NCBI GenBank assembly: GCA_012270875.1
Contig: JAAXHI010000368.1
Span: 1,717-39,420, forward strand
DNA length: 37,704 nucleotides
Reading direction: 5' to 3'
Source of the DNA: Candidatus Poribacteria bacterium
GTDB taxonomy: Bacteria; Poribacteria; WGA-4E; WGA-3G
In this document: one piece after another, positions 1 to 37,704 of the stretch
Numbering within the stretch: position 1 is the stretch's first letter
How the letters are laid out: each line of letters begins with the position of its first letter
Notes under the pieces: generated by a model
Told to the model about the DNA's origin: nothing
The model's database searches: none
What the model saw: the letters and a program-made list of their open reading frames with translations, nothing else
Position numbers and translations under genes: made by a program

Positions 1-1
1 A

Positions 2-280
2 TTGGATGCAGGCTTTTGCGCACGTCAAAGCTTTCGCTCTCCTAATGCAGAGCGAGTGCGACAAATCAGATCTACATATCAACTTTTACTTAGAGGAAAA
101 CAACTTTTCCAGTTATTGGTCCGTTTTCTGAGCAAACCCATCCACGGTTTTGAGAAGGCAAGCCTTAACGATTATGCCCTGTACAACTTAGCACTTAGGA
201 TGCCGGAGCAACATCCATTGCTGGATAGATTAATGGAAAAAGTAAGGGGCAAAATTGCAGTACACAGACCTGCTTCCTGA
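2..280 (+). CDS. possible C-terminal part of an unidentified protein truncated by the window edge
   Basis: Open frame from the window edge to a stop at 280; no recognisable motif; ends 41 nt before the next gene on the same strand. Confidence 0.3.
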   Translation: MDAGFCARQSFRSPNAERVRQIRSTYQLLLRGKQLFQLLVRFLSKPIHGFEKASLNDYALYNLALRMPEQHPLLDRLMEKVRGKIAVHRPAS

Positions 281-320
281 AAAGAAATAAAATTCTGATA
301 AAAGGAAATACCGAAAAACA

Positions 321-1148
321 ATGCAAAATCGTAGAAAAGTCCTTATCACCGGAGCCTCTGGCTACATCGCTGGACGGATGCTTTCTGAATTTCGCGAACG
401 CTATGAACTCGTGCTGCTGGACGTGAGAACCACGAATCGGCAGGGAGAAGAGGTCGAAGATATTCAGATCGCGGAACTTACCGACCCTGACCGAGACGCG
501 TACAGACACTATTTTGAAGGCGTTGATGCAGTCGTCCACTGTGCCTTTAAAGGTGGCAGTTTTGAGAACGAACTCGCCAATGTTCAGATGGCATACAATC
601 TCTATCAAACCTGTGTTGAAACCGATGTCCGACGCGTCGTTGTCTGTAGTTCTAACCACGCCGCCGACTATTATGAACGGCTTATTTGGGCGGATAAGTG
701 GGATGTGGTGACACCAGACATGCGTCCGCTCTCCGATAACTTCTACGGATGGGCAAAAGAGGCGTATGTGCATCTCGGTTTTGTGTTTGCGACAGGACAC
801 GTTGATGGTAAGAAGTTACAGAACGTGCAGCTACGTATCGGCGGACCGAGAGAAACGGATATGGCGAATTCCTCAGCAGACGATTTGAAAGCCATGCACC
901 GCGGACTCGGTGCGTATTTGAGTGTCCGGGATCAGGTTCAACTTTTCGTCAAGAGCATTGAAACGGAAAATATAGAGGACGAGAACGGAATCCCGTTCCA
1001 GATTTTCTACGGTATCAGCGACAATACGCACAAGTTCTGGAGCATCGCCAACGCGCGAAAGGTGATCGGTTATGCCCCAGAGGACGACAGTCAACGCCGT
1101 TTTGCTGACCGGTTGGCAGAATTGTTGGAACAGGCGAAAAACCTGTAG
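321..1148 (+). CDS. NAD-dependent epimerase/dehydratase family protein (extended SDR)
   Basis: N-terminal VLITGASGYIAGRM Rossmann motif (GxxGxxG-like), then VVVCSSNHAADYY and YGWAKEAYVHL (YxxxK-like). Confidence 0.85.
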   Translation: MQNRRKVLITGASGYIAGRMLSEFRERYELVLLDVRTTNRQGEEVEDIQIAELTDPDRDAYRHYFEGVDAVVHCAFKGGSFENELANVQMAYNLYQTCVETDVRRVVVCSSNHAADYYERLIWADKWDVVTPDMRPLSDNFYGWAKEAYVHLGFVFATGHVDGKKLQNVQLRIGGPRETDMANSSADDLKAMHRGLGAYLSVRDQVQLFVKSIETENIEDENGIPFQIFYGISDNTHKFWSIANARKVIGYAPEDDSQRRFADRLAELLEQAKNL

Positions 1149-1172
1149 TCCCTTCCTTTAAGGATCCTCCAC

Positions 1173-2195
1173 GTGCCGAACTTTACAGCAGAAGAACTCA
1201 CCACTATTTGCCTTAATGTCTTCCAAAAATTAAGCATCCCAGCAGCCGAAGCCGAAATCGTAACCCGTTCCATGGTGGATGCCAACCGCGTTGGGCACGA
1301 CTCACACGGTGTTATCCATCTCGAAAAATATATCCGCGAATTGGACGCAGGGTTAATCCAGCCTGGGGCATCAATAGAGACACTACACGAATCCGCGTCA
1401 ATTGCGGTATTAGACGGGAATTGGGGTTTCGGTCCCGTGATTGCAACGCGCGCCGTTGAGTTGGCAATTGAGAAAGCAAAACAGACAGACATCAGCTCTG
1501 TTGCCGTATCGCGGAGTAATGAGACGGGTAGATTGGGCGGGTATGCATGCCTCGCAGCGGATGCAGAGATGATAGCACTAATGATGGCAAACGATCACGG
1601 CGGTGGAACGTGTGTTGCACCACACGGCGGGGTTGAAGGCAGACTCTCTACCAATCCGATCGCTTGTGCTGTGCCAATTGAAGGGCAAGATCCGATTGTG
1701 TTGGATATGTCTACAAGTGTTGTTGCATCAGGAAAAATTCGGGTCAAACAGCATCAAGACGAGCCTGTGCCACACGGATGGCTCATTGACACGGCAGGCG
1801 AGTCAACCACAAATGCAAACGATTTTTATAGTGTGCCACCCGCTGCCATACTGCCGTTTGGTGGGGTTGCTGCGCATAAAGGGTTCGGACTGAGCGTGAT
1901 TGTGGACATCCTATCGGGCGCGCTTACTGGGGCAGGATGTAGTCAGAGTGAAGATGCCCGCGTCGGCAACGGGTTGTTCGTGCTTGCAATCAACGTTGCC
2001 AGTTTTAGAGAGTTTCCGGGGTTCAGTGTAGAGATAGAGCGTTTTATCAAGTATCTCAAATCGGCGAAACGCGCTGCTGGCGTTGAGGCAATTCGGATGC
2101 CAGGGGAACGCGGTTGGGTCGAACAGCGCAAACGAGAACAAGAAGGCATTCCGATAGATGCGGAGACGTGGCAGCAAATTCAAGCATTATTGTAA
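1173..2195 (+). CDS. Ldh family oxidoreductase (malate/L-lactate dehydrogenase type)
   Basis: GTG start; ANRVGHDSHGVIHLEKYI, NPIACAVP, LDMSTSVVASGKIR and HKGFGLSVIVDILSGALTGAG are typical of this family. Confidence 0.88.
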   Translation: MPNFTAEELTTICLNVFQKLSIPAAEAEIVTRSMVDANRVGHDSHGVIHLEKYIRELDAGLIQPGASIETLHESASIAVLDGNWGFGPVIATRAVELAIEKAKQTDISSVAVSRSNETGRLGGYACLAADAEMIALMMANDHGGGTCVAPHGGVEGRLSTNPIACAVPIEGQDPIVLDMSTSVVASGKIRVKQHQDEPVPHGWLIDTAGESTTNANDFYSVPPAAILPFGGVAAHKGFGLSVIVDILSGALTGAGCSQSEDARVGNGLFVLAINVASFREFPGFSVEIERFIKYLKSAKRAAGVEAIRMPGERGWVEQRKREQEGIPIDAETWQQIQALL

Positions 2196-2207
2196 GGGCG
2201 TTTTCTG

Positions 2208-3302
2208 CTATGTTACTGTCAATGATTTGCCGGTCTCTGGGTGGAATAGGTGTGCCTTCTCCATATCGAAATTGACTGTCAGTGGCGTATTGTGCTGCGG
2301 TATATCAACAAGATCAGACTGAGCAACGAAATTGTTTTCGCCTGTCCGCAGATACAAGAGTGCATGGTTTCCAAGCGGCTCCACCAGTTCCACCTGTGTG
2401 CCAACGCTGTTCTTCGCACTTTCGCCGATATGAATATCCTCTGGTCGGATGCCGAGCGTTACCGCGTCCCCGGAAAGTGTGTTTAGTGCCGACTGGAGAC
2501 GGTTATTCAGTTCCACCTTAAAACTTTCAAATTGGAGTCCTGACGCGCCACCATTATTCACGATGTGTGTCTCTATAAAGTTCATCGGTGGTGTGCCAAT
2601 GAAACCACCGACGAATTGATTTGCGGGTTTGTGGTAAAGCGTCCCGGGATCCGCGATCTGCTGGATTTTCCCCTCATTGAGGACAACTATCTGATCTCCC
2701 ATCGTCATCGCTTCAACTTGGTCGTGCGTGACATAAACAATGGTGGCGTTAAGTCGGTCATGTAGGCGACTAATTTCCATCCGCATTTGCACACGGAGTT
2801 TCGCATCAAGATTGCTCAACGGTTCATCGAACAGGAAGACCTTCGGGTGCCTAACGATTGCCCTACCGACCGCGACGCGTTGACGTTCACCGCCAGAGAG
2901 GTGCTTCGGTTTGCGGTTCAATAGGTGTGAGATGCTCAAAATCTCCGCCGCCTCTTTGACGCGTTGTTCGATCTCCGCTTTCGGATATTTTCGGAGTTTC
3001 AACCCGAACGCCATATTCTTATACACCGTCATGTGTGGATAGAGCGCATAGTTTTGGAAGACCATGGCGATGTCCCTATCCTTCGGTGGGATGTCGTTGA
3101 TGCGTTCGTCGTCGATGTAGATGTCGCCTTCTGTTATCTCTTCCAATCCGGCAATCATCCGCAGAATTGTCGATTTACCGCATCCTGACGGACCGACAAG
3201 CACCGTAAACGACTCATCTGGAATCTGAAAATCTGCTTGTTCGACTGCGAGGACATCACCATCGTAAATCTTGGTGACATCTTTCAAGTTAACCTGTGCC
3301 AT
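2208..3302 (-). CDS. ABC transporter ATP-binding protein (UgpC/MalK/MsmK type)
   Basis: GPSGCGKSTILRMIAGLEE Walker A, LSGGERQRVAVGRAIVRHPKVFLFDEPLSNLDAKLR signature and Walker B, C-terminal TOBE-like region. Start trimmed to MAQVNLKDV; the ORF-track extension runs through a palindromic repeat. Confidence 0.93.
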   Translation of the reverse strand: MAQVNLKDVTKIYDGDVLAVEQADFQIPDESFTVLVGPSGCGKSTILRMIAGLEEITEGDIYIDDERINDIPPKDRDIAMVFQNYALYPHMTVYKNMAFGLKLRKYPKAEIEQRVKEAAEILSISHLLNRKPKHLSGGERQRVAVGRAIVRHPKVFLFDEPLSNLDAKLRVQMRMEISRLHDRLNATIVYVTHDQVEAMTMGDQIVVLNEGKIQQIADPGTLYHKPANQFVGGFIGTPPMNFIETHIVNNGGASGLQFESFKVELNNRLQSALNTLSGDAVTLGIRPEDIHIGESAKNSVGTQVELVEPLGNHALLYLRTGENNFVAQSDLVDIPQHNTPLTVNFDMEKAHLFHPETGKSLTVT

Positions 3303-3329
3303 AATTTTGTAGGGTTTACGCACCTCCTT

Positions 3330-3357
3330 GGTAGGCGCGGTTTTAAACCGCGCCCAC
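3330..3357. repeat. dispersed palindromic repeat copy 1 (GGTAGGCGCGGTTTTAAACCGCGCCCAC)
   Basis: Perfect inverted repeat GGCGCGGTTT-T-AAACCGCGCC at 3334-3354; similar copies at 12773, 20210 and 27917. Confidence 0.75.
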
Positions 3358-3383
3358 AAAGTCCGAAGCAAGCAGCCTTTCGT

Positions 3384-5693
3384 TTATTCTCCCGGATGAA
3401 ACAGTGCTTCGTCAACTTCAGCGTTCAACGCGATGTCGGTAATCAAAATCTGCCGATATTCTCCGCCCTTTGTCGCACGATGATGCGCGATTTTAATACC
3501 GTCCACATCTCGATAGTCATCAAAGAACGCTACCACGTTTTCTACGCCGCCCCCTATCGCAATGTCATAACTAAACTGGACTATATAGTGTGTCACATCG
3601 CTAATAAAGACCTTTAAAGACTTCCCAGAAGGCTGTGTAACAAGGAGAACAGACGTAGGAATATCGTTTACCTTCTCTGCCCCTACGTATTGAACGGGAA
3701 CATCGCCTTTTGAGAGCATTGGTAAAAGCCAGATCGGTTCTCGGAAAAGACTGTCTTTAAAGAAAGTAATATAAGACGCGGCTGCCTCAGGTGGAAGTGG
3801 TTTGACCTCTCTACCTGCTAACTGAAAAAAAGAATTACCATCAAAGACTAAACCGCCCTTGTGGCTGTCTGCCTGCCAATCGCTACGGAATTTATCAGCG
3901 TAAAAGTACGTTTTAGTCCGTCCCTCATCCTGCACATCTCCATCAGGGAAGTGTTCAAAACTGTGGGATTCGGTCACAATATTTTTCACCGCTTGTAGTT
4001 TCTCAAGTCCGCCGTGCGCAGCGACAGCTGCATCAATAATTTCCTGCACATTAGGAACTGTATTTTGCGCACCTTCAGAGGCATCCGGTGGCGTCGTTAC
4101 CGGTGTATCAGGGGCATTGGCAGGTTCTGCGAGATTCTCCTTCACCAATTCGGCAACAGCCGTTTCAACATCAAAACCGCCGAGACTCGCCTTTCGGATA
4201 ATACCTTCACCGTCAATCAGGAAAGCTGACGGAATTCCCCAGACCCCATATAGCGTCCTTATCTCTCGGCTTTCATCCCAGTAGTGAATCCACGCAAGTT
4301 TCTCTGACTTAATATACGTTTCAAGCGGTTCCTTTGACCTGTCAAGGCTTATACCGATAATCTGAAACTGCTGATCTTTGTACTTTTCATAAGTCTTCTT
4401 AATTTTAGGCATCTCGGCGATGCAGGGTCCACACCAGGTTGCCCAAAAATCGAGCAGCACGACCTGCCCGCGATATTTTTCTAAGGAGAGTGTTTCACCT
4501 TTCAAATCCGTTACCTGAAAATCCGGTGCCGGTTTACCGATCCACTCACTCGGATTTATTCTCTGCGGTTTCTGTACCTCTTCTTTTTCAGGCGTTGTCC
4601 CCGGTTTAAGAAGCTTTGTCGCAGGTATTGACTGTGCCCGCGAACCGTCCGCAAGTGTCTTCGTGGAAGTATCGTTAGGTTTCGTAAGATTTTCCGTGAC
4701 CAATTCAGCGACGGCGGTTTCAAGACTATAACCGTGAAGATCTGTTTTACGGATAACGCCTTCACCGTCAATCAGAAAGGTTGACGGAATTCCTTGAACA
4801 TTGTAAAGATTAGCAATTTTGCTGGTGTTATCCCAATAGTGAATCCATGCAAGCTCTTCTTTCTCAATGTATGCTTCAAGAGGTTCTTTTGATCTGTCAA
4901 GGCTGATACCGATGATCTGGAATTTCTGATCCTTGTATTTTTCATAAGTCTTTTTGATGTTCGGTATCTCTGCGACACACGGCGGACACCACGTCGCCCA
5001 GAAGTCGAGCAGGACAACCTGTCCACGATATTTTTCTAAGGAAAGTGCTTCGCCTCTTAGATCTGTCACCTGAAAATCTAATGCGGGTTTGCCAATCCAC
5101 TCGCTCGGCTGCACCACCGGCATTGAACCCGCCCCGGGTGGTTTTGGCAATCCACCTTTTCTCTCCGCTTTATCTTGTTCAAGCAGCTGCTTCGCAAATT
5201 TTGCTTGCGATCGCGCGCCGTACTTTGGATGATGTACCAATCTCTGGTAAGCGACATCCGCTTCATCGTGCTTGCCGAGTTTGTCATACGCCAATCCTAA
5301 TTCTAACAAACAACGCTCGACGTATCGTGCTTCTGGAAGGTCATTGACGACTTTTTCAAAGGCTTTGATGCCTTCCTCAACATGCTTTAACTTCACTAAA
5401 GCATCACCGAGAAGATAGTAGACCTCATCGATCCGTCTATATTCAGGATGCGCCGCAACAAAGTCTCTGGATTTCTCCACTAACTTCTCTAAATCTTCAG
5501 ACTTAGGCTGCTGTCTAAGGCTTTTATAGATTGCCTTAATTTCCTTATATTTGTCAGCAGGCTTCACCGAATAGGCACCAGCGAAGTTGGCGCAAAAACC
5601 AATTAGAACGAGGCTCGTAAGCATACCAATGAGGATACTATGGAAGATTCTGTTTCCTTTTTGCTGTGAATTTATTTCATTTCGGGGACGCAT
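3384..5693 (-). CDS. secreted/membrane-anchored TPR + two tandem thioredoxin (TlpA/AhpC-TSA-like) domains + C-terminal outer-membrane-lipoprotein-sorting-like domain
   Basis: N-terminal hydrophobic segment; TPR-like ADVAYQRLV region; two near-identical PSEWIGKPA.DFQVTDL..E.LSLEKYRGQVVLLDFWATWC domains (WCPPC and WCGPC); start trimmed to MRPRNEINS. Confidence 0.85.
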   Translation of the reverse strand: MRPRNEINSQQKGNRIFHSILIGMLTSLVLIGFCANFAGAYSVKPADKYKEIKAIYKSLRQQPKSEDLEKLVEKSRDFVAAHPEYRRIDEVYYLLGDALVKLKHVEEGIKAFEKVVNDLPEARYVERCLLELGLAYDKLGKHDEADVAYQRLVHHPKYGARSQAKFAKQLLEQDKAERKGGLPKPPGAGSMPVVQPSEWIGKPALDFQVTDLRGEALSLEKYRGQVVLLDFWATWCPPCVAEIPNIKKTYEKYKDQKFQIIGISLDRSKEPLEAYIEKEELAWIHYWDNTSKIANLYNVQGIPSTFLIDGEGVIRKTDLHGYSLETAVAELVTENLTKPNDTSTKTLADGSRAQSIPATKLLKPGTTPEKEEVQKPQRINPSEWIGKPAPDFQVTDLKGETLSLEKYRGQVVLLDFWATWCGPCIAEMPKIKKTYEKYKDQQFQIIGISLDRSKEPLETYIKSEKLAWIHYWDESREIRTLYGVWGIPSAFLIDGEGIIRKASLGGFDVETAVAELVKENLAEPANAPDTPVTTPPDASEGAQNTVPNVQEIIDAAVAAHGGLEKLQAVKNIVTESHSFEHFPDGDVQDEGRTKTYFYADKFRSDWQADSHKGGLVFDGNSFFQLAGREVKPLPPEAAASYITFFKDSLFREPIWLLPMLSKGDVPVQYVGAEKVNDIPTSVLLVTQPSGKSLKVFISDVTHYIVQFSYDIAIGGGVENVVAFFDDYRDVDGIKIAHHRATKGGEYRQILITDIALNAEVDEALFHPGE

Positions 5694-5724
5694 TTCAATC
5701 TCCTTCGGGTCAATTGGTGCGTAC

Positions 5725-6315
5725 CTAAAGGGCGTTCCGATAGGAATACGCAAGTAACAACTTAATTTCTTCCACCTGTACCTGTTGCAAGAAACGGGTC
5801 ACATCAGCCTCGGATCCGTTTTCAGTCGCCTGACACCAATCAATAAACTGGTACGCATCCCATTGCTCTTCTGCCTCAATAGTTTGTGCAATGCGTGCCA
5901 ACGCATCTGATGGATTCGCTACCTCTTTCAGTACGGCGAGTGCGCGTTCGCGGAGTGCAGGAAAAATCGGGTGCGTCCCGACCCTACCGAACCAATATTT
6001 TGAGTTGCTATAGTCCGGCTCACGGCGGTGCATAATGCCGTGCCAGTAGCTGCCCGTCTGATTTTCAAGTTCCTGCGAGATTGTATGTGATTCATCCAAT
6101 GCGTCATTCCACAAAAGCAAACCGCTCTTGATGGCTTCACCAAACGTGGTGTTTCTCACAGATTCCCCGTGAAAAAGATCGTCAAGGGATGAAGATGCAA
6201 GTGCGTCTGTCAGTTCAGTACTCCACGCTTTTTGGGGAACGAGCGTTGGAAGCGGATTGCCTGCCTCTAATTTTTCGATAACTTCGGCGATTGCCGGTGT
6301 GTATGTTACATCCAT
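5725..6315 (-). CDS. conserved hypothetical protein (196 aa)
   Basis: Full-length ORF in a codirectional pair, ending 31 nt before the next start; no motif recognised. Confidence 0.7.
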   Translation of the reverse strand: MDVTYTPAIAEVIEKLEAGNPLPTLVPQKAWSTELTDALASSSLDDLFHGESVRNTTFGEAIKSGLLLWNDALDESHTISQELENQTGSYWHGIMHRREPDYSNSKYWFGRVGTHPIFPALRERALAVLKEVANPSDALARIAQTIEAEEQWDAYQFIDWCQATENGSEADVTRFLQQVQVEEIKLLLAYSYRNAL

Positions 6316-6419
6316 GAAAATGCTCCTTAGTATGCAAATCGGTCAGTTGAAATTTAGTTTAGCATCTTTTGCTGAATATATCAAGTGTTTTCGGATTTTC
6401 GGATAGGCAGCAATAAGTT

Positions 6420-6448
6420 TTGTTATTGCTGCTGAAATGTGTTACAAT
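6420..6448 (+). promoter_or_regulatory. sigma70-like promoter: TTGTTA-17 bp-TACAAT
   Basis: -35 at 6420-6425, 17-bp spacer, -10 at 6443-6448, directly upstream of the ORF at 6469. Confidence 0.45.
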
Positions 6449-6468
6449 TGTGAGAAAGACTTGCAAGT

Positions 6469-6846
6469 TTGGAGAAAGTTTCAGTTAAAATGGGAACTGC
6501 GTTTAAAAAAGCACTCATCGTTTTCATTGGGTTTATTGTAATTTTGGGAGGCGTTTTAATCGGTGTCATCCATAACTACTCTCAATACGAATCAATCCCA
6601 GAAACGATGCAAATGGTAGATTTTCCCGGAATGCTGTTAGCCGTTTTAGGTACGTGCATCCTGAGTTTAGTTAGTGTTGTGTTAACTTTCTGGTTAGCCC
6701 GCGCTTGGACAAACGAACAACCTGAGCTCGGTGAACGGATTATTCGCCTCGCGCTCATAGTCAGCATCAGCTTGATTGTTGTTTTCGGTGGTTTGGCAAG
6801 TGGCTTGATTATTTTACGCACGTTATGGACAATCGGCTTTTTTTAA
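6469..6846 (+). CDS. small integral membrane protein (~125 aa), several predicted TM helices
   Basis: Hydrophobic runs ALIVFIGFIVILGGVLIGVI, MLLAVLGTCILSLVSVVLTFWLA and LALIVSISLIVVFGGLASGLIIL; TTG start, or ATG at 6490. Confidence 0.6.
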   Translation: MEKVSVKMGTAFKKALIVFIGFIVILGGVLIGVIHNYSQYESIPETMQMVDFPGMLLAVLGTCILSLVSVVLTFWLARAWTNEQPELGERIIRLALIVSISLIVVFGGLASGLIILRTLWTIGFF

Positions 6847-6847
6847 C

Positions 6848-6876
6848 TTGCATTTGTGTTACCTATATGGTATAAT
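6848..6876 (+). promoter_or_regulatory. strong sigma70-like promoter for the infC operon: TTGCAT-17 bp-TATAAT
   Basis: -35 TTGCAT 6848-6853, 17-bp spacer, -10 TATAAT 6871-6876. Confidence 0.65.
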
Positions 6877-6892
6877 TAGTTAATCGTGATTT

Positions 6893-6983
6893 GGACATAG
6901 GGTCGTAGCCACAGATTCACTGATATTCGGTTTCGTTGTATCTACGCCTGATGTCCGAGTTGATACAAGACGTTTTGTAGATA
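6893..6983 (+). promoter_or_regulatory. structured infC 5' leader with pseudoknot-compatible pairings
   Basis: GGACATAGG (6893-6901) can pair with CCTGATGTCC (6947-6956); TATCTAC (6939-6945) can pair with GTAGATA (6977-6983). Confidence 0.4.
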
Positions 6984-7037
6984 GAGTTCTCTCACATACC
7001 GTAGCGCAACGGATAAGTTTGTCGCTTTCGTTTTAAC

Positions 7038-7087
7038 ACAGGCTTGCAAGCGGTGCTCTACGATTTATACAGGCTTGTAAGCGGCGC
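7038..7087 (+). repeat. two direct copies of ACAGGCTTG(C/T)AAGCGG(T/C)GC, 31 bp apart
   Basis: 7038-7056 and 7069-7087; the first copy contains the perfect palindrome GCTTGCAAGC. Confidence 0.6.
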
Positions 7088-7118
7088 ATTGCAGCGCCTT
7101 TACTTGGGGGTGTGAAAA

Positions 7119-7664
7119 ATACACTACAGAGGCAAACGTACGCAAAGAACGCAGGAAAGGCAAAGTCGTTCAAATCATCAGATTCGAGCTAAAGAGATTT
7201 TACTAATAGATCACGAGAACAAACAGGTGGGAGTTATGTCCCCCCGTGAGGCGATGCAGCGTGCTGAAGAAGTCGGATTGGATTTGGTAGAAGTTTCACC
7301 GAATGCCAAACCTCCCGTTTGTAAGATTATGGACTACGGGAAGTATCAGTATGAGAAAAACAAGCGCGCACGTGAGGCTCGAAAGAAACAGACGAAGGTA
7401 GTCCTTAAAGGGATGCAGTTCCGACCGGATACTGCCGAACACGACTACCAATTCAAGAAACGACATGTTGAAGATTTCCTCAAAAACGGGTGGAAGGTCC
7501 GAGCGACTGTTCGGTTTAGAGGTCGTGAGATGCTACACACTGACCTCGGTAGCAATCTGCTTTCACGGCTCAAAAATGAGCTTGAAGAGATCGCTGAGGT
7601 CGAACAGCCACCACGTATGGAAACGCGCATCATGTCAATGATCCTTGCTCCGAAATCTTCATAG
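7119..7664 (+). CDS. infC: translation initiation factor IF-3, probable AUA start
   Basis: The frame upstream of the ORF-track GTG (7227) is open back to a stop at 7113-7115 and reads ..IHYRGKRTQRTQERQSRSNHQIRAKEILLIDHENKQVGVMSPREAM.., the IF-3 N-domain. No ATG/GTG/TTG in that stretch; ATA at 7119 has GGGGGTG upstream. Confidence 0.85.
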   Translation: MHYRGKRTQRTQERQSRSNHQIRAKEILLIDHENKQVGVMSPREAMQRAEEVGLDLVEVSPNAKPPVCKIMDYGKYQYEKNKRAREARKKQTKVVLKGMQFRPDTAEHDYQFKKRHVEDFLKNGWKVRATVRFRGREMLHTDLGSNLLSRLKNELEEIAEVEQPPRMETRIMSMILAPKSS

Positions 7665-7790
7665 TGTTCTGGTCGTGGCACCCGCGCGTAGAGAACAGCG
7701 TTCGTTAAATAGCGCGCATTAGTTGTTTTGCGAGATGCTCGTTTTACCGCAAATCGTAGGTGGGCGAAGGCTATATTTTTTTTAAGTTTC

Positions 7791-7819
7791 CTGTCTGAGG
7801 GTGCTGTACCCTCGGGCAG
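7791..7819 (+). promoter_or_regulatory. 12-bp hairpin immediately upstream of the rpmI ribosome-binding site
   Basis: CTGTCTGAGGGT-gctgt-ACCCTCGGGCAG (two GU pairs), followed by AAAAAGGAAG and the rpmI ATG. Confidence 0.5.
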
Positions 7820-7834
7820 AAAAAGGAAGTTCTG

Positions 7835-8029
7835 ATGCCGAAAATTAAAACACATAAAGGTGCGGCAAAACGTTTCAAATTTACGGCGAAAGGTAAAATT
7901 CGTCGCAAGCGTGCTTATGCTGGACACCTTTTTATCTCAAAATCGTCAAAGCAGAAACGTAGATTGCGACAGGCGACCCTTGTTGACCCGAGCAATGAAA
8001 AACGTTTGAAACGTCTGATTCATCAATAG
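7835..8029 (+). CDS. rpmI: 50S ribosomal protein L35
   Basis: MPKIKTHKGAAKRFKFTAKGKIRRKRAYAGHLF..KSSKQKRRLRQ; position between infC and rplT. Confidence 0.96.
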   Translation: MPKIKTHKGAAKRFKFTAKGKIRRKRAYAGHLFISKSSKQKRRLRQATLVDPSNEKRLKRLIHQ

Positions 8030-8125
8030 AAGTGAATGCCCCAAACGCGCGAAGAATAATGCAACCGTGGGCGAAATAGTGGAAGCGATCTCGGATGACT
8101 CCGCGGGTCGTGACAGGAGTTCTAA

Positions 8126-8473
8126 ATGGCACGAGTAAAAACTGGGAGTGTTCGGCGCAAACGGCGGAGCCGGATGCTCAAGCATTCTAAAGGTTATCGT
8201 GGTGGACGGAATAACCTCAAACGCACCGCTACTGAAGCGGTAGAGAAGGGCTGGAATCACGCCTACGCACACCGTCGCGCACGTAAACGCGATTTTAGAC
8301 GACTTTGGATCGCAAGAATCAATGCCGCAGCGAGATTACACGGACTCACCTACAGCCGATTCATACATGGACTTAAAGTCGCTGGTATTGAACTGGACCG
8401 AAAGGTTCTCGCTGACATCGCCGTGAATGACGAGGCGGGTTTTGGGCAGCTGGTCGCCCTCGCAAAGGGATAG
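8126..8473 (+). CDS. rplT: 50S ribosomal protein L20
   Basis: [69 protein letters not shown]. Confidence 0.97.
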
Positions 8474-8539
8474 ATTCGCGGATTCATTAGGAAATATTTG
8501 GACCTTAAAGCATTAGGACATTGAAAGGCTATGAAGGGA

Positions 8540-8792
8540 CATACGTAAGCTGTTGAGACCTCGCAAGCAGAGAGACCGCGTCATCGGCTGAAAGCGCGGT
8601 TTTGGGAGCAACAGCCGAATTTCATCCCAGAGCTACTGGAAATTGGAAAATGGAGTGGGTAGATTTGCAGGAGTGACCTCCGAGTCGCGATTATCTACCA
8701 AGCGGGGTGGTACCGCGGAAGTCGATGCCTGTCGCTTTCGTCCCCAGAAGGAAATCAACCTTCATGGGAGAAAGTGGCTGGCATTTTTTTTT
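8540..8792 (+). promoter_or_regulatory. T-box riboswitch/leader controlling pheS(T), UUC (Phe) specifier
   Basis: T-box core AGCGGGGTGGTACCGCGG at 8701-8718; Stem I arms GCTGTTG (8549-8555)/CAACAGC (8609-8615) and ACCGCG (8575-8580)/CGCGGT (8595-8600); TTC at 8621-8623 in a GAATTTCATCCC specifier-loop context; terminator plus T-run follows. Confidence 0.9.
8725..8792 (+). terminator. intrinsic terminator of the pheS T-box leader
   Basis: ATGCC...GCTTTCGTCCC / GGGAGAAAGTGGCTGGCAT long stem with inner GAAGG/CCTTC, followed by a 9-T run (8784-8792). Confidence 0.85.
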
Positions 8793-8961
8793 ATGGCTAT
8801 CAGTTGTCAGTGAAATGGGTTCATTATCCGTGGCGGTGTGGCAACTTAGGTTAACAGATAATTAAAGGAACGTTAGCCTGAAACGAAGTGAAAGGCGGAT
8901 ATACGGATTTCGGCGTTCTTCGTCTAACTTACCGAAACGAACCGCAAGGAAAATTAAAAAT

Positions 8962-9978
8962 ATGAAAGCAGAATTACAAGCGATTCAAGCAGAAGCACTT
9001 GAGGCGTTAAAATCGGTGGAAACATCAGACGCGCTTGAATCACTTCGGATTACGTATTTTGGACGCAAAGGAAAACTGACAGATGTCATGAAGGGCATGG
9101 GCAAACTTTCCAAAGAGGAGCGTCCAGAGATCGGAAAACTCGCCAACGAAGTGCGTGCAGCACTAACGCAAGCGTTTGAAGCAGCAACACAAGCACTCCA
9201 CAGTCAACAGCAGGAACAGCAGCTCGAGGCAGAATCTGTGGACATCACACTTCCCGGAAGGAAACCTGCTTATGGGAAAGCACATCCCGTGATGCAAACC
9301 TTAGAACGGATTGAAGCGATATTCGGTCAAATGGGATTTGAAGTGGTGACTGGACCGGATGTTGAAACCGAGTACTACAACTTCGATGCGTTGAATACAC
9401 CTGCTGATCATCCCGCTCGCGATCTACATGATACCTTTTATCTAACAGACGGACACCTCTTGCGTACGCATACATCCCCTGTTCAAATCCGCGCGATGGA
9501 GAATCAGAAACCACCCATCCGCATCATCGTACCCGGAAAATGCTATCGTGTGGATTACGACATCTCACACACGCCGATGTTCCATCACGTCGAGGGCTTG
9601 CTCGTGGATAAGCACGTCACTTTTAGTGAACTCAAAGGGATTTTGACTTCCTTTGCCCAACAGATGTTCGGTGACCAGACCCAGATGCGTTTCCGTCCCC
9701 ACTTCTTCCCCTTCACAGAACCGAGTGCGGAGGTGGATATCACCTGCGCCGTTTGTCAAGGAAAGGGATGTCGAAGTTGTGGCGGCACCGGATGGGTTGA
9801 AATCTTGGGTGCTGGTGCCGTTGACCCAGCGGTATTTGAAGCGGTGAACTACGATCCGAATGAAGTTACCGGTTTCGCTTTCGGGATGGGTGTGGAACGG
9901 ATCGCGAACCTTCAGTTTCGCATTCCAGATATCCGTACCCTCTATGAGAACGATCTCCGTTTTTTACGTCAGTTTTAA
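8962..9978 (+). CDS. pheS: phenylalanyl-tRNA synthetase alpha subunit
   Basis: LRTHTSPVQIRAM, CYRVDYDISHTPMFHHVEGLLVD, RFRPHFFPFTEPSAEVDI, GFAFGMGVERIANL. Confidence 0.97.
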   Translation: MKAELQAIQAEALEALKSVETSDALESLRITYFGRKGKLTDVMKGMGKLSKEERPEIGKLANEVRAALTQAFEAATQALHSQQQEQQLEAESVDITLPGRKPAYGKAHPVMQTLERIEAIFGQMGFEVVTGPDVETEYYNFDALNTPADHPARDLHDTFYLTDGHLLRTHTSPVQIRAMENQKPPIRIIVPGKCYRVDYDISHTPMFHHVEGLLVDKHVTFSELKGILTSFAQQMFGDQTQMRFRPHFFPFTEPSAEVDITCAVCQGKGCRSCGGTGWVEILGAGAVDPAVFEAVNYDPNEVTGFAFGMGVERIANLQFRIPDIRTLYENDLRFLRQF

Positions 9979-10011
9979 AAGGAGGAGGCGCGTAAAATTT
10001 GCAAGTGTACT

Positions 10012-10078
10012 AAAGTCTGTAAAGTTGCTCCAAAGCCACGTACAACTTTAGTTCACTTTAGCCCACTTTACGGACTTT
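10012..10078 (+). repeat. inverted repeat / TAAAGT decameric repeat cluster between the pheS stop and pheT start
   Basis: AAAGTCTGTAAAGT (10012-10025) versus ACTTTACGGACTTT (10065-10078), 13 of 14 complementary; on the minus strand TAAAGT recurs at 10-bp spacing. Confidence 0.7.
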
Positions 10079-10081
10079 ATC

Positions 10082-12481
10082 ATGAATGTAACCCTAAATT
10101 GGCTAAAAAATTATATCGACTTTGAATTCTCTCCCAGCGAACTCGCGGATCGGCTAACGATGTTAGGGATTGAGGTTGAAGCCATAAAGGAGCTCGGTGC
10201 TGAACTTGAAGGTGTAGTCGTCGGTGGTGTCACCGCTATCCGCCCACATCCGAACGCAGATAAACTCGTTCTCTGTCAGGTAGATATCGGTGAAACGGCA
10301 GAACTTCAGATTGTCTGTGGTGCACCGAACGTCCGAGAAGGGATGCTTGCCCCGGTTGCGACAATCGGCGCGACACTTCCCATCGGTTTGACAATCAAAC
10401 GCGCCAAACTGAGAGGTGAAGAGTCACACGGAATGCTCTGCTCCGAAAAGGAGTTAGGACTCTCCGAAGATGCCGCAGGTTTGATGGAATTACCGGCGGA
10501 CATACCGCTCGGTACGTCTTTCTCAGCGGCTCTCGGATTGGACGATGTTGTGTTTGAACTCGAGATTACGCCAAACCGTCCAGATTGCCTCAGCATGATT
10601 GGTGTCGCTCGCGAAATCCGAGCAGAGACAGGAAACGCTTTAAAACTACCGCAGGTTGACTTCAACGAAGCCGAAACCGATATTCGAGAGATGACATCTG
10701 TAACAATTGAAGCACCCGACCTCTGTCCGCGCTACGCTGCGCGCGTCATCCAAGGCGTTAAAGTAGGGCAGTCGCCGGAATGGTTACAACAACGACTTGA
10801 ATTCGTCGGTGTCGGTGTTATCAACAACATTGTCGATATTACGAACTTTGTCCTGATGGAATACGGGCAGCCGCTTCACGCTTTCGACTATCACAAACTC
10901 GCAGAAAACCGAATTGTCGTGCGCCGTGCAGCGGCGGGTGAAAATATAACGACGCTTGATGAAATTGCGCGTGAACTCACGCCTGACATGCTCGTTATTG
11001 CCGATGCTGAAAAACCTGTCGCGCTTGCGGGGATTATGGGCGGATATGATTCTGAGATCACAGAGACCACCGCTGACGTGTTATTAGAGAGTGCTTATTT
11101 CAATCCGTCAAGTGTCCGTGCGACAGCAAAAGCCTTGGGAGTTAGTACGGAAGCATCTTACAGATTTGAGCGTGGTGCCGATCCCGGTATAGTCCTCGCT
11201 GCGCTTGACCGTGCCGCACAACTCATCGCCGAATTAGCAGGCGGTACGATCTGTAAAGGCATCGTTGATGTCTATCCCGGACAGCAGCCCTTGAGCCGAA
11301 TCCAACTCCGCCCGGAACGGGTCAATTTCATATTGGGAACTACCCTTGAAGCGACAGAGATGGTGCGGATTTTAAGCCACCTTGATTTCGATGTCAAAGC
11401 AAACGGCGCGGAAGACTATGAAGTCATCGTGCCGACATTCAGATCTGACATCACGCGTGAAATCGACCTGATTGAGGAGATCGCGCGCGTCCACGGATAC
11501 GATAACATTCCCACGACGTTGCCTAAAGGCGATATTCCCGTCCCTGCTCCGAATCCGCGCACGGAAGTTCGTAAGCGTATAAAGCATTTTCTCCTCGCCG
11601 CTGGAATGATGGAAGCGATTAACTATAGTTTTTGTGATCCGAACTGCTTTGACAAGATCCGTTTCACGGTGGATGATCCACGCCGCGCGGCTTTGAAGCT
11701 GCAAAATCCGCTGAGTCCAGAGATGTCGCTACTCCGTACAACACTGCTACCACGTCTACTTGAGAACGCACAGCATAACCGCAACCACCAGATAGACACT
11801 ATTGCCCTCTTCGAGATAGGAAACGTCTTCATCGGTAATGGAGAACAGAAAGAGCCGGAACGGGTTGCAGGCGTTCTCGCTGGACAGATTGGGGAAGGGG
11901 TCTATAGTGATCCGTATCGCTCCCCTGATTTCTACGACATCAAAGGACTTGTGGAAAGGATACTTGAGGTATGCGGGATTGTTGATTACACGCTGCAAAA
12001 AACGGATACGCCAACTTTCCACCCTGGTCGCAACGCAGAGATACTATTGGGTGATAGACAGATCGGTACATTCGGAGAGGCACATCCAGAGGTGCTCGAA
12101 AATTACGATCTACCGTATAAGGCATACCTCTTTGAATTCGACATGGAGGTGTTGGTGGACGCTGCGATATTTGCGAAACGCTTTGAACCTATCCCCATTT
12201 ATCCTACGGTTGAACGCGATCTCGCGATTGTTGTAGATAAAGAACTCCTGTCCGATATGCCGACTGAACTTATTTACGCAACAGGTGGCGAATTAGTCAA
12301 GTCGGTGCGTCTCTTTGATGTCTATGAAGGTGAACAGGTCCCAGAAGGCAAGAAGAGTCTCGCCTATGCAATCACGTATCACTCGGCAACCGAAACTTTG
12401 ACAGACAAAGCAGTGAACACCCTTCACGATAAGGTGGTCAAGCACCTCAATCAGAAACTTGGTGCCGAATTACGCATGTAA
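10082..12481 (+). CDS. pheT: phenylalanyl-tRNA synthetase beta subunit
   Basis: MNVTLNWLKNYIDFEFSPSELADRLTMLGIEVE; tRNA-binding-like, B3/B4, B5 and C-terminal FDX-ACB regions recognisable. Confidence 0.97.
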   Translation: MNVTLNWLKNYIDFEFSPSELADRLTMLGIEVEAIKELGAELEGVVVGGVTAIRPHPNADKLVLCQVDIGETAELQIVCGAPNVREGMLAPVATIGATLPIGLTIKRAKLRGEESHGMLCSEKELGLSEDAAGLMELPADIPLGTSFSAALGLDDVVFELEITPNRPDCLSMIGVAREIRAETGNALKLPQVDFNEAETDIREMTSVTIEAPDLCPRYAARVIQGVKVGQSPEWLQQRLEFVGVGVINNIVDITNFVLMEYGQPLHAFDYHKLAENRIVVRRAAAGENITTLDEIARELTPDMLVIADAEKPVALAGIMGGYDSEITETTADVLLESAYFNPSSVRATAKALGVSTEASYRFERGADPGIVLAALDRAAQLIAELAGGTICKGIVDVYPGQQPLSRIQLRPERVNFILGTTLEATEMVRILSHLDFDVKANGAEDYEVIVPTFRSDITREIDLIEEIARVHGYDNIPTTLPKGDIPVPAPNPRTEVRKRIKHFLLAAGMMEAINYSFCDPNCFDKIRFTVDDPRRAALKLQNPLSPEMSLLRTTLLPRLLENAQHNRNHQIDTIALFEIGNVFIGNGEQKEPERVAGVLAGQIGEGVYSDPYRSPDFYDIKGLVERILEVCGIVDYTLQKTDTPTFHPGRNAEILLGDRQIGTFGEAHPEVLENYDLPYKAYLFEFDMEVLVDAAIFAKRFEPIPIYPTVERDLAIVVDKELLSDMPTELIYATGGELVKSVRLFDVYEGEQVPEGKKSLAYAITYHSATETLTDKAVNTLHDKVVKHLNQKLGAELRM

Positions 12482-12497
12482 CTGAGCGACCGAAACT

Positions 12498-13220
12498 ATG
12501 CAGGCACATCGCATAAAAAACCTATTTGCTGCCATCGCCCGTTATTACGACTTTCTTAATTCGCTGCTAAGTCTCAGGCGTGACAAGATGTGGCGACGGG
12601 AAACAGTCAAGGCAAGCGATGTTAAACCGACAAGCAAGGTACTGGATGTCTGTACAGGTACGGGTGAACTTGCTCTTGCATACACCGAAAAAATTACAGC
12701 AGACGGTTTTGTTATCGGATCAGACTTCTGTTTTGAGATGCTTGTTGTCGGGGATCGAAAGCTGCAACAGCCGGTAGGTGCGGTTTCTAACCGCACTACA
12801 AACTTTCTGGCAGCAGACACCCTTATTCTCCCCTTTTTAGACAATACCTTTGATGTTGTCTCCGTCGGTTTCGGGATTCGGAACGTTTCAGATTTAGAGA
12901 TGGGGATACGCGAGATGACGCGCGTTGCTGCACCGGATGGCAGAGTCGTTATTTTGGAGTTTACGCAGCCGATAAACCCACTGTTTCGGAGTCTCTACTA
13001 TTTCTATTTCACGAAGATTTTACCCTTCATCGGGAACTTAATTTCCCGCAGCAAAGATGACGCTTACGGGTATCTTCCACGCTCTGTTATGAAATTCCCA
13101 GATTGCGATGCGCTGAAAGCAGTTATGGAGCAGTGCGGATTGACGGATGTGCATTTTTACCGAAAAACATTCGGCATCGTCGCAATCCACGTTGGGAAGA
13201 AACCGAAGGACTCCTCTTAA
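12498..13220 (+). CDS. ubiE: UbiE/MenG-type ubiquinone/menaquinone C-methyltransferase
   Basis: VLDVCTGTGELAL (SAM motif I), LPFLDNTFDVVSVGFGIRNVSD, VVILEFTQP; contains an in-frame palindromic repeat. Confidence 0.92.
   Translation: MQAHRIKNLFAAIARYYDFLNSLLSLRRDKMWRRETVKASDVKPTSKVLDVCTGTGELALAYTEKITADGFVIGSDFCFEMLVVGDRKLQQPVGAVSNRTTNFLAADTLILPFLDNTFDVVSVGFGIRNVSDLEMGIREMTRVAAPDGRVVILEFTQPINPLFRSLYYFYFTKILPFIGNLISRSKDDAYGYLPRSVMKFPDCDALKAVMEQCGLTDVHFYRKTFGIVAIHVGKKPKDSS
12773..12801. repeat. dispersed palindromic repeat copy 2, inside ubiE
   Basis: GGTAGGTGCGGTTTCTAACCGCACTACAA; GTGCGGTT-TCT-AACCGCAC at 12778-12796. Confidence 0.75.
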
Positions 13221-13250
13221 CCCAATGCATGCAGGAGCAGTGACTGGTTT

Positions 13251-14198
13251 TCATCCGCTCTCTTTAGCCAATCGTTCAACGTGTGCCACGACAGATTCAG
13301 ATACCCCTTCTAAACTATAACCACCTTCTAACACAGAGACAACACGTCCCGATGCGGTTTCCTCAGCAAGTTCAAGCATCAAATCTGTAAGTGTGGCAAA
13401 TCCGTCTGCTGTGAGTTCGGTCCCAGAAAGCGGATCGAGGTAGTGGGCATCAAATCCTGCTGAAATTAATAGTACTTCTGGTGAGAAGTCTCGGAGCGCG
13501 GGGACGAGAACATCTGTAAAGACTTTAATGTATTCGTCATCCCCACTTCCAGCAGGCATCGGCACATTTAGTGTCGTGCCGTGTGCTTTGCCGCTACCGC
13601 GCTCGCGACTTGAACCCGTCCCCGGGTAGAGCGGCGATTGGTGGATAGAGAAAAAGAAGACGGATTCATCTTCATAGAAAATGTCTTGCGTACCGTTGCC
13701 GTGATGGACATCCCAATCAACAATCGCTACCTTCCCAATACCGTGTTCACGTTGGAGATAGCGTGCTGCAACAGCGATGTTGTTGAATAGGCAGAATCCC
13801 ATGCTCTGCCCGGGTGTCGCATGGTGCCCTGGTGGACGCACCATCGCAAAAGTGTTCCTTACTTCGCCTGTTACAACTGCATCTGCCGCACGCAGCACAC
13901 CACCCGTTGAAAGCAGCGCAATATCAAACGACTCAAATCCGACAGGCGTGTCATAAGCGAGTGGGATTTCTTGTTCGCAGTGTAGTCGGATATGTTCAGG
14001 ATAGGCAGGATTATGGGCATAAACGATCTGCTCAACCGTTGCTGGGGTCGGTTCAATCTGGTGTAATTGATCCCATACACTGCTTTCTTGCAGTGCCGCT
14101 AAACTCGCACGCAGCCGATCTGGTCGTTCAGGATGTCCGGGACCGGTATTGTGATTAAGGTAGTTCGGATGATAGATAAAACCTGTTTTTTGTGTCAT
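13251..14198 (-). CDS. histone deacetylase family protein (AcuC/HDAC-like amidohydrolase)
   Basis: GHPERPDRL, VRPPGHHATPGQSMGFCLFNNIAVAARYL, VDWDVHHGNGTQDIF, ISAGFDAHYLDPL, LEGGYSLEG. Confidence 0.95.
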   Translation of the reverse strand: MTQKTGFIYHPNYLNHNTGPGHPERPDRLRASLAALQESSVWDQLHQIEPTPATVEQIVYAHNPAYPEHIRLHCEQEIPLAYDTPVGFESFDIALLSTGGVLRAADAVVTGEVRNTFAMVRPPGHHATPGQSMGFCLFNNIAVAARYLQREHGIGKVAIVDWDVHHGNGTQDIFYEDESVFFFSIHQSPLYPGTGSSRERGSGKAHGTTLNVPMPAGSGDDEYIKVFTDVLVPALRDFSPEVLLISAGFDAHYLDPLSGTELTADGFATLTDLMLELAEETASGRVVSVLEGGYSLEGVSESVVAHVERLAKESG

Positions 14199-14357
14199 GT
14201 TCGTCTCTTTGCCTTGATAAAAAAGTTGACTATGGCATTTGGATATATGATAGGATATATTTCATCACCACGTAACGTTTGTACTCACACGTCTTCCTTC
14301 GTAACCCTTTGTCATTATAACATAAAATAGGGATAAAACAACTCAAAATTACCGAGG

Positions 14358-15869
14358 ATGAAAACAAATACCTCTCACTTAGCAGACAATAATATCGGAC
14401 AGGTTTTTACGCCTTTAAAATGGGCGGAATGGCTTATCACCAAATGGGGTATCTTTGAGGCATGGCTCGATGGTGCGCATGTCTGCGATCCTACTGCTGG
14501 AGAAGGAGCCTTCCCGCTTGCAATGCTTCACATTGCAAGGCAAAAAGGGGTCCCTATTACCCCCGAACACCTATCACGCCTGACACTTATTGAGATTATC
14601 CCCTCACATCTTGAACGGTTTAGAGAAAACGTCCAGCGCGAGTTTAATATTGACTTTCCGACCTCTCAAATCTTTTGCCAAGATGTCATCACGGAGGCGC
14701 ACGACAGAAAATACGATATTCTCGTCGGGAATCCGCCGTGGGCAAACTTCGGAGATTTACCGACAGCATATAAAGCGCGTCTAAAACCCTTTTTCCTTGA
14801 AGAAGAACTTGTGCCGGATAGACAGAAAACACTTCTGGGTTCCTCCCGGACTGATATAGCATCACTGGTCCTAAAGGTAGCTTTGGGAAGATTGCTTAAG
14901 AAGAAGGGGACAGGATACTTTTATATCCCAACATCGCTTTTTTTCGGCGAGGGTGCCCACAGCGGATTCAGGAATTATAGTGCCAAAGACTCGCAAAACG
15001 GTGCTGATTCTCGTAGGGATTTTGCGGTAGATACTGTCTATGAATTCACATCAACGAAAGTATTTGAGGGTGTCAGCACATCGTATTGTTGTGCGGAATT
15101 TCGGGTAGATACGCAACAGAGTTTCCCAGTCTCATATTTTAGAGAGTTAGATGAAAAATGGGTTGGGCATAAGGCACTACCCCTGAAAAACCCTACAGAC
15201 CCGTGGCGGATTGTAAAAGACCTTGATCAACTGAATACGAACACGACACTTGAAATCAATTTGTCCCCAGAACAGAAACCGCGACAAGGTGTGAATACAT
15301 GCGGTGCAAATAGCATCTTCATCTTTGACCACAAACCCTCACATCTCTCTGAACAGTTCCTATACCCACTCGCAACAAAGGAAGTATGGCGACAAAATAC
15401 ATCTCTACCCCGCAAGTGGATCCTGTTGCCGTACGATCCGCAAACAGGAAAACCGCTCACGTGGCATCAGATTGAACAGTGGAACACCTTAAAAGAATAT
15501 CTTCAAAATACGCAAGATGCCCTAAAATCTCGGAAGGGGACGCTTCTGCGGTCTGCTATGAATAGAGGCAATTGGTGGGCACTGCTCGGTGTGGGTCCTT
15601 ATGCGTTCGCGCCTTTCAAAGTGATTTGGCAAGCGTATGGGAAAGACCATTTCACGCCGATAGTGTTGAGCAGTGTAGATGGACAAATGTGGCAAGGCAA
15701 TCAGGCAATGCACGCCTTTATTCCGTGTTGGTCTGAGCATGAAGCACAACGGGTTAAGACCGCGCTTGAGAATCCAGAGATTCCGACGCTGTTACGGCAA
15801 CTCAATGGGGCAGGAAAGTGCAATTGGGCACAACCGGGTAAGATTAAGAAGATTCTGGCGTTTGACTGA
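14358..15869 (+). CDS. adenine-specific DNA methyltransferase (Eco57I-like, N6_Mtase class), no adjacent nuclease
   Basis: VFTPLKWAEWL, DPTAGEGAFPLAM (motif I), ILVGNPPWANF (motif IV NPPW); motif order I then IV (gamma-like). Confidence 0.88.
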   Translation: MKTNTSHLADNNIGQVFTPLKWAEWLITKWGIFEAWLDGAHVCDPTAGEGAFPLAMLHIARQKGVPITPEHLSRLTLIEIIPSHLERFRENVQREFNIDFPTSQIFCQDVITEAHDRKYDILVGNPPWANFGDLPTAYKARLKPFFLEEELVPDRQKTLLGSSRTDIASLVLKVALGRLLKKKGTGYFYIPTSLFFGEGAHSGFRNYSAKDSQNGADSRRDFAVDTVYEFTSTKVFEGVSTSYCCAEFRVDTQQSFPVSYFRELDEKWVGHKALPLKNPTDPWRIVKDLDQLNTNTTLEINLSPEQKPRQGVNTCGANSIFIFDHKPSHLSEQFLYPLATKEVWRQNTSLPRKWILLPYDPQTGKPLTWHQIEQWNTLKEYLQNTQDALKSRKGTLLRSAMNRGNWWALLGVGPYAFAPFKVIWQAYGKDHFTPIVLSSVDGQMWQGNQAMHAFIPCWSEHEAQRVKTALENPEIPTLLRQLNGAGKCNWAQPGKIKKILAFD

Positions 15870-15890
15870 ACGACAGGAGATATGCTTAAC

Positions 15891-16017
15891 AGGACTTACG
15901 CAAATTTAGCACGCGAGGGTAGATTCTTTAGTTTTAAACCCCCTAAATCCGCCACCCCCCCCTTTATCCCCCCTTATCAGGGGGGTAGGGGACTTTAAGA
16001 GGAAATGCGTAAGTCCT
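15891..16017. mobile_element. MITE-like element with 12-bp terminal inverted repeats
   Basis: AGGACTTACGCA (15891-15902) and TGCGTAAGTCCT (16006-16017) are perfectly complementary; possible 5-bp duplication CTTAA at 15885-15889 and 16019-16023; no coding content. Confidence 0.6.
15968..15985. repeat. CCCCCC-TTATCA-GGGGGG hairpin inside the MITE-like element
   Basis: Six C and six G flanking a 6-nt loop. Confidence 0.7.
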
Positions 16018-16025
16018 ACTTAAAA

Positions 16026-16066
16026 CAGTGTGCGAGGACCGCCCTTGCGCGTATCCCCGCACACTG
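16026..16066. terminator. inverted repeat CAGTGTGCG...CGCACACTG between convergent genes, possible bidirectional terminator
   Basis: Perfect 9-bp arms at 16026-16034 and 16058-16066, followed by AAAAA. Confidence 0.4.
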
Positions 16067-16093
16067 AAAAATAGACTTGCTTCACCAACGCAA

Positions 16094-16867
16094 TTATCGG
16101 GCAGCTTTTACTCGTCCCCACGTTGTTGCCAATTTTCCTTCCGGCTCCACGGCGAAAGCATCTTCCCAACCGTTCAACAATTGGGCAATCTCATCTGCCT
16201 CAAGGGCGCGACTCAGAATGACAATCTCGTCGATACCACCGGTAAAGGATTCTGGACCGAATTTGAGTTGCAATACCTGTCCCGCGGCGACCTTGCCACC
16301 GCACTCTGGTTTCCAATCTGCCTTGTCGGCTGATAGTGCCCCTTTTTTACTTTCGGGTTCGCCATCAACGTACATCTCAACATTTAAGCCGTCGTACGTT
16401 CCAGCGACATGGTGCCACTTTCCCTGTTCCAGTTCTGTTTTCCCGTAGAATCCGGGCGTAATCCCATTCGCTGTCCAAACTCTGAATGAGAAACCGTCCG
16501 GGATCGGTTCACCACCGGACTGGTCCTCTAATAGATAGGCACCATTTTTCCTGACACCGGTATCTGAGTCGGCATCTACTCGGAACCAAGCAGCCACAGT
16601 CAATTCTTCGCTGACACTCTGGATGCTTTTTGAATCTGCGACATCAATACTGCCACCACCACCCGCGACGACGGCTTTACCAAATTTGCCATCCTCAAAT
16701 TTAAAATTGCCGACAATCTTTCCATCGTTGCCGTTGCCTGATGCATCTTTAACGTCGCCTTCAAAGAGCCACACACCAACAATCGCGGGATCATCCTCTT
16801 CCAGCGACCATGAAGAAACGACACAAACACATAAGAGCAGTGTAATACTTGTAGTTAGTAATTTCAT
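16094..16867 (-). CDS. secreted LamG (concanavalin A-like lectin/glucanase) domain protein
   Basis: Signal peptide MKLLTTSITLLLCVCVVSSW; VGVWLFEGDVKDASGNGNDGKI, LTVAAWFRVD, GKWHHVAGTYDGLNVEMYVDGE, IDEIVILSRALEADEI. Confidence 0.9.
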   Translation of the reverse strand: MKLLTTSITLLLCVCVVSSWSLEEDDPAIVGVWLFEGDVKDASGNGNDGKIVGNFKFEDGKFGKAVVAGGGGSIDVADSKSIQSVSEELTVAAWFRVDADSDTGVRKNGAYLLEDQSGGEPIPDGFSFRVWTANGITPGFYGKTELEQGKWHHVAGTYDGLNVEMYVDGEPESKKGALSADKADWKPECGGKVAAGQVLQLKFGPESFTGGIDEIVILSRALEADEIAQLLNGWEDAFAVEPEGKLATTWGRVKAAR

Positions 16868-17164
16868 CTTACCCCCTCCATGAGGTACGGAATGCCCAAA
16901 ACCGCTTAGGCACAATGTAATTTTAAGACATTGGAATAACAGGTTTTCCTGTCCAACCTTCATATAACATATTATATCACATCCTTTTTCCTTTTGCCAA
17001 ACGCATTTCCGTGTGGAATACAGTGTCTATTTGTTGAATTCCTGGATCATTTAATATTGCGTGGATTGACAATCAAATTTTCCTTGTAGATTCGCGTGAA
17101 ATATGTTAGACTTAGAATATCTTTGGAGCATACGCTATAGGTCAGGTAAAAAGAGGACAATCAG

Positions 17165-18463
17165 ATGGTTCAACACAACCCACCGCGCGCATTTCACGTA
17201 ATGACGAAGCCCATCGGGCCGATATGTAATCTTGATTGCGAGTACTGCTTCTACCTTGATAAAGAGAAACTCTATCCCGAAACACGTTCCTTCCGGATGG
17301 ATGATGAAGTCTTGGAAAACTACGTCAAGCAATACATTGACGCGCAGGAAGTCAACGAAGTCACATTCGCATGGCAAGGCGGCGAACCCACACTGATGGG
17401 TGTAGATTTCTTCCGACAAGCGATCCGATACCAGCAGAAATACCGCCGTCCGGGCATGCAGATTCAGAATTCGTTTCAGACGAATGCCACACTCCTCGAC
17501 GATGAATGGGGAGAATTTTTCAAGCGGAACAAATTCTTGATCGGCGTAAGTATCGACGGTCCCCCGGAGACTCATGATAAATACCGCTACGACAAACGCG
17601 GCCGTCCATCGTCCGAACAGGTAATCCAAGGGTTGCGTGTCTTACAAAAGCACAAGGTTGATTATAATATACTGTGTGTTGTTAATAAACACAACGCCGA
17701 GTATCCGAAAGAGGTCTATAGCTACTTCAAGGAGCTTGGTGCTGAGTTCATGCAGTTTATCCCCGCTGTTGAGCATTTCGATGGAAAGAATGTGTCGCCA
17801 CGTTCTGTCACAGCGCGGCAGTACGGTAAATTCCTATGTGCGATCTTTGATGAGTGGGTCGTGAACGACATCGGCAGAATTTTTGTGCAGATTTTCGATG
17901 TCGCGCTTGAGGCGTGGTTGGGCTATAACCCGAGCCTCTGTGTCTTCAATGAGACCTGCGGTGACGCACTCGCCATTGAACATAACGGGGACCTCTACTC
18001 CTGTGACCATTTCGTTACGCCTGATTATCACCTCGGAAACATTGCCGAGAACACTGTAGCGGAGATGGTAGATTCAACGTTCCAGCGCAAATTCGGCACC
18101 GATAAACAGGACACGCTCCCTGAATACTGCCGCAGCTGCGAGGTGAAGTTTGTCTGCAACGGCGGTTGTCCGAAAAACCGTTTCATTAAAACGCCTACGG
18201 GTGAAGACGGTTTGAACTATCTTTGTGCCGGTTATAAGCAGTTTTTCAATCATATCGACGAACCGATGAAGATGATGGCTGCCGCGCTGCAGGCGGGACG
18301 ACCAGCAAACAGCATCATACCGACCCTACGGCAGCGTCAGCAGGAAAAAACGCAAGGCAATACCCCGATAGCCGCGCAAGTCTCACAGAAAGTCGGACGG
18401 AACTCGCCATGTCCGTGCGGCAGTGGTCGCAAGTATAAGCAGTGCTGCCTGAACAAGAAGTGA
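17165..18463 (+). CDS. anaerobic sulfatase-maturating enzyme (radical SAM/SPASM) with C-terminal SEC-C motif
   Basis: CNLDCEYCFYL (CxxxCxxC), WQGGEPTLMG, SIDGPPETHDKYR, SPASM cysteines CRSCEVKFVCNGGCPKNRF; C-terminal VGRNSPCPCGSGRKYKQCC. Confidence 0.93.
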   Translation: MVQHNPPRAFHVMTKPIGPICNLDCEYCFYLDKEKLYPETRSFRMDDEVLENYVKQYIDAQEVNEVTFAWQGGEPTLMGVDFFRQAIRYQQKYRRPGMQIQNSFQTNATLLDDEWGEFFKRNKFLIGVSIDGPPETHDKYRYDKRGRPSSEQVIQGLRVLQKHKVDYNILCVVNKHNAEYPKEVYSYFKELGAEFMQFIPAVEHFDGKNVSPRSVTARQYGKFLCAIFDEWVVNDIGRIFVQIFDVALEAWLGYNPSLCVFNETCGDALAIEHNGDLYSCDHFVTPDYHLGNIAENTVAEMVDSTFQRKFGTDKQDTLPEYCRSCEVKFVCNGGCPKNRFIKTPTGEDGLNYLCAGYKQFFNHIDEPMKMMAAALQAGRPANSIIPTLRQRQQEKTQGNTPIAAQVSQKVGRNSPCPCGSGRKYKQCCLNKK

Positions 18464-18481
18464 CATTAGAGAGGCGAAATT

Positions 18482-19069
18482 TTGTCAAAAAATGTGATAG
18501 TTATTGCCGGTCCAAACGGGTCCGGCAAAACGACTTTTGTGTCCGAATACCTCCGCGAGTCAGAGGTTTCTGTATATATTAGTGCCGACGCAATCGCCGA
18601 AAGATTGGTATCCCGTCCAGAGGAGATGGACAGCGTCAAGATTCAAGCGGGACGACTCTTTATACGAGAAATCCAGGAGCTTATCGAATCAGGGACAGAT
18701 TTTATTGTAGAGGTGACGCTCTCAGGAAAAGGATTTGCAAGAACTATCGCTCAATTAAAACGTGCTGGCTATACGGTGACCATCGTCTTTATTTTTCTCA
18801 AATCTCCTGAGACAAGCGTTGCTCGTGTGCGGAATCGTGTGGAGGCAGGCGGACACCATGTACCAACGGAAGATGTCGTGCGTCGGTTTTATCGGAGCAA
18901 ACACAACTTTTGGTATACTTACAGAAATTTGGTGGATCGATGGAGTCTCGTTTACAATTCTGGGGAACGTCCCCAAGAAGTCGCTTTTGGGGAGGGCGAT
19001 CAACTTACAGTAATAGATAGAGGTGGCTTTGAATTATTTATACAAGACATTAATAATAGAGGTGTATAA
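18482..19069 (+). CDS. zeta-toxin-family P-loop protein
   Basis: TTG start; VIVIAGPNGSGKTTF Walker A, YISADAIAERL, FIVEVTLSG, VARVRNRVEAGGHHVPTEDVVRRFYRS. Confidence 0.85.
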   Translation: MSKNVIVIAGPNGSGKTTFVSEYLRESEVSVYISADAIAERLVSRPEEMDSVKIQAGRLFIREIQELIESGTDFIVEVTLSGKGFARTIAQLKRAGYTVTIVFIFLKSPETSVARVRNRVEAGGHHVPTEDVVRRFYRSKHNFWYTYRNLVDRWSLVYNSGERPQEVAFGEGDQLTVIDRGGFELFIQDINNRGV

Positions 19070-19296
19070 TGCATCAAGACAAGCTAAGTCCTGAAACCTA
19101 TGAATGGGCACATGAAATGCTGCGGATTGCCAATCGTGCAGCGAAAAGAGCACAGGAAGAAAACCGCAAAAAGGGGATTCCGAATGTGTATGATATTAAC
19201 GGACACCGTTACTACGAACTCCCGAATGGCGAACTGACAACAAAAAACCCGTATGACGGACCCGAGGAAACGAATACAAGTGAGGAAAAATGTTAA
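19069..19296 (+). CDS. small hypothetical protein, candidate partner/antitoxin of the zeta-like protein
   Basis: 75 aa; ATG overlaps the upstream TAA (TAATG); charged N-terminal helix LSPETYEWAHEMLRIANRAAKRAQEENRKKG; stop overlaps the next gene. Confidence 0.65.
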   Translation: MHQDKLSPETYEWAHEMLRIANRAAKRAQEENRKKGIPNVYDINGHRYYELPNGELTTKNPYDGPEETNTSEEKC

Positions 19297-20063
19297 CTGT
19301 CTGTTACGACCCCTATTCTGGTACATTGGGTAGGTTTACGCGTGCCGAGATTTTTACCCTCGTTGCTGAGGCAGGTTACGAAGGCATCAACATTCCGGTA
19401 CATTCCGGTTTTCTCGGTGAACTCTCAACCGCAGAAATAGACGACGCGGTGAACCTCGCCGAGCAACATGAACTCGTCGCGCCGACGATCGGCTTCGGTA
19501 ACCATATCCTAACGACACCCGCCCGAAAAACCGAGGCATTGCAACACTTTGAGATCGTGCTTGAAGTCGCTCGCCGATTCCGCGCTGATGTTATCGGTGT
19601 ATGGGTGAACCCATCAGAAGGTGTGTCGAGAGAAACGTCTCTTGACGCGCTTGCCGATAATCTGTCCCAGATGGTAGGTCCCTGCGATGAAAACGGAATG
19701 AAAATTGCCCTTGAGTTTGAGAAAGGATGTCCGCTCGATAACTATCGCGAGGGTGTTGCATTCATTGAGGACACAGGACTGTCTGTCTATTTGACCTGTG
19801 ATACATACCATCTTTTCAACGACGGTGCGGAACCACACACAGCGGCACACGCCATGAAGGCATGCTTAGGTGATGTACACCTATCGGGAAGTAACCGCGG
19901 CGAACCCGGTGGTGGTGTTTTCGATTTTGAGACGTTCGCGCAAGGTTTGAAAGAGATTGGGTTTTTCGGTCCACTGGTTGTCCAATATAAGATGGAAGAT
20001 GTGTCAAGCATCGCACGCAGCTGCCAATTTACCAAGAAATTCCGAGCGATGATACAGGCATAG
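19290..20063 (+). CDS. sugar phosphate isomerase/epimerase (xylose isomerase-like TIM barrel)
   Basis: AEAGYEGINIPVHSGF, NGMKIALEFEKG, CDTYHLFNDG, VHLSGSNRGEPGGGVFDFETFAQGLKEIGFFGPLVVQ. Confidence 0.85.
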   Translation: MLTVCYDPYSGTLGRFTRAEIFTLVAEAGYEGINIPVHSGFLGELSTAEIDDAVNLAEQHELVAPTIGFGNHILTTPARKTEALQHFEIVLEVARRFRADVIGVWVNPSEGVSRETSLDALADNLSQMVGPCDENGMKIALEFEKGCPLDNYREGVAFIEDTGLSVYLTCDTYHLFNDGAEPHTAAHAMKACLGDVHLSGSNRGEPGGGVFDFETFAQGLKEIGFFGPLVVQYKMEDVSSIARSCQFTKKFRAMIQA

Positions 20064-20078
20064 AGAGGAGATTTCGGC

Positions 20079-21197
20079 ATGCGAACGGTCGTCTTTTTAG
20101 TTTTTATCCTTACCCTTATAGTTGGACACAGCCATGCTCACGTAACAGAACACCCATCAGCAGGAACGGAAAACTTTCAGTTCGTCGCACACCACGAGGC
20201 AGCTGAATCGGGGTTACAAACCCCTCCTACCAGCGGACAAGGCGCGCTTAAGTTTAAGGTTCTCTATGCGCGCGACCATTTTCCAGCGGAAGTCGTCGCC
20301 GCGATTGATAAAGCACACGGCGGGTTTGATGTGGACCGGCGGGAAGGAAAAGGTGAAACCTATTTTGCGTTACCCGATGTCGGTATCATCCAAATCAGTG
20401 CCGACCTGAAAACAACACGGCTCATTGAGACCCCAGCAGCATTGAAAAAAGCCAACGCGCACTATGTAACTGTCTGGACGACAACCGGTGGTACACCTTA
20501 TCTCTCTTTTCCTGCAGATGATGTCGGTAAAATTTTCACAACAACATTAGACGGAAAACTCGTGCATACATTGGAAGCCCCAGACGCAACGATGGATTTC
20601 AAGCAGCAGGCGGTCAACACCTATTTCAGTGAAGGTGGAAAGTTTGTCCCTACTGGAGTAACGCATGTCGATGGTATGCTTTACGTTACGACCGGCTACT
20701 CCGATTTAGATTACATCTTGGGTGTGAAACTCACGAGTCTTAACCCGCTTGAAGCGAACTGGTACCCGCTGGCGTTCGGAGGTAAAGGCGATGAACCCGG
20801 ACAGTTCGGCACAGGACACCATATCACAGTGCCTTATGGCACCAAACGGTTGGATGCTTCCGATCGAGCAAATGCGGAAATCGAACGCTATTCCGCAGAC
20901 GGCACCTATTTGGAGACGCTACCGCTTATCAAAGGTTCATTCCCGTGCAGTATTGATTACGAAGCTGGATATGCTGTCGTTGCGTGCCTCTTTGGACCGA
21001 ATAAGGATAAAGGCGCGCCACTCTACATACTGGAGGGAAACAACCTCGTCTCAACGGTTATGTTAAAAGAGGAGTTAGGTGTAGAGACCTTCCAACATCT
21101 GCACGGCGCAGTTATCCGCAAAATTGATGGTAAATTCTACATCATCGCGCAGTCTTGGAATCCTGGGGACATCGTTATTTTGGAACAGATGATGTAA
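20079..21197 (+). CDS. secreted beta-propeller-like protein
   Basis: Signal peptide MRTVVFLVFILTLIVGHSHAH; repeated YVTTGYSDLDYILGVKL, PGQFGTGHHITV, IERYSADGTYLETL elements; in-frame palindromic repeat near N-terminus. Confidence 0.7.
   Translation: MRTVVFLVFILTLIVGHSHAHVTEHPSAGTENFQFVAHHEAAESGLQTPPTSGQGALKFKVLYARDHFPAEVVAAIDKAHGGFDVDRREGKGETYFALPDVGIIQISADLKTTRLIETPAALKKANAHYVTVWTTTGGTPYLSFPADDVGKIFTTTLDGKLVHTLEAPDATMDFKQQAVNTYFSEGGKFVPTGVTHVDGMLYVTTGYSDLDYILGVKLTSLNPLEANWYPLAFGGKGDEPGQFGTGHHITVPYGTKRLDASDRANAEIERYSADGTYLETLPLIKGSFPCSIDYEAGYAVVACLFGPNKDKGAPLYILEGNNLVSTVMLKEELGVETFQHLHGAVIRKIDGKFYIIAQSWNPGDIVILEQMM
20207..20231. repeat. dispersed palindromic repeat copy 3, inside the beta-propeller gene, opposite orientation
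   Basis: GGGGTT-ACA-AACCCC at 20210-20224 followed by TCCTACC; reverse complement GGTAGGAGGGGTTTGTAACCCC matches the family layout. Confidence 0.65.
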
Positions 21198-21265
21198 AAT
21201 ATAGGTGTCAGGAAAAGGAAATTTATAAACCTCTATACTGTTTATTGCGTTAATTTAATAAAACC

Positions 21266-21294
21266 TTGAAAAATGCTTGCCATAAGTTTAGAAT
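21266..21294 (+). promoter_or_regulatory. sigma70-like promoter of the restriction-modification-like operon: TTGAAA-17 bp-TAGAAT
   Basis: -35 21266-21271, 17-bp spacer, -10 21289-21294, 33 nt upstream of the ATG at 21328. Confidence 0.55.
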
Positions 21295-21327
21295 TATACC
21301 AAAACTATTTTGAATAGGATAATTATC

Positions 21328-22677
21328 ATGAAACAGGAGCAATTGACCAGAGAGGAAATGATGCTGAAGCATCCAGAGCAATATTATTTGTGGTTGACTA
21401 CGAAAGATGACGAATCGCGCAGTACCGATACCTCACCTGTAAAGGATAACAAATCGCGCACGACCGATGTTCTAGATCCGTACCTGCATAAGATATTTGA
21501 GGTAAGTGATAAATATTTAAAGCGTGTGTTCAATGAAGAGGTTTTGAACGAATTTAGAATAGATTGTTTTCGCCATATTCGAGGTGACCGGAATTCGACC
21601 ATAGAACAGTATGTCAAAGCGTATTACGATTTGATCAAAAGAGAGTATCAAAAACAATACACCAATGCCGATGCATCTCTGAATCAGTCCATTTTTTCTC
21701 AACCTCACATTCCGAAAGCGTTGTGGGGTAATTGTCTTGATTTTTTGAGGCGCATGGATAGCGAGAGCGTTCAACTAATGGTCACTTCCCCACCATATTA
21801 CAACGCGAGAGATTATTCCCAGTGGGCAACTCTGGATGACTACTTAGATGAAATGTCCTCTATTATCAAGGAGTGCTATCGGGTTTTGGATAATCACCGC
21901 CCTTTCGTTTTCAATGTAGGCGACATATTCGACAACGACAATAGGGAAACTAAATCATCTTGGGGAAAACGCCGAATACCTTTAGGGGCATATTTCACTC
22001 AGATATTTGAAGATCACGGTTTTCAATTTGTAGATGACTTTATCTGGGACAAAGGGGAAGTTCAGACCCAACGACATAAAAATGGAAACAGACCTTACCC
22101 ATTGTATCAATATCCAGTCAACTGTTATGAGCACATTTTTGTTTTCTACAAACATCGGTTGGATGAAATGCCCTATCCTTGTCCAATATGTGGTTGTTTG
22201 AAAGTCAATGGAAATGCGTATTCCAGAGTGGGTGTTAAATCTTGGGAATGCAAGAATTTAGAATGCTTTGAGCGATCAGCAGGCAATCGAGGCAAACGTT
22301 TTTCAGCCCGGACTCAGTTAATGACTGGGTTGCAGCGATCCGAAAATCTCGTTGGTGAAGATTTACTACACAGGTGGCGTCGCGATGTTGTCAAACTTGC
22401 CCCAGTGATTAAGATAAACAGCAAGGGACAGAACACCTTAGGGCATACAGCACCTTTCCCAAAAGAGATTCCCGAATACGCTGTGCAAGTATTTACAGGT
22501 ATAAATGAATCTGTCCTTGATCCTTTTGCGGGTTCGTTTACGACAACAATAGAATCATTTCGTCAAAAACGAAACAGTATTGGAATAGAACTGAATCGGA
22601 CAATGTTCAGAGATGCGGTGTTGACACGATTTTCCAATACCGTTGGTATAAGACCGAAAGAGGTGGATAGTGAATGA
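21328..22677 (+). CDS. site-specific DNA methyltransferase (beta-class N4C/N6A type) with N-terminal extension and internal Cys4 motif
   Basis: VTSPPYYNARDYSQW (motif IV) precedes SVLDPFAGSFTTTIESFRQKRNSIGIELN (motif I); CPICGC...WECKNLEC insert; ~130-aa N-terminal extension. Confidence 0.9.
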   Translation: MKQEQLTREEMMLKHPEQYYLWLTTKDDESRSTDTSPVKDNKSRTTDVLDPYLHKIFEVSDKYLKRVFNEEVLNEFRIDCFRHIRGDRNSTIEQYVKAYYDLIKREYQKQYTNADASLNQSIFSQPHIPKALWGNCLDFLRRMDSESVQLMVTSPPYYNARDYSQWATLDDYLDEMSSIIKECYRVLDNHRPFVFNVGDIFDNDNRETKSSWGKRRIPLGAYFTQIFEDHGFQFVDDFIWDKGEVQTQRHKNGNRPYPLYQYPVNCYEHIFVFYKHRLDEMPYPCPICGCLKVNGNAYSRVGVKSWECKNLECFERSAGNRGKRFSARTQLMTGLQRSENLVGEDLLHRWRRDVVKLAPVIKINSKGQNTLGHTAPFPKEIPEYAVQVFTGINESVLDPFAGSFTTTIESFRQKRNSIGIELNRTMFRDAVLTRFSNTVGIRPKEVDSE

Positions 22678-23338
22678 ATCTGCAGAAAGAGACAAGAAAG
22701 TAATAGGTCTTTATGGAGAGATGCGGTTAGCGATGGAACTGCATAACCGAGGGTGGCAAGTTTACAGAGCGTATATTGACGAGAAAATTGATTTTGTCAT
22801 TCTGAAAAATTATTGCGAAAACTGCAAGGATTTCAAAAACGCGTTGACGCGTGAACAATACTATAAAGGAAAAAACCGTAAAGCCGTAACTCCGCTTTGT
22901 GAAACATGTGAACAAGACAGTCTGAAAATGCTCATTCGCTTTATTCAAGTGAAAACATCAGACGGAAAGCCTGACACACCAACAAAATCAGGGAAAGAAA
23001 AGAAAAAGTACAGTTTCCACCCTAAAATCCGTTATCACTTGAAAGATGGTAGAGTGTTTTACGTGTGGATACAAGTCTGGGACGCGGATACGCACGACAT
23101 TAACTACTTCATTTTCAAGACCGAGGACGTTGAATTTTTTGATAATTTGGAGTTGGATACCTACCAAATAACCGACAATCAAAAAACTGAATTACCGATA
23201 ACCAAAGAGGGCAAGGTAATAAAAAGGGCAAAGACGCTATCAAATGGAAAGAAATACGATTACAGTGTATTTGAAAAATTTCGCAACAACTTTAAATGCT
23301 TGGAAGAAGTGATAACAGAAGGCGATTCTTGGAAGTAA
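22670..23338 (+). CDS. candidate PD-(D/E)XK-like restriction endonuclease with Cys-pair insertion
   Basis: GTG start overlapping the MTase stop by 8 nt, GAGG SD-like upstream; LYGEMRLAMELHNRGWQVYRAYIDEKIDFVIL ... RFIQVKTSDGK; CENC and CETC between the putative D and QVK. Confidence 0.7.
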   Translation: MNESAERDKKVIGLYGEMRLAMELHNRGWQVYRAYIDEKIDFVILKNYCENCKDFKNALTREQYYKGKNRKAVTPLCETCEQDSLKMLIRFIQVKTSDGKPDTPTKSGKEKKKYSFHPKIRYHLKDGRVFYVWIQVWDADTHDINYFIFKTEDVEFFDNLELDTYQITDNQKTELPITKEGKVIKRAKTLSNGKKYDYSVFEKFRNNFKCLEEVITEGDSWK

Positions 23339-23419
23339 CAGTGTTTGGTCCTGAATAGTTCAGAAGAATAGATTAAATTATTTGTAATATTTTAAGTCGA
23401 AAACTAATTAATGCGTAAA

Positions 23420-25051
23420 TTATTCGGTTTCATTGGATAGCAGTTTCAGACTGTTTTCACCCGGTACATATAGATACGCGTTTCTACCCGTGAAGTATTG
23501 CGCGTACACATTTTCCCAATCGCTGTTTGTCAGTTTCCAGCGTGGTGCGGGACCGAGTTTAAAATAGACAATATCCGCCTCTTGGAGACTCTTAAACGGA
23601 TAATCGCCTATCGGCGCGCCTCGGTGTCGAGACACGAAAATAACAGCATTGTGAATATCCTGCTCTGCTACCATCGGTGGTAGCTTCTGGTAGACATGCC
23701 CCCAATTCTGGTATCTTTCCCCAATACGGACATAACTCCATACAACGTTGACGCTGAGCAACAGCAGACATACCCCAACGACAACAGCAAGCACGGGTCT
23801 CTGGAGCGGTTTGAATCGCTCATAAAGGATTAACATCCCACGTGCTACCAGTGGAATGAAACCGAGGAATGTCAATTCGGTGTAATAACGCGCATTGACA
23901 GGTGTGTATCCCCACGTTGAACCTTCAAAGTAGAAAAAAGCGTAAAGCAACAAGTTAGCTACGAGTAGTGCAAGACAGAACACATCGTATCTGTTCCGCG
24001 AAGGGTGGAAGAAAGGGATAAAGAACAGGCACCAAGGCAGAATTAACGGCACAAAGGCGATAATCCATGTCAAAGACAATTCGGCATCTCTCAACAAATG
24101 GTGGTGATAACTCCCCCACCCGAGCGCGTTGAAACTGATACAAGGGAGAATGTGTCGCCACGTCCTTTCGATTGACCATGCCGGTGTAAAAATAAACGCT
24201 TGCTCGATATTAGGTTCGTAGCCTTCCGTCCGAGCACCGAACCCAATTTTATCATAAGGCTGTGCGACCGTGTGCGTGAACATGAACGGATCTTCTGTGA
24301 AATGCGCGTTCCACGCCGTACACACACCAAGCATCACAATGAATGGAATAAAGAAGAACCCGAAGCGTTTTAGCGTAGCGAACAGAGTTTGTCGGTGCTG
24401 AAATTGCGTGAGCAGATAGTAGATCGTCAATCCTGCGCCAACAACGCCAAAGACAACTGCTGAGAGCGGACGCGTATTGAACGCATATCCCAACGCAAAT
24501 CCTGAGAGCAAAGGATAGCCAATCCGTGCGAGAAGAGGCGCGTCGCTCTCACACTTCAAGGTCCTAAGGAGTGCAAATAGATAGAGCGAAAGATAGAAAC
24601 GGCTGACCGGTTCACTGAACCATGTTGATCCCATACCGAGCGTTGCTGGCGAAATGAGTCCAAGCACCGCCGCGAGGAGCGCGATGCCGTTATGGATGTC
24701 CCCATATATCTCTTTCACAAAAAGGTAGAGAAATAGGAGTGCTCCACCTGTTGCAAGCGCAGGAATCAGCCACGGTGCGTTGATAAATACGCCGAACATC
24801 AGCATCAAGGCGTTGCCGAACGGATACTTTGAATACCATTTACCGTTCAGAACATTGATATGCGGTGAAGAAGAGAATCCGTGTTCTGGGGGCGCGGGGA
24901 ATGAGAGTTTGCCCGCCGCGAACAACTTTGCTTGGAATAGATACGAGACAGTGTCGGGTTCAAAGTAGGTAAACTGGAAATAGATACCGCATAGGAGTAC
25001 CGATAGCAGGACACCGAGTATTGCAATGATGAAAATAGGTTTAATTCTCAT
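23420..25051 (-). CDS. multi-pass membrane glycosyltransferase-like protein (GT39/ArnT/PMT-like)
   Basis: Early FEPDTVSYLFQAKLFAAGKLSFPAPP motif, many TM segments, YPFGNALMLMFG. Confidence 0.7.
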   Translation of the reverse strand: MRIKPIFIIAILGVLLSVLLCGIYFQFTYFEPDTVSYLFQAKLFAAGKLSFPAPPEHGFSSSPHINVLNGKWYSKYPFGNALMLMFGVFINAPWLIPALATGGALLFLYLFVKEIYGDIHNGIALLAAVLGLISPATLGMGSTWFSEPVSRFYLSLYLFALLRTLKCESDAPLLARIGYPLLSGFALGYAFNTRPLSAVVFGVVGAGLTIYYLLTQFQHRQTLFATLKRFGFFFIPFIVMLGVCTAWNAHFTEDPFMFTHTVAQPYDKIGFGARTEGYEPNIEQAFIFTPAWSIERTWRHILPCISFNALGWGSYHHHLLRDAELSLTWIIAFVPLILPWCLFFIPFFHPSRNRYDVFCLALLVANLLLYAFFYFEGSTWGYTPVNARYYTELTFLGFIPLVARGMLILYERFKPLQRPVLAVVVGVCLLLLSVNVVWSYVRIGERYQNWGHVYQKLPPMVAEQDIHNAVIFVSRHRGAPIGDYPFKSLQEADIVYFKLGPAPRWKLTNSDWENVYAQYFTGRNAYLYVPGENSLKLLSNETE

Positions 25052-25079
25052 GACATTATTTGGTAGCCTTTTAAAAAAT

Positions 25080-25108
25080 TTGACATTCGCCGCTCAATAC
25101 GGTATAAT
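25080..25108 (+). promoter_or_regulatory. consensus sigma70 promoter for the his leader: TTGACA-17 bp-TATAAT
   Basis: Exact consensus hexamers at 25080-25085 and 25103-25108 with a 17-bp spacer. Confidence 0.85.
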
Positions 25109-25207
25109 ATCATTAAGTCCGGATTAAAGTCACTAACTTTTTTGTAGCAAGTCTGCCTCTTTCTCAATAACAGGCAGGAATTCTGACATTACAAATAACA
25201 CTGAAAA

Positions 25208-25261
25208 ATGCTTAACGTTATTACATTTAACATCCATCACCATCATTCGGTCCACTTCTAA
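25208..25261 (+). CDS. histidine-rich leader peptide MLNVITFNIHHHHSVHF
   Basis: ATG CTT AAC GTT ATT ACA TTT AAC ATC CAT CAC CAT CAT TCG GTC CAC TTC TAA: four consecutive His codons plus a fifth; located between promoter and terminator upstream of hisZ-hisG. No obvious SD. Confidence 0.75.
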   Translation: MLNVITFNIHHHHSVHF

Positions 25262-25263
25262 GT

Positions 25264-25406
25264 AGAGCGGATGAGGGAATATGAATAGATATCTTTGATA
25301 CGAAGCAAGTTTAACTTGTTTGGACCCTGGTAAACGAGCCGCTCTCTTCCGTGCTATGTTGTTAGCACGCGCGAGAAAAGCGCAAAAGTTTACTGGGTTT
25401 TTTTTT
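25264..25406 (+). terminator. his attenuator: alternative pairing plus intrinsic terminator
   Basis: AGAGCGG (25264-25270) complementary to CCGCTCT (25339-25345); outer terminator stem CCCTGGTAAAC (25325-25335)/GTTTACTGGG (25388-25397), inner GTGCTA/TAGCAC; 9-T run at 25398-25406. Confidence 0.75.
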
Positions 25407-25587
25407 GACTTTTTTATTTATAAGGTTTTTGCTCCGTTTTGTCCGCCTTCCCGGTAACGGGTGGAATCCGTGTCAAAAACGGGTTTCTGTCGAGATCATG
25501 GTAGGATTGAGGATTTTAAAGCTTTTTGAAATTGGCGTTTTCATAAACAATAGTTGGAGGATGTACCCTTGGCGTACATGGAAAAAA

Positions 25588-27024
25588 ATGAGCAAGTTTG
25601 ATAAACCTGCCGGGACGAATGACTTTCTACCCGAGCAGATGGTCCAGCGAAATTTCGTTGAAAATATCGTTCGTGAAACCTTTGAAACTTACGGATACGC
25701 ACAGGTTCAGACCCCGCTGTTTGAATCTTTCGCGCTGTTATCCGCACAATCCGGTGAAGAGATTCGCCACAAGATGTTCACATTTGTCGGTTCGGATAGG
25801 GTGGACTATGCGCTGAGGCCTGAGTTGACCGCACCTGTCTGCCGACTTGTTGCCAATGGACAACTGAAACACCTCCCATATCCCTATAAACTCTACTACA
25901 TTGGGGAGTGTGTCCGACAGGAACCCATCACCGACGGCACGGAAGTAAAACGAGAGTTCCGACAAGCCGGTGTTGAACTCGTTGGACCGGCTTCCGCGCA
26001 CGCGGACGCTGAAATTATTGCGATGCCGATCCGAATTCTTGAGAAACTTAACATCTCACAAACAAAGTTAAGAATCGGCAATACAGGCATTTTCCGTGAG
26101 ATTTTCAAACAGGTCGCGTTGGACACCAAAGACCACGGTGAAATTATATGGGACATTGATTACCTGGTCCGGCTCCGCAATGAAAGTCAACTTTGGGATC
26201 TGGAAACGCTTCAAGACACACTCAATATGCTGCGTCGGTCGCAAGGCTCTGACTACCAAGGCACTCACAAAATAGAGGCTTCCGAAATCCAAGAACTGAC
26301 CGAAAATACCGCGTCTACTTATACCGAGAAACTCCCTATGATTGCCGAGGAAACCTATAAATCAAGGTGGCAACGCTATTTCAATATCTCCGAAGAGGCC
26401 GCGCAGCGTTGTATCGATGTCTCAAAGATTTGTGGTGATAAATACACTGTGATGACAACGTGGGAGACGCACCTCAGTGATACTGCGCAGGCTGCACGCC
26501 AGGAGTTACTCGCACTCTGCGACTGCTTGGAGAACTACAATATTACAGACTTTGAAATCAATTTGGGCATTACGCGGGGATTTGATTTCTATACAGGCAC
26601 AGTTTTTCAGATCGAATTGTCTGAGAAACGTCTACCACTTTGTGGCGGTGGGAGATATGACGGACTCATTGGTTCCTTTGGGGGAGCATCTACACCCGGT
26701 GCTGGGTTTGCGTTCCAATTCGATGCACTTGTAGAGGCGTTCGCTGACACAGGAGCAGTGACTGGCAACGGAAGAAAAGACTACTTCATCGCAGTAGAGA
26801 CCCCAGAACAAACTTCGGAAGCACACCGACTTGCAGAGACGCTGCGAAGAGCAGGTAAGAACGTCGAAGTGGATTTAATGGAACGGGATTTCCAAGCACA
26901 ACGGGATTACGCTAACCAATTGAACTACGATTACCTACTCCGTTTAGCTAAAGATGATTCAATGTACCTGATCCACCTCAGAACTGGCGACACACAAAAA
27001 ACCGCTGTTACCGATCTCCCTTAG
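25588..27024 (+). CDS. hisZ: HisRS-like protein, likely ATP phosphoribosyltransferase regulatory subunit HisZ
   Basis: KPAGTNDFLPEQMVQRNFVENIVRETFETYGY, ALRPELTAPVCRLVA, LPLCGGGRYDGLIGSFGG; immediately upstream of hisG, with a separate canonical hisS nearby. Start uncertain (25561 or 25588). Confidence 0.75.
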   Translation: MSKFDKPAGTNDFLPEQMVQRNFVENIVRETFETYGYAQVQTPLFESFALLSAQSGEEIRHKMFTFVGSDRVDYALRPELTAPVCRLVANGQLKHLPYPYKLYYIGECVRQEPITDGTEVKREFRQAGVELVGPASAHADAEIIAMPIRILEKLNISQTKLRIGNTGIFREIFKQVALDTKDHGEIIWDIDYLVRLRNESQLWDLETLQDTLNMLRRSQGSDYQGTHKIEASEIQELTENTASTYTEKLPMIAEETYKSRWQRYFNISEEAAQRCIDVSKICGDKYTVMTTWETHLSDTAQAARQELLALCDCLENYNITDFEINLGITRGFDFYTGTVFQIELSEKRLPLCGGGRYDGLIGSFGGASTPGAGFAFQFDALVEAFADTGAVTGNGRKDYFIAVETPEQTSEAHRLAETLRRAGKNVEVDLMERDFQAQRDYANQLNYDYLLRLAKDDSMYLIHLRTGDTQKTAVTDLP

Positions 27025-27093
27025 ATGTTGTTGATTGTCAAAAACTGGTAAAGCATACAATTACCTTTCAGAGAAAGGAGTAAGATTAAACAA

Positions 27094-27873
27094 ATGAAAA
27101 CGGAATCACAACGGACGCTGAATCTACTTTTACCGAAAGGCAGTCTACAAGGAGACACCCTTGAAATGTTCCAGCGTGCCGGTTATGAACTCAACGGTTA
27201 TACTGCAACCGACCGATCCTATCGTGCCACTTTTCGAGACGATAGCGAATTTCAAATCAAGATTTCACGTCCACAAGAGATACCGGTCTACGTCGGTATG
27301 GACGACTTCTATGATTTAGGGATCACCGGTCAAGATTGGGTTGAAGAGACCGACTCAGATGTTGAAGAAATTTTGCCTTTGGAATATGGGCATATTGATA
27401 TCATCCTCGCTGTTCGCGAAGAACGAGAAGACATCAATACATTTGAGGATTTGATGAACCTCGCTGATGGAGACATTCTCATCTCTACCGAATATTTGAA
27501 TATCGCCGAAAAATACATCCTTGAAAAGACAGAAAATAAGGTCGCACCAGCGATTTTAACACCGTGGAAGCGGCTTAATACCCCCGGTTCTTACCAATCA
27601 CCAATCAGACTCATGTTGTCTTTTGGAGCGACCGAAGGGAAACCGCCAGAGGAAGCCGATGCGATCATCGACAATTCAACGGCATCACGGCGTACAATCA
27701 AGGCAAATTCACTCAAGGAGATTGAACGCTTACGCGAATCCGAATCTACTCTCATCGCGAATCCGAAGGCACTCAAAGACGCTTGGAAGCGTGAAAAAAT
27801 TGAAGAATTCAAGCAGACGCTTCAGAAAGGTTTGCGGAGACGGCGGAGTCAAGCACTTCCTGGACACATTTAA
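27094..27873 (+). CDS. hisG: ATP phosphoribosyltransferase catalytic subunit
   Basis: LNLLLPKGSLQGDTLEMFQRAGYEL, RPQEIPVYVGMDDFYDLGITGQDWVEE, GATEGKPPEEADAIIDNSTASRRTIKAN. Confidence 0.92.
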   Translation: MKTESQRTLNLLLPKGSLQGDTLEMFQRAGYELNGYTATDRSYRATFRDDSEFQIKISRPQEIPVYVGMDDFYDLGITGQDWVEETDSDVEEILPLEYGHIDIILAVREEREDINTFEDLMNLADGDILISTEYLNIAEKYILEKTENKVAPAILTPWKRLNTPGSYQSPIRLMLSFGATEGKPPEEADAIIDNSTASRRTIKANSLKEIERLRESESTLIANPKALKDAWKREKIEEFKQTLQKGLRRRRSQALPGHI

Positions 27874-27916
27874 CACATTTATAGTGGATCCCAGAATTAA
27901 TGGGACACTTTGCACC

Positions 27917-27943
27917 GGCACGGTTAGGAAACCGTGCCTACCG
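27917..27943. repeat. dispersed palindromic repeat copy 4 between hisG and hisS
   Basis: GGCACGGTTAGGAAACCGTGCCTACC; reverse complement GGTAGGCACGGTTTCCTAACCGTGCC matches the family. Confidence 0.75.
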
Positions 27944-28002
27944 GGGGACTGCAGAAGTGTCTATGTATTTCTAAGTTTTACTATAATTAAGGAGCAAAAC
28001 GC

Positions 28003-29349
28003 ATGGCAACCCCATTCATTAAACCGCGCGTCCCGCGCGGGATGCGAGACATCTTACCCGAACAGATGATTCGTAGGCAGTACGTCATAGATGTGATTCG
28101 TGGCGTGTTTGAAGAATTCGGTTTTGAACCCTTACAGACACCTGCGCTCGAATTATCCGAAGTACTCACAGGCAAATACGGACCGGATGCAGAGAAACTT
28201 ATTTATCAGGCAGGACACGTCGGTGGAAAAGAGGACATCTCCCTCCGATATGATCTTTCAGTACCGCTCTGTCGGCTTGTTGCTATGTATCCACAACTGC
28301 CGAAACCGTTTAAGCGATACCAGATTGATCCAGTCTGGCGAGCGGAACGTCCACAAAAGGGACGCTATCGCCAATTCTTCCAGTGCGATGCGGATACAGT
28401 GGGCAGCGAGAGTATGCTTGCTGATGCTGAAAATGTTACGCTCGTCTATCAAGTGCTAACGCGTCTCGGTTTCGAGCAATTCGAGATTAACATCAACGAC
28501 AGGAAACTCATCACCGGCATCGGACAATTTGCTGGTGTACCTACCGAGCAGCTTGGTGGACTCTACCGTTCTATCGATAAACTGGATAAGATTGGGTTAG
28601 CAGGGGTCAGATCAGAATTAGCCGAAAACCAGATACCGGAGCCTGTTATTGAGAAACTACTCGCACTACTTGAGGTCGAAGGTGATGCAGCAACAGTTCT
28701 GAATTCGCTCAGTGAACAACTCGGCGACTCTGAAGCCGCACGAGAGGGTATCTCGGAATTGGAGGCACTGATCGGTTATCTCACGACCCTCGACGTGCCT
28801 GATGAATTCTATAAGGTGAATGTCTCTATGGTGCGTGGCTTAGAATATTACACAGGTCCGATTTACGAGACGGTTGTTGAGGAACCGAAAATCGGGAGTA
28901 TCACCGGTGGAGGTCGATATGATAAACTCATCGGAAATTTCAGCAAACAGGGATACCCGGCAACAGGCACCAGTTTCGGTATTGAGCGGATTATTGATGT
29001 GATGGAAGAATTTGATATGTTCCCATCCGCAGTCGGAAAGACAGTAACACAGGTGTTAGTCACTGTTTTCGATGCTGACCTCGCGCCGGAATCCTTAAAA
29101 GTAGCGTCCCTTTTGCGCCAGAATGGTATCCGTGCTGAGGTCTACAGCCGCCCAGCGCGCATGAGTGCTCAGATAAAATATGCGGATACCAAAGGTATTC
29201 CGTATGCCGTCATCCTCGGTTCTGATGAAGTAGAGGCAGGTACGGTCGCAGTCCGAGACCTCTCGAATAGAGAACAGCACATTGTCCCGCGAGATGAAGT
29301 TGCTGAACGTATCCAAAAGTGGACAAGCGTGCAAAGATTGTCCCATTGA
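28003..29349 (+). CDS. hisS: histidyl-tRNA synthetase
   Basis: PRGMRDILPEQM, SLRYDLSVPLCRLVA, RAERPQKGRYRQFFQCDADTVG, GLEYYTGPIYE, GGGRYDKLIGNF. Confidence 0.95.
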   Translation: MATPFIKPRVPRGMRDILPEQMIRRQYVIDVIRGVFEEFGFEPLQTPALELSEVLTGKYGPDAEKLIYQAGHVGGKEDISLRYDLSVPLCRLVAMYPQLPKPFKRYQIDPVWRAERPQKGRYRQFFQCDADTVGSESMLADAENVTLVYQVLTRLGFEQFEININDRKLITGIGQFAGVPTEQLGGLYRSIDKLDKIGLAGVRSELAENQIPEPVIEKLLALLEVEGDAATVLNSLSEQLGDSEAAREGISELEALIGYLTTLDVPDEFYKVNVSMVRGLEYYTGPIYETVVEEPKIGSITGGGRYDKLIGNFSKQGYPATGTSFGIERIIDVMEEFDMFPSAVGKTVTQVLVTVFDADLAPESLKVASLLRQNGIRAEVYSRPARMSAQIKYADTKGIPYAVILGSDEVEAGTVAVRDLSNREQHIVPRDEVAERIQKWTSVQRLSH

Positions 29350-29382
29350 ATATTGCAAATGATAATAGGAGTTTTATAGAAA

Positions 29383-30570
29383 ATGAAGCGATTTTACCAA
29401 CGCCCTAATCTCACCTGCTATATTATTCTCCTCTGTTGCATTATTCAAGCAATACAGTTGACAAGTGCGGGGTGCAGTCACACCAAGCCGTATTACCATC
29501 CCGATATACCTGATATTGAAAGACGCGATCGTGAAACAGAAGGCGTACTCCGCTACCGACTTCTACTATTGGGTGATGGTGGTGCACCAAAACCGGACGA
29601 ACCTGTCTTGAAAACACTCGGCGAATGGGCGCGAAAGGATGCTACGAAAACGAGTATTGTTTTTTTAGGGGACAATATGTACCCAGATGGAATGACAGAA
29701 CGTCGAAAACATGAAGCAGCAGAACGACTCGTTCCACAACTCTCTGTTATCAAAGACGCGGGTGTCCATGGACTCTTTATCCCAGGGAACCACGATTGGG
29801 CAAGTGGTGAATCGGAAGGACATAGCGCGCTCCTCGCGCAAGAGAAGTTTATCAATGATGCGCTTGCCGGTGAATCGAATTTCCTGCCGTCTGGAGGTTC
29901 ACCTGGTCCTGTTGTACTTGAGCTGCCGAAAGCTGATCCTGCGGTACGACTTATCGTTCTCGATACGCAGTGGTGGCTCCATCAATATGAAAAACCGCAG
30001 AAATCACCCGAAACAGTTATAGAAGAACTAATAGCACTATTGGATACGGAATTACCAGTCATTGTCATAGGACATCATCCATTGCAAAGTTACGGTCCAC
30101 ACGGCGGGTTCTTTGACTGGAAATCCCATCTTTTTCCTGCCAGAGTTATAAAGAAATGGCTCTGGATTCCAACCCCGATACTCGGTTCTATGTATGCGTA
30201 TACAAGGGGGCATCTTTATAAAATTGACCAGGATATAGGTAGTACACGGAATAAAAATATGGTGGCGCAACTGAAGCGCGCATTTTCCACGCGAAAATCA
30301 CCACCCCAAGGGACACCCCTTTTAATTTATGTTTCAGGACACGAACATTCGTTACAAGTCCTGAAAGGTGACGTTGCGGATTATCTTCTCGTCAGCGGGG
30401 CTGCCGCGAGTCGAAAAGTAACAGAAGTATCATCCGGGGATAATACCTTGTTTGCGCATCAGCATACAGGTTTCATGGCGGTGGATTTTTTCACCGATGG
30501 GAAGGTTTTGTTACGGGTGGTTGAGCCGGAAGGCAGAGACGTTCTATTTCACCGATGGTTGATCTTTTAG
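29383..30570 (+). CDS. calcineurin-like metallophosphoesterase, probably exported
   Basis: LLLGDGGAPK, VFLGDNMYPDGM, GLFIPGNHDWASG, VIVIGHHPLQSYGPHGG, YVSGHEHSLQVL; N-terminal hydrophobic segment. Confidence 0.9.
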   Translation: MKRFYQRPNLTCYIILLCCIIQAIQLTSAGCSHTKPYYHPDIPDIERRDRETEGVLRYRLLLLGDGGAPKPDEPVLKTLGEWARKDATKTSIVFLGDNMYPDGMTERRKHEAAERLVPQLSVIKDAGVHGLFIPGNHDWASGESEGHSALLAQEKFINDALAGESNFLPSGGSPGPVVLELPKADPAVRLIVLDTQWWLHQYEKPQKSPETVIEELIALLDTELPVIVIGHHPLQSYGPHGGFFDWKSHLFPARVIKKWLWIPTPILGSMYAYTRGHLYKIDQDIGSTRNKNMVAQLKRAFSTRKSPPQGTPLLIYVSGHEHSLQVLKGDVADYLLVSGAAASRKVTEVSSGDNTLFAHQHTGFMAVDFFTDGKVLLRVVEPEGRDVLFHRWLIF

Positions 30571-30794
30571 TGCTTTGAAATCGGAATCGGCTCTGCGACA
30601 CAAAAATCAGGTTTTCGTGGGGGTGTTTCCTAAATCGTAAATCACACCCGAAAAAAATCCTTTCGAGAATGCCCCACAAGCCCCTTGCAAAAGATGTCCT
30701 GCTATGGTACCCTACCGAAAAAATATAGAGCCTTGTAACGGATTTATAAGCAATAAATGTGGTTACTTTAATATACACACATCGTACATGCAAA

Positions 30795-30820
30795 AGACAG
30801 GACAAAGATATGTCCTGTCT
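30795..30820 (-). terminator. hairpin terminator of the small membrane protein operon
   Basis: AGACAGGACA-aagata-TGTCCTGTCT perfect 10-bp stem at the end of the 30819 ORF, TTTT follows on the minus strand. Confidence 0.6.
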
Positions 30821-31160
30821 ATGCTTTGCTTTTCCCAGTTTTGGAATTCTGACGGGCATACTTTAAAAATTCCATATTCCGTAGATGCGGCTCAACCTCT
30901 TCCAACTCAAAACGGATTTCCTGCAAATCTCCAACAACCTGTTTTAAATCCGAGTCTACCTGATCGTAAATCTGCTGCGCGGTTTTCGGTTCGTATCCTG
31001 ATTCTTTGAGGTAGTACGATGTCGCCACCCAGACACATGCAATAATGGTGATTGTTGTCACGCCGACGGCTATCACCACGATAGTCGTAATTGCAGTAGC
31101 AGCCTGAAGCACAAAGAAGAACACCAATCCAAGAAAAATCAGTAGTAGTAGCATCAACAT
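30819..31160 (-). CDS. small membrane protein with TM helices and C-terminal coiled coil
   Basis: MLMLLLLIFLGLVFFFVLQAATAITTIVVIAVGVTTITII then QQIYDQVDSDLKQVVGDLQEIRFELEEV; AGGAGGGA upstream of ATG at 31160. Confidence 0.6.
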   Translation of the reverse strand: MLMLLLLIFLGLVFFFVLQAATAITTIVVIAVGVTTITIIACVWVATSYYLKESGYEPKTAQQIYDQVDSDLKQVVGDLQEIRFELEEVEPHLRNMEFLKYARQNSKTGKSKA

Positions 31161-31174
31161 GCCAGTTCCCTCCT

Positions 31175-31411
31175 TCACGCATCTTTGCCTTTGGCGATTC
31201 GGATGAGCCGTTGTACTTCTTCTTTGAGGACAACAACTTCTTCTTGAACGTCTTTCACTTTTTGCTGTAGGGCTGCCATGTCGCTTTGCGATGCCCCCTT
31301 CGTTAACCCCTTTTTCTTTTTAAAGTAAGATAGACTCAACCAGAGACATCCAAGGGTTGTTACTGAGATACTCGCAAATATAATAGCGACGATGAGTGTG
31401 ATTTGCTCCAT
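31175..31411 (-). CDS. small TM + coiled-coil protein, PspB-like architecture
   Basis: MEQITLIVAIIFASISVTTLGCLWLSLSYFKKKK then MAALQQKVKDVQEEVVVLKEEVQRLI; GGAGG SD upstream of ATG at 31411. Confidence 0.6.
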   Translation of the reverse strand: MEQITLIVAIIFASISVTTLGCLWLSLSYFKKKKGLTKGASQSDMAALQQKVKDVQEEVVVLKEEVQRLIRIAKGKDA

Positions 31412-31541
31412 TTTTAATTCCTCCAATTTTTTCCGTAAATTGTGATGTTACTCCATTAGAGTCTGCAAGCCCCAAAAGGATAGTAAAAAAAATGGCATCC
31501 AAATCTCTCAGTTGTCTACATCATCCTGAAACCAACCTCTG

Positions 31542-32321
31542 CTATTGATAAAGGTCTTTTTTGATGGATGAATGCTCTTCCGTGAAGGGTTGAAAAGGTT
31601 GCTCTGATTCGTCTTTCTGAAGCAAGCGAGCCACGTCATAGCCTCTACGGAGCAACTCGATTAAAATCTCATCATTTGAAGCATCATTTATCGAACTTAA
31701 CGTTTTCGTACTTATGTTAGATTCGGCATGAATCGACATCGCCTCTGACGCATCCCGGACGCTGGCGTAATTTACCCCCAAATATCGCTGTGTCGTCACC
31801 ACACTTTTATGCCCCAACATCTCCTGCACGGCATAAATGTCGTTCGTCTGTTCATAAAGACGTTGTGCGTACGACTTCCGCAGGGAATGCGTGCCGAGTT
31901 TTCCGTTTAACCCTGCAGCCTCAAACACCGGTTTTAGTACATCGTGTGCTGCTATCCTTGTCATTGGCTTCCTGCCTCGACCTTTTCGTGATGGAAACAG
32001 CGGACGGTCAGCATCAATACTTCCAAATAACTCAGCATGCCAAGCAATGAGTGCCTCAATCGCCTCCCTACCGTCTACGTTTACAGGCACGGCTCTTGAT
32101 ACCTCACCGCCTTTCACGATATTCCGATCAAACAGCAGATCTTTGACAGGTTTGCCGTTCTGCCATACATCGTTCACTTTCAGCGCGATCAACTCGCTAA
32201 TCCGTCCACCGACAGATACGCCTAACATAAACAGACTCCGATTCCGAATAGCGAACGTTCCGCCAAAAGCCTCCGACACTTTTCGGATCTCGGCATTATC
32301 TAAAGGTCTTGTGCCTTTCAT
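31542..32321 (-). CDS. short tyrosine recombinase (phage-integrase catalytic domain)
   Basis: GVSVGGRISELIALKVNDV, LGTHSLRKSYAQRLY, VQEMLGHKSVVTTQRYLGV; start trimmed to MKGTRPLD; little sequence before the catalytic domain. Confidence 0.88.
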   Translation of the reverse strand: MKGTRPLDNAEIRKVSEAFGGTFAIRNRSLFMLGVSVGGRISELIALKVNDVWQNGKPVKDLLFDRNIVKGGEVSRAVPVNVDGREAIEALIAWHAELFGSIDADRPLFPSRKGRGRKPMTRIAAHDVLKPVFEAAGLNGKLGTHSLRKSYAQRLYEQTNDIYAVQEMLGHKSVVTTQRYLGVNYASVRDASEAMSIHAESNISTKTLSSINDASNDEILIELLRRGYDVARLLQKDESEQPFQPFTEEHSSIKKDLYQ

Positions 32322-32409
32322 ATAGAAAACTCCTTCGTTATGATTGATACATATACTTAATAATACGGAATAAAAACGCTGTCGGTTTCCTAACTGACCC
32401 AGTCCCGTG

Positions 32410-33825
32410 TTAGCGAGAACCAGACCTCCTCTCTGTTGAGGTAGTGCAAAGCTCACAGATTAATTGTTCCAAAATGGACGTGGCATCTGAGGTACTTGTT
32501 TTCAGTTGGGTATCCACTTCTAAGGCTTTCTCAAGCGCATCGACCAATTCCGCAACTGTGAAAGCGTTGAGCGACTGAAAAGTTTTGTAGGCGACATAAG
32601 GGTTCTGTTTCAAGATATTGTCAGTCGTTGAATTAGGTAGTAGTCCTCTTATTTCTTCAGCAAGCGGTTGGAAAATATTCGTTGTAAAATCACGAAGTGA
32701 CATCCGACTTCGGAAGGCTCGAAGTCCCTGTCTTTCAGCGATCAGCTTCGCTTGTAATGCAAATCGGAATTGCCTTACGATCATCATATTCACGTAGAAC
32801 GGTTCTTGACCACTTGCTAACACCTCGTGAAGTCCTTTCAACGCTTGTCCGATTGAGCGTCTACCGATCGCATCTGTGAGATCGAAAATGCCATCAAACG
32901 TATTCTGCGCTACCATATTCCGCACATCTTGTTCGTCAACTTGACGTTTGTCGCCAACAAAATTGACGATTTTGTTGATGGCTTCAGCAACAGTGTGCAT
33001 ATCGCCGCCGGTTCGATCTCGGAGTTGCGAGTACGCACGGGGTGTTATCTGCTTACCGTATTCAGCGAATTTGTCCGAGACCTTTTTATATAATGGGTCT
33101 CGGTTCAGCGACTGCCCCGCTGCCACAGGATCGAAAGACCGGTAACGTCCGACAGTTTCAATGGCTTTCACAACACGGTTCCGCTCGTTTACAGTCCCCC
33201 GCACCGTAAATATCAGGACGCTACTTTTTGGAAGATCGCCTTGAAGCCATTCAAGTAGTAAGGCTGTGTCGTCGGTATTACCCACTTCCGCAGCGGATGT
33301 ATCCAGTTGTTCGGCGATTTGCGGTAAACGTTCCAGAAAACCGCGCTCTTCATCGGTCAGTTTCGCACCTAACTCATCAATAAGCGCATTCACTGCATTT
33401 ATGAAGTCAAAATGATTTTCGGCAATCTGCTCAGCACCGATCTCTAATAGTTTTGCCATTGTAGAGATAGATTTCTGCGGGTCTGTAATTTCAATTTTGA
33501 ACGCATTTCGGAGGATTGTTATCGGGACTATGCGCTTCTGTGTTTTAAAGAAGGGCGCATCTCGGACAACCACGACCCGCCATTTTGACATGACTGGATA
33601 GAGATCAACTTGACTCAAAATTTCTCGAATTGTTATATTGGTGTCCTCTAAAAATGTGAGATTGAAATCACGTGTCTCAGGTGTAAGCAGGTGCTCAAGC
33701 ATCTGTTTGAGCGTCCCCTCAATGAGGAAATTCTCTTCACCACAGAGCAGATACACCGGTAAGACTTTATCATTTTGGATTTCGCGGAGGATATTTGGTG
33801 GCGGATTCGGCGGTTTTTGCTTCAT
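32410..33825 (-). CDS. holA: DNA polymerase III delta subunit
   Basis: VLPVYLLCGEENFLIEGTLKQML, LEDTNITIREILSQVDLYPVMSKWRVVVVRDAPFF, GGDMHTVAEAINKIVNFVG, FDLTDAIGRRSIGQALKGLHEVLASGQEPFYVNMMIVRQFR. Confidence 0.85.
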   Translation of the reverse strand: MKQKPPNPPPNILREIQNDKVLPVYLLCGEENFLIEGTLKQMLEHLLTPETRDFNLTFLEDTNITIREILSQVDLYPVMSKWRVVVVRDAPFFKTQKRIVPITILRNAFKIEITDPQKSISTMAKLLEIGAEQIAENHFDFINAVNALIDELGAKLTDEERGFLERLPQIAEQLDTSAAEVGNTDDTALLLEWLQGDLPKSSVLIFTVRGTVNERNRVVKAIETVGRYRSFDPVAAGQSLNRDPLYKKVSDKFAEYGKQITPRAYSQLRDRTGGDMHTVAEAINKIVNFVGDKRQVDEQDVRNMVAQNTFDGIFDLTDAIGRRSIGQALKGLHEVLASGQEPFYVNMMIVRQFRFALQAKLIAERQGLRAFRSRMSLRDFTTNIFQPLAEEIRGLLPNSTTDNILKQNPYVAYKTFQSLNAFTVAELVDALEKALEVDTQLKTSTSDATSILEQLICELCTTSTERRSGSR

Positions 33826-33963
33826 TCATGCTTCCTTCAGGTGTTTATCGAAAAAACAATCCTTATAGCACACAAACACAGGTTTGCTGCGGTTAGCTTT
33901 CTATAGGTCAAATTGTTAGGACTGGAGATATGATTAGGACAAACTGCCCGCTGTTGGAATTGC

Positions 33964-34146
33964 TCAGGTACCGTTATCGCCGGTGGTCTTCTTTTGGGTA
34001 CCGGCGGTAGCGAAGGCGGAGAAGCGTTTCTTGGCATTCTGTGCGCCACAACTTGGGCATTTCGGAAGTTCGTTGGTATCACGTGTACGCTGAAGCACTT
34101 CAAAATCAGTGGCGCATTCATCGCAATGATATTCAAATATTGGCAT
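33964..34146 (-). CDS. FmdB-family zinc-ribbon protein
   Basis: MPIFEYHCDECATDFEVLQRTRDTNELPKCPSCGAQNAKKRFSAF. Confidence 0.88.
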   Translation of the reverse strand: MPIFEYHCDECATDFEVLQRTRDTNELPKCPSCGAQNAKKRFSAFATAGTQKKTTGDNGT

Positions 34147-34156
34147 CGTTTTCCCT

Positions 34157-36592
34157 CTAAGCCGTGACGGGCCGAATGATTAACTTTACCTTTGTCCCTT
34201 TTGGCGGAATCACATTGGTATTAACACGATAGGTTCTGTCGTCTGTGCCAGTGGGTAAAGGGTGATTGAATAAGGAATCTGGATCGCGGTAGACAGCAAC
34301 GATGTTATGGAAAAGTTGCGTCGTGAACTGCCCATTTTTATTGCGTCCACCTGTGAAAATCCATTTTGTATCTTGCATTGGCTGCTCTGTAAAGGCGTTC
34401 CATAGTAGGTCGCGAGCGGGACGCGAAACCACTTCCTCACCGTGAAGCCACTCCACCCAGATTTCAACAGGCGAACCTATCGGCATTCTCGGATCGCCTT
34501 CGACCTCAAGGTTCATGCCCGGCTTGAAATCTAAAGCACCGAGTACTGTAAATATATAAATAGGTTCTGCGTCAAGGATCAAAATGCTTTCATGTGTTTT
34601 ACCGAGTTTTCCACACGCGAAGAATTCTATATTCGCATCTCCACCGACAATGTTAATTTCACCCGGCACACTTACCTCGCGTTTATTGGTATCGAAAACG
34701 ACGTTGCCGAGTTGATAAATATTTTCACTTAACTGCGTCGGTGCCGTCAACTGGACATCCGTCGCCGCAGTGGATTTTGAATGGATTGTCAGCGTTTCTG
34801 AAGCCGTATTGTCGCTTTCATCTGCATCCGTTAGGTCTACACGCGCTACAAGTTCTACTTCACCTTCCATCGTAGGTGCCCAGTCAGCTGAGACGACAGT
34901 TTCTCCAAGTTTCGGTGTCCAAAGCACTTCGGCTGTGGTAGCCTGCTCACCATTCACGTGAAAATGGACGTTGAGGATCCCGTCAAAAGGGGTTCCCGTA
35001 TTACGAAGGGTTGCGCTGAGCCGAACCACCTCACCGACGCGCGGCGCAGGCGGTGAAAATCGAAGGCTTCGTGGGACAATCCCGATATTCGGCTCCGTTG
35101 GACCGGCAAGCGCATGGCTTAAGGACATTACAGCGAAACACGTCGATAGAAAATCGCTCTCAGAGCCACGCCATCTTCCATCAGGCTCCTGTTGGGTCAC
35201 CAGCATCCGAGAAATCTCATCGTACCAATCGTAGCCAGCAAACGTGTCTACGGTAGGTGGAATGTCACAGAACCGTTGCAGTGAAAGTAAGTAGTAATAG
35301 AGCCATGAGTTAGAACCCGGATTCCGAGTTAGCGTCCAGTGCTTTTTCACCCATGCCATACCTTTTTGGATCTGTGGATCCCCGACCGGGACCCCACATG
35401 CCCGGAGTGCCCACAATCCGGTTGCAGTCATACTACCGTAGACCCCGATCGCCCAAGGTGAGCCATCGTCAACCAAATTGTAGAGCCATCCACCCGTTTC
35501 GGTTTGGTTTCGGCGAATCCAGTTCTCGGCGCGCGTCCATACGTCTTGCGGAATATCAAGTCCCCACTGCTTCGCAGCATAGAGCGCATAGATCACCATG
35601 TTCATGTGCGCACCATCGGCAGTGTACCCGTAGCCCCAACCGCCATCATCTCTTGGATCTGTGAAATCACTACCACTAACAGGGAGTTGTTTTTTGATTA
35701 ATTGATTCACAGCAAATTGGGTGCGTTCTTTATGCGCTTCGTCTTGCGTCGCTACCAGAACGGGGATAATAACCGCATATTGATAAACTGCGAATTCATT
35801 CCAATCCTGTTCAAACAGGAATTCCAAGCCTCTCTTAACGGACGGATGCGAAGCTGCGTGTCCTGTTGCGAACAAGGTTTGCAATGCCAGTGCTGTCTCT
35901 TGGGTCTGATCTTCGCCGAAATTCCACACAGCAGCGGGTTCAAAATTTTCAGCGAGCCCTTTCAGACTCGCCTGACAGGTAATGCAGATTAAAATGAGTT
36001 GGTTTTCGGTGCCACATTGCAAACAGGTCCGACTGTGTTTACCTTGCTGCGCTTCTATCCAAGCGACCCCTTTCGTTATAGAGTCCTGAATCTCTTCGGA
36101 CGTAACAGACGGAAAAGTTAATGCTTGTGCGACAATCGTCGTATGCGTAATGTTATTCCCTGCATCTGCTTCCTCAATATGCTTACCTCCTGCCGGGTTA
36201 ACAACAGCGTAAATTTCCGTTTTACCGGGTGGCGGTTGCCATTGCGCTTTTACTCTACCTGTCTGTTTAGGCTTCAGTTCCAAAATCACGTCCTTACAGA
36301 CGATTTGGAGGGGTTGCGTCGCTGGATCCCCTTCGTAAAGCTCAACGACGAGATCTTCGTTCATCGTCGGGGTAGCATCGCCAATGTTCTTCACTTCAAC
36401 CGAGATAGTAATCTCTTCCCCTTCAACGGGAGTCGGATTGGAAAAGGTAATACTGTTAGCATCAACGCGGAAATCCGGGAGCTGTGCGAATCCACTCGTG
36501 GCACACAATCCAACAATATAAATTCCGATTGCGAATTTTAACAGGAATCTTTGGAAACCTGAATGCTTTACCAAAAGGTGAGACCTAACCAT
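34157..36592 (-). CDS. secreted CARDB + prenyltransferase/squalene-cyclase-repeat protein with embedded zinc ribbon
   Basis: Signal-like N-terminus; CARDB-like NPTPVEGEEITISVEVKNIGDATP and RVGEVVRLSATLRNTGTP; terpene-cyclase-repeat elements DDGGWGYGY, ETGGWLYNLVDDGS, WAIGVYGSMTATGLWALR, PDGRWRGSESDFLSTCFAVMSLSHAL; CLQCGTENQLILICITC. Confidence 0.82.
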   Translation of the reverse strand: MVRSHLLVKHSGFQRFLLKFAIGIYIVGLCATSGFAQLPDFRVDANSITFSNPTPVEGEEITISVEVKNIGDATPTMNEDLVVELYEGDPATQPLQIVCKDVILELKPKQTGRVKAQWQPPPGKTEIYAVVNPAGGKHIEEADAGNNITHTTIVAQALTFPSVTSEEIQDSITKGVAWIEAQQGKHSRTCLQCGTENQLILICITCQASLKGLAENFEPAAVWNFGEDQTQETALALQTLFATGHAASHPSVKRGLEFLFEQDWNEFAVYQYAVIIPVLVATQDEAHKERTQFAVNQLIKKQLPVSGSDFTDPRDDGGWGYGYTADGAHMNMVIYALYAAKQWGLDIPQDVWTRAENWIRRNQTETGGWLYNLVDDGSPWAIGVYGSMTATGLWALRACGVPVGDPQIQKGMAWVKKHWTLTRNPGSNSWLYYYLLSLQRFCDIPPTVDTFAGYDWYDEISRMLVTQQEPDGRWRGSESDFLSTCFAVMSLSHALAGPTEPNIGIVPRSLRFSPPAPRVGEVVRLSATLRNTGTPFDGILNVHFHVNGEQATTAEVLWTPKLGETVVSADWAPTMEGEVELVARVDLTDADESDNTASETLTIHSKSTAATDVQLTAPTQLSENIYQLGNVVFDTNKREVSVPGEINIVGGDANIEFFACGKLGKTHESILILDAEPIYIFTVLGALDFKPGMNLEVEGDPRMPIGSPVEIWVEWLHGEEVVSRPARDLLWNAFTEQPMQDTKWIFTGGRNKNGQFTTQLFHNIVAVYRDPDSLFNHPLPTGTDDRTYRVNTNVIPPKGTKVKLIIRPVTA

Positions 36593-36691
36593 AATACACC
36601 TCATTTAGATCTGTCAGTGAAGTTGTAATCATGCCAGCGAGTGGTACCATAAGTAGCCGAATGTAACGACGCAATCCGTGATAGTTCGGGA

Positions 36692-37651
36692 TTAGTTTCC
36701 TTCCCAAAATCCGACCGAAACGGAGGAAGGCTGCGGAATCGGGTTCGCGAAGAGTTTCGTTCCATTTGTAGAGAACTTGCTGACTTCGCCTGTGAAGGTG
36801 GCACCGAGCATGTCCGCGACCCAAATACCGTTATCTGCAGGCGAGAGACTTATTCCGACAACAGCCATACCAGCGGGGAATTCATTCATCTGCGTCCCGT
36901 CTGCTGATAAGTTTATTAACATGGACTGATTTGAAACTACCCACACACTGCCATCCTTAGGATTGATACGCGGCGAAGTCGGACTGGGGATAGTCGTAAT
37001 TTTTGCCAGTTCTTGACCGGTTGCTGAAACTCGAACGAGGGTGTTAAATTGACTATCAGCGACCCACGCATTTCCCTCGTAATCAACGGCTACACCCGCC
37101 TTCGGTTCTTGCATCGTCGGACCGGTTGCAATCAGCGCACCGTTGGCATCGTAACGATTGATGGGACCGCGGGCATCCGCTATCCAGCAGCTACCATCTT
37201 TCGGGTTCACAGCGACATTGAATCGCCCCGTTTCCACGTTTGGGTTGCCACCTTGTGGAATCACCTGTGCGAGAATTTGTTTTCCGTCGCTTGATAACTT
37301 CCATGCCCCATTAAGTCCTGCCACCCAGACAGTACCATCTGCTGGATTCACAGAGATCATGTTTGGACGTTCAATCGCTGGTGCTTGTGTAAATTCGCCT
37401 GTTGACTGATCAAACCTGAAGACAGCATTCGCGGCGGAAATAGCGATCCAAGCGACGCCATCAGTAGGATTGACTTCTGCCGCACTTGCTTGCGTGAGAT
37501 TCGGAATGACTGTTGGATCGGCGTTGCCATTCGCGTGTAATTTGTAAACTGTATCCCCACCACTCACAACCCAACATTCACCGTTATATTGTCCGTAACT
37601 GGTAGCAACGCTCATTACAAACAGTGCTGCCACCCAAAACACTTTTTTCAT
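36692..37651 (-). CDS. secreted beta-propeller (NHL/YncE-like) protein
   Basis: MKKVFWVAALFVMSVATSYGQ signal peptide; repeated NPKDGSCWIAD/NPADGTVWVAG/NPKDGSVWVVS blades. Confidence 0.85.
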   Translation of the reverse strand: MKKVFWVAALFVMSVATSYGQYNGECWVVSGGDTVYKLHANGNADPTVIPNLTQASAAEVNPTDGVAWIAISAANAVFRFDQSTGEFTQAPAIERPNMISVNPADGTVWVAGLNGAWKLSSDGKQILAQVIPQGGNPNVETGRFNVAVNPKDGSCWIADARGPINRYDANGALIATGPTMQEPKAGVAVDYEGNAWVADSQFNTLVRVSATGQELAKITTIPSPTSPRINPKDGSVWVVSNQSMLINLSADGTQMNEFPAGMAVVGISLSPADNGIWVADMLGATFTGEVSKFSTNGTKLFANPIPQPSSVSVGFWEGN

Positions 37652-37704
37652 AGCAATATCTCCTATTTTGTCCTGTAGATTTAACTGAGGGTGTTTCATA
37701 AATA

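Follow-up and report, generated by a model that had tools for sequence, protein, structure and literature searches.

Analysis of the window (the whole 37,704-nucleotide stretch of DNA presented here) indicated that the region upstream of hisZ most probably carries a ribosome-mediated transcription attenuator of hisZ-hisG-hisS that senses charged tRNA-His; we put the probability of this reading at about 0.92. Ribosome-mediated his attenuation had been claimed from a sequence-only reading of this DNA, and the claim is supported both by the sequence and by its comparison with relatives, in which the in-frame coding of a His leader, its His run, the position of its stop codon and three mutually exclusive helices were conserved, with covariation in the protector and the terminator. 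The element has the features that define this class of attenuators: a leader ORF with His codons, whose translation is predicted; an antiterminator and a terminator that exclude each other, followed by a T-run; an antiterminator strand lying just past the stop codon and guarded by a helix (1:2) that contains the regulatory codons; and an operon whose products (hisZ, hisG and hisS) act on the same amino acid. The features are as follows.

25080..25108, plus strand: sigma-70-type promoter TTGACA-17-TATAAT (TTGACA 25080-25085, TATAAT 25103-25108), 12/12 consensus
25208..25261, plus strand: leader peptide ORF MLNVITFNIHHHHSVHF, 17 codons, ATG at 25208 and stop codon TAA at 25259-25261
25235-25246, plus strand: regulatory His run CAT CAC CAT CAT, inside the leader ORF
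25240..25276, plus strand: protector hairpin (1:2) of the consensus fold, 25240-25249 (His codons and the next Ser codon) with 25268-25276
25264..25270, plus strand: antiterminator 5' strand AGAGCGG (segment 2), 2 nt 3' of the leader stop
25303..25321, plus strand: hairpin AAGCAAGT-TTA-ACTTGTTT, small and conserved, in the loop of the antiterminator (helix 3, paired in 100% of cells)
25325..25406, plus strand: intrinsic terminator, CCCTGGTAAAC (25325-25335) with GTTTACTGGG (25388-25397), closing a branched stem, then T9 (25398-25406)
25339..25345, plus strand: antiterminator 3' strand CCGCTCT (segment 3), within the terminator stem-loop
25588..27024, plus strand: hisZ, HisS-like regulatory subunit of ATP phosphoribosyltransferase, best PDB match 3od1 HisZ
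27094..27873, plus strand: hisG, short form (TIGR00070, 117 bits; PF01634 only, without HisG_C)
28003..29349, plus strand: hisS, histidyl-tRNA synthetase (TIGR00442, 391 bits, above cut-off; PF03129 anticodon domain)

The exact consensus promoter claimed earlier was present, with 12/12 matching positions, compared with a mean of 1.3 promoter sites at ≥9/12 in shuffled versions of the region. The hexamers TTGACA/T and TATAAT were kept in nearly all relatives whose contigs reached the promoter, with a spacer of 17 nt and, in a few of them, 18 nt.

The His-rich leader ORF, also proposed from sequence, was found at 25208-25261 and proved to be conserved in relatives. Its frame was open and began with ATG in all 54 homologous loci, each of which encoded HHH or HHHH. 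Within the seven codons 5' of the His run, stop codons were absent from frame 0 and occurred in the +1 and +2 frames of 11 and 28 of the 54 loci; on this comparison, such frame-specific stop avoidance is a coding constraint. In the same genus, the ATG was located exactly 27 nt 5' of the His run and HHHH was kept in 31/31 loci with sequence reaching that far; the following codons (S-V-H-F) showed few changes, the N-terminal codons varied freely, and two loci carried an in-frame 3-nt deletion (codon GTC). In the other genera of the family, all 20 loci kept HHH, followed by two residues and then H or Y near the end of peptides that were otherwise strongly divergent (e.g., MQTLFFTPHHHPVHA, MLTLFSSTHHHSIHS, and MKRILYIHHHSVHS), and the stop codon was placed immediately 5' of GGGCGG/GAGCGG. 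The distance from the leader stop to GAGCGG was 6 nt in most loci and 2–5 nt elsewhere, with the sole exception of locus L020 (G033:C158). There the stop TGA was changed to TGG, which gave a peptide nine residues longer that extended past the antiterminator strand; the end of the contig was nearby.

The earlier caveat that the leader ATG lacks a clear Shine-Dalgarno (SD) sequence holds for the whole set, since no SD-like motif (AGGA, GGAG or GAGG) was detected 5' of the ATG in any of the 54 homologous leaders, and the leader is thus predicted to be translated without one. In three loci (L088, L089, and L090), a short ORF, ATGTTTAATGTTGTAATTGAC, was located upstream, and its stop overlapped the leader ATG (TGATG/TAATG); this overlap possibly reflects translational coupling that replaces the SD.

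Comparison of the hisZ upstream region in related genomes, proposed earlier as a check, revealed covariation in both the protector and the terminator. Loss of the His run or of the stems was not the pattern observed: the run, the ATG, the stop and the three mutually exclusive helices (protector, antiterminator, and terminator) were kept in 50+ genomes. The protector helix is an addition to the sequence-only reading, which had not described it. In other genera it was formed by CATCATTC/GAATGATG together with AATCC and GGATT, with 96.1% of cells paired compared with at most 51% in slid alignments; two pairs were changed on both sides, and 0/500 shuffles matched either the paired percentage or the covariation score. 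The covariation involved a synonymous change of a His codon from CAT to CAC with A to G on the opposite strand, and U-A was replaced by C-G in two loci. The near-invariance of CAT CAC CAT CAT at the DNA level within the genus is explained by this pairing.

The complementarity of AGAGCGG to CCGCTCT, as had been noticed, comprised 7 bp (25264-25270 with 25339-25345), and the antiterminator was extended by AGGG (25274-25277) with CCCT (25325-25328). In the genus, the helix was nearly invariant, with 97.9% of cells paired versus at most 62% in slid alignments; in other genera, GAGCGG/GGGCGG with CCGCTC was paired in 99.2% of cells, and a second antiterminator helix, between the protector strand and a downstream copy of CATCAT, in 90.5%. 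The antiterminator helices were almost invariant and therefore show complementarity, not covariation. A single mismatch in segment 3 was observed in L081. The terminator stem with nine Ts before hisZ was present as described; in other genera 98% of its cells were paired, nine additional pair types occurred, and at two pairs both sides had changed. These counts, like the other helix pair counts given here, come from related sequences and represent non-independent events. The base of the stem and the T-run were nearly invariant. A simple terminator scan did not detect this terminator, owing to the branched structure within its stem.

These data also bear on the possibility that an RNA-binding protein or a small ligand, such as histidine itself, switches between the terminator and the antiterminator and that the His-rich ORF is incidental. 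In its favor, the RNA is very conserved in the genus and the leader ORF has no SD; however, the protector and antiterminator helices account for the RNA conservation, whereas the frame-specific absence of stops, the kept ATG and the fixed stop in 54 loci, the in-frame deletions, and the synonymous changes in the His run that are coupled to pairing all argue against it. We therefore regard this explanation as very unlikely.

The RNA folding that had been suggested as a check was carried out on nascent chains, that is, on RNA ending 1–30 nt past segment 3, with the His codons either masked, as by a ribosome, or unmasked. Masking switched the predicted structure: the mean antiterminator probability rose from 0.07–0.12 (unmasked) to 0.65–1.0 (masked) in 31 loci of the genus and from 0.09–0.24 to 0.70–0.94 in 20 loci of other genera. 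At equilibrium, folding of the whole leader usually favored the terminator over the antiterminator even when the His codons were masked; according to these models, the decision between termination and antitermination must therefore be kinetic. A kinetic decision is usual for attenuators.

The positions of these parts suggest how the attenuator may operate. RNA polymerase would start just past 25108, and a ribosome would translate the 17-codon leader. If His-tRNA is plentiful, this ribosome would reach the stop at 25259, where its footprint (approximately +15 from the P site) would cover AGAGCGG; CCGCTCT would then remain free, the terminator (25325-25397) would form, and transcription would end in the T-run. 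If His-tRNA is scarce, it would instead stall on the four His codons and break the protector. AGAGCGG:CCGCTCT and AGGG:CCCT pairing could then take place; this would exclude the terminator and allow transcription of hisZ-hisG-hisS. In an untranslated leader, the protector would hide AGAGCGG, and transcription would terminate. The location of the stop 2–6 nt before GAGCGG implies that a ribosome at the stop would cover segment 2, whereas a ribosome stalled at the His codons would free it. Stalling, termination, the response to histidine and the co-transcription of hisS are all predictions from sequence comparison.

T-box leaders are present in the same genomes. In the window, the pheS leader (8522-8748; pheS 8962-9978) contained a T-box (motif GGGGTGGTACCGCGG; T-run terminator near 8785); its RF00230 score (71.8 bits, E 1.2e-15) was below the family cut-off of 93, and for this reason it was missed by the default scan. 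A second T-box of this genome (L095 531-797; G000:C418:5230-5496; 97.6 bits) was located directly before ilvB-ilvN-ilvC, and T-boxes were found in 56 of the 60 Poribacteria relatives. The use of T-boxes by the phylum, for pheS in the window and ilvBNC elsewhere, together with a TGGT near the his terminator (25328-25331), could suggest direct binding of uncharged tRNA-His by the his leader RNA, acting itself as a T-box riboswitch. However, the region 25000-25600 gave no RF00230 match at E values up to 10, in contrast to the pheS leader, and there is no stem I with a specifier; the whole region from promoter to ATG is only ~30 nt long in L011 and L020. In addition, TGGT would require discriminator A, whereas tRNA-His usually has C73, and a conserved reading frame would be unexpected in a T-box. 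T-box identity was thus rejected, and we assign it a negligible probability. Equally improbable is a leader that acts on translation or merely terminates background transcription without sensing histidine, since the stem and T9 lie ~180 nt before the hisZ start, which is therefore not sequestered, and since the upstream neighbor gene (25051-23420, minus strand) is divergent and can neither need nor be served by the terminator.

The attenuator is proposed to act on histidine synthesis at its first committed step and on the histidyl-tRNA synthetase (HisRS). The short-form HisG/HisZ pair named in the sequence-only reading was recovered, as hisG lacked HisG_C and the best PDB match of hisZ was 3od1. 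No PF03129 match to an anticodon-binding domain was found in the hisZ product, and its scores for TIGR00442 and TIGR00443 were both below cut-off, the HisS-model score being at least equal to the HisZ-model score. Control of hisS had been considered possible, and its membership in the operon is supported by hisG-hisS gaps of 15–34 nt in most relatives. Directly 5' of the hisZ ATG (25540-25590), GGAGG preceded a small hairpin (ATGTACCC..GGCGTACAT); several relatives had a similar hairpin, and others a plain AAGGA-type SD instead.

A search of Poribacteria genomes with a covariance model made from the genus detected the element in 35 of 38 genus members and in 21/21 other genomes of the family, compared with 0/26 genomes of other Poribacteria families. 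Each genome with the element had one copy, except for one MAG with a second copy at a contig end, and wherever the contig continued, the next genes were hisZ, then hisG, then hisS. Most genomes of the genus had HisZ with at least 78% identity. An exact core pattern gave 24 matching stretches in ~85,000 species genomes, all of them titled Poribacteria, in line with the earlier impression that the lineage does not look proteobacterial. Genomes of the other families mostly had HisG (24/26), with full-length open frames of ~290–410 aa (mostly ~300); HisG_C was present in all five of these proteins tested, and neither a short ORF with a His run nor a T-box motif was found near their hisG. By comparison, the 12 tested members of the family all had HisG without HisG_C plus a second HisS-like protein. 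Judging by these genomes, the attenuator occurs where short HisG and HisZ have taken the place of long-form HisG. We tentatively propose, at somewhat below even odds, a joint reading in which one family replaced long HisG with hisZ-hisG(short)-hisS under its own attenuator, which has an SD-less leader start and probably represents his attenuation that arose independently of that in Proteobacteria and Firmicutes, with feedback on HisRS as well as on pathway entry, T-boxes being what these cells otherwise use for such tasks.

Searches of Rfam at gathering and permissive thresholds returned nothing relevant for the his leader. The His_leader family RF00514 had no match in the window and none above the gathering cut-off in the 60 relatives, compared with 1 of 14 control genomes (a list headed by E. 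coli); the best sub-threshold match among the relatives (G059, 33 bits) was rejected as false, since it looks to be a coding gene's His-rich end (GroEL-like by eye). The Poribacteria leader shares with enterobacterial hisL the predicted stalling at consecutive His codons, a stop before the antiterminator strand and three exclusive helices. It differs in the absence of an RF00514 match, in having 3–4 plus 1 His codons, whereas E. coli hisL has seven in a row, and in its predicted targets, hisZ-hisG-hisS, whereas hisL controls the whole pathway. The E. coli pheM-pheST attenuator is similar in that a leader peptide regulates the synthetase for its own amino acid; in Poribacteria, the amino acid is histidine, and the synthetase gene takes third place in a biosynthetic operon. 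T-box leaders likewise sense tRNA charging and control termination, and the same genomes use them for pheS and ilvBNC, but they bind tRNA directly instead of relying on ribosome stalling, and their features are absent from the his leader.

The earlier statement that his attenuation is known mainly from Proteobacteria is outdated, as His leader peptides before hisZ or the his operon have been proposed in Firmicutes. For hisZ, such upstream peptides were proposed in bacilli (Naville and Gautheret 2010, PMC2965389) as well as in the B. cereus group and C. difficile (PMC4833913, 2016), and His leader attenuators were likewise proposed in three Firmicutes lineages, where RF00514 is absent too (PMC9413887, 2022). 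Likened by description, the Bacillus and Clostridium difficile hisZ/hisS* leaders have the same His-rich peptide and alternative terminator/antiterminator upstream of hisZ, and the Poribacteria leader differs in its phylum and in an operon hisZ-hisG-hisS with HisRS downstream. In the open-access literature, we found no reports of this switch in Poribacteria and no papers linking Poribacteria with hisG or T-box riboswitches. On the sequence evidence, the Poribacteria his leader is a known type of switch in a new phylum, and the presence of HisRS in the controlled operon is its notable feature.

The covariance model can annotate these leaders, which are overlooked by Rfam and by ordinary ORF lists. 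With strong comparative support, the element would extend ribosome-mediated amino acid attenuation to an uncultured candidate phylum, in which the leader appears exactly where HisG changed form. The same genomes would offer a natural case for studying the choice between leader peptide and T-box, since hisZGS has a leader peptide there and pheS and ilvBNC have T-boxes.
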